A stretch of DNA of 49,852 bases from a virus, in the IMG/VR virus record IMGVR_UViG_3300046375_000022, positions 1-49,852 of that record; one strand, written 5' to 3'. A program made the position numbers and the translations under genes. This document shows, piece after piece, positions 1 through 49,852 of this stretch. Under the pieces are notes generated by a model. It saw only the letters and a list, made by a program, of their open reading frames with translations. It was not told the origin of the DNA and made no database searches. Positions within the stretch are counted from its first letter, which is position 1. Each line of letters begins with the position of its first letter.

Positions 1-888
1 GCCAAGGCGATCGCCGACATCGATGCGCGCGACTCTAGAATCAAAGCGCTCGAGACCGAGGTCGCACAAGCTAAGCAGGCCGTCCCGACCGTACAGGGTG
101 AAGCTGAACAGCTGCGAAAACAACTCGCAGACGCCCAGGGAATCGTTGAGCGGGTGGCCCTCGAACGATCGCCCTTGTTCAAATCGAAAGTGACCGACCA
201 GGAGGAATTGGTCAAAGCGCGCTTGGGCAAGGTGATCGAGGGCACTGGTCTGTCCCAGCAGGACATGGGAACGCTGCTCAATGGCGACCTGAACGCGCGG
301 GAGAACGTGCTCGAGGCCAAACCAATCTCAAGCTTCCGCAAGACCCAAATCATCGATCTCCTTTCGAAATGGGACGACGTGGCCCAAGAGCGCAACACAA
401 TGCTAGCCAAGGGCAAGGAGAACCTGGCCGATTTTATTAAGCAGCAACAGGATGCTGAGACCGCGCGCAGGGCGGCGTTTATGGCCGAGAGCGTAAAAAT
501 CTATGAGGAACAGGTAACGCTCTGTACGCCCAAACTTGAACCTTATCAGACAATCGAGGGCAACGCCGACTGGAACCAGAACGTCGCAAATCTCAAAATG
601 GCCTCGAGACGCATCTACGATGGCTCTGTGGATCGCGCCACGCTGGCCCAGGTCGCGATTCTCGCGCCGGCCGCTATAGTCTACCAGAAACTGCTTCAAG
701 GCGCTCAGAAACGAATTACGCAGCTTGAAGCCCAGGTCCAGGGAATGCGCGGCGTGACGCCGACTGTCCGCGATCGCGGCGCCGACGCACCAACACCGGG
801 CTCGCCAGGAGTCCCGCTTTCGAGTCCAAACGGGGATTTCGTCAAAGACCTGGTCGGCAAATTCTCGAAGTTAACCGGGCTGCAATAG
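1..888 (+). CDS. Capsid scaffolding protein, 3' part (5' end outside window)
   Basis: The frame is open from base 1, so the gene starts upstream; the GTG at 154 is only an internal codon. The visible 295 residues begin with a charged, Ala/Glu/Gln-rich coiled coil (about residues 1-55), continue as mostly helical sequence, and end in a Pro/Gly linker plus a short helical tail. Strong helicity, position downstream of portal-type genes (across the window ends) and just before the major capsid gene fit an internal scaffold that directs procapsid assembly and then leaves the shell. No protease motif is visible. The stop (TAG, 886-888) lies one base before the next ATG, so the two genes are translationally coupled. 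The role is inferred from position and composition, not from a recognised motif. Confidence 0.7.
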   Translation, partial: AKAIADIDARDSRIKALETEVAQAKQAVPTVQGEAEQLRKQLADAQGIVERVALERSPLFKSKVTDQEELVKARLGKVIEGTGLSQQDMGTLLNGDLNARENVLEAKPISSFRKTQIIDLLSKWDDVAQERNTMLAKGKENLADFIKQQQDAETARRAAFMAESVKIYEEQVTLCTPKLEPYQTIEGNADWNQNVANLKMASRRIYDGSVDRATLAQVAILAPAAIVYQKLLQGAQKRITQLEAQVQGMRGVTPTVRDRGADAPTPGSPGVPLSSPNGDFVKDLVGKFSKLTGLQ

Positions 889-889
889 A

Positions 890-1474
890 ATGGTGACGGT
901 TTTATTTGCGACCCGTAATTCGATTTACAAGACGCTTCCCGGTATTGACGTCTGGGACCGCGATCGGGACGCTTTAAAGTGGCTTGGCGGCACTCCTGTT
1001 ATTGCGCATCCTCCTTGTCGCTTGTGGTGTACATGCAGGTTTTTATCTACTGCCCCTGAAAGCGAGAAGGACTTGGCTACCTGGGCGGTTGCGGCCGTTC
1101 AGAGATGGGGTGGAGTATTGGAACATCCAGCCAAATCAGGCCTCTGGGGCGCCGCCGATCTTCCAAGACCGGGGCGCCGTGATAAGTACGGTGGTTTGAC
1201 TATCGCAGTCGATCAATGGTGGTGGGATCACAAGGCGAGTAAGCCAACCTGGCTCTACATTTGTGGGGTGGCTGCAATACCAGCCATTCCGCTCAGGATC
1301 GCCGAACCAACTCACTTGATTTCGAATAGTCGCGGCAGCAGCAGAAAAGGAAAAAAGTTGCTCAGTCGTCAGGCCCGTGAAGCAACCCCAATAGGATTTG
1401 CTAAATGGCTGATTCAACTCGCAAGCTTAGTAAAGTTTGACAAATCTTGTCAAAAGACGCAAAACCGTTCTTAG
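890..1474 (+). CDS. Cytosine-C5-methyltransferase-like protein of unknown activity
   Basis: A 194-residue protein that resembles a stripped-down C5-methyltransferase core. HPPCRLW near residues 39-45 corresponds to the catalytic Pro-Cys loop, and LEHPAKSGLW near 76-85 resembles the ENP/ENV motif that follows it in that family. No glycine-rich SAM loop or target-recognition domain is evident, and the length is well below a typical enzyme of 300 or more residues. Small phage proteins of this kind exist, but their activity is unproven to my knowledge. The gene is wedged between scaffold and capsid genes, one base after the scaffold stop, so it is expressed late. The C-terminal 25 residues are basic. 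It could modify DNA, or could be a non-catalytic DNA-binding derivative. Confidence 0.5.
   Translation: MVTVLFATRNSIYKTLPGIDVWDRDRDALKWLGGTPVIAHPPCRLWCTCRFLSTAPESEKDLATWAVAAVQRWGGVLEHPAKSGLWGAADLPRPGRRDKYGGLTIAVDQWWWDHKASKPTWLYICGVAAIPAIPLRIAEPTHLISNSRGSSRKGKKLLSRQAREATPIGFAKWLIQLASLVKFDKSCQKTQNRS
1436..1454. promoter_or_regulatory. Perfect inverted repeat, operator-like
   Basis: TTTGACAA and TTGTCAAA (8-base perfect arms) flank a 3-base spacer at the very end of the methyltransferase-like gene. The site directly follows a GTAAAG element (1430-1435) of the dispersed AT-rich motif. Size and symmetry suit a dimeric regulator site ahead of the capsid gene. No U-tract follows, so it is not a classical terminator. 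Function is inferred. Confidence 0.4.
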
Positions 1475-1647
1475 ACCTTAACAAGCAGGTCTCCCGGTCC
1501 GAGATCTAAGAGCTTAACTCCTGAGCCTCTCGGTCCGCTCGCCGGGGCAACCCAAAACCAGAACCGTAAAAGCCACCCGGCGCGTGCCGGGACGTGGCAT
1601 TAAATCGGTGTTTTTCCAAGCGAGCTTTTAAAGACCGGAGGCCTGCA
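1475..1647 (+). promoter_or_regulatory. Leader of the major capsid gene with a strong hairpin
   Basis: This 173-base gap is the longest untranslated stretch within the virion block. At 1572-1598, CCCGGC and GCCGGG pair around a GCGT loop, extended by GCCA/TGGC with an ACG bulge. A T-run (GTTTTT) follows 11 bases after the stem, so it could act as a weak terminator or as an mRNA-stabilising or processing hairpin. GGAGG at 1637-1641 is the ribosome-binding site for the capsid ATG at 1648. No good sigma-70 promoter is visible. Confidence 0.45.
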
Positions 1648-2856
1648 ATGGCAACCCCAATCCCCAATACCTGTGCGGCGGTTAACAACCTCCTCATCCA
1701 GGAAACGGGACGTATCGCCGGCGAGATCAACAAGCGCCTGGTCCGCCGCAACCCAATTATCGGCCTGGTCCCCAAGAAGGAATTTCCGAACGGACTCGGG
1801 TACGTCATCAGCAACCTTACTTTCGAGCGCGCGCTGCCAGCCAGCTCGGAAGATACCTGGACCCAGGTCCAGCCATCGGACGACACCGCCGGCATCAACG
1901 GATGCCTGCCGCCCGTCGAGTCGATTCAATTCGGCGAAACGCTGCGAACCTTCTTCCTGACCCACAAGGCTTTTGAGACGCCGGACTTCTGTATTCAGGA
2001 TATCCAGACCAGCTACCAGTTCGAGCGCCAGATTGAGCGCATGGTCGAGGTCCTCTCCAAGGTCACCGAATGGGAAATCGGCAACCATTACTACAACAAA
2101 TACATCGGGATCTGCGGTCATAAGATTACGGTCTCGACGACTGGTGTTCACGATAATGGATCTGCCGGCTTTGACGGGACGACCCTTCCCAACGGCGCGC
2201 TGACTCAAGGAGTGCTCGAAGACATCTACATGACGCTGTTCAGAGAGGGGACCGACGAGAGCGCGATCGGCCGGGTCGACGGCGGCGACGTTTATCTCCT
2301 TGTGACAGGTTCAGAGACAAGCCGGGACATCGTCCGGGCGAACCCCGACATTCGTCAGGATATCCGTTTCGCGTTCCAGGGCATGGGCGACAACAACACC
2401 CTGATTCAGTCCCTTGGCGAGGCGCGCAGTTACGGCGGATTTAAGCATCTCCAGATGCCTTACCCGCCGCGCTACTCATGGAACGGGAGCGCATACGTGC
2501 GCGTAGAACCGTTCCAGCAGGTTGCTGCTAGCAAGGGGTTGAAGTGGGAGCTTAACCCGCTCTACAAGACGGCTCCTTACCAGGTGAGCTACATCTTCCT
2601 GCCAAACGTGATGTACATCAACGTGTTCAACCAGGTTTCCAACGTGGCCGGGATGACCTTTAACCCGAACTTGGACTACCTGGGCCGGTTCATGTGGATC
2701 AACGAATGGCACCGGACCTGCAACCCGGACCGGACCATCGGCTACTTCCGCGCGATCATGAAAGACGCCGCGGAACCGATTCACCCCGAGCTCGGGTACG
2801 CGATCATGCACGCCAACTGCGGCGTCGACCTCGCGCTCCAGGGCTGCGCGTCCTAA
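1648..2856 (+). CDS. Major capsid protein
   Basis: The 402-residue product is assigned as the major capsid protein by position (right after scaffold, two genes after portal), by size in the HK97-fold range, and by a long N-terminal helical arm followed by a mixed alpha/beta region. I chose ATG 1648 because GGAGG lies 6 bases upstream; a longer frame from 1594 has no such site and would run through the leader hairpin. The protein has several Cys residues, which could allow shell cross-links. An HK97-type sequence signature cannot be proven by eye. A hairpin after the stop (2868-2896) separates it from the next gene. Confidence 0.8.
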   Translation: MATPIPNTCAAVNNLLIQETGRIAGEINKRLVRRNPIIGLVPKKEFPNGLGYVISNLTFERALPASSEDTWTQVQPSDDTAGINGCLPPVESIQFGETLRTFFLTHKAFETPDFCIQDIQTSYQFERQIERMVEVLSKVTEWEIGNHYYNKYIGICGHKITVSTTGVHDNGSAGFDGTTLPNGALTQGVLEDIYMTLFREGTDESAIGRVDGGDVYLLVTGSETSRDIVRANPDIRQDIRFAFQGMGDNNTLIQSLGEARSYGGFKHLQMPYPPRYSWNGSAYVRVEPFQQVAASKGLKWELNPLYKTAPYQVSYIFLPNVMYINVFNQVSNVAGMTFNPNLDYLGRFMWINEWHRTCNPDRTIGYFRAIMKDAAEPIHPELGYAIMHANCGVDLALQGCAS

Positions 2857-2867
2857 AAACAAAAAGC

Positions 2868-2896
2868 TGCTAGCCTCGTTCAATTCGGGGCTAGCA
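2868..2896 (+). terminator. Hairpin after the capsid gene, built from two GCTAGC copies
   Basis: TGCTAGCCTCG and CGGGGCTAGCA form an 11-base stem (one G-T pair) around the loop TTCAATT. Both arms carry the GCTAGC hexamer that is enriched over the whole window. An A-rich stretch precedes the stem but there is no U-tract after it, so a 3'-end-protecting or processing role, or a terminator read leftward, is as likely as rightward termination. Confidence 0.5.
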
Positions 2897-2912
2897 CCAC
2901 TACCGGAGGCTT

Positions 2913-3272
2913 ATGGCCGACTTAACGTTCCCGATGCCGGAGGGTTTCCAGCCGCCGGAAAATCTCGACAGCGACGATACCTTTCAGGCGATGGCGACCT
3001 TCAAGGTTGTCGGCGAGGGCGAGCTAGAGCTTGTCGATGTCGAGGGTTACCAGATCGGCAAGGAAGACACCGAAGGCGACACCGAGGCCGCGGCCCAGGC
3101 CGACCAGGCCAACGCTGCGAGCGCTCTCCAGGGCGCTAGCAACGCCGCCGGCGGCCAGGCGCTTCCCAATCAGAGCCAGGACCAGACGCCCCCCGGCACG
3201 CCCGCTGACCGAGTTGGCGGATTCGCGAGCCAGATGGGACAGATGTTCAGAAAGGCCACCGGAAGGAAATAA
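2913..3272 (+). CDS. Small acidic capsid-cluster protein, unknown function
   Basis: 119 residues. Residues 1-50 look folded and acidic; the rest is a low-complexity Ala/Gln/Gly/Pro region that ends in a basic RKATGRK tail. The start is set by CCGGAGG, the same Shine-Dalgarno box as the capsid gene. Position immediately after the capsid gene suits a head-decoration or head-completion protein. No family recognised. Confidence 0.6.
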   Translation: MADLTFPMPEGFQPPENLDSDDTFQAMATFKVVGEGELELVDVEGYQIGKEDTEGDTEAAAQADQANAASALQGASNAAGGQALPNQSQDQTPPGTPADRVGGFASQMGQMFRKATGRK

Positions 3273-3276
3273 AGAA

Positions 3277-3729
3277 ATGTCAGGGCCCGTTATTTTTCCG
3301 ACTTTTGACCCCGAGTGCGGGGACGCCGAGCGGCGCAGTCTGATCAAGATCAACGCCCTGCAGAGCCGCATCAGCGCCACGCTGGCTGCCCTGGCCAAGC
3401 CGGGAGCCGGCCAGGTCGCGCTCACCAACTATGTCTACGGCGTTTCGTACACGATTCCCAAAGGTGCCGACCTTTTGGATGTCGCCTGCTATAACCCGAC
3501 CGATTACGATGTATGGGTCTATGTCGTCATAAGCCCGACGGGTGCTCAGCCAGGCATGCAGCCGACTTTTCCCATCAGAGTTTACGCGCATAATCACGCT
3601 TACTACGAGGCGATGACCTCGGCCCTGAGCGTTCCGCCAGGAGAAATTTTCTCAATCGCCGTTAGCTCCAGCGAAGCTTTCCTGACTTGGAATTCAAACC
3701 CGGTCTATTTGGCAATTAGACACACGTAG
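3277..3729 (+). CDS. Capsid-cluster protein, probably beta-rich, unknown function
   Basis: 150 residues from ATG 3277, four bases after the preceding stop; a longer in-frame extension back to 3031 would overlap the previous gene completely and is rejected. After an N-terminal helix (about 15-50) the sequence alternates short beta-type segments with Pro/Gly turns, as in a jelly-roll or Ig-like sandwich. It could be a decoration protein or an adaptor for the following fibre genes. No catalytic motif seen. Confidence 0.6.
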
Positions 3730-3734
3730 CAACT

Positions 3735-5036
3735 ATGCCGGTTCTTTCCTCACCTCCGTCGCCCAGTTCTACCATCGGTGGTCCCGGTCCGCAGGGTCCT
3801 CCCGGCACGCCTGCGTACACATTTACCTCCGCTGTAGTCAGTGGTTACGACGGCAAAGCAACCCTCACCGTCACGGTCCAAAACGTTACCTGGGTCGCGG
3901 TTACGGCGCCGGTTTTCATTCCCTACGTTGGGACTTTTGAAGTTTCGGCAGTAGACACCACAAACAGGGTATTGACCTTGTTGCCGCTGAAGACGGACAT
4001 CGGGACGCCGCCATACAATATACCGAGCGGCACTATGGTATCCGCATCCGGGTTTCCTGGGCTAGCTGGTGCCACCGGTACAGCTGGCACACAAGGTCCG
4101 CCTGGACCGACCGGCTCGCAAGGACCACAGGGATTGCAAGGTCCAGCCGGCGCGGCAGGAGCTACCGGTCAGACTGGTCCTCAAGGTGCTTCCGGACCAC
4201 AAGGAGCGGTTGGGGCGACTGGCGCTGCTGGTGCTACAGGACCAATCGGTCCGCAGGGTCCCAACGGTCCCAGAGGTGATCAAGGACCATCTGGAATTCA
4301 AGGCATACAGGGAGTTTCGGGTCCGCAAGGTCCTGTAGGCGCCACTGGCCCTCCCGGATCAACCGGTGCCCAAGGTCCTCCTGGACCTGCCGTTTCGGCA
4401 CAAGGAGTCTGGAACGCAACTGCGGTCTACGCCCAAGGCGACCTGGTGACGTGGAATAATCTCATCTATATCGGTTTAAGAGCGTCCCAGAATGCTCAGC
4501 CCGACACGCATCCGCAGGATTGGGCCGTCTATAGCTCAATTGGAATACAGGGTCCGCAAGGTAATCCCGGCGCCACAGGCCCACAAGGGCCTCCCGGAGT
4601 ACCAGGAGTGCCGGGACCGCAAGGGCCAGCTGGAGCTGATGGTGCAACTGGTGCTCCCGGTACAGTCGGTCCTCCGGGTCCAACGGGTGCGACTGGACCA
4701 CAAGGATCAACCGGACCGACCGGTGCGACCGGTCCCGTTGGTCCACAAGGCCCACAAGGACTTCCGGGAACAGGAGCGAACTGGCGCGGAAATTGGAGTC
4801 CAGCCGCGACATACAATTCCTACGATGCAGTTACCTACAACGGATCCAGTTGGGTCTCTCTGGCTAATAACACGAATGCGCCGCCGGATGTTAACCCGAC
4901 TTTCTGGCAGATGATCGCGGCGGCTGGAACATTTTGGTTTACCGGAGTAGGGCCTCCACCAGGAGTAATACAGGGCTCCAGACCGGGCGACATCTATCTC
5001 GATACGAATACCGGTAATATCTACAAGCTAAGCTGA
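3735..5036 (+). CDS. Collagen-like tail fibre, first of three
   Basis: 433 residues. After a short GPxGPPG start (residues 15-25) and a non-collagen beta domain (about 28-105), a long Gly-X-Y triple-helix region is interrupted twice by about 50-residue modules (near 218-268 and 352-400). These modules have the W..xY..GD.V.Y.g..Y pattern typical of CBM5/12 chitin-binding domains. The protein ends in a [16 protein letters not shown] strand motif. Such fibres trimerise through the collagen part and display binding domains. The gene ends 7 bases before the next fibre gene. The high-GC Gly/Pro coding repeats make this a likely recombination hot spot. Confidence 0.8.
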
Positions 5037-5043
5037 AAAAACT

Positions 5044-5271
5044 ATGGCCTGGACAGTAGTATCTAATATCAAAGGACCAACAGGACCAACTGGAGCAACA
5101 GGTACGCAGGGACCGACAGGAAATACCGGACCTCAAGGGCCGACCGGAGCCACCGGGACCAGGGGTAGTCAGTGGTTCGTCGGAGCCGGTGCTCCAGGTA
5201 CTGTAACCGGTTCAATCCCAAATGACATGTATCTGAACACTACAACCGGGGATGTCTACCAACTGAGTTAA
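5044..5271 (+). CDS. Short collagen-like fibre segment, second of three
   Basis: 75 residues: MAWTVVSNIKG, about ten Gly-X-Y triplets, then a C-terminal NDMYLNTTTGDVYQLS motif almost identical in plan to the end of the preceding protein. The start motif AWxxxxNIxGP is shared with the next gene. In single-chain collagen fibres the YxLS end and the AWxxxxNI start would be consecutive parts of one domain, so this looks like one repeat unit expressed as a separate polypeptide. The reading frame differs from both neighbours. Six A residues and a C (5036-5042) lie between stop and start of the junction with the first fibre gene. Confidence 0.7.
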   Translation: MAWTVVSNIKGPTGPTGATGTQGPTGNTGPQGPTGATGTRGSQWFVGAGAPGTVTGSIPNDMYLNTTTGDVYQLS

Positions 5272-5276
5272 ACGCC

Positions 5277-6671
5277 ATGGCCTGGTCACAAATAGGCAAC
5301 ATTCTAGGACCTCAGGGAGCCCCTGGCCCACAGGGTCCGACGGGTCCTTCATCGACCGTGCCCGGCCCACAGGGTCCGACCGGCGCCACGGGTCCGCCTG
5401 GACCGACCGCTGTCAGCGGCGATGCCGGCAATACCGCGATGCTGGGGAGCGACAGCAGGCTCTACGTGCCGGCTACGGCGCTAGCGACTACGACCAAAAT
5501 CGGGTCGATTAATAAGCTGAGCGGCAACACGACCGATTTCCTCGACGGCACTAACACCTTCCAGAACCTCGCAGCCGCGGTTCAACCGACAATTTGGAGT
5601 GCGCGCCTACGCAGCTTCAACGCGATCGGCAATCCGACCTTCGAAATTGATCAGCGCAACGCTGGAACGCTGTTAACAAATCCTGCCAGCGGCATTCTTG
5701 TCGTGGATCGTTGGCAAGCGCAAAAGTCTGGGACGATGACTTATTCGACACTTCAGGCAGCGCCCCCGCCATACGTGTTGGTTCCAGGGACAAATTTTGC
5801 GATTTCCAGATCTTTCTTACAGCTTAAGCTCCTAACCGCTCAGGCAACACTCGGAGCTGGAGACTTTATGCAAGTTAGTACACAGCTTGAGGGTACGCGC
5901 TTTCGCGAACTCTCAAGCGACGTGCATTCGGTCTCTATCTTGATCGGTTCAAGTGTTGCTCCACTTAGCTTTGCACTTGGAATTCATGATCCGGCTTCAA
6001 CCCGAAGCTTGGTCAAGCTTTGCACGATTTCCACGGCTAACACGTTCGTGCTGATTCAATTGCCGAACTTACCTGTCTTCCCATCCAGCGGCAGTTTTGT
6101 GAGTACACCGGGAAGTGTCGGCTACTCATTGACAATCTGTTTTGCTTGCGGTTCGACTTATATGGCTCCAGCCGCAGACGTTTGGCAGAACGGCAATTTT
6201 ATCGGCGCACCGGGAATGAGCAATTTTACGGCCAACGCGGTCAATTCTACTATTAGCATTGCCTTTGTTCAGCATGAGCCGGGAGCGCTCTGTACGACGC
6301 CGATCGATTGCCCGTTTACGCAAAATCTTGATGACTGTCTGCGCTATTTCCAAAAATCATACGATTACGGCACTAAACCAAGCACCGTCGTAGCACCGGG
6401 GCAGATCGGAGCTTTTGGACCCTCTGGCTGGAGCCAGGTCATGGCTGACATCGTTTATCCTAAGCTCATGGCAAAAAGTTTGACTCCAGTCCTATATAGT
6501 CCAACAACCGGTGCGCCCAACGCGATACGGGCATCCGTTGCCGCAGTCGATCGTACGCTTTCCGGCTTTTCGGTAACTGGATCAACGGGCTTTGCCATTC
6601 CCTCTGTGAGCGTCGCCGCGCCCAGCAACGAGATTTATTACTTCCACTATACCGCCGACACCGGCTGGTGA
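5277..6671 (+). CDS. Collagen-like tail fibre with receptor-binding C-terminal domain
   Basis: 464 residues. MAWSQIGNILG plus about 15 Gly-X-Y triplets form the N-terminus. From about residue 105 the sequence changes to a large beta domain: GNPTFEIDQRNAG, VVDRWQ, LEGTRF and, near 350, LDDCLRYFQKSYDYG. This set is characteristic of the C-terminal receptor-binding domain of many phage tail fibres. The GC content of the distal half is lower than that of the collagen part, as expected for a modular, exchanged tip. It is probably the host-range determinant of the phage. Confidence 0.8.
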   Translation: MAWSQIGNILGPQGAPGPQGPTGPSSTVPGPQGPTGATGPPGPTAVSGDAGNTAMLGSDSRLYVPATALATTTKIGSINKLSGNTTDFLDGTNTFQNLAAAVQPTIWSARLRSFNAIGNPTFEIDQRNAGTLLTNPASGILVVDRWQAQKSGTMTYSTLQAAPPPYVLVPGTNFAISRSFLQLKLLTAQATLGAGDFMQVSTQLEGTRFRELSSDVHSVSILIGSSVAPLSFALGIHDPASTRSLVKLCTISTANTFVLIQLPNLPVFPSSGSFVSTPGSVGYSLTICFACGSTYMAPAADVWQNGNFIGAPGMSNFTANAVNSTISIAFVQHEPGALCTTPIDCPFTQNLDDCLRYFQKSYDYGTKPSTVVAPGQIGAFGPSGWSQVMADIVYPKLMAKSLTPVLYSPTTGAPNAIRASVAAVDRTLSGFSVTGSTGFAIPSVSVAAPSNEIYYFHYTADTGW

Positions 6672-6679
6672 CCCTTCTT

Positions 6680-7021
6680 ATGGCAACTCCCTACACATCA
6701 TCCTATGCGCTTCGGTACCAAATCCCAAGCGTGCAACAGCAAATCGAGGTCTCGGTCGTTCATGCCTCCCAAGACATTTTCAACGAAGACCCTGCAACAC
6801 CCGATCATACTAACCGGTGGAATTGGGCCTCATGGGCAAACAAAAATTCAAGCGTCGCCTGGGGTCCGTTTGCGTGGCCGGTTGCGATGAACCCAACGAT
6901 CCAAGCTAGCGTACAAGCCGATCCGAGCGGCCAAACCGTAAAAGACAGCGACGTCCAATTTGTGGTCACATCGACGTTGCCGCAGGTGATTGCCGACTTT
7001 GTCGCTAATCCGCCAAAGTAA
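6680..7021 (+). CDS. Small fibre-associated protein, unknown function
   Basis: The frame opens with GTG at 6668 overlapping the fibre stop, but ATG 6680 gives a cleaner start (113 residues, MATPYTSSYALRYQIPSVQQ). Trp-rich centre (RWNWASWANKNSSVAWGPFAW) and beta-type segments. Position directly behind the receptor-binding fibre suggests a fibre chaperone or a tail-tip component. No family recognised; no clear Shine-Dalgarno for either start. Confidence 0.55.
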   Translation: MATPYTSSYALRYQIPSVQQQIEVSVVHASQDIFNEDPATPDHTNRWNWASWANKNSSVAWGPFAWPVAMNPTIQASVQADPSGQTVKDSDVQFVVTSTLPQVIADFVANPPK

Positions 7022-7025
7022 AGTT

Positions 7026-7223
7026 ATGACAAACCCGCCAAAGCTTCGCAGTTTCGTAGATCATAAACGCCATGCTCCTTCGGACATGGTTCAGAAGGTC
7101 GCACCCAAAACTTACGTAAACCATTATCCGGAGTCAGGCGACATGCTACCGAGCGTGAAGCTCAAGACGCCGCGCAGTTACGTGGATCACTTCGCCAAAG
7201 CCGGCGACCTCAGAACGCAATGA
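7026..7223 (+). CDS. Short basic repeat protein
   Basis: 65 residues made of three imperfect repeats of the type K-x-R-S-F/Y-V-D/N-H (RSFVDHKRHAPSD, KTYVNHYPESGD, RSYVDHFAKAGD). Starts four bases after the preceding stop. The repeats suggest a small multivalent binding protein, perhaps a virion accessory. No family recognised. Confidence 0.5.
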   Translation: MTNPPKLRSFVDHKRHAPSDMVQKVAPKTYVNHYPESGDMLPSVKLKTPRSYVDHFAKAGDLRTQ

Positions 7224-7242
7224 AAATGTAGATGTTAAGGGA

Positions 7243-9072
7243 GTGATCAAAGACGGCACAGAGCTGCGTAAAGACGGTCAGAAGACCATCGAGAGCGGGA
7301 TGAACTCGGGCCGGGATCCGACTCTGCTCTCGGCCCAGGAATGCAGCTTTGCTAACAATGTCACCTTCAGGGGCGGCTACCCGACTAACCGGCAGATCTT
7401 CCAGAAACGGGCGCTGACCGATGCTAACCAGTTGCCATCCTTCCAATCAGGTCTATTCCAAGGGGCGGCTATTTACGATATCGACGACGGCCAGGAATAT
7501 ATTATGGCTATGGTCGGCGGCGCGCTCTTCCAGATCTCGATTGCCGGCAACGGTCTCACGGTTGGGCAGACCTTTAATGACGGCAAAAGCAACCCGAACG
7601 CGCCTCAGTGCTGGTTTTGCCAGCCAGACGTTTATTTTGTCGTCCAAGATGGCACCTCGACCCCGATCATCATGCAGGGGCTGCAATCGATCCGACGAGC
7701 CGGAACGACCGAAGTGCCGGTCGGCCAATCGATGGCTTACGGCCAAGGCCGGCTCTGGCTAGCGCAAAACCGCCAGGTGGTAGCCGGAGACATCTTAGGC
7801 GGCCCGACCAGCGTCATAAGTTTCACCGAGCAGACCTATCTTGCCTCGGCTGCCTTCTTTGGCGTCCCACTCACTAGCGGAACAATTGTCGGAATGACGT
7901 TCGTCGAGCAGGGCGACACGGCAACCGGCCAGGGTGAGCTGCTCATCGTTGCGCGCAACGCGGCGTTTTCAATCCAGACTAGCGTCCCGCGCTCGGCGAC
8001 TTCGACCCAGCCTGGCTGGCAGGGGACGCCAGGAATGCAGCGGGTCACGCTCACCAACATTGGCGGCACAGGCTGGCGAAACATTCTCAATGTCAACTCC
8101 GACGTGTTTTTCCGGGGCAGGGACGGCTGGCGGACTTATCGCACCGCGCGCAATGAGCAGTACGGCTGGGGCGGCGCTCCCATCTCGCGCGAGATGAACC
8201 GAATCATAGCTAATGATAGCCTGCAGTTGCTAGACTACGCTAGCAGCGCCCTTTTTAAGAATCGGGTCTTTCTAACCGCCGAACCGCTTCCCTACCAGAG
8301 CTCGGGCGCTGCCTCATTTGGTGCACTGGTCGTTCTGGATCTGGACGTCATTTCCTCGGTTATCAACAAGAGTAATCTCGCCTACGAATTCAGCCCCTAT
8401 TTCACCCAGCGCGGCTCACCGGCCTACGACGGGCGGTGGGCGATGCCGGCCGGCTATCGCATCCTCCAGGTCCTTTCCGGCGTCTTTGCCCACGTAGAGC
8501 GCTGTTTTGTTTTCGCTCTCAATACGACGACTAATCAGACGGAAATCTGGGAGCTCCTTAACGGAAACTTCGATGAAGGCCAGGCGCTTATCCCAAGCCA
8601 GATCGAAACGCGCGCTTTTGATTTTAAGCTTCCGGATTCACTCAAGATGCTTCGGACCGCTTACCTTTTTTTCAACACGGTGCTAGCAACTACCCAGGTG
8701 ACCGTTGAGTACCGCAGCGACGGCTATATGGGCTGGGTTTTGTGGAGCACTTTTACCATCACCGGCCAAGGCGTCGCCTCGCCGCCGGATTCAGGCGCGC
8801 CGCCGCCCAGTAGCCTATGCGATATTCCGCCCTGCACAGTACCAGGATTTTGCATTCCAGGACCCGATCCAAATACTCCTGCCTCGGGCGGCTATTGGTT
8901 TAAGAAGGGGCTCCCCACCCCAAATCCCGTCTGCGATCCGATAGTCGGCAAACTAATCAGGAACGGGTTTTATTTCCAATTGCGCATTACCTGGAAAGGC
9001 CCCTCGACCCTGATCATGGTGCTTTTGCACGCCGAAGAACTTGTTGAAGATCCCAATGGAGGTTGTCCCTGA
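7243..9072 (+). CDS. Large structural protein, nozzle / tail-tubular-B-like
   Basis: 609 residues, start GTG 7243 preceded by TAAGGGA. The N-terminus reads MNSGRDPTLLSAQECSFANNV followed by RGGYPTNR; this kind of opening is seen in proteins of the T7 gp12 / P22 gp10 nozzle type. The body is a long series of beta strands with repeated GxxW/YxxV blades, consistent with a beta-propeller. A C-terminal Cys/Pro-rich stretch (about 520-565) looks like an inserted small domain. In a podovirus this protein would close the tail tube and contact fibres. Overlaps the next gene by one base (TGATG). The assignment rests on general resemblance. Confidence 0.55.
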   Translation: MIKDGTELRKDGQKTIESGMNSGRDPTLLSAQECSFANNVTFRGGYPTNRQIFQKRALTDANQLPSFQSGLFQGAAIYDIDDGQEYIMAMVGGALFQISIAGNGLTVGQTFNDGKSNPNAPQCWFCQPDVYFVVQDGTSTPIIMQGLQSIRRAGTTEVPVGQSMAYGQGRLWLAQNRQVVAGDILGGPTSVISFTEQTYLASAAFFGVPLTSGTIVGMTFVEQGDTATGQGELLIVARNAAFSIQTSVPRSATSTQPGWQGTPGMQRVTLTNIGGTGWRNILNVNSDVFFRGRDGWRTYRTARNEQYGWGGAPISREMNRIIANDSLQLLDYASSALFKNRVFLTAEPLPYQSSGAASFGALVVLDLDVISSVINKSNLAYEFSPYFTQRGSPAYDGRWAMPAGYRILQVLSGVFAHVERCFVFALNTTTNQTEIWELLNGNFDEGQALIPSQIETRAFDFKLPDSLKMLRTAYLFFNTVLATTQVTVEYRSDGYMGWVLWSTFTITGQGVASPPDSGAPPPSSLCDIPPCTVPGFCIPGPDPNTPASGGYWFKKGLPTPNPVCDPIVGKLIRNGFYFQLRITWKGPSTLIMVLLHAEELVEDPNGGCP

Positions 9073-9806
9073 TGGCTAACGTTACGTTCACGCCTAATCA
9101 CCAACCAGCGCCAGCCTGCTATCCCTCTGACGTAAACGGATTCTTGGATATGCTGACAACCGGAGGCGGCATTTCCGGAACAATCCCCGACACGGCCGGC
9201 GGCGGCGTCTATGTTGGCTCTTCGCCCCCGTCAAGCGCGCTGACAAACAAGGTCTGGTTCAAGACCGACGCTGCCGGACGGCCGCTTGGCGTGTTCATGT
9301 TCTACAACGGCAACTGGCGTAAGGTGTACACTGGCGTTGTCATCGGCGAAATAAGATTTTACGTTGGTGCATCATCCGTTTTCGACGGCACAGGCCGCGG
9401 CATCATTGGCGGCGATGCCGACGGCTGGGCCTTGTGCAACGGAAATAACGGGACGCCGAACTACCAGGACTATTTTCCATGCATGTCGAGCAGCTACGTC
9501 GGCGGCAGCGGCTGGCAGGCGCGGCCGAGCGGTCTTGCAGCGAAGCCGTATGCGCCCGCCGGCGGAGCTGGCAACTACCAGATCCAAACAAATAACTTGC
9601 CGCTGCTCTATGCTAATACCCGCTATCGGAACGTGAGCACAGGGGGTGGTTCAGCATTGAATCTGCTGATCTGTGACGGCTCCGCGGCCGCTTGCCCAAG
9701 TTATGTTTATGACCAATCCGGCGTAGAAACCGGGTCGCAGCTCTTTATGGACAACGCGCCGCCGTGGATCGCAATGGCTGCGATGATGTTTATTGGATAC
9801 CAATGA
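9072..9806 (+). CDS. Tail-collar-like / short fibre protein
   Basis: 244 residues from ATG 9072. The segment DGWALCNGNNGTPNYQDYFP (about 115-135) matches the G-W-x-x-C-x-G-x-x-G-T-P-x-L/Y-x-D-x-F pattern of phage tail collar and short-fibre tips. An upstream WFKTDAAGRPLGVFMFYNGNWRKV module resembles fibre linker domains. Likely a receptor-binding or baseplate-type protein attached to the nozzle. The end overlaps the frame of the next gene closely. Confidence 0.65.
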   Translation: MANVTFTPNHQPAPACYPSDVNGFLDMLTTGGGISGTIPDTAGGGVYVGSSPPSSALTNKVWFKTDAAGRPLGVFMFYNGNWRKVYTGVVIGEIRFYVGASSVFDGTGRGIIGGDADGWALCNGNNGTPNYQDYFPCMSSSYVGGSGWQARPSGLAAKPYAPAGGAGNYQIQTNNLPLLYANTRYRNVSTGGGSALNLLICDGSAAACPSYVYDQSGVETGSQLFMDNAPPWIAMAAMMFIGYQ

Positions 9807-9810
9807 ACCA

Positions 9811-10827
9811 ATGAGATTACTCCTTTCACAAGCTCAGACGTTGCTAGCCGAATATGTCGAGTACGGCATGTGCGCGACCGATCCGCGGGTTGTCAAAGGA
9901 ATCAACCTGGCAATCGAGCGGCTTTTGCCTGGGCTGAATCCGGAAAAAACGATTGGCCGCTACCAGTTTGATGTTAACAATAACAAGCAGATCACCTGCC
10001 CTCGTGACGTCAAGACGGTGCTAGCCGCTAGCACCAATTATCAGGCCTGCACCGGCGGACATTGCGGGCCTGGATGCACGACGATTTACAGTGTTAAAAG
10101 CAGGTGGTACGAGATGCTGCCTGGCGGCCCGGTTGGGTTTGTCGCCTGCGCGCCGAACATCCTGATGGATCTCGGCACTGGTTTTAGCACGTTCGAAGAC
10201 TGCACCGACGAAGCCCCAATGACGCTGCGCCTCTATGCCGACCTTCCGCAAGTATCAAGCGAGGGGTCGCTGATTGTTAACGCGCTGGACGCTAACGGCA
10301 ACCATATCGTCAGCTACGATAATAACCAGTACGTGCCAGGCATCATGCTGCCCATCCCCATCCAGGGCCAAAACTACGTTGATTCCGAAATGATGGTCTC
10401 CCAAATCATCTCTGTCACTAAGCCGCAAACGGCCGGGAGACTGAGACTATTCGGGGTCGAAGCAGACGGCACCCAGGAGCCGCTAGCAGTCTATGAGCCC
10501 GATGAGCTTAACCCGGATTACCGGCGCTATCTGGTTTCATGGGTTGGCGATACCTCCCCGGCGATCCTGACCACTCTATGCAAACGGCGGTTCATGTGGA
10601 CGACCAGCCCGTACTCGGACCTTCTGATCACCAATATCGGTGCCCTGCAAAATGCGCTGATGGCGATGAAGTACGAGAAAGCCGGGTCGTTCCAACAAGC
10701 GCAGGCGTGCTGGAAGACAGCTTTTGAAGCGCTCGATAGAGAGACTCGGGACTATGACGGGGATTATTCCCCTAACATTCAAATGCAGGAATGTTGGGGC
10801 GGCGGTGATATTTGGAGTTTGAGATGA
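9811..10827 (+). CDS. Structural protein, possible tail adaptor, unknown family
   Basis: 338 residues from ATG 9811 (a TTG at 9793 in the same frame is less likely). N-terminal helical region, a Cys-rich middle (ACTGGHCGPGCTT), beta segments, and a C-terminal helix with ALQNALMAMKYEKAGSFQQAQ. The last part resembles adaptor or gatekeeper proteins that sit under the portal, but this is weak. Neighbours place it among tail and nozzle genes. Overlaps the sulfotransferase-like gene by four bases (ATGA). Confidence 0.5.
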   Translation: MRLLLSQAQTLLAEYVEYGMCATDPRVVKGINLAIERLLPGLNPEKTIGRYQFDVNNNKQITCPRDVKTVLAASTNYQACTGGHCGPGCTTIYSVKSRWYEMLPGGPVGFVACAPNILMDLGTGFSTFEDCTDEAPMTLRLYADLPQVSSEGSLIVNALDANGNHIVSYDNNQYVPGIMLPIPIQGQNYVDSEMMVSQIISVTKPQTAGRLRLFGVEADGTQEPLAVYEPDELNPDYRRYLVSWVGDTSPAILTTLCKRRFMWTTSPYSDLLITNIGALQNALMAMKYEKAGSFQQAQACWKTAFEALDRETRDYDGDYSPNIQMQECWGGGDIWSLR

Positions 10828-11423
10828 AATCCAGTTTTTTAATCTGCGGTTTCCCGCGCAGCCGAACCTTATGGCTGAGCAAATTCCTGACAATCCCCGG
10901 TGTCGCGGTCTGCACGCATGAGGCGACCGAGTACGCCGGCAGCCCCCAAGAATTCTGGATGAACGCCCTGGATTTCTGTTCGGATTCTGGAGCTGAGATC
11001 TACGGGAACGCCGACTCAGCGAACATCTACGTTCTGCCAAGTATGCTAGCAGAGGATCCTCTTTGCCGAACCGTGTGGATCGCCCGTCCGATCCAGGAAG
11101 TCTGCGCCAGTATGAAGGCTGCAAAGATGCCCTTTGATGAACCGACCGCGCGGTCTTTGATCGCATTGCGCGACGAGTACAAAGAGCACCTGGATTTTGT
11201 GATTTCTTACGAATCGCTCAACACGATGTCCGGCTGCCGGGCGCTCTGGGAATTTGTGCTTCCGGGCGTTCCTTTCGACGTCGGCCGCTGGGGTGTTTTT
11301 TCCGGCCAGAGAATAGCTTACACCGCTAACAACCCGCCAGGCCCAAGACAGATTGACAAGTTTATGGGCTGGTTCAGAGAGGAAATGTCACAATGGCAGT
11401 CGCACTTAGGAAAGGAGGGTTAG
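10824..11423 (+). CDS. Sulfotransferase-like P-loop protein
   Basis: 199 residues. The N-terminal FLICGFPRSRTLWLSKFL is the 5'-phosphosulfate loop of PAPS-dependent sulfotransferases (consensus PRSxTxWL) after a beta strand. A second strand with RTVWIARPIQEVCASM (about 93-108) fits the 3'-phosphate-binding region. It is shorter than cellular enzymes (about 250-300). Lying between structural genes, it is expressed late; it may sulfate a host surface glycan or a virion component. ATGA overlap with the previous gene; its last codons contain the AGGAGG ribosome site of the next gene. Confidence 0.65.
   Translation: MKSSFLICGFPRSRTLWLSKFLTIPGVAVCTHEATEYAGSPQEFWMNALDFCSDSGAEIYGNADSANIYVLPSMLAEDPLCRTVWIARPIQEVCASMKAAKMPFDEPTARSLIALRDEYKEHLDFVISYESLNTMSGCRALWEFVLPGVPFDVGRWGVFSGQRIAYTANNPPGPRQIDKFMGWFREEMSQWQSHLGKEG
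11413..11418 (+). promoter_or_regulatory. Ribosome-binding site that points to an ATC start
   Basis: AGGAGG, the best Shine-Dalgarno in this stretch, ends 9 bases before ATC at 11428. No ATG, GTG or TTG occurs in the frame of the following gene until GTG 11476, which is 57 bases downstream and has no such site. Confidence 0.6.
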
Positions 11424-11427
11424 CAAA

Positions 11428-12336
11428 ATCGCATACGCCGCAATCATAGGAGCGGTAGCTAGCATTGCTGGCAGCGTGATCGGGGGCGCCACTAAAGGCG
11501 GCGGCGCCAATATGGGTGAATATTCCAGTCGCCTGAACGAGGCGGCCAATAAATACATCCTGCCATTTATAGACCCGAGCAAGTGGAGCCTGGACATCCC
11601 TTCGATGGCCCAGCAATCGATCGATTTCGGCCTCCAGCAGGCGCCGACGGTTAACCAGGCCAACATGCAGCAACTCCAGGCCCTGCTCGGTCAGGCAATG
11701 CCAGGCTGGCAGAACATGTTCGGTCAGATGCAGACCAATACGAACGCGTTGCTAGCCGGTCAGGTCCCTACCGATGTCCAGCAACAGATCCAGCGCAGCG
11801 CGGCCTTTACCTCGATGATGGGAGGGACCGCCGGCGCCGGCACGGGCACGACGGGCGCAATCACGGCTCGCGATCTTGGCCTGACCAGTCTCCAGCTCCA
11901 GCAGCAGGGCCAGGGCCAGGCGACTAACCTCCTGAGTTTCGCGCGCAACTATCTGATGCCACAGCCGGTTAATCCGCTTTCGTTGTTACCTCTCAGCGAT
12001 CTGATTTCTGGTACGGAATGGAGCAAGGAAGCGACCTTCAAAGCAAACGAGGCGGCCTATACGGCGAAGGCTAACGCCGCCGCCGCGGCCATAGGTGCGC
12101 CATCGCAGTCTCTTACGGCAGGGATTGGCGGCGACATTGCCGGCCTGGTAGGCGCGCTCACTAAGCAGAACCCGCAGACCGGCCAAAGCCCGCTGAGTAG
12201 CCTCTTTGGTGGAGGAAGCAGCGGCGGCGGCATGTTTGGCGGATTGTTCGGAGGGGGCGGTAGCAGCGACGGAACGCGACCCGGTATGGGCTACACCTAC
12301 GGCGCGGCCCCAAGCAGCAGCGGAGGTGGTTACTAA
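11428..12336 (+). CDS. Internal virion (ejection-type) protein, probable ATC start
   Basis: 302 residues if started at ATC 11428, 286 if at GTG 11476. The extra residues AYAAIIGAVASIAGSVIGG form a Gly/Ala zipper helix typical of the N-termini of phage internal proteins that enter the host membrane. A Shine-Dalgarno is correctly spaced for ATC only. The remainder is helical and Gln/Ala-rich with a Gly/Ser-rich C-terminal tail (from about residue 245). Followed without gap by two larger internal proteins, it probably corresponds to the smallest of three ejection proteins. Stop overlaps the next ATG (TAATG). Confidence 0.65.
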   Translation: MAYAAIIGAVASIAGSVIGGATKGGGANMGEYSSRLNEAANKYILPFIDPSKWSLDIPSMAQQSIDFGLQQAPTVNQANMQQLQALLGQAMPGWQNMFGQMQTNTNALLAGQVPTDVQQQIQRSAAFTSMMGGTAGAGTGTTGAITARDLGLTSLQLQQQGQGQATNLLSFARNYLMPQPVNPLSLLPLSDLISGTEWSKEATFKANEAAYTAKANAAAAAIGAPSQSLTAGIGGDIAGLVGALTKQNPQTGQSPLSSLFGGGSSGGGMFGGLFGGGGSSDGTRPGMGYTYGAAPSSSGGGY

Positions 12337-14594
12337 TGCCCGATCTCAGTGATCCGCTTGGACCTCCAAAAATAGTCACCGGCGTGGACTACATGCACGC
12401 GCTAGCGGCCCTTGGCTACAACGTGGAGAACATGTCCTCGCCCTTGCCGGTGATGACCAAGATCGCCCAGGGATTCACCAGCCTTGTTGACAATAATTAC
12501 GACCAGGCGATGAAATGGCAACAGAGCCAGGCGCAGGCCACGGAAACTTTAGCCCGCGCCAAGAATATTGATAGCGCGACCGCCTTTAACAATCAATCGC
12601 TCGGCCTCCGGCTGCAAGATCTCGGCCTTAGAAATCAGCAAGCTCAGCAAACGCTCGATTTCGCCTCAGACGCTCACCCGGTCCGGCAAAAAATGCTGGA
12701 GAACCAGGGTAAAGCCAGCGATCTCAGCATCCAGCAGGCACAGAGATCTACAGATGACGCTAGCCAGGCTTTGGGCCTCGTCCCAGAGGCTACCAGCGCG
12801 CTCCCCAATCCGGATGACCCGGATTATGCCGACAAGCGCGACCAGTGGCGGCTCAAGTACAACCAGCTCCTTACAAACCCGGCGACGCGCGCACGCATGG
12901 AGGGGGAATACGCTGCGGTTGACGGGGTCTATCAGAACAAGATTTCGACCCAGCAAACAAACGCCAAGCGCAAGGAATTCAGCGACCTTCAGATGAACGG
13001 ATTTATTCCTTCACCGATCAATCCGGATGCAGCGATGAAAGGGCCGGATGCTGACACGCTGCTCACCAGGGGCCGAATGTCCCAGGCGCGTCACGCGATC
13101 GAACAAACAGCCTCGCAGTTTCCCGCCGATAGCCCGCAGCAACAGCAATTGCAGGCGATGTTGAACGAAGCGGACAATGACATTGGCAGTGACACGGGCA
13201 CTCAGGATGTTATGGCGGCCAAGAGTAAAGTCTTTGATACCAACGGCCGGCTGACCGGCAATGCGCAGGGAGCGCTAGCGCAAGCGCAGAATATGCTAGC
13301 ACTCCAGGGCAAAGAAGCAGCCAAAGAAATTCCTAGTGCGCAGCTTGAGGTGCCCTTTGGTAAACCGGATGTCAAAGGTAATTACCCGGCGAAGATGACT
13401 ATCAAAGGCGTCAGTCCGACAGTTGGCGAACAGTTGATGCAGCGTTACGGAGGCGTTCAGGGCGCTCAGGTGCCGGCGGATGCAGCAGCATTGATTCAAG
13501 ATCCTGGAGTGCGCGATCTGGCCGGCCGCTACCAGCGCAAAGAAATCACCCGGGACCAGTTTATCAACGAGTTAAAGCAACTTCCGGCGCCCGCAGCGCA
13601 GGGTGTCGCGACACCAGCTTCGGCGCCAGGCGTCACCCCGGATGCTAGCGGCCGTATTCCGATCCCGAGCGGAGGAGCTAACACCTCAATGGAAACTCTC
13701 CAGCCGGATTTTGCCGACAAGATTGACTCGTGGATGGGGGACATGCGCAAAGCCGGTTATAACCCGAGGATTGTTCAAGCCGGTAGAAGTCCCGAATATC
13801 AGCAAAAGCTTTACGACGACTATCGTTCCGGGCGCAGCTCCAACGTGGCGGCAGCCCCACAAGCGAGCTTCCACAGTTATGGCCGCGCTTTTGACTGGGT
13901 GAACGTCGGTCCGGACGGGACGCTCCAGTGGAACAATGACGCGGCTTACAAAGCCGGCCAGCAAATGGCCCAGGCGCACGGGCTCCGAGGTCTTGGCGAC
14001 AAAGACAATGATCACCTCGAGGATGCCAGCTTTGGCAGTTATCGTGATCTTCCAGCTTCGGAGTATGGCCGTGTAAAGGCCAGGGGCCGCCTCGCACAAG
14101 CAGAGCCGGTCCCGAGTCCGGCGGTCCCCCAAGGGGCTCGGGAGGTTCAAACAGAAGGGGGGACAGCAGGAATCGTTAACTCGACTCGCAACAAAGACGG
14201 CTCAATTTCGACCTTTGCGACTAACTTCGGGCACGATACCCAGGGCAACCCTGACACTTATGATTTCGCAACGTTGGGACCCAGTGCACGCTTTGGTTAC
14301 TGGGGCGACGATTTATTCAATACTAATCTCGCCGGCGTGGCAATTCCGCGCGAAACTTTTGCGGCTCATTTCGGCGATCCGCGCTCGGAGAATAACGAGC
14401 GATTGATTGCCGACCGCAAGCTGGCAGTAGCAGTGCGTGCGCCTAACGGACAAGAGGCTACGTTGCCAATTGTCGATCTCGGCCCAGGCGCACAAGCTAA
14501 GAGCCGTGCCGGGCTCGATATTACAGGCGCCGGTATGCGGCAGCTGGGCCTCACTGACAACGCAAATGTGACTTACCGGCTCGTGAGGCTTTAG
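12336..14594 (+). CDS. Internal virion protein with M15-like peptidase and RlpA-like barrel
   Basis: 752 residues. Residues 1-420 are helical, Gln/Ala-rich. From about 445 a peptidase-M15 (VanY/D,D-carboxypeptidase-like) domain is visible: SFHSYGRAFDW near 511 (S-x-H-x-x-G-x-A-x-D zinc motif) and DNDHLED near 556 (second metal ligand H-x-E). After a linker, residues 605-752 contain VDLGPG and DITGAGMRQLG, the signature of a double-psi beta-barrel as in RlpA/expansin-type wall proteins. The protein likely travels in the capsid and opens peptidoglycan during genome entry. Overlaps its predecessor by one base. Confidence 0.7.
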   Translation: MPDLSDPLGPPKIVTGVDYMHALAALGYNVENMSSPLPVMTKIAQGFTSLVDNNYDQAMKWQQSQAQATETLARAKNIDSATAFNNQSLGLRLQDLGLRNQQAQQTLDFASDAHPVRQKMLENQGKASDLSIQQAQRSTDDASQALGLVPEATSALPNPDDPDYADKRDQWRLKYNQLLTNPATRARMEGEYAAVDGVYQNKISTQQTNAKRKEFSDLQMNGFIPSPINPDAAMKGPDADTLLTRGRMSQARHAIEQTASQFPADSPQQQQLQAMLNEADNDIGSDTGTQDVMAAKSKVFDTNGRLTGNAQGALAQAQNMLALQGKEAAKEIPSAQLEVPFGKPDVKGNYPAKMTIKGVSPTVGEQLMQRYGGVQGAQVPADAAALIQDPGVRDLAGRYQRKEITRDQFINELKQLPAPAAQGVATPASAPGVTPDASGRIPIPSGGANTSMETLQPDFADKIDSWMGDMRKAGYNPRIVQAGRSPEYQQKLYDDYRSGRSSNVAAAPQASFHSYGRAFDWVNVGPDGTLQWNNDAAYKAGQQMAQAHGLRGLGDKDNDHLEDASFGSYRDLPASEYGRVKARGRLAQAEPVPSPAVPQGAREVQTEGGTAGIVNSTRNKDGSISTFATNFGHDTQGNPDTYDFATLGPSARFGYWGDDLFNTNLAGVAIPRETFAAHFGDPRSENNERLIADRKLAVAVRAPNGQEATLPIVDLGPGAQAKSRAGLDITGAGMRQLGLTDNANVTYRLVRL

Positions 14595-14608
14595 AAGAGA
14601 AGCGCTAA

Positions 14609-17600
14609 ATGCCAATTGATGACAAAACCGCAAACGCGCTAGCAGATTATTTCAGCTCGTCTGCCGGACGCACGGCGGTCGCTGCTGAACCGCCGCCAGG
14701 CCCGGAGGAGGGCGGCCAGGGCGAGGTTGGTGCGCCGATTCCCCAGACCGGTCCAAGAGCTCCCACGATCAGCGATGAGCAGGCGAACGCGCTAGCCGAT
14801 TCGATCGAGAACCGTCCGATGCCTTTAGCGGCGCAGGTGGCTACAACCGTCGCCGGAGGGGTTTTCGGTCCTGCGGCCGCGGAGTTAGCCAGCAGATTTC
14901 CGCTCCTTCGTGAGGCAATTAAGGGCGGCGCGCAGGTCGCTACTGGTATCGCCGGCGGCACAGCGAGTGCGGTCCGCGGCCTGGTCGACATGTTCCGTTC
15001 GGACCTCGGCACAGTGCCGGAGAACAACTTCGTCGGCAAGCCGCTAGCAGAAGTCCAGGCGCAGCGTGACGAGCTCCAAACTCAACGCGACCAGCTCGAA
15101 CAATCTTTCAAGGAAGGGATCGCGACCGGCAAAATGGCCGGACTCCAAGGAACGGCCGCAGGAATCCAGATTTCTGAGCTCCAACGCAAGATTGACGAGG
15201 CCAACGGCGTCCTTCAAAGCGGCCAGGTCAAGACAGCACCCGTTGAGGAAACAGGTCCTCTAAAATTCCTTTCCGACCGGCTGCGCCAAGCTCAAGAGGC
15301 TGCGGCTCCGGCAAAGGAAACAATTGAGCAGGCTTTTCCAACTACCCAGGAGCTTGATCAATCGGTCGTCGGCCAGATTGCCAGGGGCGCAGGTCAGATG
15401 GGCGCGCAGTTGCCGTTCATGTTTGCCGGCCCGGAAGTCGCAGCGCCGGCATTTGCGGCACAGTTCGCCGGCTCGACCTACGATGAAGCCAGGGCCAAGG
15501 GCGCTGACGACAGGACCGCGCAGATAGCAGCGCTAGCGAGCGCGATGGGAACTGGCCTGCAGATGACCGCGCTCGAAGCACCAACGGCCAGCTTGGCCAA
15601 GATGCTCGAGGGCTCGACCCCGACCAAGGCGATCGCGGATGTCGGCCGTGCAATCGGAATGGGGGGAATCGGAATGGGCGGTCTGCAGTTTTACCAGAAC
15701 CTGGTCGCGCGCCTCACCGGCTACGATCCGAATCGTCCGCTGGAGGAGGGCGTAGCCCAGCAAGCGATTCTTGGTGCTGGCCTGGACGCCTTTGTAACCG
15801 CCGCCGGCCGAGTCCCCGGTCTTATGCGCTACGCGCGGCCCGCGCAGGTCGAAGTCCGGGAACGGCCGGGAGCGCCGGCGGTCGAAACACCGCAAGTCGA
15901 GCCAGCGCCAGCTACGCCGATGCCGATGCCGGCGCCGACCGAACCGCTAGCAGAAGCCGCCGCGGCCGTGCGCGGGACACAAGGGACTGCGGAACAGACA
16001 CTTGCAGCGCAGGGATCGCCACAGGAGCAGCTGGCTAAGAGCTCGACAGAACTTCAGCAGGCGCTCTCAGGAGCCGGCGCAGAGCCCGCATTGCCGGCGG
16101 CTTCCGTGACACTGCCAGCGGCACCAGTCGCGCCAGAGACGCCTGCCGCCGGCGAGGAAGCTAGATACCAGAGCGATATTCCGCCGAACACTTCAAGAAA
16201 ATTCAAGGCGGGAGACAACTTTTACGAAGCTTCAAGCGACGAGCACGGAAATATTACTATCAAGGGCGTTCCTTCCGGGGAACAGATACCTGGAAGATGG
16301 ATGACGCTGGAAGAGGCCAAAACGGCCTTGTCTAAAGCGCCGCCTCCCGCGAATATCCGGGGCGAAGCCGTTCCGCCGCCATTGCCGGAACGCGCCGGCG
16401 TTTCCGTCACGCCTGACCAGGTCAAGGCGACCACTAACCAGGCCGCGGAAGCGATGGGGATGGATCAGAGGGTCCATTACGTTGCTAGCGCAGATGATCT
16501 GCCGGGAAGAGTCCGGAAAGCTCTTAGCGAAGAGCAGCGCGCCGGGACTGCTCAGACCGTCTACGATAAGACCCTTGGCGAACTTTGGGTGATTGGCGAC
16601 CGTTTTGATGGTACAAGCCAGGCCGAGCTCAACCGGACGCTGATCCACGACACCCTCCCGCGCGTTTACGGCGATATCAGTGAGCTGCGGATCGAAAACA
16701 ATCCCGCAGATCCGCGCCTGGGCTACTACGATATCGCGGCCGACCGGCCAGTGCTCAACGAGGCTGCACTCTTGCGGACTCAGAATCCTTTTGAGGCTGC
16801 TAGCAAGACCGCTCTGGAGGAGATTGTCGCCCACCAGGGGATCACCCGGCTTTTCGGCACGCGTGAAGCGCCGGCTTACGTAGCCGCGATGCACGGGGTC
16901 CGGCAGCGTTTTGACGCTCTGGGGCTTTCCGACACCCTGGCCCAGGAGAAGGGATTTAAGAACCTGGACGACATGGCCAAGGCCTACGGTTTTGAAGATT
17001 ACGCCTCAAACCCCAGACACAACAACGGGCTCACCGAGGAGCTCTGGGCGGCCTACGCGCAGCGCTACAAGTCGCTAGCGGGCCTCCAGGATTCTGCGCC
17101 GCAATGGTACCGCCAGGCGATTAATACGCTCTCTGGAGGCTTGAGGCGCCGTTTTGGGCTGGGCATGAGCGACCTGGACGTCCAGAACCTGGTATCGGAT
17201 TCCTTCGGGGCTTTGCGTCAGCCAAAATGGGGAGCCCCGAGCGAGTTTAACCCGGAGATCGCCGGCCAGGCCAAGCGCGATATGGCTGCTTACCAGCTGG
17301 CCGCTAGACGCGGCGAAGGTGAAGGGCCCGGCCAGACCGAGTTCTTATCAGAATTCGACAAGCAGGCCCAGCGAGCGGTCGCCGAACGGATCGCCGGCGC
17401 TGAAGCCCAGCCGCCGCCGTTACCAAGTGGACGCCCGCCAGGCAGCGCTGAGGCGCTAGCAGAAGCCGCAGCGCAGCGCCAAACCGCCGGCGTTACCGAC
17501 ATGGCTAGAATCGGGGACCTTTTCGTTGCCGGCCAGCGGACCGAAACGCGCGCAGGGCTGCAGCCAGGCGAAGGCATTCGAGCTCAGCCTTTCAAACTCT

Positions 17601-20600
17601 CTACGCAGCAAGCGCGGCCCATTGGCGAGCGGATGGCGATGGCGGAACGTGTAAGCGCAGTTTACGACGTCCGGGGCTTGCAAGGCGTCACGAACGACGC
17701 CCGTGAAATTTTCCACCGCGATTTTGGCGACGATGTTTACCGGGCCATGGATGATTTGCTGCGCAGTCCTGTTACCGACGCCCACACGGCGATGAGAGCA
17801 GTCATCGACGAGGCTAGCAACGCCCAGATAGCCGACTTTCGCGCCCGGGGTTTTCGCAGCGCGGCAGACTCGCTTGAGATGGCCAAGATCCGTTTTAACC
17901 GCGAGATGGAACCGCTTGTGACCAACCTCGGACAAGCTCTTAACTCCCAGAAATTACTTTGGCAGACGGCCGACACCGCAGTCGGACGTTTACAAGCCGG
18001 ACTCATCAAAGGGCAAGCCCGCGGCGTCGGCAACGCCCGTGGCGTCGGGGAATCCTTCCGGCGGATCGGCGAGATCGGCCAGGGCCTGGTTCGCGACATG
18101 CTGGGCCGATTCCGCAACGAGATCGATTCGGTCCAGGCCCGCATGGACAGGATCACTGGCAACCCGCAGTCGCTAGCAACCCGCTACATCGACGCCCTTG
18201 CGACCTCGATCAATTCCCGGATGGGCAAACTCGGCTTCACGGACGCGGAGCGCCCTATGCTCCAGGAGCTCTTCAATCGTTTCGGAGCGCGTATTACCGA
18301 CGCACTGAAGGACCCGGCAGCGGAGATCCCCACGCCGGAAGCCGCCAGGCGGATGAGCACCACGGCCTCGATCCGCGAGACCTTGAGCAATTTCCCGATG
18401 TTCGAGCGCGCCTGGGACGAGACGCTCTCCCGGCTCAAGACGGAGAACCCGAACAGCCTGTTCTTTTCCAAGGTCGACAACGCGCTAGCGCAGCCTTTCG
18501 GCGAGGCCGGCGTGCGCCAGGTGGTTCGCGAAAGCGGGAACAACGTGCGCGACTTGATTTTCCGGCACTTCTCGACTCAAGGCCGGATTGGGAACGAGCT
18601 GGCAAGCTCGCTCACTGAGAAGCTTGGGCTGCCGGAGGACCAGGCACTCCGGATTCAGGAACTTTTCGATAATCATTATCGGCAACTCTTGCGGACGACC
18701 GCAGCGAACGAGCTCGAGCAGACACTTAAGCGGATTGGCAACCCGGCGCAGCGGTCCAAGGGAGAACTCGAGCGTCTGACCGACCTGATGGCGATCGGCG
18801 GCCTCGATAAGCAGGAATACTACAACCTGCTAGCGCCGCGTTTCGGACTCGGCGGCTGGAACCCGCAGAACATCGCGATCATGAAAGCCGCCGGCTCAAT
18901 GCTCCAGCGGATTCACGACGAAGGAGGCCCCGAGGTCTATAAGAACCAGATCGCAGCGCAACTAGCGGATGAAATCGCCAAGACCCAGCCATGGAAGAGC
19001 CGTGCGTTACGTCAGGCTGAAGGCCTCTGGATGGCCAGCCTGCTCACCGGCCCCTTTACGCACGGGTCCTACTACGGCCAAAACCTTGCGCAGGTGATGA
19101 CGAACCTCGCTTTACACACCCTGTTCAAGCCAGGCGTGAGCCTGGGCGACGTGGCGAAAAGCTATGGCGACTTGTTCAACGGGATGGTGCATTCGGCGCG
19201 GACCGAGTTGCCCTACATTCTGCAAACGGGCATTCATACGCAGCGCGAGCTGCCAGGGGGCGAAACCGCTGGGATGCGAGCCGAGGGAATCCCTTTTCGC
19301 AGCGCGCTTGAATCCACTCCGCTGCCGGGCGGGATGCGCAATCCGCTGAACTGGTATCGGTACGTCGGGCGGTTCCTTCAGGGGATGGAAACGGTTTTCT
19401 ATCGCGGGGCCAATCTGGCGATTACCCGCAGCCTGGCGATCCGGCTAGCGGACGAGCGCGGGATGTCCAGCGAGGAAGGCCAGCGGTTCGCCGAGCAGAC
19501 GGTCTACGGGACTGAGAACGACCGGCAGGAAGCGGTCCAGCAAGCGCGCGAAGAGCAGCAGCGCTACGGTTTTAGCGACAAGATGCGCGGCATTCGCGAG
19601 AACGAGCTCTTGGATCAGAAACGCTTTGCAAGGGCGCCGGAGCTCGCCGACGAGGCGCACCGCTTCGCCCTGCACTCGGCCTACCGGGAGAGTCCCTACG
19701 GCTTCCTGGGCACCATAGCACGTTCGTTAAGCGGTCTGAGGCGCGATAACCCACAGATGAGTCTGGTAACCCCCTTCATCAACCTGCCTGCCAACGTGGC
19801 CAATGAGTTCATGAACTGGACGCCAATCGGTCTTCTTCGCGGGCGCGACGCACTAACCGGCTTCAGCCGAGGAACTAAGGGGATCGAGGAAATGTACAAA
19901 GATGTCCCGCAATTCGCCGGCCTGGTTGAACGCGGCGGGATTCGAGATACAGAGCTTCGGGACCTGTCCTACGAGTACCTGGCAAAGGGTGCGATCGGAA
20001 CATTGGGGATGGCGGCCCTGGGAGCCATGACGCTAGCAAATCGCAATAATCCCGATCCTCCATTCGCAGTCAATGGCGCTGGGCCGGCGGACCTGGCGCA
20101 TCGGGACGAGCTGCGTGCGGCTGGCTGGCAACCCTACTCGATAAAGATTGGCGATCGCTACTTCGACTACCAGGCCTCGCCCTGGAAATCGATGCTCGGG
20201 CTAGTGGGCGGAATGGCGGACGAGATCAAGTACGGTAAAGGCGACCCCCAGAACTGGGTGGGCGCGCTAGCGAATACGGCGATTAAAGACGGACTCTCTA
20301 CGATCACTGACGCGAGCTTCCTCCAAGGCCTCCAGACGTTGCTAGCAGCCGGCGGCGGTACAGGCGGTCCTGGAGTTGACTACAAGATCAAGCAGTTCCT
20401 CTCGCAGGAAATCTCCAGCGCGGCAATGATTCCTTTTGGCGGGACTGGCACCAAGCAGCTCTACCGTGCTTTTGATCCTCGGGAGTTTTCCGGCAAAGAG
20501 TTGCCGGAGATGGTGCTGCGAAATATGCCGGCGCTTAACTCAGCATTTCTGCAGCCGAAGCTCAATGTGCTTGGCGAACCGGTCGAGATTAACCCGCTTC

Positions 20601-20911
20601 ATCGGCTGCTAGCGGCCCCGACCGTAGAGAGCCAGGACCCTGTCTGGAAGTTTCTTGACCAGCACAATATCGCTCTATCGCTGCCAAATACCGGACGCAA
20701 GGTGGACGGGGTCCAGATGAATCCCGCAGAGCTGCATGAGTTCACGCAAGTGCGCGGCCAGTACCTCAAGACCGAGCTGGGCGAGGCGATCAATAACTCC
20801 GATTTCCGTGCGCTTGATCCGGAGGCGATGGACACCTACGTCAAAGAACTGGAGCGCGCCGCCGATGACGTCGGCAAAACGCGCATCCAGGATAAACGCG
20901 GTAGTCGCTAG
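14609..20911 (+). CDS. Giant internal virion protein (2100 residues)
   Basis: The largest gene. Residues 1-80 carry two copies of an xANALAD helix motif. Around 80-120 and 230-270 are Ala/Gly-rich helices that may be membrane-active. About 400-600 is Pro/Ala-rich linker. A degenerate zincin-type segment with ALEEIVAHQGITRLFG lies near 733-748, as in large polyvalent phage proteins. The C-terminal half is long and helical with WMASLLTGPFTHGSYYGQN near 1475. Size and place match the T7 gp16-type core protein that forms the ejection channel. Ten or more GCTAGC copies fall inside. Stop TAG overlaps the stop of the leftward neighbour. Confidence 0.7.
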   Translation: MPIDDKTANALADYFSSSAGRTAVAAEPPPGPEEGGQGEVGAPIPQTGPRAPTISDEQANALADSIENRPMPLAAQVATTVAGGVFGPAAAELASRFPLLREAIKGGAQVATGIAGGTASAVRGLVDMFRSDLGTVPENNFVGKPLAEVQAQRDELQTQRDQLEQSFKEGIATGKMAGLQGTAAGIQISELQRKIDEANGVLQSGQVKTAPVEETGPLKFLSDRLRQAQEAAAPAKETIEQAFPTTQELDQSVVGQIARGAGQMGAQLPFMFAGPEVAAPAFAAQFAGSTYDEARAKGADDRTAQIAALASAMGTGLQMTALEAPTASLAKMLEGSTPTKAIADVGRAIGMGGIGMGGLQFYQNLVARLTGYDPNRPLEEGVAQQAILGAGLDAFVTAAGRVPGLMRYARPAQVEVRERPGAPAVETPQVEPAPATPMPMPAPTEPLAEAAAAVRGTQGTAEQTLAAQGSPQEQLAKSSTELQQALSGAGAEPALPAASVTLPAAPVAPETPAAGEEARYQSDIPPNTSRKFKAGDNFYEASSDEHGNITIKGVPSGEQIPGRWMTLEEAKTALSKAPPPANIRGEAVPPPLPERAGVSVTPDQVKATTNQAAEAMGMDQRVHYVASADDLPGRVRKALSEEQRAGTAQTVYDKTLGELWVIGDRFDGTSQAELNRTLIHDTLPRVYGDISELRIENNPADPRLGYYDIAADRPVLNEAALLRTQNPFEAASKTALEEIVAHQGITRLFGTREAPAYVAAMHGVRQRFDALGLSDTLAQEKGFKNLDDMAKAYGFEDYASNPRHNNGLTEELWAAYAQRYKSLAGLQDSAPQWYRQAINTLSGGLRRRFGLGMSDLDVQNLVSDSFGALRQPKWGAPSEFNPEIAGQAKRDMAAYQLAARRGEGEGPGQTEFLSEFDKQAQRAVAERIAGAEAQPPPLPSGRPPGSAEALAEAAAQRQTAGVTDMARIGDLFVAGQRTETRAGLQPGEGIRAQPFKLSTQQARPIGERMAMAERVSAVYDVRGLQGVTNDAREIFHRDFGDDVYRAMDDLLRSPVTDAHTAMRAVIDEASNAQIADFRARGFRSAADSLEMAKIRFNREMEPLVTNLGQALNSQKLLWQTADTAVGRLQAGLIKGQARGVGNARGVGESFRRIGEIGQGLVRDMLGRFRNEIDSVQARMDRITGNPQSLATRYIDALATSINSRMGKLGFTDAERPMLQELFNRFGARITDALKDPAAEIPTPEAARRMSTTASIRETLSNFPMFERAWDETLSRLKTENPNSLFFSKVDNALAQPFGEAGVRQVVRESGNNVRDLIFRHFSTQGRIGNELASSLTEKLGLPEDQALRIQELFDNHYRQLLRTTAANELEQTLKRIGNPAQRSKGELERLTDLMAIGGLDKQEYYNLLAPRFGLGGWNPQNIAIMKAAGSMLQRIHDEGGPEVYKNQIAAQLADEIAKTQPWKSRALRQAEGLWMASLLTGPFTHGSYYGQNLAQVMTNLALHTLFKPGVSLGDVAKSYGDLFNGMVHSARTELPYILQTGIHTQRELPGGETAGMRAEGIPFRSALESTPLPGGMRNPLNWYRYVGRFLQGMETVFYRGANLAITRSLAIRLADERGMSSEEGQRFAEQTVYGTENDRQEAVQQAREEQQRYGFSDKMRGIRENELLDQKRFARAPELADEAHRFALHSAYRESPYGFLGTIARSLSGLRRDNPQMSLVTPFINLPANVANEFMNWTPIGLLRGRDALTGFSRGTKGIEEMYKDVPQFAGLVERGGIRDTELRDLSYEYLAKGAIGTLGMAALGAMTLANRNNPDPPFAVNGAGPADLAHRDELRAAGWQPYSIKIGDRYFDYQASPWKSMLGLVGGMADEIKYGKGDPQNWVGALANTAIKDGLSTITDASFLQGLQTLLAAGGGTGGPGVDYKIKQFLSQEISSAAMIPFGGTGTKQLYRAFDPREFSGKELPEMVLRNMPALNSAFLQPKLNVLGEPVEINPLHRLLAAPTVESQDPVWKFLDQHNIALSLPNTGRKVDGVQMNPAELHEFTQVRGQYLKTELGEAINNSDFRALDPEAMDTYVKELERAADDVGKTRIQDKRGSR

Positions 20912-21171
20912 CGACCGAAAAGCTGTCCGAAAACACTGGACAAAGTCGCCAAGCCAACAATCGCGGCAAAGACCATCATGGCCACGAACCACCCGGGCAG
21001 CTTGTCTGGCTCCTCGTGTGTCCAGTCGCGCACCCAGCGACCGCCAGTGTATTCCCAGCGTTGTTTTCCATCGGTGCTAAGGTAAATGTCGCCTTCTTCA
21101 GACGTTAAAGGAGGCGGAGGTCTAGAAGTGACAAAGATATCCCCAATCTTATTGAGATTTTTTTCGTACAT
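20908..21171 (-). CDS. Small single-pass membrane protein with fibre-like motif
   Basis: 87 residues from ATG at 21171. The middle, GDIYLSTDGKQRWEYTGGRW, resembles the [10 protein letters not shown] end motif of the collagen fibres; a hydrophobic C-terminal helix (about 65-82) suggests membrane anchoring with the N-terminal part outside or in the cytoplasm. A longer frame up to 21483 would run through two other genes' leaders and is rejected. Its stop shares CTAG with the stop of the giant virion gene. Function unknown; superinfection exclusion is one possibility. Confidence 0.55.
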   Translation of the reverse strand: MYEKNLNKIGDIFVTSRPPPPLTSEEGDIYLSTDGKQRWEYTGGRWVRDWTHEEPDKLPGWFVAMMVFAAIVGLATLSSVFGQLFGR

Positions 21172-21185
21172 AAATCGGTCGTCTT

Positions 21186-21356
21186 TCAATGTCCTAAACG
21201 GCTGACCAGGAACCAGACGGCGGCCAAGGTGCCGAAAAAGTAGGTGATTTGGATTCCTAAAACCCAGCGCATAGCGACGATCTCGCGCTCCAGGATGAAA
21301 TGTTTCAGCTCCAGTAAGTCGCCCTTGGTTGCTGGTTTGTCGGTGTCGTTTTGCAT
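21186..21356 (-). CDS. Small membrane protein, unknown function
   Basis: 56 residues (MQNDTDKPATKGDLLELKH, then one transmembrane helix around QITYFFGTLAAVWFLV). The first 25 residues contain a KGDLLELKHFI helix as in short phage coiled-coil/membrane proteins. I used the ATG after the leader AACCAAC; an upstream start at 21386 adds ten residues and falls into a hairpin. Adjacent to another small membrane protein; holin, antiholin or exclusion roles are possible but unproven. Confidence 0.5.
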   Translation of the reverse strand: MQNDTDKPATKGDLLELKHFILEREIVAMRWVLGIQITYFFGTLAAVWFLVSRLGH

Positions 21357-21376
21357 GTTGGTTCGTTCGCTGGAGT

Positions 21377-21412
21377 GGTGCCGCACGAGGTGACCAAACC
21401 CCGCACGGCACC
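21377..21412. terminator. Hairpin between leftward genes
   Basis: GGTGCCG (21377-21383) pairs with CGGCACC (21406-21412), with additional GGT/ACC pairing inside. It lies between the leftward gene ending at 21464 and the small membrane gene. No U-tract, so termination is only one option. Confidence 0.4.
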
Positions 21413-21463
21413 CTAACCAACGAGTAATAAAGTATGTTAAAGGTTGATTTACGGCAAGTCTGG

Positions 21464-21937
21464 TCAGTCCTTGAGATATTCAAACCGTCCAGAGAGCTCG
21501 GTTTCGGGTGTCCGCATCACCTGCTCGATAAATTCCGCGTTGGTGCGCAGCATCCAGTTTTCAAAGGCCAGCCCGGTCGCCCGCGCGAACCAGCTGGCAC
21601 TGTGGCGGGACGAACTCAAGCTCACGGTCCTCCCGGCTTTGTTGCTAGCAAACACGAGCCCGTAGCCGTGCAGGACATGGGTTTGGGAGCCCGTCGATAT
21701 GGAACTCTTCACCCGAAAGCCCGGCCAGACCGGCTCCTTAAAGGTGAATTCGTCGTCAAACCAGATGTCGAGGCCTGCGCCGTCCGCCGAATCGCTAGCG
21801 ATGCAGCAAACGTCCACGTTATCGCAGCATAAGACGCCGTACCACGTGTCCAGGTCGTGAGCCACCCGGACCCGCCGCAATTCCTGGCGGAACGGATCGA
21901 TGAGTAAACCCTCCAGCATTTTAGTTTTGGTAGTCAT
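21464..21937 (-). CDS. DUF3846-like small protein
   Basis: 157 residues. The opening LLIDPFRQELRRVRVAHDLDTWYGVLCCDNVDVC follows the pattern of DUF3846-type phage proteins (LIDP, then V-x-V and a short helix before a Cys-x-x-V-D segment). Function of that group is unknown. Start ATG 21937 has GGAGGA upstream on the minus strand, unlike its leftward neighbours. The first codons match the repeated leader sequence that precedes the two genes upstream, as if the leader had become coding here. Confidence 0.55.
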   Translation of the reverse strand: MTTKTKMLEGLLIDPFRQELRRVRVAHDLDTWYGVLCCDNVDVCCIASDSADGAGLDIWFDDEFTFKEPVWPGFRVKSSISTGSQTHVLHGYGLVFASNKAGRTVSLSSSRHSASWFARATGLAFENWMLRTNAEFIEQVMRTPETELSGRFEYLKD

Positions 21938-22042
21938 TAGAAGTTCCTCCGGTGATGATGAGTTGAGCCCACGTGCGCGTGGATTGCTGCAAAGGCCCGC
22001 GGCGGGCGGAAGCTCGACCCTCGCGTATGATGGCTTGCATGA

Positions 22043-22063
22043 TGCGCTCCGAAGGCGAGCGCA
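22043..22063. other. Stem-loop in leftward intergenic region
   Basis: TGCGCTC and GAGCGCA form a perfect 7-base stem around CGAAGGC. The 167 bases from 21938 to 22104 contain it plus CCACG/CGTGG (around 21970) but no gene. Possible terminator for the two leftward genes upstream. Confidence 0.4.
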
Positions 22064-22104
22064 CCAGCACTGACAAGAGCGATTAATCCTTTGTGCATAA
22101 GGCG

Positions 22105-22305
22105 CTAAAAAGGTGCGTTGCTGTCGCTGCGGTTATTTGCTAGCAGACTGATGATTTCTGCGAGCAGCTCCTTTTTGGATGCGGTAGAAATCCATCGATC
22201 CAGTTGCGGTGTCCGCTGATGAAATGATTCGGCGGTCGTGTTGGTCACAATCCGCATATGGTCGATGTCGCTGTAGACTAGTTGTTTTGCTTGTTCGCGT
22301 GTCAT
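22105..22305 (-). CDS. Small protein, unknown function
   Basis: 66 residues, helical (MTREQAKQLVYSDIDHMRIV ...). No motif recognised. It has no Shine-Dalgarno; instead ATG is preceded by the leader ACTAACCAACAAC shared with other leftward genes. Part of the leftward small-gene block below the AAA+ ATPase. Confidence 0.45.
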   Translation of the reverse strand: MTREQAKQLVYSDIDHMRIVTNTTAESFHQRTPQLDRWISTASKKELLAEIISLLANNRSDSNAPF

Positions 22306-22333
22306 GTTGTTGGTTAGTTTTGGTAGTCGTTGG
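22306..22333 (-). repeat. Gene-leader repeat, copy 1
   Basis: On the minus strand this reads ACGACTACCAAAACTAACC followed by AACA and the ATG of the 66-residue gene. The same 24-base core, with one substitution, precedes the neighbouring gene (22530-22553), and a related one lies at 21921-21940. It replaces a normal Shine-Dalgarno. Confidence 0.6.
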
Positions 22334-22340
22334 TCGCTGC

Positions 22341-22526
22341 CTAGTTCGTCTCAATGACTTCGAGACCCTCATAGGCCTTGTCTAGGCTCTTTATGATTCT
22401 TTGGAAACGAGTGTAGTATGGTCCTGGGAATTTGTCCCTTGTCGCTTCAAGCTCGCGGATTGTTTCGTAAATCACGTCTTGAAAGGCCTTAAGTTCGGCT
22501 CGTTGTAGATCGGTCAATTCTTGCAT
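22341..22526 (-). CDS. Small coiled-coil protein, unknown function
   Basis: 61 residues, entirely helical and charged (MQELTDLQRAELKAFQDVIY ...), with heptad-like Leu/Ile spacing. Leader repeat in front instead of a Shine-Dalgarno. No family recognised. Confidence 0.45.
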   Translation of the reverse strand: MQELTDLQRAELKAFQDVIYETIRELEATRDKFPGPYYTRFQRIIKSLDKAYEGLEVIETN

Positions 22527-22556
22527 ATTTTGTTGGTTAGTTTCGGTAGTCGTTAG
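22527..22556 (-). repeat. Gene-leader repeat, copy 2
   Basis: Minus strand: CTAACGACTACCGAAACTAA, then CCAACAAAAT and ATG. Nearly identical to copy 1, with only A to G in the core. The shorter form AACCAACA also precedes ATG 24859 and ATG 21356. Confidence 0.6.
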
Positions 22557-22583
22557 TTTCCGCTAGAAAGTTTTGCTAGCAGA

Positions 22584-22615
22584 CTTCCAGCCTGGACGTT
22601 TTTCCAGGCTGGAAG
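22584..22615. terminator. Strong hairpin after the VWA-like gene
   Basis: CTTCCAGCCTGG (22584-22595) and CCAGGCTGGAAG (22604-22615) form a perfect 12-base stem with an 8-base loop, extended by CAGA/TCTG. It lies just downstream (leftward) of the gene ending at 22633 and next to a GCTAGC. The stem is terminator-grade, though the following bases on the minus strand are A-rich rather than T-rich. Confidence 0.6.
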
Positions 22616-22632
22616 TGTCTGCGAACACGCGC

Positions 22633-23586
22633 TCAATTTGCGATCGCGTTGACGCGTGCCAGTGTTTGCTTGAGCCAAGCTTCCGGTTTAGCGAGCATCT
22701 CCGCTTGAGCTTGGGAATTGCTATAGGGGAAGGGAACCACGATGTCAGACTCTCCCGCTCCCCAAAGTTGAGCATGCGCGCGGATAGCGGCTGGTGCGCA
22801 ATAGTCGCTATAGGGATACAAGAGCGACGGCCATGACAATTCACCGCTGAACGTTCGCTCGCATGCGTACAAGAGCCCGCGCACACTCGCTTGGTGACAT
22901 AACCAGTAGGACAAGTCAGAAGCACTGACCGGTTTTGGGAGTTTAACCATCACGCTCCAATCAAACGATTGACCGGACAAGCTCCCCTCTGAAAACTTTT
23001 TCCGGCCGGAATTAATCGCGTAGACGTCCACGCTGCGAGTTTTAGACAGCTGCAATGCTAGCGCGCTGATTAGTGCGCCACGCTTGGCAAGCTGTTCTGC
23101 ACTGAACGTGCAGCTTGACGCCATACCAACGAAAATTCGGATAGGCCTAGTGTCGCTGACTTGGTTAACCAAGCGACGCATGCTCATCGGGTCACCCGCA
23201 ACGAATGCTGGCACGTCTGGGAACGCACCAGCAACGTCAGCTTGCCACGAAGGGAAGCAGACTTGGACGTCAAGCTTTTCCGCGCGTGCACGCTCTGCTT
23301 TAATCAGCTCAACATTATCCATTAGGCCTGCCGTGGCGCAGGCGATTGCCTTTTCCGGTGAAAACTCGCCATCGATCCATCCGCGTGAATTTGGCTTGAC
23401 ATAAGCTTCTAACCATTCGCGAAGAATAGGCTCGTCCTTAAAGTGCTGCGCAATCTGGGAGGTTGAAAGATACTTGAGGCGAATAATTCGCTTTTCCAGA
23501 TCAATTTCGCGTTCGGGCTGTGCTGGTGAATCCTTGGCTTTCACCTTGCGCGATTTGACTTTGCCGATAGGAGATTTCTCGCTCAT
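22633..23586 (-). CDS. VWA/CobT-like partner of the AAA+ ATPase (DUF7192-like)
   Basis: 317 residues. After a basic N-terminal 30 residues and a helical part, residues 150-200 read IRIFVGMASSCTFSAEQLA followed by a helix and VDVYAIN. This is the beta-alpha-beta start of a von-Willebrand-A-like fold in which the usual MIDAS DxSxS is replaced by MASSC. Later YWLCHQASVRGL and a Trp/Tyr-rich end follow. It starts 1 base after the ATPase stop, the arrangement known for MoxR/CobS ATPases and their VWA partners. It probably acts as the substrate adaptor of that machine. Confidence 0.6.
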   Translation of the reverse strand: MSEKSPIGKVKSRKVKAKDSPAQPEREIDLEKRIIRLKYLSTSQIAQHFKDEPILREWLEAYVKPNSRGWIDGEFSPEKAIACATAGLMDNVELIKAERARAEKLDVQVCFPSWQADVAGAFPDVPAFVAGDPMSMRRLVNQVSDTRPIRIFVGMASSCTFSAEQLAKRGALISALALQLSKTRSVDVYAINSGRKKFSEGSLSGQSFDWSVMVKLPKPVSASDLSYWLCHQASVRGLLYACERTFSGELSWPSLLYPYSDYCAPAAIRAHAQLWGAGESDIVVPFPYSNSQAQAEMLAKPEAWLKQTLARVNAIAN

Positions 23587-23587
23587 A

Positions 23588-24859
23588 CTAATTGGCTCCC
23601 CCGCTGATTTTCGCCCAATCGGCTTCGTTGAGACCTTTACGGACGCAAATATCGACTACGCGTTCCCAAGGCCTGCCAACTGCGAGCAGAGCGTCGCCGT
23701 TAAACGTCGCGCGCGGGCTGACAAGATGTTCAACGCCGTTCGCGTTCGCCTTAGCGCGCACACTCTGGACGTACGCGCACCAATCTTGATTGGAGCAGAG
23801 TGCACGCTCGAGCAGCTCGTCCGTATCCCAAGGAACGCGCAGGAAACGATCCATGAACGCAGCATCCTGGCGGAAACGACCAACATAACCGCCGTCTGGT
23901 CCTCCCCAAGTATTGGATGCTGCGAGCACAAAGCAATTTGGATGACGCGCAATCGGCTCATCTACCCCTGGAAAATCATATTTCCCGTTTGCCAGCGCCG
24001 CGTTGAACGCTAGACACGCGCTAGGGAGGGAAGAATCTACTTCATCAAAAAGATACACTCCCCCCTTCTCATAAGCTCTGCGAAAGGGCGTGTTGATAAT
24101 GCGTCCGTTCGCATCGATAAAGCCGCGAAGCTTGTACTCAGAATCAATCGCTCCATTGAAATAGAAGGGTAAGCCAAGAGATTCGGCTGCCTTTTCGGCT
24201 GCCGTCGTTTTGCCAGTACCAGCGGGACCAACTAGCCAGAAGTTTGCCCGGTGAGTCTGTTTAGTTGCTTCGAACGCCAAGATGTCTGCTAGCAAGTCAT
24301 CGAACGCCTTGTGGCGTAGTCCGCTCACCTCGATTGGAGCGCGCTCACTTACTTCAAAGCGCACAGTCTTGGATGAGCCTTTTAGTTCCTCTGCAAGATC
24401 ATTGCAGCGTTCGTTGAATGCTACAAGCGCTTCCCCTATCTCGCGATTGTAACGCTCTTTAGCTTCCGCGTTCACGCGGTCAACATAGGCAACCATTTCC
24501 TCGCGATACTGCTCGCAAGTTTCGCCCACAATCCCTTGCACTTCGCTCTTGTTTACGGTCCCATTCGGCAAATAACCCTTAAGCGCTTCCGCTAAGGTTG
24601 CCGCTAGGCTGTCAGCTTGAGGCGAACGTGGTTGTTCTGGCGCAATGGGAGCAGAAAAGCCAAACTCCGTTCGCTCTCCCATGATAAACGCCACCAGATC
24701 GCTGGCCTTGGCTGCGCTCCCAAGCCAAGTTAGAGACACGCTAGATGCGCGTTCCTTATGCGCTGTTCGCGCTATGATGCGCAAGGGGTCACGTCCCATT
24801 GCTTCAAGTTCGGTCCGGGAATAGGTCAAGTTCCCGATCGTTACTGTTTCGTTGGTCAT
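23588..24859 (-). CDS. MoxR/CobS-type AAA+ ATPase
   Basis: 423 residues. Walker A GPAGTGKT near 211-218, Walker B YLFDEVD near 271-277, sensor-1 type AASNTWG near 313 and DRFLRV (arginine finger region) near 337. The N-terminal 200 residues hold helices and a coiled coil (about 95-175). The family unfolds or remodels target proteins together with a VWA protein; phage versions are often annotated cobS. The downstream gene is such a partner. Leader contains AACCTAACCAACAC rather than a Shine-Dalgarno. Target unknown. Confidence 0.8.
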   Translation of the reverse strand: MTNETVTIGNLTYSRTELEAMGRDPLRIIARTAHKERASSVSLTWLGSAAKASDLVAFIMGERTEFGFSAPIAPEQPRSPQADSLAATLAEALKGYLPNGTVNKSEVQGIVGETCEQYREEMVAYVDRVNAEAKERYNREIGEALVAFNERCNDLAEELKGSSKTVRFEVSERAPIEVSGLRHKAFDDLLADILAFEATKQTHRANFWLVGPAGTGKTTAAEKAAESLGLPFYFNGAIDSEYKLRGFIDANGRIINTPFRRAYEKGGVYLFDEVDSSLPSACLAFNAALANGKYDFPGVDEPIARHPNCFVLAASNTWGGPDGGYVGRFRQDAAFMDRFLRVPWDTDELLERALCSNQDWCAYVQSVRAKANANGVEHLVSPRATFNGDALLAVGRPWERVVDICVRKGLNEADWAKISGGAN

Positions 24860-24886
24860 TTTGTGTTGGTTAGGTTTGTTCGTTTT

Positions 24887-25069
24887 TTACAGGCTGAATT
24901 CTTCCTCTTGCGCAATCGCCAAAAAACTCTTGGCGTCTGTTTGGGAGATCGGAAATTCGAGGTTTAAACTCTCTTCATCGTTCCCGATGCCGATCCGGAG
25001 GCGAAACCCTTCCGAAGTGCTGATTAGATCAATGTCAGTGTTGAGACCCGCTAGATATTTGCTTTTCAT
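24887..25069 (-). CDS. Small acidic protein, first gene of the leftward unit
   Basis: 60 residues, acidic C-terminus (EEEFSL), beta-type N-terminal half. It is the first leftward gene after the divergent control region (25070-25252), so probably among the earliest transcribed. No family recognised. Confidence 0.5.
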   Translation of the reverse strand: MKSKYLAGLNTDIDLISTSEGFRLRIGIGNDEESLNLEFPISQTDAKSFLAIAQEEEFSL

Positions 25070-25159
25070 AATTCAGGATAAATTTAACTTTTACTTCGCT
25101 TCGCTGCGCTTTACTAACGCTGCGAGAAGTCAGTTTTAAGCTATCGGCTAATCTTTGTC

Positions 25160-25188
25160 AAGCTTTAATAAGATTTATTAAGCTTTAC
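25160..25188. promoter_or_regulatory. Divergent control region, AAGCTT inverted repeat
   Basis: AAGCTT at 25160-25165 and again at 25180-25185 enclose TAATAA/TTATTA, giving an almost perfect palindrome. On the minus strand it reads GTAAAGCTTAATAAATC, the best copy of the dispersed AT-rich motif. It lies between the leftward block (start 25069) and the rightward gene at 25253, so it may be an operator or bidirectional promoter. TTGTCA at 25156-25161 is a possible -35 for rightward transcription. Confidence 0.5.
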
Positions 25189-25252
25189 TCAACGCTAAAG
25201 CAGACCAAAGAAGCTTGCTAGCACGCCAGCAAGTGAGCTAACCTTGGCAACC

Positions 25253-25666
25253 ATGAACGAACTTATCACCAGATCGATCAAACGGAGAAACGCCCCAACC
25301 AGCGACGTCAACCTCGATAATCCCTTCCCTTCCATTCAAAAACGTAAACTCACCAAGGAGCAGATAGCAGACGCTAGCGATACGGTCCGCGCTAACCTGG
25401 TCAACGTCTTGCTGAGAATTTCAAACAAGCTCGCAGAACTCCCAAACGATTTGATCGGTCCGCAAAACCTCGCTCAAGTCGCTAAACTCACCGATACAGC
25501 TGCAAAACTCTTTGGGTGGCCATCAACTAAACCCATCGATCTAAGCTCACTCCCTAATCAACTCCCCTCCCCTGCCATCAATCTCGCGTTGATCCATACA
25601 ACTCCAGAACAACTACGCGAAGCAGCACGAAGCAAGTTAAACGATAGCAAACTTGCACAAAGCTAA
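25253..25666 (+). CDS. Helical protein of unknown function, possibly small-terminase-like
   Basis: 137 residues from ATG 25253. N-terminus KRRNAP is basic; KLTKEQIADASDTVRANLVN followed by VLLRISNKLAEL is helical. The final third is Pro-rich. Size and a helical DNA-binding-type N-terminus would be compatible with a small terminase subunit, and none is present before the large one at 44.6 kb, but no motif proves it. Codon use is unlike the virion genes (many AAA, ACC, CTC). GCTAGC copies flank and lie in it. Confidence 0.4.
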   Translation: MNELITRSIKRRNAPTSDVNLDNPFPSIQKRKLTKEQIADASDTVRANLVNVLLRISNKLAELPNDLIGPQNLAQVAKLTDTAAKLFGWPSTKPIDLSSLPNQLPSPAINLALIHTTPEQLREAARSKLNDSKLAQS

Positions 25667-26311
25667 ATTCGCTAGCAAAAAAACTTCCAACCACATGAAC
25701 GGATAAGCTTGACTTTTCGCCAAGCTCACTTGTTAAAATCTGCGAAGCGAAGCGAAGCAGTCTCGGGAGGCGAACTAAGCCAAAACTCGCCAGTCAAACT
25801 TTCGTGACAAGCGCAGCGGTCAAGCTTACTCAAAGCGAGTGAGCACTCACGCGGACTGCGGCAGCCATATCACGTGACAGGCTTTTGCAATGCATTGTCA
25901 ATACGAACCTGATTTGATGTCTGGTGCGTTTTGCGTCTGATTTCCCTCGTAAACCAGGTACTACCTTTTTGTGTCTCGCCACTTTTTCGCCACCTTTGCC
26001 TAAGCGCTAGCAAAGCCGATCGGTCTCTTGCGATGCTTCTCTTGGCACTCGTCGCTAGCAAGAGGCGAAAGGAAATCATCTTGGATCGATTAACCGTCCC
26101 ACCCCTTGACGGCGCCCGGAATCCGCGGGGGGGGTGTCCGCCCGCTACACCGTGTGCGAAGTAGGTCTAGATTCAGCTCTTATTTGCTCCAGCCGGCATT
26201 TTTGTTTGCGAAATAGTTTGGTCCCTTACTTTTAAATTTTTTTGAAAAATAAGGTTTGCTTCATTGGAGTCTAGGTTGATAAGCAATACTCAGTAAAGCT
26301 TAATAAGACTT
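25667..26311. other. 645-base gene-free region rich in palindromes, candidate origin
   Basis: Open frames here (25870-26079 minus, 25931-26164 plus) look accidental: biased Arg/Ser content and no start signals. The region holds a triplet GCGAA/GCGAA/GCGAA (about 25742-25757), palindromes TCACGTGA (25870-25877) and CAATGCATTG (25888-25897), GTGAGCACTCAC (about 25840), two GCTAGCAA copies (26006, 26054), a run of eight G (26127-26134), and an AT-rich hairpin with CCTTA/TAAGG ends (26224-26254). It ends in the dispersed motif. Together this looks like a replication or packaging control region; which one cannot be decided by eye. Confidence 0.4.
26293..26309 (+). promoter_or_regulatory. Dispersed AT-rich motif, copy before the methyltransferase
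   Basis: GTAAAGCTTAATAAGAC ends two bases before ATG 26312. If TTAATA is a -10 element, the transcript would have practically no leader. No Shine-Dalgarno precedes this gene. Confidence 0.45.
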
Positions 26312-26932
26312 ATGATGGATAAGGAAAAAGGACGAACTGGAGGGTTTAACGGGGATCCATTTATAGGAGCTGAGGTGAGGCGGCTGGTGGAGGAGCATGG
26401 GGTTCGGACGATCGTGGAGACCGGGACCTACTTGGGGGAGACGACGGAGGCCTTAGCTGTGATGGTGGCCTGGGTGGTGACGATCGAGATACATACTGAT
26501 TGGGTGGTTCGAGAGCCACGGCTGTATAGGTTGAGCTTGGCTGGCAATGTGCGGCAAATTATTGGAGACAGTGCGGTTGAATTGCCTGGGCTGATCAGGG
26601 AACTTGAGGGGGAACTTGAGGGGGAACTTGAGGGGCCTGTACTTTTTTATCTGGACGCGCACTGGGGTGAGCATTCGCCGCTTCTTGAGGAGTTGGGAGC
26701 GATCGCTACTAGCGGGATCAAGCCGGTGATCGTGATTCATGATTTTTACAATCCGCTTCACCCTGAGTACGGTTTTGATGAGTGGGACATTGGGGAGTAC
26801 AAGCTTGGGTTGATTGAGCCCTTGCTGGTAAAGATCTATGGGAAGAGCGGCTGGAGGCACTGGTTTAATGAGGAGGCGAGTGGGGAGAAGAGGGGAGTGA
26901 TCTACATTGAGCCGGTGAAGGAGGAGGAGTGA
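26312..26932 (+). CDS. Class I SAM-dependent methyltransferase-like protein
   Basis: 206 residues. VRTIVETGTYLGETTEAL (about 30-47) is the glycine-containing SAM loop, VVTIEIH the acidic strand 2, GDSAVELPGLI and PVLFYLDAHWGEH strand 4, and PVIVIHDFYNP (about 143-153) the end of the core. This set is typical of small methyltransferases of the Methyltransf_24 type, often found near glycosyltransferases. Codon use (GGG, GTG, GAG rich) differs sharply from neighbours and no GCTAGC occurs, suggesting recent acquisition. A tandem repeat encodes ELEG three times. Confidence 0.65.
   Translation: MMDKEKGRTGGFNGDPFIGAEVRRLVEEHGVRTIVETGTYLGETTEALAVMVAWVVTIEIHTDWVVREPRLYRLSLAGNVRQIIGDSAVELPGLIRELEGELEGELEGPVLFYLDAHWGEHSPLLEELGAIATSGIKPVIVIHDFYNPLHPEYGFDEWDIGEYKLGLIEPLLVKIYGKSGWRHWFNEEASGEKRGVIYIEPVKEEE
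26598..26633 (+). repeat. Three exact 12-base tandem repeats inside the methyltransferase gene
   Basis: The unit GGGAACTTGAGG occurs three times without mismatch. Twelve bases keep the frame and add or remove four residues (GELE) per unit between the SAM-binding half and strand 4. Replication slippage would change length without breaking the gene. Confidence 0.8.
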
Positions 26933-26998
26933 AGCTCTACCTGGTGTGTGCTTTTTCATGCACGCGGTCGACACGAGCCGATTACACTTTGAACAAAT

Positions 26999-27211
26999 AT
27001 GACAGAAACTAAATTCGATAAAGAACCAGGGCCGGACCCGCGCATCGATCAACTCAAGGCCCTGGTCAGGCAGCTTTTAATTGAACGTGTCCAGGCGGGT
27101 ATTGACTGCTTCAAGGAAGGTGACGACCGAGCAAGTAGCTTTTTTCAAGACAGCATCGACGGCTACGAAGCGCTCCGAAAGTTGCTTCAAGCTCTTGGTT
27201 ATGATGATTGA
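26999..27211 (+). CDS. Small helical protein, unknown function
   Basis: 70 residues; N-terminal 20 are charged and Pro-rich, the rest two helices (QLKALVRQLLIERVQAG and SIDGYEALRKLLQALGY). First of the densely packed small-gene train. No family recognised. Confidence 0.5.
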   Translation: MTETKFDKEPGPDPRIDQLKALVRQLLIERVQAGIDCFKEGDDRASSFFQDSIDGYEALRKLLQALGYDD

Positions 27212-27260
27212 GGTAGCCCAAGAGGACAAGGAGCTCATTCAAAAGCGAGGAGGTGCAAGG

Positions 27261-27437
27261 GTGAGCGACATCCAGGATGAGGCCTACAGTGAGGCTTGTG
27301 ATGAGATTAAGCGGCTCAAAGCGTTACTTACCCGCGCTGCTGATGCGCTGGAACGAGTAGATAAGAACTGGCCGAATGAAGATTACGGGGCTGATGCTCC
27401 TTTGATTAAAAAACTGAGAAAGGCGGCGAGCGAATGA
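27261..27437 (+). CDS. Small coiled-coil protein, unknown function
   Basis: 58 residues from GTG 27261, chosen because AGGAGG lies 8 bases upstream; an ATG at 27201 in the same frame would add 20 residues and overlap the previous gene. Sequence EACDEIKRLKALLTRAADALERVD is one long helix of the type common in short phage accessory proteins. Overlaps the next gene by four bases (ATGA). Confidence 0.5.
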   Translation: MSDIQDEAYSEACDEIKRLKALLTRAADALERVDKNWPNEDYGADAPLIKKLRKAASE

Positions 27438-27883
27438 GCGAAGAAGTTCCTCTTCGGATTAGGAAACTGCCCGTCGATGTGCGTGGATACCCTGTGCCCT
27501 GGTTTGTGCACTGGGATAAGAATGGGCCGGATTTCAGGGTGGTTAATGCCGAGAAAATAATCGAGGCCTTGACCTTCCAGAAATGCTGGGTGTGCGGAGA
27601 AAAGCTCGGGCGCTTTAAAACCTTTGTGATTGGGCCGATGTGCGTGGTTAACCGGACGAGCTCTGAGCCGCCCAGCCACCGGGAATGCGCCCGCTTTGCC
27701 GCTGTGCGCTGCCCCTTTTTGAGTAGGCCGCGGATGAAGCGCAATGAGCACGACATGCTCAAAGGCATCGAGGAACCCGCGGGAGATCGGGCTCAAGCGC
27801 AACCCCGGGGTGGCGGTCCTGTGGATGACGCTGGGCTACAAGGTCTTAACTGTCGAGAACGGCTACCTATTCAAGATTGGTGA
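27434..27883 (+). CDS. Zinc-ribbon phage protein, 5' part of a frameshifted gene
   Basis: The first 116 residues follow a conserved phage family: LPVDVRGYPVPWFVHW, CWVCGEKLG, FVIGPMCVVNR, PPSHRECA, CPFLSRPRMKR. The Cys/His spacing suggests a zinc ribbon. After EEPAG (about 27784) the frame continues as unrelated DRAQAQPRG to a stop at 27883. The expected continuation IGLKRNPGVAVLW is in the +1 frame. Removing one G near 27785 restores one protein of about 208 residues. Either an inactivating insertion, a sequencing error, or a programmed +1 shift. Function of the family unknown. Confidence 0.7.
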   Translation: MSEEVPLRIRKLPVDVRGYPVPWFVHWDKNGPDFRVVNAEKIIEALTFQKCWVCGEKLGRFKTFVIGPMCVVNRTSSEPPSHRECARFAAVRCPFLSRPRMKRNEHDMLKGIEEPAGDRAQAQPRGGGPVDDAGLQGLNCRERLPIQDW

Positions 27884-28061
27884 TCCCCTGGAGCTTGAGT
27901 GGTACGCCGAAGGCCGCACAGCTACGCGCGAGGAGATCCTCCACTCGATCGATACCGGGCTGCCCTTGCTCGAAGAGGCAGCGGCCGCGGATGGCCCGGA
28001 GGCCTGCGCTCAACTCGGGCGAGCGTACAAGAAAGCTCTCTCCCTGGTGCCCGAATTTTAA
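27786..28061 (+). pseudogene. 3' part of the frameshifted zinc-ribbon gene
   Basis: From about 27786 the frame reads IGLKRNPGVAVLWMTLGY, then LFKIGDPLELEWYAEGR and ATREEILHSIDTGLPLL. This is the C-terminal half of the same phage family; the open frame itself extends back to 27744, but the upstream residues look random. If not reached by frameshifting, an internal start would be needed and none is preceded by a ribosome site. Ends 3 bases before the next ATG. Confidence 0.65.
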
Positions 28062-28064
28062 AAA

Positions 28065-28325
28065 ATGAGCGATAAAACCGATATTCCCTTCGAGAAAGGC
28101 GGCGAGCCGATCCGGGTAAAATTCCTTCGCCAGGTGGTGATGGATTTAAGCGCGGAACTAGCCGAGAGCCACGCCAACACCCTGATATTGATCCTCTCGC
28201 TCCAGACAACCGACCTTGACCCCAACCAACAGCTAATCATCGCGCTCGCACGCGAAAAGCTCACCCGCTCCCAGAACGCATTTTTGAAAGCATTCGGGGA
28301 TTGGGAGGAACCGGGAAAGAACTAG
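28065..28325 (+). CDS. Small protein, unknown function
   Basis: 86 residues, helical (VKFLRQVVMDLSAELAESHANTL, then LIIALAREKLTRSQNAFLKAF). No motif recognised. Tight spacing in the small-gene train. Confidence 0.5.
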   Translation: MSDKTDIPFEKGGEPIRVKFLRQVVMDLSAELAESHANTLILILSLQTTDLDPNQQLIIALAREKLTRSQNAFLKAFGDWEEPGKN

Positions 28326-28334
28326 GGCCCGCAA

Positions 28335-28616
28335 ATGAGCAAACAACATCTTGTCGAGTGGCGCGATGCACGCGCTGAGCCGCGGTGCCCGCCAGATCCG
28401 CGCTACCCTGCTGGGATCGATCTTGACCTTACGCGCGGCCACAGCCCGAGCTGCAAAGTGGCATTGCCGTACCCGGCCAAGCGCATAGGCGCTTACGTCA
28501 TCCAATGCGAATTGTGCGGCATCCGGGTCAGTTGCACCACGGCTGGCCGCTGCGATGATCCGCGCTCGATCACAATCCCTTGCAAGCTTTATGGATCCGG
28601 AAACAACACTCGATGA
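28335..28616 (+). CDS. Conserved Cys-containing phage protein, unknown function
   Basis: 93 residues. SPSCKVALPYPAKRIGAYV, CELCGIRVSCTTAGR and DDPRSITIPCK are the recurring blocks of a small protein seen in many temperate phages of soil bacteria. C-x-x-C plus two further Cys could bind zinc. Role unknown. Overlaps the next gene by 26 bases. Confidence 0.65.
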   Translation: MSKQHLVEWRDARAEPRCPPDPRYPAGIDLDLTRGHSPSCKVALPYPAKRIGAYVIQCELCGIRVSCTTAGRCDDPRSITIPCKLYGSGNNTR

Positions 28617-28959
28617 ACAGCGCATTGAGAATCTAGCCAGGGAGATTCTCCTTCCCATCCGGACTAACTACCTAGCGGGCCCCGAGAGCCGGGATCGGGT
28701 ATTTGAGGCCCTTAACGCGCTTGCCTTCGCTGCCGCAACCATCCTTGCGGGCGCAGAAGATTCCGAAGCGCAGGAGTTTTTCGCTAAAGCTCTCTCCAAA
28801 AATCTGGAATCGATCCTAGAAGATCCATTCCGTGAGCTGCTCAAGGTGCTCTCCGACGAGGACCTGATCCGGTTCCGGAGACGTTTGGAAAATGTCGGCA
28901 ATAAGCGGCTGGCAGAGATTTTGTCCCACGAAATCAACGATCGAGCCCCCGCATTGTGA
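28591..28959 (+). CDS. Conserved helical phage protein, unknown function
   Basis: 122 residues from ATG 28591. LAREILLPIRTNYLAGPESR, then DRVFEALNALAFAAATILAG, resembles a conserved phage family of unknown function. The last 35 residues are charged and helical. Stop overlaps GTG of the next gene. Confidence 0.55.
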   Translation: MDPETTLDEQRIENLAREILLPIRTNYLAGPESRDRVFEALNALAFAAATILAGAEDSEAQEFFAKALSKNLESILEDPFRELLKVLSDEDLIRFRRRLENVGNKRLAEILSHEINDRAPAL

Positions 28960-29342
28960 GCATCCACAAAACCATCCAGACTGGCGGCGATGAACCGCTC
29001 CCGCAGGCCCTCTTAGAGCTCCAGCAACTCGCTCTTGGAATGTTTCTAATCTATGACGTCCTGGGCGAACACTATGAAAACCAGGAGCTCGTCGAAAGGG
29101 CGGCCCTCTCGGATTGGGCCGCAAAGCACAAGATTAGACCATTCCGGGACGCCATAAAAGCGCTGGTCAAAGTCAAAAATAGATACATGGAGGAGCCTTG
29201 GGCGCACTACATCCACTGCCGGGACTTTAAAGATGAAGGCTGGGCTAATGTGCTCAGCTTCACGCCTCACGGTAACCAGGACGTGCTCGAGCAGATCAAC
29301 TCGATCTTGAAGGCACGGCCGTTCAAGGATCCGCCCCTATGA
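28956..29342 (+). CDS. Protein of unknown function in small-gene train
   Basis: 128 residues from GTG 28956 (GTGA overlap). Trp/His-rich centre (EEPWAHYIHCRDFKDEGWAN). No motif assigned. The arrangement suggests co-translation with both neighbours. Confidence 0.5.
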   Translation: MSIHKTIQTGGDEPLPQALLELQQLALGMFLIYDVLGEHYENQELVERAALSDWAAKHKIRPFRDAIKALVKVKNRYMEEPWAHYIHCRDFKDEGWANVLSFTPHGNQDVLEQINSILKARPFKDPPL

Positions 29343-29704
29343 TGTTTCAGCAGATCGAATCCAACGAGAATTTTGATCTGTGCCGCTTTAGGTCGTTGCC
29401 AGAGGGCCGCTGGGAAGCCGGGATTCTCAAGATGGGCTTTGGCAAAGCGCGTGTCCGGATTGCGCTAGCAAAAAGCGGCGGATGGGTCCCGATTGACTAT
29501 TGGGGAGGCGACCACACGAGCGCCCGCACACTCTTGGGCAACATCATCGGAATCTGCACACCTTTGCCCGAAGCAATCAAGGAAGCTGATCTAGAGTCCA
29601 TCTTTCCGCACCAGAACGATAAGGAACTCGGGGCCGATTTCCGGAGCCGGCTCTTCAAGGCCGGCGTCCAGGTCCGCGCAATCTACGGAGACTTTCAGCA
29701 ATGA
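29339..29704 (+). CDS. Protein of unknown function in small-gene train
   Basis: 121 residues starting in an ATGATG, overlapping the previous stop. Beta-rich N-terminal half (FRSLPEGRWEAGILKMGFG, VRIALAKSGGWVPIDYWGG), helical end. No family recognised. Confidence 0.5.
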   Translation: MMFQQIESNENFDLCRFRSLPEGRWEAGILKMGFGKARVRIALAKSGGWVPIDYWGGDHTSARTLLGNIIGICTPLPEAIKEADLESIFPHQNDKELGADFRSRLFKAGVQVRAIYGDFQQ

Positions 29705-29967
29705 CCGCAACTGAAGTAAAAGAACTGCTCCAAAAGATGGGCAAAATGGCCGAAGAGCTCATCGAACACGGCGATTGCGTTGTGATTCTGTTCACCTTCA
29801 TGGATGAGGACAAGCGTGGCCGCTATAGCCGGCTTTTATCCACGGGACGCGGCAACCACTACACGCGAGAAGGGATCGCCTTTGATTACGCCTGCCAAAT
29901 GGCACTGGGCAAGGCCCCAAGTGATGACGAAGAAACCCATAACGACGAAGAGGGCTACGAACCATGA
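29701..29967 (+). CDS. Small acidic protein, unknown function
   Basis: 88 residues, one helix, a short beta segment (CVVILFTFMDED) and an acidic tail (DDEETHNDEEGYEP). ATGA overlap with the previous gene. No family recognised. Confidence 0.5.
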   Translation: MTATEVKELLQKMGKMAEELIEHGDCVVILFTFMDEDKRGRYSRLLSTGRGNHYTREGIAFDYACQMALGKAPSDDEETHNDEEGYEP

Positions 29968-29991
29968 GCGAACCCCTACGATTCTGAAGCT

Positions 29992-30204
29992 ATGAAAATC
30001 ATAGTGCAAAAACTGAGCAGCGGATACTATCACATTCGAGGCGATGGCCCACTGAACTGGGCTCAGCCTCCGATTTGGCCCTGCGATTACGACAGCCTTC
30101 GGGAACATGCTTTTCCCGAGGCGTCTGAGGAATTCTTGAGGGCCGCAATCCGGACTCACGAGGTTCAGAACGTCTCAACCGCGCGGGAGTTGGGATGGGA
30201 ATAA
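29992..30204 (+). CDS. Small protein, unknown function
   Basis: 70 residues. VQKLSSGYYHIRGDGPLNWAQ followed by a helix with FPEASEEFLRAAI. The layout resembles short phage proteins that carry a compact beta-beta-alpha fold. Overlaps the next start by 10 bases. Confidence 0.45.
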   Translation: MKIIVQKLSSGYYHIRGDGPLNWAQPPIWPCDYDSLREHAFPEASEEFLRAAIRTHEVQNVSTARELGWE

Positions 30205-30419
30205 CCAGAGCAGAGCATTTGGAATGGTGCAAAAAGCGAGCGCTCGAGTACGTCGAGGCTGGTGAAATGATCAATGCGCTAGCATCAATGGGTTCAGACC
30301 TGAATGCTCACCAGGAAACTAAGGATCACCCGGCCATGAAACTAGGCCTACAGATGATGATGGTTGGCCTCCTAAGCAGGCCGGAGCAAATGCGCAAATT
30401 TATCCTGGGATTCCACTAA
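30195..30419 (+). CDS. Conserved small phage protein, unknown function
   Basis: 74 residues. The pattern RAEHLEWCKKRALEYVEAGE, ALASMGSDLNAHQET, FILGFH is a widely recurring small protein in temperate phages and prophages of soil bacteria; role unknown to me. Helical throughout. Confidence 0.65.
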   Translation: MGITRAEHLEWCKKRALEYVEAGEMINALASMGSDLNAHQETKDHPAMKLGLQMMMVGLLSRPEQMRKFILGFH

Positions 30420-30426
30420 AAACCCC

Positions 30427-30636
30427 ATGGCAATAGGACCCGGTAAATACGATCACCTTTGCACCTACGTGCGCGAGCAGACGCACGCGGACGGCGTCCT
30501 CTTAATCGTTCTGGGCGGAAACTTAGGCCAGGGCTTTTCATGCCAGGCTAACGAGGACCTCTCAAAGGTGCTCCCAGTTTTGTTGCGCCAGATTGCCAAT
30601 CAGATCGAAGCTGACATTCCAACCGGAAAAAACTAA
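30427..30636 (+). CDS. Conserved small phage protein, unknown function
   Basis: 69 residues. GPGKYDHLCTYVREQTHADG, then VLLIVLGGNLGQGFSCQA, a short alpha/beta protein that recurs next to the previous one in related phages. Stop overlaps ATG of the following gene (TAATG). Confidence 0.6.
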   Translation: MAIGPGKYDHLCTYVREQTHADGVLLIVLGGNLGQGFSCQANEDLSKVLPVLLRQIANQIEADIPTGKN

Positions 30637-30806
30637 TGAGCGCGCGCCAACTCAAAAAACGGAAGCTTCAACCTTTCCAGGTGGCGCGCATCCGCGCAAT
30701 GTACAAAGAGGGATTTCGCCTCCGGACGCTCTCAATTCTTTTCGGCGTCAGCTCGGCCGCTATCTTCCAGATCGTGAGGTTCTCAACCTACAAGGACGTC
30801 AAATGA
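30636..30806 (+). CDS. Helix-turn-helix mini-protein
   Basis: 56 residues: a basic N-terminus (SARQLKKRKLQPFQ) and VARIRAMYKEGFRLRTLSIL plus FGVSSAAIFQIVRF. The latter has the classic resolvase/Hin-type layout: helix, turn with Gly, recognition helix after SS. It is coupled to both neighbours (TAATG before, ATGA after). Probably a small DNA-binding regulator. A longer frame running through this stretch (from 30593) is an out-of-frame overlap. Confidence 0.6.
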   Translation: MSARQLKKRKLQPFQVARIRAMYKEGFRLRTLSILFGVSSAAIFQIVRFSTYKDVK

Positions 30807-31207
30807 GCTGCATCGATAAAACCTGGTTGAAAGCTCATCCGGACGTGCAGGCCGCTGCCTTGCGAGAGCAAGTCCGTCACCCGCTTGACCGGGCTCACCC
30901 CTACCCTCCGGGATCCGGACCGCCAGGCCAGACTTGCGGCACCTGCGCGAAACTTTGCGCCAGGCAATATTCGAAGACCTATTTCAAGTGCCACGTCCTA
31001 ATGAAATTCTGGAGCTGCGGCCCGGCGACCGATATCCGCAAGAAGGATCCGGCCTGCCTGTGCTGGGAACCGCGGATCGATAAAATTGAGCTTGTCAGCA
31101 CGGCCGGCCGCCACGGCGCGGGCCAGTACCCGCGTCCGCTCATCATGAGTCGGCGCGGAAGAAGGAGGAAGGTTAATGAAACCCAAACAGGAACGCCGGG
31201 AGCTTAA
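30803..31207 (+). CDS. Cys-rich phage protein, zinc-binding type
   Basis: 134 residues from ATG 30803. GPPGQTCGTCAKLC, FKCHVL, CGPATDIRKKDPACLCW are blocks of a conserved phage family with 7-8 Cys, probably binding zinc. The C-terminal 35 residues are basic (SRRGRRRKVN). Function unknown; nucleic-acid binding is plausible. Overlaps the next gene by 32 bases. Confidence 0.6.
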   Translation: MSCIDKTWLKAHPDVQAAALREQVRHPLDRAHPYPPGSGPPGQTCGTCAKLCARQYSKTYFKCHVLMKFWSCGPATDIRKKDPACLCWEPRIDKIELVSTAGRHGAGQYPRPLIMSRRGRRRKVNETQTGTPGA

Positions 31208-31628
31208 GCGGCTCTACTCCCGGATCCCGACCTTCAAATGCGTCCAGGGCTGCAGCGCTTGTTGCGGCCCGGTTCCTGCTAGCAGGGAGGAACGAAAACA
31301 CGGTCCAGAGCTGATGACGCTCGAGATGACCAACCAAATTGTCGACATTCTGTTGGCCGGCGGCGCGAGCCAGGAGGAACTTGGAGTCGCGCCAAAACTG
31401 GAAGTATGGGCTAAGAACTTTGGCGAGTGTATCAGTTGTCCGTATGTCCTCGAGAACGGCGGCGGCTGCGCGATTTATGACAATCGGCCGTTCCTGTGCC
31501 GCCTTTTCGGGACCATCCCCTCAATGCCATGCCCGCACGGCGCCGGCCCGGAACAAATGCTTTCGCTCGCCGAAGAGCGCGCGCTCATGCATGATTACCA
31601 CAAATTGGTTGCCAAAGTGCAGTTATAA
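31176..31628 (+). CDS. YkgJ-type cysteine-cluster protein
   Basis: 150 residues. FKCVQGCSACCGPVP (about 20-34), CISCPYV, GGCAIYDNRPFLCRLFG and CPHG are the signature of the YkgJ/CxxCxxCC family, thought to bind a metal or Fe-S cluster. Phage copies are frequent in this kind of small-gene block. Role in infection unknown. Confidence 0.75.
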   Translation: MKPKQERRELKRLYSRIPTFKCVQGCSACCGPVPASREERKHGPELMTLEMTNQIVDILLAGGASQEELGVAPKLEVWAKNFGECISCPYVLENGGGCAIYDNRPFLCRLFGTIPSMPCPHGAGPEQMLSLAEERALMHDYHKLVAKVQL

Positions 31629-31679
31629 CGAATAAAGATTAGTATAACCATGTAAAATTATAGAAAGTGCAACTCAAAT

Positions 31680-31985
31680 ATGAGCCAGATTACTCCAGGT
31701 GAAATCCGTAAAGAAACGGTTTTCAAAATCAAGGTTGAGGATGGCTCTGAACTAATCCTCAAGCTGCCGGAAGAAAGCGCGGACGAGATCATCGAATGGG
31801 CCATTGTCGAAGGTATCACTCCCGAGCAACTGCTGTCCCAAATCATCGTCAAAGCAGTGGGCAATCCTCGTAATCCTTACAGCCCGTTGAACCCCTACAT
31901 CGCAATCCTGGGACATGGGGGGCTGGGCCAGGTTCAAGGCATATTGTTCCCGATCCAAGGTGCAAAGAAAAAACGAAGTCACTAA
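31680..31985 (+). CDS. Small protein, unknown function
   Basis: 101 residues; beta-type N-terminus (TVFKIKVEDGSELILKLP), a helix (SADEIIEWAIVEGITPEQLL) and a Pro/Gly-rich end with a basic tail. No family recognised. Two bases separate it from the next gene in frame order. Confidence 0.5.
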   Translation: MSQITPGEIRKETVFKIKVEDGSELILKLPEESADEIIEWAIVEGITPEQLLSQIIVKAVGNPRNPYSPLNPYIAILGHGGLGQVQGILFPIQGAKKKRSH

Positions 31986-32156
31986 ATGGTCGCGCCAGAG
32001 GAGAACGGCACATATCACCTTTCCTTAGAGCAGCAGGCTCAACTGCAACGCCTTGCAGACGACTACGGCCTCACCGTTGAACAAATGTCAAATAAGCTGA
32101 TCGCCGAAGCGCTTGCGGAGCATAAACGCCGAGAATCAGGGCAAGAAAGTGGCTAA
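31986..32156 (+). CDS. Small ribbon-helix-helix-like protein
   Basis: 56 residues: TYHLSLEQQAQLQRLADDYG then LTVEQMSNKLIAEALAEH. One strand followed by two helices, as in CopG/Arc-type regulators. It is the last gene before the attachment region, so it could act on the integrase promoter. No close family identified. Confidence 0.5.
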   Translation: MVAPEENGTYHLSLEQQAQLQRLADDYGLTVEQMSNKLIAEALAEHKRRESGQESG

Positions 32157-32172
32157 ACGCGGCAGTAAAAAC

Positions 32173-32199
32173 TTAAGTACCTTATTATAAGGAACTTAA
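32173..32199. promoter_or_regulatory. 27-base palindrome upstream of attP
   Basis: Left arm TTAAGTACCTTAT and right arm ATAAGGAACTTAA match in 12 of 13 positions around a single central T. It lies 12 bases before the tRNA-like attachment core. AT-rich symmetry fits an operator or an accessory site of the recombination complex. Confidence 0.55.
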
Positions 32200-32210
32200 T
32201 GATAATCAGC

Positions 32211-32268
32211 GCCAGACTTAGGATCTAGTCCAGCAATGGGTGCGGGTTCGAATCCCGTCCTCGGCAAA
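32211..32268 (+). other. attP core: 3' part of a tRNA-Leu(TAG) gene
   Basis: From CCAGA (32212) the sequence reads like the 3' portion of a class II tRNA: anticodon loop CTTAGGA with anticodon TAG, a long variable arm (TCCAGCAATGGGT), T-arm GCGGG-TTCGAAT-CCCGT and acceptor strand CCTCGGC plus discriminator A (32266). No 5' half or matching GCCGAGG is present, so it is not a functional tRNA. Position 140 bases upstream of the integrase start is typical of a phage attachment site that restores the host tRNA gene on insertion. Confidence 0.8.
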
Positions 32269-32327
32269 CCCCTGAAAACCAGCAATTTACTGGTAAATTT
32301 CCGAAGAGTATGATTTGGTAAGCTTTA

Positions 32328-32344
32328 GTAAAGCATAATAAAAT
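32328..32344 (+). promoter_or_regulatory. Dispersed AT-rich motif, attP-integrase copy
   Basis: GTAAAGCATAATAAAAT lies between the attachment core and the integrase promoter. It may be a regulator site or an integrase arm site. Confidence 0.4.
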
Positions 32345-32361
32345 AATGTAAATATAAAGCG

Positions 32362-32400
32362 TTCCGCCCCGTTGACAGTGGCGGAATTACAAGATATGAT
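32362..32400 (+). promoter_or_regulatory. int: Integrase promoter with overlapping operator
   Basis: TTGACA (32372-32377) and TATGAT (32395-32400) with a 17-base spacer form an almost consensus sigma-70 promoter. The -35 box is bracketed by the inverted repeat TTCCGCC (32362-32368) and GGCGGAA (32380-32386), placing an operator over the promoter. The GTG start at 32406 is only 5 bases after the -10 box, so the transcript would be leaderless or nearly so. Confidence 0.75.
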
Positions 32401-32405
32401 ATCTG

Positions 32406-33605
32406 GTGAGGATACCGAAAATCAACCCAAACGGCCACGATCTTCCGCCTGGATTTCGTCGAATCGTTTCCGAGATAACAGGCAAGGTCACTTTCGAAGT
32501 TTGCGCCGGCAAGCTTAACGGGATTAAAATCAGGAGGCAATTTGGCGAGGTGGCTTTCGGATCCGAAGCCGTGGCTCTTGCCGCCGCAAGAAACTGGATG
32601 CAGGACAAGAAAGCAGAAATCAAAAGCGACCGGTCCGCCGTCCTTGGCATCACCGATCGGGACCGTCTTGTCTACTCCGAAGCGCTCGAGCGGCTTAAAC
32701 CCTTCGGAAAGACCCTGCTCCAGGCCGTCAACACCGCGATCGCGGTTTATAAGGAAGAGGTCGGCATGAGTCCCATGACGATGCGGGACGCAAGCGCCAG
32801 GTTCCTTGAGCACAAGGGCCTGGAAAACTGCCGCCAGAGCTATCTCGATAACGCCAAAACCAGCATGAACGCGATCCTCGAACGGTTTGGAAATAAGCTT
32901 GTTTCTCAGGTCACGACCGACGACCTGCAGGCGTGGCTCCTCAAACGCAATATCAGCCCCGTCACCTGGAACAACTGGCGCCGGGATCTGCGGGTTTTCT
33001 TCAACTTCTGCATCAACGAACCCAACCGCTGGACCAAGTCCAACCCAGCCGCCGCCATCGCGATTAAAAAGACCGACGATGAGGAAGTCACGGTCCTCAC
33101 TGTCGATCAGGCCAGGAAAGTTTTGAGGTCCGCGATTCAAAGCTGCGCCCGGCAGATCCCCTGGCTTGCGCTTGGAATGTTCGCCGGGCTGCGGCGCAAC
33201 GAGGCGGACGCCGCGCAGTGGGAGGACATCGACTGGGACCAGAGCGTCATCAAGGTCCGCTCGACAAAGGTTCGTTCGGCGAGCTCCCGCTATGTGCACC
33301 TGGCCGACGCGGCCAAGGAGTTCCTGAGCCTGTTTAAGGGGGAAAGCGGCCCGATCGCGACCGGCCCTTATGCCAGACGCGACGACCTAAAGAAGCTCTC
33401 AGAAGCAACCGGGATCGACTGCGTATCGAACATTTACCGGCATAGCTTCGGATCCTACTACCTGGCGATGCACCAGGATCAGGCGGCCACGATGTTCCAG
33501 ATGGGACACCAGAACGCCAAGACGTTCATGGACTGGTACCGCAAGCCGGTTCCTGGTATCGTGGCGCACGCATATTGGGCCATCCGGTCCGAATCTCTTC
33601 GCTAG
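32406..33605 (+). CDS. int: Tyrosine integrase
   Basis: 399 residues. N-terminal part (1-105) arm-binding/zinc-free; core-binding SAM-like domain about 115-215; catalytic domain with Arg in AGLRRNE near 262, Lys region TKVRS near 288, the HxxR box as NIYRHSFGS near 341-349 (first His replaced by Asn), second box MGHQNAK near 364, and nucleophile Tyr in DWYRKP near 377. It mediates site-specific insertion at tRNA-Leu. Start GTG 32406 fits the promoter. The stop falls in GCTAGC and overlaps that of the convergent gene. Confidence 0.85.
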   Translation: MRIPKINPNGHDLPPGFRRIVSEITGKVTFEVCAGKLNGIKIRRQFGEVAFGSEAVALAAARNWMQDKKAEIKSDRSAVLGITDRDRLVYSEALERLKPFGKTLLQAVNTAIAVYKEEVGMSPMTMRDASARFLEHKGLENCRQSYLDNAKTSMNAILERFGNKLVSQVTTDDLQAWLLKRNISPVTWNNWRRDLRVFFNFCINEPNRWTKSNPAAAIAIKKTDDEEVTVLTVDQARKVLRSAIQSCARQIPWLALGMFAGLRRNEADAAQWEDIDWDQSVIKVRSTKVRSASSRYVHLADAAKEFLSLFKGESGPIATGPYARRDDLKKLSEATGIDCVSNIYRHSFGSYYLAMHQDQAATMFQMGHQNAKTFMDWYRKPVPGIVAHAYWAIRSESLR

Positions 33606-33823
33606 CGCTTGTGTTTGCCCTTTTCGGCGGCCGGCTTCGGCGTCCTGGGCATGTCGAAGGGAGCGTCTTCGCCCTTGTCGAGTTCCCACAAGACCATGAA
33701 CTTCAAGTAATCGGTCCGGGATATCCGAAGGCGCTCGCACCGGCGATCCATTTCATCCTTGACGGATTTAGGAAGCGAGAACGATACGGAAACGTGTGCA
33801 TCAGATTGGTCGGTTTTTTGCAT
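33602..33823 (-). CDS. Ribbon-helix-helix (CopG-like) regulator
   Basis: 73 residues. VSVSFSLPKSVKDEMDRRCE, RLRISRTDYLKFMVLWEL is a classic ribbon-helix-helix: one strand then two helices. The C-terminus is basic. Divergent from the excisionase-like gene and convergent with integrase, it is a candidate regulator of the lysogeny switch; the palindromes at 33886-33901 are its possible targets. Confidence 0.7.
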   Translation of the reverse strand: MQKTDQSDAHVSVSFSLPKSVKDEMDRRCERLRISRTDYLKFMVLWELDKGEDAPFDMPRTPKPAAEKGKHKR

Positions 33824-33994
33824 TGGTCAGCCTGGTTACGGCCAGCACAGTGTATATATTAGTAAAGCATAGTAAAGATTAATTTGACTCAATCATGAGT
33901 CCCATCCTAATGGGCTGCTTTTATTAGGATTTCTGAAGTTTTACGCAGTTTTGTTCTTGATCCGGGCGCGTGATGGCGGGAAGATCCAAGGCTT
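33824..33994. promoter_or_regulatory. Divergent regulatory region with motif, palindrome and overlapping hairpins
   Basis: Between the ribbon-helix-helix gene and the excisionase-like gene. Contains TATATATT, the dispersed motif as GTAAAGCATAGTAAAG (33862-33877), the palindrome GACTCA-ATCA-TGAGTC (33886-33901), hairpin CCCAT/ATGGG (33901-33914) and a competing hairpin TCCTAAT/ATTAGGA (33905-33929). The last two share bases and exclude each other. Confidence 0.6.
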
Positions 33995-34210
33995 ATGGAA
34001 ATGGATACCGATCTCATTACCATGCAGGAAGCGGCCGATATCTGCCGGCTAAAGGGCGTCTTTGCGATTCGAAAGGCAATACGGCGCCGAGAGCTCCCGG
34101 CATTCCGGATCAGCCACAGACACATTCTCATCCCGCGGGTTGCGTTCTATAAATGGATGGAATCCAGGAGGTTCCGCATTCTAGGTAAGAATAATCAGGC
34201 CGCCGAATGA
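33995..34210 (+). CDS. xis: Excisionase-like winged-helix protein
   Basis: 71 residues. LITMQEAADICRLKGVFAIRKAIRRRELPAFRI followed by RHILIPRVAFYKWM matches the MerR-like HTH_17 fold of excisionases and small phage regulators: helix-turn-helix then wing. Position between integrase and the recombination operon supports a Xis role. ATG 34001 is an alternative start. The symbol is tentative. Confidence 0.6.
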   Translation: MEMDTDLITMQEAADICRLKGVFAIRKAIRRRELPAFRISHRHILIPRVAFYKWMESRRFRILGKNNQAAE

Positions 34211-34368
34211 GCACAGGAGAAATCGTGATCCAGATCGCAGCCGGCATTCTTGCCGCTGCAGCCGGATGGGTAGCGAGGGGAATCTGTGAAACGATCAAAG
34301 AGCGCTGTCGCGATCGCGCCTGGCGCCGGACGCGTCGTTTTTTGCCGTCTCGCACTAGTAAATTCTAA
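34207..34368 (+). CDS. Small membrane-type protein with basic tail
   Basis: 53 residues: EIVIQIAAGILAAAAGWVARG is a likely membrane helix and the rest is Arg-rich (RCRDRAWRRTRRFLPS). ATGA overlap with the excisionase-like gene. The stop codon lies inside a copy of the dispersed motif. No family recognised. Confidence 0.45.
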   Translation: MSTGEIVIQIAAGILAAAAGWVARGICETIKERCRDRAWRRTRRFLPSRTSKF

Positions 34369-34374
34369 TAAATC
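34358..34374 (+). promoter_or_regulatory. Dispersed AT-rich motif before the recombination operon
   Basis: GTAAATTCTAATAAATC ends 12 bases before ATG 34387. It is probably the regulatory element of the recombination operon. No Shine-Dalgarno is present. Confidence 0.45.
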
Positions 34375-34386
34375 TTAACAATCCTT

Positions 34387-35643
34387 ATGACCGAACAAGC
34401 CATCGACAGCGTGGACGGAGAAGTCACCGCTGAAGTAACCAGTGAAATTCTCGCTCCGAGCGCTCTGGAGGCAATCCAGAGGGCCGAAGTCGATATCGCG
34501 ATAACGACCGCCAAGCGATACCCGCGCGATATCGCCAGGAGTGTCAAAATGTGTCGGGAACTCGCCCTGCGTAACCCGCAGATCGCCGAGCGCTGCAACT
34601 ACGCCGTGCCCCGAGCCGGCAAGAAGATTATCGGCCCGAGTGTCCACTTTGCGCGCATCGTCGCCTATTCCTGGGGTAACGCCTCCGCGCTCTCGCGCGT
34701 CGTGGGCTGCGACCACGAGAACGCCCATATCCAGGGGGTCTTTCACGATCTGCAGACAAACCTCCGCATTGGGATAGAAATGGACTGGCCGGTCCAGGCG
34801 CCGAAGGAGCCGAGCCCGGAGCGTTGGAAAGACCAGATGACACTCGCCAAGCGGGCCGGCGCCGCGGTGGGCCTGCGAGTGGCGATCTTTAATGTCATCC
34901 CGATGGTGCTTTTTACCGGCATCGCCGAAGAGGCCAAGGTTGTCGCCGCCGGCAACGAGAAGACTTTCGAGGACCGGCGCAACGCGGCGATCGCCGAATG
35001 CAAAAAGCTGGGTGTGACTCAAGGGATGATCTACCGGACGCTCGAGCGCAACGGCCTGGAGGCAATTACCACCGACGACCTGATCTATCTCCACGGGCTG
35101 CTCACCTCGATCTCGGACGGGACATTGACCGTCTTTGATGCGTTCGGGCCACCGGAAAAAGCGGCCGTGAAAGCCGAGGTCCCCAAGCCCAAAAGCACCA
35201 GGACTGTCGACGTGAAGGCTGAAAAGCAACCGCCGGCACCCGAGACGAAAACGCCCAACGGCGAGACGGAAGCGCCAAAACCTGAGACGAAACCCGAACC
35301 TCCCAGCGAAGTGCCGGCTGCTAGCGAAACGACAACACCACCCGAGCCAAAGCAGGAACCGCCTCCGCCTCCGGCCAAGATTCAAAAGCCCAAGCCGCCG
35401 CCGCCGGCGCCAAAACCCGAACCGCAGAACCCGGTCACGGCGATCCGCGCCAACCTTGCCCAGGCGAACCTCACCGAGGCCCAGCTCATCAGCTGGCTCA
35501 ACGACATCGGAACCGTTCCGGACGGCACGAGCACCTTGGAAGAGGTCAACGCGAAGTGGCTCAAGATGGTCCTAGAGGACTGGAACGGGATCCTCGCGCA
35601 GGTTACTGACTTCCTGAAAAGCGCCGCTGCCTCCTTCCCATGA
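34387..35643 (+). CDS. Phage recombination protein, single-strand-annealing-like
   Basis: 418 residues. Residues 28-230 follow a conserved phage family: AEVDIAITTAKRYPRDIARS, CNYAVPRAGKKIIGPSVHFAR, then DLQTN and RNAAIAECKKLGV. Members sit beside phage exonucleases, and the folding pattern is compatible with annealing proteins, but the biochemical role is inferred. From 260 to 360 a Pro/Lys/Glu linker (PEPKQEPPPPP) connects to a helical C-terminal domain of about 65 residues. Start of a compact operon; overlaps the exonuclease by four bases (ATGA). Confidence 0.6.
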   Translation: MTEQAIDSVDGEVTAEVTSEILAPSALEAIQRAEVDIAITTAKRYPRDIARSVKMCRELALRNPQIAERCNYAVPRAGKKIIGPSVHFARIVAYSWGNASALSRVVGCDHENAHIQGVFHDLQTNLRIGIEMDWPVQAPKEPSPERWKDQMTLAKRAGAAVGLRVAIFNVIPMVLFTGIAEEAKVVAAGNEKTFEDRRNAAIAECKKLGVTQGMIYRTLERNGLEAITTDDLIYLHGLLTSISDGTLTVFDAFGPPEKAAVKAEVPKPKSTRTVDVKAEKQPPAPETKTPNGETEAPKPETKPEPPSEVPAASETTTPPEPKQEPPPPPAKIQKPKPPPPAPKPEPQNPVTAIRANLAQANLTEAQLISWLNDIGTVPDGTSTLEEVNAKWLKMVLEDWNGILAQVTDFLKSAAASFP

Positions 35644-36800
35644 GCAACCCGGAAAAGCGTTTCCCGCGCGGTTCGTTCTTTTACCCGATGGACAACTGTG
35701 AAGCGGCTTATAAGCTCTCGCAGGCTAGCGGCGAGGAGCCTTCGACGCCATACGCCGAGAAGGGAACACGAGTCCACGCCGTGCTAGCGAGAAAGCTTTC
35801 CCCGAAGGAGCTCGACGATGCCGAGGCCGACCTGGCGGCTGACTTGGATGCCCAGCGTGTCCGGCTCGTGGACGGCTGGCTCGACGGTAAGCGAATCGAG
35901 TTTGAGATGATCGAGGAGCGGCTCTGGATGCGGATGGGTCTCAAGCCCATGTACTCTGGCCAGCCGGATCGGGTCATTCTCTCAGGGCCGCGGCTGCTGA
36001 TCCCGGACTTTAAGACCGGCTGGCACCCGCTCGATCACATTGTCGCCACCAACGCCCAGTTGCGGTCCTACGTGCCGCTAGCGGTGGATGAAATCCAAGC
36101 ACGCGGCGGGGATCTTTGCGAAATCGAGCAAGTGACCGTCGCGATCCTTAAACCCGGCAAAAAGAGTCCGCCGGCCGTCTTCGATCATGAGGCGATTGGG
36201 GACGCGCGCGCCTGGGCGCTGGACGTCGTGGACCGCGCGACCGCTAAAGGCCCAAAGAAGCCCAACCGCGGCCCCTGGTGCACGTATTGCAGTGGGAAGG
36301 TCCTTTGTCCTTTGTGGCGGGATGAAATCATGATTGCGGCCGCCCAGGTGGATGTCGCTGTGCGCGACATCCCGGACCTGGTCTTACGCGAGCTCGCGCC
36401 CAAACTCGAGATTGCGGCGACGGTGATTGAGAAGTTGCAGACCCGGCTCTATTCGCGGGTCAAGGAAGCGCCTCAGAACTTTCCTGATTGGCGTTTTGAA
36501 CCGGGCACAAAGAAACGTTCAATCGATAATGTACCAAAGGCCGCAAAGGCTTTGATCGACGCAAACTACCTTAGCGGCGAAGAGTTCCTCGAGTCTTGCA
36601 GCGTAGGAATTACAAAGTTAGAAGCCAGCATCAGGAAAGTTAATGATTACACGGTCGCGCAGACCGAGGAGGTGCTTAATAAGACAATCGGGCATTTAAT
36701 TACCAAAAAACCTGACAAGGACAAGTTAGTCTACGATCCACGCCCAAAGGAACTAGCAAATGCGAACGATGAACCTGCGCCAGCAGGGCAAAAAAACTAA
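35640..36800 (+). CDS. PD-(D/E)XK exonuclease (DUF2800/Cas4-like)
   Basis: 386 residues. GTRVHAVLA (about 41-49), SGQPDRVIL and LIPDFKTGW (about 121-126) supply the D-x-K core; QLRSYVPLAVDEI follows as the QxxxY motif. WCTYCSGKVLCPLW (about 212-225) resembles the Cys cluster of AddB/Cas4 nucleases. It would resect DNA ends for the annealing protein upstream. C-terminal 130 residues are helical and may mediate partner contact. Overlaps the next gene by 41 bases. Confidence 0.7.
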   Translation: MSNPEKRFPRGSFFYPMDNCEAAYKLSQASGEEPSTPYAEKGTRVHAVLARKLSPKELDDAEADLAADLDAQRVRLVDGWLDGKRIEFEMIEERLWMRMGLKPMYSGQPDRVILSGPRLLIPDFKTGWHPLDHIVATNAQLRSYVPLAVDEIQARGGDLCEIEQVTVAILKPGKKSPPAVFDHEAIGDARAWALDVVDRATAKGPKKPNRGPWCTYCSGKVLCPLWRDEIMIAAAQVDVAVRDIPDLVLRELAPKLEIAATVIEKLQTRLYSRVKEAPQNFPDWRFEPGTKKRSIDNVPKAAKALIDANYLSGEEFLESCSVGITKLEASIRKVNDYTVAQTEEVLNKTIGHLITKKPDKDKLVYDPRPKELANANDEPAPAGQKN

Positions 36801-37221
36801 CTACGGAACGCGGCCGCTCTCTGAGAATATTCTCAAGTGCATGGATCCGGAGACGCGCAAGAAAGTCGGGCAACTAACCTCGCGCGAGGCGCAAGAAAAG
36901 TGGGCGCGGGAGACCGAGCGCCAGATGCACGTTGACGTCCGGCGGGAGTGTCTGCGCCAGCGCATCTACGTGCTCGAGGCGCCGATGCATAAAAAGTCGA
37001 TGCTCCCCAAAGGTCATCCGGATCTAACGCTCTTGAAAAACGGTTACTCAATGCTCATCGAGCTTAAAACCGAGTACGGCCGGCTTTCAACCGATCAGAT
37101 TGATCGGATCGCAGAGCTCGAGCAGTGCGGGAACCAGACGACGGTCGCCAACTCAACCAGGGAAGCGATCGAGGCGATTCACGCCTGGCTGGACCGGATC
37201 GGATCGCGACACAAAAACTAA
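36760..37221 (+). CDS. VRR-NUC domain nuclease
   Basis: 153 residues. GHPDLTLLKNGYSMLIELKTE (split here as GHPDLTLL and LIELKTE) supplies the catalytic D and E-x-K of VRR-NUC enzymes; then GRLSTDQ and a final helix with AIEAIHAWLDRI. These act as structure-specific nucleases, perhaps on Holliday junctions. The N-terminal half is basic and helical. ATG 36769 is an alternative start. Confidence 0.75.
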   Translation: MRTMNLRQQGKKTNYGTRPLSENILKCMDPETRKKVGQLTSREAQEKWARETERQMHVDVRRECLRQRIYVLEAPMHKKSMLPKGHPDLTLLKNGYSMLIELKTEYGRLSTDQIDRIAELEQCGNQTTVANSTREAIEAIHAWLDRIGSRHKN

Positions 37222-37299
37222 CGATTTTTCAAGGCAGCGATGGGCACCGCCAGGCTTCGCGCGGCAAGGCAAGACAAAACAAGGACAAGGAAGAAACAG
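37222..37299 (+). repeat. GGCAAGG-type tract before the RAMP-like gene
   Basis: CGCGGCAAGGCAAGACAAAA and related words fill the leader of the next gene. The composition resembles the larger tract at 38418-38560 and no gene is coded. AAGGA at the end may act as ribosome site. Confidence 0.5.
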
Positions 37300-37869
37300 A
37301 TGAAAATAGCAGTTATAACTATCAAAGGAATCAGCCCCTACAGTCAGAGTAAGCATCATGAAACACCGATGCATGATAAGGAGGGGCCGGAAGACTACGA
37401 CAGACGCACTTGGCGCGAGAAACTCCACTACAACAAGGAAGGCGAGGTTTTCATTCCGCCGATGGCGTTTAAAAATTGTCTTAGCGAAATTGCATCATTC
37501 TTAGGCATGAAGATTATCGGGAAGGGGAACGCAACTTACACCAAACATTTTGAGTCAGGTATTCTGATCACCGATCCTGTGATGCTAGGCATCAATATGA
37601 AGGAGGTCGAAAGTGAAACTCTCTTCGTACCCTCAGATGGTAAACGAGGCGGCGGCAAGCGAGTATATAGGACGTTTCCAGTAATCCGCGAAGGTTGGAC
37701 GGGAAAGTTGACCGTCTACATCCTGGATGACACGATTACTAAAAAGGTTTTTGAGATCCACATAAAGGAAGCCGGCAAATTTAAAGGCGTCGGCCGATTC
37801 AGGCCGTCTAACAACGGGTTTTACGGGCGTTTTGAGGTCATTAAAATAGAATGGAAAGAGGCGAGATGA
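37300..37869 (+). CDS. Conserved phage protein with RAMP-like features, unknown function
   Basis: 189 residues from ATG 37300. Blocks: IKGISPYSQSKHHETPMHD, VFIPPMAFKNCLSEIASFLG, YTKHFESGIL, PSDGKRGGGKRVYRTFP and a C-terminal GVGRFRPSNNGFYGRFEV. The IPxxAFKNxL helix and the glycine-rich C-terminal loop recall RAMP/Cas7-type RNA-binding folds, but this is only a visual resemblance. The gene pairs with the next by ATG overlap (ATGA) and both lie between two GGCAAGG tracts. Confidence 0.55.
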   Translation: MKIAVITIKGISPYSQSKHHETPMHDKEGPEDYDRRTWREKLHYNKEGEVFIPPMAFKNCLSEIASFLGMKIIGKGNATYTKHFESGILITDPVMLGINMKEVESETLFVPSDGKRGGGKRVYRTFPVIREGWTGKLTVYILDDTITKKVFEIHIKEAGKFKGVGRFRPSNNGFYGRFEVIKIEWKEAR

Positions 37870-38417
37870 AAAAACAAATCGAGGCGGAGTTTGTTCCAGT
37901 TCGACCGCCGTTTAAAGCGAGCGTAGAGCGAGAGAGGCTAGTGGAACGGATGCTCACGGTCGAAATTGAGCAGATCCTGGACTATGGCGAGATCACTAAA
38001 ATCATCGGCGAAAAGGCTCAGGGTCCACGCGGCTTAGGGATTATACGAAGGGCCAAAAGGGCGGTCCGGAATGCGCATCACCGGGTTTTTGTCAATATCC
38101 CCAATGAAGGCCTAAAGCGCCTTAACGACGATGAGATCATTGATCATGTCAGTTCAACAGTGATTATCGCGGTCCGACGCAAGGTCCGAGTCGGCGCGAA
38201 GGAGCTGGAATGTGTCTCCTACGCAGAACTGCCACTTGAGAAACGCGCTGGTTACCACCTGAACCGAACCCTCGTTCATTACATCGGAACAATGGTGAAC
38301 AATGAGTCACTCAAGAGCTCGAGGGCCTTGATTGCTTCTCAATCGGATGTTGTGGAAGCCGGCAACGTGCTGAGCCTTTTTCAGCTTGTTCCTCAACCGG
38401 AAACCAAAGCAGGCTGA
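37866..38417 (+). CDS. Conserved protein of recombination cassette, unknown function
   Basis: 183 residues from ATG 37866. ILDYGEITKIIGEKAQGPRG, LGIIRRAKRAVRNAHHRVF, then a helical C-terminus. The Arg/Lys-rich middle suggests nucleic-acid binding. No family recognised. Stop TGA 38415-38417 is followed by the second GGCAAGG tract. Confidence 0.5.
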   Translation: MKKQIEAEFVPVRPPFKASVERERLVERMLTVEIEQILDYGEITKIIGEKAQGPRGLGIIRRAKRAVRNAHHRVFVNIPNEGLKRLNDDEIIDHVSSTVIIAVRRKVRVGAKELECVSYAELPLEKRAGYHLNRTLVHYIGTMVNNESLKSSRALIASQSDVVEAGNVLSLFQLVPQPETKAG

Positions 38418-38560
38418 TTTCGCGCGGCGGGACCACGCCTGGTGAGGCGAGGCTCGGCAGCGCGCGGCATGACAAGGCAAGGTTTTAAAATTTTTCGCGG
38501 CTCGGCCGGACCCGGCCAGGTGAGGCGCGGCAACGCTTGGCAAGACAAGGCGACTTTTTT
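38418..38560 (+). repeat. Two GGTGAGGCG...GACAAGGC repeat units
   Basis: Two imperfect copies of about 36-40 bases start with GGTGAGGCG near 38439 and 38519; each ends in GACAAGGC. Between them TTTTAAAATTTTT (about 38483) forms an AT palindrome. No gene is present. With 37222-37299 they form three related tracts around the two-gene cassette. Confidence 0.55.
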
Positions 38561-38571
38561 TTGCTAGCACG

Positions 38572-38600
38572 TTGACAAAGTTTAATAAAGCTTGGTAACT
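38572..38600 (+). promoter_or_regulatory. Possible tRNA promoter with dispersed motif
   Basis: TTGACA at 38572 is followed 17 bases later by GTAACT; the -10 is poor, but the interval contains TTTAATAAAGCTTGG, a reversed or related version of the dispersed motif. It lies 11 bases upstream of the tRNA. Preceded by GCTAGC. Confidence 0.4.
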
Positions 38601-38611
38601 CTTGTTCAAAT

Positions 38612-38685
38612 AGCAGGGTGGACAAGAGGACTAAGTCGCCTGGCTCATAACCAGGCCATCGCGGGTTCGAATCCCGCCCCTGCAA
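38612..38685 (+). tRNA. tRNA with anticodon CAT, initiator-like
   Basis: Acceptor AGCAGGG/CCCTGCA (first pair A-A, unpaired), D-arm GAC/GTC with GG in the loop, anticodon stem CCTGG/CCAGG with loop CTCATAA, variable CCATC, T-arm GCGGG-TTCGAAT-CCCGC. Discriminator A at 38685; CCA is not encoded (CCC follows). The mismatched 1-72 pair and A11-T24 are initiator-like, but only two of the three G-C pairs of the anticodon stem are present. Elongator Met or Ile(CAT) remain possible. Confidence 0.85.
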
Positions 38686-38733
38686 CCCAAAAATTTTAGG
38701 CGTTGGCACCGCCGGAGAAACGTTAAGACAAAC

Positions 38734-38811
38734 ACGCCTTCGGGTGTGCAGTCGGGGGTTCTTTTTGTCTTCCCCCGTGCCAGACTGCACAACCCGAGGG
38801 CGTATTTTTTT
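38734..38811 (+). terminator. Long composite hairpin before the replication gene
   Basis: Arms 38734-38753 (ACGCCTTCGGGTGTGCAGTC) and 38783-38803 pair over 18 or more positions with one bulge; inside, GGGGG (38754-38758) pairs with CCCCC (38772-38776) around a pyrimidine loop. Seven T follow at 38805-38811. This has everything of a strong intrinsic terminator after the tRNA and also masks the space before the ribosome site GGAGGTGA (38813-38820). A replication single-strand-initiation role is an alternative. Confidence 0.75.
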
Positions 38812-38823
38812 GGGAGGTGACAA

Positions 38824-39711
38824 ATGACTGAGAAGCGCGGATTCCAAGGAGTCTGGATCCCGGCGGTCCTATGGAATGCCGAAGGTCTTTCCTGGACGGA
38901 AAAATGCCTGATCGCAGAGATCGACTCTCTCTCCTCTGACGAAGAACCCTGTCACGCGAGCGCCGAGTTTCTGGCCGGCCGGATGCTGACGACAGCCCAA
39001 ACCGTTCGAAATTCTCTATCCGAGCTGACTCAACGTGGATTTCTGATCCAACTGGGGTTTGATGGGAAAACGGCCTGGAGATGCGTCGATCCGAGGTTCA
39101 CTTCAAACTTCGGAAAGTATAATAAATGGGCAGACCCATCACCTACAGGTGATGGCTGGCATAACCCAGAGGTGATGAGGGTCATAACCCACAGGTTACA
39201 ACCCCCATCACCTACAGGTGACAGAGAGATACCAGAGGAGATACCAGTAGAGAAATCTCTTCGTTCTTATGTCTGTGCTACGCACATCCATAATCACTCC
39301 GAGAGTGGTAGCGGCGCTAGCGCGGATTTGTTCGGACAGAGCAAAGCCAGACCCGCCGATTTTGAAACTCTTCAGCGCTTCTGCACCCAAATAGGCCTCA
39401 CATGGGACGACGCGACTTTCTTGTGGGGTACATGGCAAGAAAATGGGTTTAAGCGTGGTAAAGCTAAAATAAAGGATTGGAAGCGTTGCGTTCGCGTTTA
39501 TGCGACCGGGACCTGGCTTCCGTCCCGACGGCCGGGCTATAAACCCAGCCCTATGCAGGTTTCCCACTACCAGAGACTTCAGCAGGCCCAACTGGAGGCA
39601 GAACAGGAAAAGTGGCGAAAAGAGGCCGAGCAATGGGAAGCTAACGCGACGCCGGCCGATCGCGAAGCCCGAGCAAACTTCCTGCGCATGAAGAACGGAG
39701 ACGGGCAATGA
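38824..39711 (+). CDS. Replication initiator / helicase-loader-like protein
   Basis: 295 residues. The N-terminal 95 residues form a winged helix (KRGFQGVWIPAVLWNAEGLS, LAGRMLTTAQTVRNSLSELT, LTQRGFLIQLGF) as in RepA/DnaD-type initiators. Middle part is Ser/Pro-rich with a repeated SPTGD motif; the C-terminus is a helical coil with charged Glu/Lys. Directly before a DnaB gene with ATGA overlap, it probably recognises the origin and loads the helicase. GGAGGTGA provides a perfect Shine-Dalgarno. Confidence 0.6.
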   Translation: MTEKRGFQGVWIPAVLWNAEGLSWTEKCLIAEIDSLSSDEEPCHASAEFLAGRMLTTAQTVRNSLSELTQRGFLIQLGFDGKTAWRCVDPRFTSNFGKYNKWADPSPTGDGWHNPEVMRVITHRLQPPSPTGDREIPEEIPVEKSLRSYVCATHIHNHSESGSGASADLFGQSKARPADFETLQRFCTQIGLTWDDATFLWGTWQENGFKRGKAKIKDWKRCVRVYATGTWLPSRRPGYKPSPMQVSHYQRLQQAQLEAEQEKWRKEAEQWEANATPADREARANFLRMKNGDGQ

Positions 39712-40997
39712 ATCATTCCGACGACAATGAGAGAGTCCTCGTCGGGCTCATGATCAACCACCCCAATGTAGCGTGCGAAGCCGGACACAGAATTTCATCC
39801 CTCCAGTTTAATCACGATTTTTACCGCCGGGTTTTCGTCGCGGCTCGCGATGCTGCTAAGGATCAGCTGCTCAGTTTCGAGGAGGTCAAGCGCCGCATGA
39901 ACCTGCTCGATCAAGAAGAGCTGGGCCTGCTTGTGGAAGTTGCCGATGTCCGCTGCATCGAGGCTAGCGGCCGCCACTACATCGAGCGAGTTGTCGAGGC
40001 CAGCGCTCTTCGCAAATTCCGGTCCTCCTACCACGGCCTGGCAGACTCTATTGCGTCGCTCACGGTCGATGACGCGCTCGTCGCTAGCGAAGAAATGCGC
40101 AACTCGGTCCGCATTCCGAGCTTGTGGCACGGATGGCGCCAGTACGGCGACGAGTACGAGGCCGACATCCAGGATCGGGTCGACAACGCCGGGAAAATCA
40201 GGCTCGTCCAACTCGGGATCGCCCCAATCGACGACTGGATTTGCGGTTTTCAGGCCGGCCATCTGACTGTTATTTGCGCGAGACCCAAAACAGGAAAAAG
40301 CTTCCTGGCAGCCAAGTTGATCGACGAATCGACGGTTAAGCATGACATCCCAGGGTTGTACTGCTCGATTGAGATGAGCGCGGCCGAGACATACGATCGG
40401 CTCCTGGCCATGAGAAGCCATGTTTCGACCAAGCGGATACAAACCGGAAACGTGGCTCCAGAGGACTTGACGCGCCTGGGCGCCCTGCTTTACACCCTCA
40501 AGCAGAAGCCCCTCTCCTTCAGCCGGGAAGAGCGCGAGCCGCGCATCCTATCAGCGATCTCCGAAGCGATCCAGAAACACAAAATTCGTTACGTGGTCAT
40601 CGATTACTTGCAGCGGATTAAGTCCGAAAGCATTTATCGCAAAAAGTTCGAGGAGGTCGATCAGGTAACCGAAAACCTCAAGGCGTTCGCTAGCAAGAAT
40701 AACATCGCGATCGTGCTCTTATCGCAGGTCAATTTCCAGGGTTCAATGGCATTTTCGGCCTCATCAGAGGCGCACGCGGATGAAAAAATCATTCTTACGA
40801 GCATCAACGATTGCATACCGCGCCGGGTCAAAATAACGGTCGAATTCCAACGTCACGGACCGAGCGGAATGAGCTGTGAAACTGAATTTGATGGGGACAC
40901 CCGCTTTTTTGTTCCGGTCGAGCCGCTTGCGCCGAAGAGCAAAAAAGCGAGGAAACCTTACGCCGAGAGTGATGATGGGATTGACAAACTTTGTTAA
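39708..40997 (+). CDS. dnaB: DnaB-like replicative helicase
   Basis: 429 residues. N-terminal domain (FNHDFYRRVFVAARDAAKDQ) of the DnaB type up to about 110; then Walker A ARPKTGKS near 190-197, SIEMSAAETYDR near 220, Walker B YVVIDYLQR near 294, LLSQVN and the C-terminal arginine-bearing region. It unwinds DNA at the phage fork, recruiting host polymerase since no phage polymerase gene is seen in the window. Clusters with the initiator/loader-like gene. Confidence 0.85.
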   Translation: MNHSDDNERVLVGLMINHPNVACEAGHRISSLQFNHDFYRRVFVAARDAAKDQLLSFEEVKRRMNLLDQEELGLLVEVADVRCIEASGRHYIERVVEASALRKFRSSYHGLADSIASLTVDDALVASEEMRNSVRIPSLWHGWRQYGDEYEADIQDRVDNAGKIRLVQLGIAPIDDWICGFQAGHLTVICARPKTGKSFLAAKLIDESTVKHDIPGLYCSIEMSAAETYDRLLAMRSHVSTKRIQTGNVAPEDLTRLGALLYTLKQKPLSFSREEREPRILSAISEAIQKHKIRYVVIDYLQRIKSESIYRKKFEEVDQVTENLKAFASKNNIAIVLLSQVNFQGSMAFSASSEAHADEKIILTSINDCIPRRVKITVEFQRHGPSGMSCETEFDGDTRFFVPVEPLAPKSKKARKPYAESDDGIDKLC

Positions 40998-41010
40998 ACC
41001 GTAATAAATC
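40993..41010 (+). promoter_or_regulatory. Dispersed AT-rich motif at the end of dnaB
   Basis: GTTAAACCGTAATAAATC overlaps the helicase stop and precedes the next rightward gene group. Confidence 0.4.
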
Positions 41011-41096
41011 CTAACTCGGATCGCGGGGCGGGGATTGGCGCGCGAGTCTCGCCTGGCAACGCTCCTTTCCTTGTCCCCCGCGGCCGCCTGCCCAAC

Positions 41097-41255
41097 ATGA
41101 AAGCAAAATCGAGCCGCGGTGGAGGCCAAAGTCCGCCTTTGAGCCACACCGTAACCCCGACGCCGCACAAGCCGGTGGTCGGCAAAAAAACTAAGACTGA
41201 CCGTGAGCCGATGAGTACCAGCGAATACGGCGGTCACATGCGGAGGATCCGATGA
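41097..41255 (+). CDS. Small basic protein, unknown function
   Basis: 52 residues (MKAKSSRGGGQSPPLSHTVT ...), Lys/Arg/Pro-rich, ends in GGHMRRIR; ATGA overlap with the next gene. Preceded by a GC-rich 86-base leader. No motif recognised. Confidence 0.4.
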   Translation: MKAKSSRGGGQSPPLSHTVTPTPHKPVVGKKTKTDREPMSTSEYGGHMRRIR

Positions 41256-41449
41256 ACCTCGAACCACGAGCGCCCCAAGGACCCTCCGATGAGGAACTAA
41301 ACCGCATCCCGCCCGATCCGGTCCTGCCTCGATTCGGGGGCAATGACCTAGCCGCGAACATCATGAATCTCGGGATGTGCCCGATTGCCATGGGCGGCTA
41401 TGTTCCGGACCACTCAAGGGTCGTGGTCTCAACCCTGGAAAGCTACTGA
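41252..41449 (+). CDS. Small protein, unknown function
   Basis: 65 residues, Pro-rich N-terminus (PRAPQGPSDEELNRIPPDP). No family recognised. Overlaps both neighbours (ATGA, TGATG). Confidence 0.45.
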   Translation: MNLEPRAPQGPSDEELNRIPPDPVLPRFGGNDLAANIMNLGMCPIAMGGYVPDHSRVVVSTLESY

Positions 41450-41649
41450 TGGCCGCCAAGAAAACTCAGAGGGTCAACTTAGGTGAAAAGGGATCCTTCA
41501 CCGTTAAAAAAGGCGCTTATCATCGCGCCACCGGCATTCCGGAGGGAGAGAAAATCCCGATGAGCCGGATTAACGCCGACATCAAAAAAGGCGGCAGGAT
41601 CGGCAGGATGGCCAAGTCCGCCAAGGGTTTCAAGGCCATGAAAGGTTAG
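41449..41649 (+). CDS. Small basic phage protein
   Basis: 66 residues from ATG 41449. Lys-rich, with KKGAYHRATGIPEGEKIP and a GRIGRMAKSAKGFKAMKG tail; typical of small DNA-contacting virion or head proteins in phages. Overlaps the previous stop by one base. Confidence 0.5.
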   Translation: MAAKKTQRVNLGEKGSFTVKKGAYHRATGIPEGEKIPMSRINADIKKGGRIGRMAKSAKGFKAMKG

Positions 41650-41655
41650 AAGTCC

Positions 41656-41862
41656 ATGAGCATCAATGACGCCAACAAACTGACGACCGGCTCCAAGATT
41701 TTCTACAGGAATCTCACGAACCTGAAGAACTTCGCGGCAACGGTGACGAGCATTACGCCCGGCCAGACGCTGAGTGTCTCGGTGACAACGCCGGCGACCA
41801 CCCAGACCTACCCCTTGGGCGGGGACGGAACGTGCGAGATCCCGATCTCAGCGCTCAATTAG
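41656..41862 (+). CDS. Small beta-rich protein, unknown function
   Basis: 68 residues, beta-type with Thr-rich strands (ATVTSITPGQTLSVSVTTPA). Could be a minor structural protein. No family recognised. Confidence 0.45.
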   Translation: MSINDANKLTTGSKIFYRNLTNLKNFAATVTSITPGQTLSVSVTTPATTQTYPLGGDGTCEIPISALN

Positions 41863-41865
41863 GAG

Positions 41866-42042
41866 ATGCCGAATAAACCATTACGCCGGAGCACCTCAAA
41901 GCCTCAGCAACACCTGATGGGCGCGGCTCTGGCGGTCAAGCGCGGGGAATCAAAGGGTTTCCCCGAGGCCCGTAAGGTTGCTAGCGGAATGACTGAAAAG
42001 CAGCTTCGGGAATTTGCCCGCAAGCCCAAGAAACGGAAATGA
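41866..42042 (+). CDS. DUF3008-like small basic protein
   Basis: 58 residues. KPQQHLMGAALAVKRGES and ARKVASGMTEKQLREFARK match DUF3008, a short protein in bacteria and phages of unknown role. Start ATG with GGAGATG overlap of its own Shine-Dalgarno. Follows the preceding stop by three bases. Confidence 0.65.
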   Translation: MPNKPLRRSTSKPQQHLMGAALAVKRGESKGFPEARKVASGMTEKQLREFARKPKKRK

Positions 42043-42046
42043 TCTG

Positions 42047-42529
42047 ATGGGTCTTCCCGTATCCAATCAACCTAGTTGGGGCGACTCGACCGCGATTTCA
42101 GCAGTGAAAATAAACGGCGTTTTGTCTGCTCAGGCTGGAGACATTTCGCCGCCGGCAGGCAGCGGTTTACTGACACTCAAGCCGTCCAGCGGCGATTCGC
42201 TTGAAATGTCACTTCGCAAGATCAACGGGCTGCTCGCCAACGGCTACGTGCCGCTCAACGGAACTGCGCAGCTCGGTCAGGTGGCACTTGCAGCTAAGCT
42301 TGATGATCCATCTGTGCCTGGTCCGCAAGGCAGTTTCATCATTCTTGCCGACCCCGCCGGAAGCAAAGCAAGTCTCGCGATGGGCGATTTATACATAATC
42401 TGGACAAATAAAGGTGATACGGCTCGAACTGGTATTTACGTAGACGCGAGTGGCGACCTTTACGCCTACCAAATCAACGGTCCGAACGCGGGAAAGAGAG
42501 TCGATTTTTGCAAAGGCGCTTGGAGATGA
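42047..42529 (+). CDS. Putative minor structural protein
   Basis: 160 residues from ATG 42047. Repeated SAVKINGVLSA and SLRKINGLLAN segments in the first half, then a beta region with MGDLYIIWTNKGDTARTG like fibre modules. Likely structural, small fibre or base component; inference only. Confidence 0.45.
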   Translation: MGLPVSNQPSWGDSTAISAVKINGVLSAQAGDISPPAGSGLLTLKPSSGDSLEMSLRKINGLLANGYVPLNGTAQLGQVALAAKLDDPSVPGPQGSFIILADPAGSKASLAMGDLYIIWTNKGDTARTGIYVDASGDLYAYQINGPNAGKRVDFCKGAWR

Positions 42530-42538
42530 CTGATCCGC

Positions 42539-42793
42539 ATGAACCCTGACCCGCAATGGCGAATAATTCTCTACTGGGGAACGGTGATCTCGTTCTTCAC
42601 GTTGCCCTTGGTTGTGTTCGTCATTCATTTGAGTGCGATCATTTGGCCGGAAAAATTTATGGGGAATGCCCAAGGACATGGTGCTGAGTTTAAATACGTC
42701 TTCGAGTTTCACCGTACGTTAGCAGCCCTCGTCTTTGGGCTGGCCGGCCTGCACACCGGTCAGGTGGTAGCGGCTTCTAAGCGCAGCGACTGA
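42539..42793 (+). CDS. Candidate holin
   Basis: 84 residues with two hydrophobic helices (about 8-33 and 60-78). It lies just before the endolysin gene, is of holin size and topology, and ends with a basic tail. No family assigned by sequence. Confidence 0.6.
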   Translation: MNPDPQWRIILYWGTVISFFTLPLVVFVIHLSAIIWPEKFMGNAQGHGAEFKYVFEFHRTLAALVFGLAGLHTGQVVAASKRSD

Positions 42794-42804
42794 AAAGCAT
42801 AATA

Positions 42805-43548
42805 ATGAGCTATCCCGTTAACTTCATGGTGGTTGATCTCTCGCACTACGACCCGGCGAGCGACTACAATAAGGTGAAGGCCGCCGGCATCGTGGGCGTG
42901 ATTTACAAAGCGACGCAAGGCGCCGGCTACCAGGACCCGACCTATAACGCGCAACGCACGGCCGCGCTCAAAGCCGGCTTAAAATGGGGCGCGTACCATT
43001 TCGGCGATGGGAGCGACGTAAAAAAACAAATCGCCAATTTTCTCGGGTTTGCGCAGATCGATCCCGAAACAATGTTTTGTCTGGACTATGAGCCTAACAA
43101 CTCGAGTCAAATGTCCTTGGCCCAAGCCAAGGATTTCATCAAAGAAGCCGAGGACGGCCTGGGACGTCCTTGTGAGTGTGTGCTCTACAGTGGAAGCCAG
43201 ATCAAGGAGCAGTTAGGAAACAAGAAGGATGAGTTTTTCGGGGCGCGCCGACTCTGGCTGGCGCAATATGGCCCGACTCCGAGCTGGCCGCCGGCCTGGG
43301 ATAAGTTCTGGCTCTGGCAATATTCGGGTGACGGACAAGGACCCCAACCTCACACTGTCTCTGGCTGCAGTCCGAACATTGATTGCAACAGCTACGACGG
43401 AAGCCCAGAGCAGCTAGCGGCCGAATGGGCAAGCGGGCAGCCTCAACCCGCACCGCCGCCACCGAGCGATCTTATCGTGACGATCTCTATCAACGCGCCG
43501 CCAGGCGTGACGGTCAATGTAGTGCAAAGCGCAGCACAACAACCATGA
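42805..43548 (+). CDS. GH25-type endolysin
   Basis: 247 residues. FMVVDLSHYDPASDYNKVKA at the start, IVGVIYKATQG near 30, YHFGDG near 70 and the acidic MFCLDYEPNN near 90 follow glycoside hydrolase family 25 (muramidases cleaving MurNAc-GlcNAc bonds). WQYSGDGQG near 170 fits the end of the barrel. The last 45 residues, Pro-rich and then hydrophobic, may anchor or bind. No signal peptide, so holin is needed. ATGA overlap with the next gene. Confidence 0.8.
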   Translation: MSYPVNFMVVDLSHYDPASDYNKVKAAGIVGVIYKATQGAGYQDPTYNAQRTAALKAGLKWGAYHFGDGSDVKKQIANFLGFAQIDPETMFCLDYEPNNSSQMSLAQAKDFIKEAEDGLGRPCECVLYSGSQIKEQLGNKKDEFFGARRLWLAQYGPTPSWPPAWDKFWLWQYSGDGQGPQPHTVSGCSPNIDCNSYDGSPEQLAAEWASGQPQPAPPPPSDLIVTISINAPPGVTVNVVQSAAQQP

Positions 43549-44636
43549 GCAATGAACTCAAGCAGGTCGTGCTAGCATTTTCGGTAACGCCCTGTTTCAT
43601 CGCCCAGGACACGCCCGGGCCCTACAATCAGGAGGAGTTGGGGATCATGTGGCTAAAGTGGGCGGCCGAACTTTCCGCTGAATCGATCCGCAAGTACGAG
43701 CTCGTCTTGCTAGCGCCGGCGAAGACCGAATTACCCCAAGACGCACTCAATGCCTGGGGGAAAGTCACCAAGTTCGTCGAAAATCACGGCGTCGCGTCCT
43801 GGCCGCTTGGGCCAAACCGGGTCTTCCAACAGGTCCAGTGGTTTTACATCCACAAGAAGCTCAAAGGCGCTTTTTTTTGGGTTGAACCCGATTGCGTGCC
43901 CCTTACTCCCGACTGGCTTGACCTGGTCGCCGACCAATACCGTCTTTGCGATAAGCCCTTTATGGGCGCCATAGTCGAGCCGGATCCGCCCAAGAACAGG
44001 GCGCCCAGGCACATGACCGGCAACGCGGTCTACCCGGAGAACGCCTATCTGCTAGCGCCCAAAATCATGGAGGCCTACCACACGGCCTGGGACGTCCAGG
44101 CCGCGCCTCAGATCCTGCGCCAGGTGCACCCGACCAAGCTGATCCAACACGATTGGCGCAGCCCCGAAATTACGGATGCGGCGGATCTGCGCCGGCGTCT
44201 CTTGCCTGACACGGTGCTTTTTCACTCCGACAAGTACGGCGCGATCTCGAGGATCCTGGGCAAGACCAGGCGCGAGGAATCCCCACCGCCGGCCAAGCCT
44301 CCGGATATTCCGATCCTCGAGTACGCCGCTAGCAAAGGAGTTTCAGTAGCTTCCTATGATGATACAGTCGCCCCGTCCCCATCCCTTGATGACGCGCTTC
44401 GGATCGTCAAGGAAGCCAGCGCCACCGATCCGCTCATCCGTAAGCGGGTCGCAAAATTCATGGTCCTTAACAACATCGTCAACCACGGCCATTGCACCCA
44501 GTACGGCAAAGCTTTTGGCGGCAAAAAAGGGGCGAAATATAAGACGCCGGCGGCACGCGGAGAGTCATCGCTCACTGACGAGGAGTTTAAGCAACGGATA
44601 GCGTCCAAGAATGCTCCAGCCGCACTCACAAACTGA
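43545..44636 (+). CDS. Glycosyltransferase-like protein
   Basis: 363 residues from ATG 43545. VVLAFSVTPC start and LKGAFFWVEPDCVPLTPDWLD near 105-125 resemble the GT-A type D-x-D region (here EPD), followed by WDVQAAPQIL. No transmembrane segment. C-terminal 90 residues are helical and basic. Position between lysis and packaging genes is unusual; it may modify a virion or host glycan. Overlaps the terminase start by 26 bases. Confidence 0.55.
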   Translation: MSNELKQVVLAFSVTPCFIAQDTPGPYNQEELGIMWLKWAAELSAESIRKYELVLLAPAKTELPQDALNAWGKVTKFVENHGVASWPLGPNRVFQQVQWFYIHKKLKGAFFWVEPDCVPLTPDWLDLVADQYRLCDKPFMGAIVEPDPPKNRAPRHMTGNAVYPENAYLLAPKIMEAYHTAWDVQAAPQILRQVHPTKLIQHDWRSPEITDAADLRRRLLPDTVLFHSDKYGAISRILGKTRREESPPPAKPPDIPILEYAASKGVSVASYDDTVAPSPSLDDALRIVKEASATDPLIRKRVAKFMVLNNIVNHGHCTQYGKAFGGKKGAKYKTPAARGESSLTDEEFKQRIASKNAPAALTN

Positions 44637-46377
44637 TGAGATTTGGCCCTTCTACTTCGAGGCATTTGGCGAGCTGCCCACGATCCAGAAGCTGCTCTAC
44701 TGCGCCAGGCATGAACCGGATCCCGAGCTAGCGGAGTTCTACCTCGGCCGCTACGAGTACCGCAAACGGGCGATTCAGACGATATGGAAAGGGGAAGACG
44801 TCCTCTGGCACGGCTGGATTGACCGGGCGCTGCGAAGCTTCTGCGATTACAACTGGATTACCTGGACCGGGCCGGCCGGCAGCGGGAAGTCATTTGAGGC
44901 CTCCTTATTCGCGCTCGAATACTGGATGGAGGAGCCGGATCGCACGAGCGTCATCATGGCTAGCACGACCAAGAGCGCGCTAGCACGCCGGCTCTGGTAT
45001 TATGTCCAAGATCTGCACGCTAAAATCCATCCGGAGGCCGGCCCAAAGGGTGACGCGGTTTATTCCGAATACCTCATCCGCTGGAAGATGGGTGATAAGA
45101 AGAATGGGATCTTCGGTTTGGCGGTCGAGGATGGTCCGATCGAAGAAGCTCTACACAACCTTATCGGGTTTCATAACAATAGAGTTCTTCTCATCGTGGA
45201 TGAAGCGCCAGGGGTACGCGAGGCGCTCTTCCAGGCGTGCGATAACCTGAGCAAGAATCCGGAATTTAAATGTCTGATGATGGGCAATGCCGAGTCGCGC
45301 GAGGATCCGCACGGGCGATTTAGCGAGCCGCTCTACGGCTGGATTTCGGTTGACCCGGAGAAAGATGAGCAATGGGAAACCCAAGGCGGCATGGCCCAGG
45401 GGAACGGCGTTTGCGTTTTCTTTGACGGCCGCAAGAGCCCGGCAATCGTCGAAGAGGAGGGTAAAAAGCGTTACCCCTTTTTGATCAATCAGGCTCAGAT
45501 CGACGCGGCGCTTGATTTCTACAAGACGCCCGATGACCCCCGCTTCTGGAGTCAATCAATCGGATTCTGGCCGCCGATCACCCTGCGACGCACCGTGCTA
45601 GACGAGCGGATCGTCAACAATACTCACGCTAAAGAGCCGGCCAGTTGGTACACGAGCTTTCAATGGTGCGCTACACTTGACCCCAGTTACGAAGGCGGGG
45701 ACCGCAAGGTGTTTCAACCTTTCAAAATGGGCCGGCTCGGTCCGGATGAGTCCTACCGCTGGCAGATCGAATTCGCTAAGCCTGTGGAGCTCAAGATCTC
45801 GATTAAGGAGGAAGCCGAAGTCCACTACCAGATCGTCAACCAGTGCGTTGACCTGTGCGAGATGCTGAAAATTCCGCCTCACAGGTTCGCCATTGGCTCG
45901 AGCGGTGAAGGCGGAGGCCTGCTCTCAATCTTTCGCCGTGAATGGGGGGCAGTCGTCGGGATCGAAGAAGCCGGCGAAGTTTCCGCGCGGCCAATCTCAA
46001 ACTCTAACCCTAAACCCTGCAATGAAGAGTACGACCGTGTTGTTACTGAGCTTTGGTTTGCTGTGCGTGAATTTGCTCTGCACAGCTGCCTGCGCGGGAT
46101 GCCTGACGAAGCGCTGCGCGAGTTCTACGCGCGGCGTTGGGATATCCAGAATCATAAGGTCCGGCTCGAGACCAAAAAAGAGCTTAAAATGCATTTCAGG
46201 CGCTCCCCGGACTACGCCGATGCGTGTGCCTTTTGTGTTGAGTTAGCGCGCCGGCTAGGCGCGATCGCCGGCAACCAGCGACTGGAAAAGGTTAACCCCT
46301 GGGGGAAAAAGGACCAGGAACAGTACGACGAAATGATCCAGGACGAACGAAGCTTTTGCTATAGCGGTGCGGAGTGA
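44611..46377 (+). CDS. terL: Terminase large subunit
   Basis: 588 residues. Walker A TGPAGSGKSF near 85-93, Walker B RVLLIVDEAPG near 190-199, MMGNAES motif III near 222. The RNase-H-like nuclease contains ATLDPSYEGGD near 355 and the final acidic motif SPDYADACAF near 535. Packages DNA into the procapsid through the portal. No small subunit is recognised beside it. Start ATG 44611 is the only in-frame candidate. Confidence 0.85.
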   Translation: MLQPHSQTDEIWPFYFEAFGELPTIQKLLYCARHEPDPELAEFYLGRYEYRKRAIQTIWKGEDVLWHGWIDRALRSFCDYNWITWTGPAGSGKSFEASLFALEYWMEEPDRTSVIMASTTKSALARRLWYYVQDLHAKIHPEAGPKGDAVYSEYLIRWKMGDKKNGIFGLAVEDGPIEEALHNLIGFHNNRVLLIVDEAPGVREALFQACDNLSKNPEFKCLMMGNAESREDPHGRFSEPLYGWISVDPEKDEQWETQGGMAQGNGVCVFFDGRKSPAIVEEEGKKRYPFLINQAQIDAALDFYKTPDDPRFWSQSIGFWPPITLRRTVLDERIVNNTHAKEPASWYTSFQWCATLDPSYEGGDRKVFQPFKMGRLGPDESYRWQIEFAKPVELKISIKEEAEVHYQIVNQCVDLCEMLKIPPHRFAIGSSGEGGGLLSIFRREWGAVVGIEEAGEVSARPISNSNPKPCNEEYDRVVTELWFAVREFALHSCLRGMPDEALREFYARRWDIQNHKVRLETKKELKMHFRRSPDYADACAFCVELARRLGAIAGNQRLEKVNPWGKKDQEQYDEMIQDERSFCYSGAE

Positions 46378-46379
46378 AA

Positions 46380-47009
46380 ATGCAGCGACTGATTGAAAAA
46401 TCCACGGTCCCCCCAGATGGCTTTCGCTACTTCCAGCCTGAGACCAGAACGACCGTTCGCGCGCCCGATTACGATAACCTCTTTGTCGAGGTAGCTAAAC
46501 ATCGCAAAGTTAACAACATTCCGCTGGGCGCCCTATGGCAAGGCGAAGTGGAAAATCAACTCTGCGAGCAACTCCCTCCAGGCTTCTGCAAGCAAGAGGA
46601 TCCGTTTAAAGACCGGCGCAACGTCTTTACCCGGGTCGGCTGGGACGATGTTCTACATGGAACACAATCGGTTGTTAGCTGGGCGGTCCATGGGGGCCAG
46701 TACGTTGACCAAGTGCTAGCGGATTCGCGCGCAGCGATCTGCGCTGGCTGTTACTACAACGTGCAGATCGGAGGCCTGTGTGGCGCCTGCACCGCGCTCC
46801 AGAACCTGGTGGCCAAAACAACCAGCGGCAGGCACACCAGCTCGGACGCGTTCCTCAAGGCCTGCGCTGTGTGCAAGTGCGCAAACGCCGTCCAGGTGCA
46901 CATGCGAACCGAGGACCTCGCAAAAGGGGTTCCGGAGGCGATGCTGAGTCAGTTCCCTGGGTTCTGCTGGAAGCGAGCCGAAATAGAAATGATCCGCGGG
47001 ATCCCGTAA
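46380..47009 (+). CDS. Cys-rich protein between terminase and portal
   Basis: 209 residues from ATG 46380 (a GTG at 46374 overlaps the terminase stop). CAGCYYNVQIGGLCGAC and CAVCKCANA form two to three Cys pairs suitable for zinc. FVEVAKHRKVNNIPLGALW near the start is a DNA-binding-type helix. Its position suggests a role in packaging or portal assembly; function unproven. Confidence 0.5.
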   Translation: MQRLIEKSTVPPDGFRYFQPETRTTVRAPDYDNLFVEVAKHRKVNNIPLGALWQGEVENQLCEQLPPGFCKQEDPFKDRRNVFTRVGWDDVLHGTQSVVSWAVHGGQYVDQVLADSRAAICAGCYYNVQIGGLCGACTALQNLVAKTTSGRHTSSDAFLKACAVCKCANAVQVHMRTEDLAKGVPEAMLSQFPGFCWKRAEIEMIRGIP

Positions 47010-47031
47010 ACGATTAATAGAAATTATAATC

Positions 47032-49410
47032 ATGAGTTGGGAATCGATTTTATTAGAAACGATTGAGGTTGAAGAGGACGGTGGCGTCGAGATTCCTGAG
47101 ACCCGGGTCCGGGACTGTTTCAGCGCCCGGCAGATCTGTCTCAAGATGCTGGATAACGACCGGCTTCGCGCACGTGAACGCGCCAAGGTGCAGGGAATGC
47201 TCGACGGAAACGCGCCCTACGACCCGGTTAAATTGCGCGCAATGGGCCAGGGCTGGCGAACTAACCTGAACTTCATGGAGGGTTATTCGAATGTTCAATC
47301 GATCAAGACCCCCTACTTCGCCCTGATCGGGAGCGTCCCCAATTACGCGGAAATCCGCACCAAGGAAGGCGGCGCGAACAAAAAGCTCTTCGGTGAAATC
47401 ATCACCCAACAATTCACCAAGATGATCAAACGCTGGCCGGATTTTTCCTTCCAGATGCAGAAAGCCCAGCAAGAAGTGGTGAAATTCGGGATCGGGCCAG
47501 TCTTTCATTCGGACAAGTACGATTGGCGCTTTGAGGCACTCCGGCATCGCGATCTGCTTGTGCCGGAGCACTCCGCGGCGACGCTCGTAAAGTGGCCCTA
47601 TTTTGCGATCCGGACCGAGATGCAGGCGATGGATCTGTGGACAAAGGTTCGTCCGCAGGCCGAGGAATATTCTGAGAAAATCGGCTGGGATATCGAGCAG
47701 ACCAGGCGAGCGGTCATGCTTTGTTCAAAGGACCTCTTCAGCGGGCGTCTTACCTGGGACGGGCGCAACTGGGAACAGTGGCAGGAAGCGTTCAAAAACA
47801 ACGATATTTACATGAGCCTGGTAGCTAGCGAATCGCTCATGGTCTATCACCTTTTCATCCGCGAATACTCGGAAAGGATCAGCCACTACATTCTGGCCGA
47901 GAATGCGCTCTTGCCTGACTTCCTTTTCAAGCGAGTCGACCGCTATAAGTCCATCTCAGAAATTTTGACCATTTTCCGCAACGACGTGGGAAACGGCGAT
48001 TACCATTCAATCCGCGGCATCGGCCGCCTCCAGTACCAGCACATTGAGTGCACCAACCGGCTCAAAAACCACCTTTTCGACATGGGCATTGCCGGCACCG
48101 CGATCAACCTGAAAGCGAGCACGAGCAAAGCGCGCGACGAGCTGCAAATCATGCAGATGGGGCCGATCAACATCCTGCCGCCCGATGTCGAGCTGGTCCA
48201 GAATCGCGTTGTGGGTTTCTTGACTGACGCGATGAACTTGGATCGGGAACTCAGCGCGCATCTCTCCGCTAACCTGGGAACTATCCGCCGGCCCGGGGTC
48301 GGCTATCAGGGACAGACCAGGCCCACGGGCGTCCAAGTCCAGCAGGACGTCATCAACACGACCCAGATCACCGAGGGCCAGATGATCCTGCACTTCATGG
48401 ACCTCGACCTGCTTTACGAACAGATGTACTTGCGTGCTAGCGATCCGAACACCCCGGATGACGAAGCTAAGCTTTTCCAGAAGGCTTGCCTGGATAAGGA
48501 CGTCCCCTTGATCGCTCTGCGCAATTACGATTGGGTCCGGGCGACCAGGACGGCTGGCTACGGCAGTCCTCAAATGCGCCAGGTGCGTTCGCAGCAGATG
48601 ATGCCCTACATCGGGATGCTGCCCGAAAGCGGCCGCTACAACTGGATCCGGGATGAGGTAATCGCGATCGCCGGGCCAGACAACATCGAGCGTTATTTCC
48701 CTGAGCAGGCCTTCCCGACCCATGACCAATGGGAAGCCAACATGGAGAACGGGGTGATGCACGCCGGCCAGCATGTGATGATGGCAGACGGTCAGAATCA
48801 CGCCGTACACGCTGACGTCCATATCACTTCGCTCGAGCAGATGATTACGATGGCCAACTCGATGTACCAGAACGTACCGCCGGCGACCGGCCTGGCCGCG
48901 ATGATCAAGGTTCAGCAATACACTGAGATTTGCGTGCCTCACACCCAGGCGCACCTGCAGCTGCTCGCTAACGACAAGATGCATCAGAACGCTTTCCAGG
49001 CCCTTAGAGCGCGCCTGGGAACGCTGAACAACTCGATTAAACAGATCGATGCGATCGTTGAACAGGGCCAGGAACAGCAGTCGGCACTCCAGAGTGCGCA
49101 GCAGACCGCCCAGACCAAGGATCAAATCAAGCTCCAACAGGCGCAGAGCGAAATCTCGATCGAGCGTGCGCTAGCGGCTAGCAAAATCCAGAACCAGCAC
49201 TTGAAGACGATGTCCCAGATTCAGACATCTCAGGCCAAGGCGGCCGCTCACATTACCAGCCCGCGCCAGGCGATGCAGCAGGAGGTCGCCCAGGCCAACG
49301 TTTTAACCAGCCCGATCCAACCGCCAGGGGGCGCAGCACTTAACGGTGGCGCCGGCGGCTACGGCGGCACCAGTCCGTTAGCAGGCGCCGAAGAATTACC
49401 TTTCGAATGA
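47032..49410 (+). CDS. Portal protein
   Basis: 792 residues, size and place of a podoviral portal (P22-type about 725). N-terminal helices and a YSNVQSIKTPYFALIGS segment; central region with IRREYSERISHY-like stem/wing helices; C-terminal Gln-rich coiled coil (about 690-760), typical of the barrel, and a Gly-rich tail. The dodecameric ring joins head and tail and contacts terminase. ATGA overlap with the next gene. Confidence 0.8.
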   Translation: MSWESILLETIEVEEDGGVEIPETRVRDCFSARQICLKMLDNDRLRARERAKVQGMLDGNAPYDPVKLRAMGQGWRTNLNFMEGYSNVQSIKTPYFALIGSVPNYAEIRTKEGGANKKLFGEIITQQFTKMIKRWPDFSFQMQKAQQEVVKFGIGPVFHSDKYDWRFEALRHRDLLVPEHSAATLVKWPYFAIRTEMQAMDLWTKVRPQAEEYSEKIGWDIEQTRRAVMLCSKDLFSGRLTWDGRNWEQWQEAFKNNDIYMSLVASESLMVYHLFIREYSERISHYILAENALLPDFLFKRVDRYKSISEILTIFRNDVGNGDYHSIRGIGRLQYQHIECTNRLKNHLFDMGIAGTAINLKASTSKARDELQIMQMGPINILPPDVELVQNRVVGFLTDAMNLDRELSAHLSANLGTIRRPGVGYQGQTRPTGVQVQQDVINTTQITEGQMILHFMDLDLLYEQMYLRASDPNTPDDEAKLFQKACLDKDVPLIALRNYDWVRATRTAGYGSPQMRQVRSQQMMPYIGMLPESGRYNWIRDEVIAIAGPDNIERYFPEQAFPTHDQWEANMENGVMHAGQHVMMADGQNHAVHADVHITSLEQMITMANSMYQNVPPATGLAAMIKVQQYTEICVPHTQAHLQLLANDKMHQNAFQALRARLGTLNNSIKQIDAIVEQGQEQQSALQSAQQTAQTKDQIKLQQAQSEISIERALAASKIQNQHLKTMSQIQTSQAKAAAHITSPRQAMQQEVAQANVLTSPIQPPGGAALNGGAGGYGGTSPLAGAEELPFE

Positions 49411-49748
49411 TAAGTTACGATCAATTCCGTCAAACCGAGGCCCTCTGGACCGAGTTCGCCCAGTGGCTCCGGAGCGACATCGGCATCATCGTCATGCGCG
49501 TGATGCGCGATAAGTACCGGGCTCTGGACGTTCCGTCCCATTCCGAGGCTCTTGTCAGCGCCAGAGTATTATCACAATTTCACGGTGCGCACGCTGCTCT
49601 GGACGATCTTGAGGCGCTTGGCACCCCCGCCGTAAGCCATCAGATGCCGGAATCCGAGTTTGAGGCGCCCTTATCGGATCACGCAAGTATGCCTAGCCCG
49701 GAAGAACTCCAAACAGCTCTGAACGAAAGGCATCACAATGTTGGATGA
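49407..49748 (+). CDS. Small protein between portal and scaffold
   Basis: 113 residues. Residues 1-65 helical (ALWTEFAQWLRSDIGIIVMRVM), the rest acidic/Pro-rich. Similar small proteins sit between portal and scaffold in many podoviruses; role unknown. Overlaps the next start by 11 bases. Confidence 0.55.
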   Translation: MISYDQFRQTEALWTEFAQWLRSDIGIIVMRVMRDKYRALDVPSHSEALVSARVLSQFHGAHAALDDLEALGTPAVSHQMPESEFEAPLSDHASMPSPEELQTALNERHHNVG

Positions 49749-49852
49749 ACTAGGAATCTACACCGGTCGAAATCCAGGCGGCCAGACAGCCGAGAGCACG
49801 GTTTCGACCTCACCCGATCCGAACGCGCCGGCGCCCTCTTCAACGCCTCACA
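49738..49852 (+). CDS. Scaffold-type gene, 5' end (cut by window)
   Basis: ATG 49738 gives MLDELGIYTGRNPGGQTAES and a Pro/Ser-rich start, 38 codons plus one base before the window ends. The position is where a scaffold gene is expected and corresponds to the gene that opens the left end. The left frame is offset, so at least two bases (mod 3) are missing between the ends. Confidence 0.55.
   Translation, partial: MLDELGIYTGRNPGGQTAESTVSTSPDPNAPAPSSTPH

Follow-up and report, generated by a model that had tools for sequence, protein, structure and literature searches.

The stretch of DNA analyzed here (the window) is the virus record IMGVR_UViG_3300046375_000022, which comprises 49,852 bases, is classed as linear, and encodes a tail fiber, an endolysin, a terminase, a DnaB-like helicase, an exonuclease, and an integrase. 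The last of these genes (32406 to 33605, + strand) encodes a tyrosine integrase of 399 amino acids that matches PF00589 (Phage_integrase; 7e-10) and the integrase family phrog_1 (1e-37). It has a GTG start codon and begins 140 bp downstream of a partial tRNA-Leu gene that lies on the same strand. The phage also carries a tRNA gene of its own, tRNA-Met with the anticodon CAT (38611 to 38689), which is preceded by repeated short G+C-rich stretches. From its sequence relatives, our guess is that the phage inhabits soil. The terminase on a contig of 4557 bases from a different metagenome (IMGVR_UViG_3300047630_000003) is 100% identical to the one in the window. On the minus strand, at 22633 to 24859, the window contains two genes, one for an ATPase that matches phrog_249 ("porphyrin biosynthesis") and one for a protein of phrog_1909.

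Positions 32212 to 32266 (CCAGACTTAGGATCTAG TCCAGCAATGGGT GCGGGTTCGAATCCCGT CCTCGGC A) make up the 3' part of a tRNA-Leu of class II whose anticodon is TAG. All of the elements lie on the + strand. The anticodon arm (32212 to 32228) has the loop CTTAGGA (32217 to 32223), within which the anticodon TAG, at 32219 to 32221, identifies the isotype as tRNA-Leu. It is followed by a V-region (32229 to 32241) with the stem CCA/TGG and the loop GCAA, a complete T-arm (32242 to 32258), the acceptor 3' strand CCTCGGC (32259 to 32265), and the discriminator base A (32266). A 5' tRNA half is absent at 32212 to 32266. Pairing fails at the 5' edge of the anticodon arm, where C32213 faces A32227, and the genuine tRNA sequence therefore probably begins at 32214; the predicted attP common core extends from the anticodon stem to the discriminator base (32214 to 32266, + strand; about 53 bp). 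The T-stem includes a G-U wobble (G32242/T32258), in view of which the phage copy of tRNA-Leu(TAG) may differ from the host copy.

When the window was scanned for the structure of class II 3' halves, this segment was the single match, and 60 Markov-shuffled windows yielded none. The sequence GGTTCGAATCC occurs twice in the window, in the partial tRNA-Leu and in the tRNA-Met gene at 38611, compared to 0.00 copies expected. The region was also aligned to intact tRNA-Leu(TAG) genes of two IMG/VR phages and of two plasmids, one from Peribacillus and one from Bacteroides; the sequences became similar at the anticodon arm and remained so up to the tRNA 3' end, with no similarity upstream. The partial gene was reported by neither ARAGORN nor Rfam because its 5' half is missing; the complete tRNA-Met was the only tRNA that Rfam recognized in the window. 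We also built chimeras in which the 5' halves of real tRNA-Leu(TAG) genes were joined to the 3' part from the window, the acceptor strand being made complementary before the run, and ARAGORN called tRNA-Leu(tag) in three of the four. The anatomy, the scan, and the chimeras thus bear out the first-pass annotation, which had recognized the 3' part of a class II tRNA with the anticodon TAG beside the integrase and had placed it at 32211 to 32268, correct to within a few bases of the refined core.

The core is bordered by further elements on both sides. Directly to its left lies a near-perfect palindrome of 27 bp (32173 to 32199; TTAAGTACCTTAT-t-ATAAGGAACTTAA) with 12 of 13 possible pairs, which is possibly a protein-binding site of the left arm. 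Between the core and the integrase gene, the A+T-rich right arm (P'; 32267 to 32345, + strand) contains putative arm-type integrase sites and resembles the corresponding arm of a related phage (L003; see below), with a local alignment score that was equalled in 1 of 1000 shuffles. The best promoter-like site ahead of the integrase gene, a sigma-70-like TTGACA-17-TATGAT with 11 of 12 matches (32372 to 32400, + strand), ends 5 bases ahead of the start codon, and the integrase mRNA might therefore be leaderless.

Only two contigs with relatives of the integrase were found in IMG/VR, IMGVR_UViG_3300050821_010443 (L003) and IMGVR_UViG_3300012202_000002 (L002). Their integrases are 61% and 41% identical to that of the window, respectively, and their terminases are 90% and 68% identical; judged by the terminase, both belong to the same phage group as the window, and a terminase scan recovered further contigs of this group, although no new integrase region came to light near it. 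At the homologous place upstream of the integrase gene, each of the two carries a partial tRNA that extends from the anticodon arm to the 3' end (5128 to 5181 in L003 and 4390 to 4450 in L002). Their attP sites thus occupy the same place as that of the window but are derived from tRNA-Leu(CAA), whereas that of the window is derived from tRNA-Leu(TAG). The right arms of L003 and L002 are also similar to each other, with an alignment score that was reached in none of 1000 shuffles. One T-T mismatch is common to the T-stems (GTGGG/CCCTC) of both partial tRNA-Leu(CAA) copies; it reflects either the sequence of the host gene or an alteration that the two phages have in common.

These relatives bear on two other accounts of the locus. 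Proviruses are present in IMG/VR, and the partial tRNA could in principle be an attL or attR at which phage DNA in the contig gives way to host DNA. However, the half-tRNA is present in a single copy in the window, it is not accompanied by a 5' half, and Blast matches to L003 and L002 were obtained on both flanks of the core. Since phage DNA flanks the core on both sides, the site is an attP rather than an attL, an attR, or a host junction, and we regard a junction as extremely improbable. Alternatively, the segment could be what decay has left of a tRNA-Leu gene carried by the phage, unrelated to integration; many phages carry tRNAs, and this one has its tRNA-Met gene. Yet the partial genes in the window, L003, and L002 are all truncated at the same point, in the anticodon arm, all lie beside the integrase gene, and represent two isoacceptors, a pattern that random decay would not produce. 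The V-arm, T-arm, and acceptor strand of the 3' part in the window are, moreover, intact. A decayed remnant is therefore very unlikely.

The isolated phage nearest to the window by integrase, as determined by tblastn, is an Akkermansia phage, and the sole match to the exonuclease was also to an Akkermansia phage. The Akkermansia muciniphila phages Chantilly (ON453895) and Moulinsart (ON453896) encode integrases about 25 to 28% identical to that of the window, which likewise adjoin a tRNA 3' part. Unlike the window, their records are prophages with both ends, and their targets are different: the terminal direct repeat of Chantilly (57 bp) contains the 3' part of tRNA-Asn(GTT), and that of Moulinsart (83 bp) contains the 3' part of tRNA-Met(CAT), the isotypes having been assigned by visual inspection of the anticodon loop. 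In both cases, the repeat lies beside the integrase gene. Its first base coincides exactly with the first position of the anticodon loop (base 32), and it continues through the 3' end of the tRNA. The right arms of L003 and Moulinsart are also similar, with an alignment score that was reached in none of 1000 shuffles. In Akkermansia phage DTMo-2021a, a T-arm search revealed no tRNA half, and no long end repeat was found.

The locus thus combines a partial tRNA that runs to the 3' end, an adjacent tyrosine integrase, and a layout common to relatives. Taken as a whole, it is very probably best explained as an anticodon-type attP, integration of which into the host tRNA-Leu(TAG) gene would rebuild the tRNA. 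The earlier proposal that this attP derives from tRNA-Leu(TAG) is accordingly well supported, both by the anatomy and by four comparators of the same layout (L003, L002, Chantilly, and Moulinsart). In such a model, the integrase would recombine the attP core with the same stretch of the host tRNA-Leu(TAG) gene; by comparison with the Chantilly and Moulinsart repeats, strand exchange would most likely occur within the seven-base anticodon loop (32217 to 32223). The cut would fall in the anticodon arm of the host gene, whose 5' half, joined immediately to the 3' part supplied by the phage, would restore the gene. The lysogen would thereby retain a working tRNA at the integrase end of the prophage, while the original host 3' fragment would be displaced to the opposite end. 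The tRNA-derived attP marks the phage as temperate and allows its integration site to be predicted to the base: in future genomes, those of Verrucomicrobiota foremost, we would expect a tRNA-Leu(TAG) gene that has been interrupted and then rebuilt.

Sites of this kind are known. An attP in which a tDNA fragment restores the target, and an anticodon-centered class of tDNA sites, have been described (PMC4383910). The class A sites of Islander (PMC4383910) and the window both have a tRNA 3' fragment that extends from the anticodon arm to the 3' end and lies beside a tyrosine integrase gene in the orientation that rebuilds the tRNA; there is no difference of substance between them, the host attB of the window phage not having been found. 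In mycobacteriophage Omega, attP lies in tRNA-Leu(CAA) and has a 44-bp common core (PMC10865867). Like the core of the window, the Omega core holds the 3' half of a tRNA-Leu and rebuilds the gene, although the phage and host are different and the target is Leu(CAA). Mycobacteriophages also provide the precedent for tRNA-dependent lysogeny, in which the host tRNA is disrupted by integration and its role is taken over by a tRNA that the phage carries and that matches the target in isotype; the common core is then only about 10 bp (PMC10865867). The window phage does carry a tRNA gene, but this is its only one and encodes tRNA-Met, not tRNA-Leu, and the core, at about 53 bp, is long and extends to the tRNA 3' end. 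Because of these two features, tRNA-dependent lysogeny does not fit the locus, and we give it almost no credence.

The first-pass annotation had further held that the segment provides a direct handle on the host, whose tRNA-Leu gene should contain the same 55 or so bases, and had suggested searching host genomes for the core and for prophages ending in it. Neither was found, and this part of the annotation is not borne out. The exact 40-mer at 32216 to 32255 had no match in 84,980 species genomes or elsewhere in IMG/VR, and a relaxed core pattern, with the V-arm left mostly free, had none in the same 84,980 genomes. Likewise, no prophage ending in the window core and no attL or attR of this phage was detected. 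Since these genome scans accept exact pattern matches only, they would overlook a host copy that departs from the pattern at a few positions, and attP and attB cores can indeed differ by a few bases; the attP core of Boilgate, for example, has five differences from attB in 43 (PMC10865867). The null result therefore does not refute tRNA-Leu(TAG) as the target. A degenerate pattern matched two unrelated phages in IMG/VR, each time in a complete tRNA-Leu(TAG) among other tRNA genes, and a DNA search of plasmids and phages with 61 bases returned generic tRNA genes only, most of those checked being tRNA-Leu. Comparison of the terminase, the helicase, and the protein encoded at 34387 to 35643 with isolated phages indicated no single host phylum. 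The integrase and exonuclease, both nearest to Akkermansia phages, and the likeness of the L003 arm to that of Moulinsart weakly suggest a host among the Verrucomicrobiota.

The arrangement is otherwise that of an ordinary, well-supported attP of a well-known kind, and the switch of isoacceptor among related phages is the point worth keeping. On balance, we lean slightly toward a scenario in which this integrase clade moved between the tRNA-Leu isoacceptors TAG and CAA but retained its right arm and its crossover in the anticodon loop, its members being uncultured soil phages of Verrucomicrobiota with distant Akkermansia relatives at tRNA-Asn and tRNA-Met. If this is true, the clade could reveal how integrases acquire new targets. 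The window phage and its relatives make up a small data set on shifts between tRNA targets.

An 18-bp motif, TTAGTAAAGCATAATAAA, was also observed in the window, where 11 copies have at least 14 of 18 matches, compared to none in 20 randomized windows. One weak copy is present in L003 and none in the other relatives. The sites in the window, at 1427, 25154 to 25191, 26290, 32314 to 32342, 33859, 34355, 39109, and 40991, are mostly intergenic and close to gene starts, and the motif may represent a family of repressor operators.
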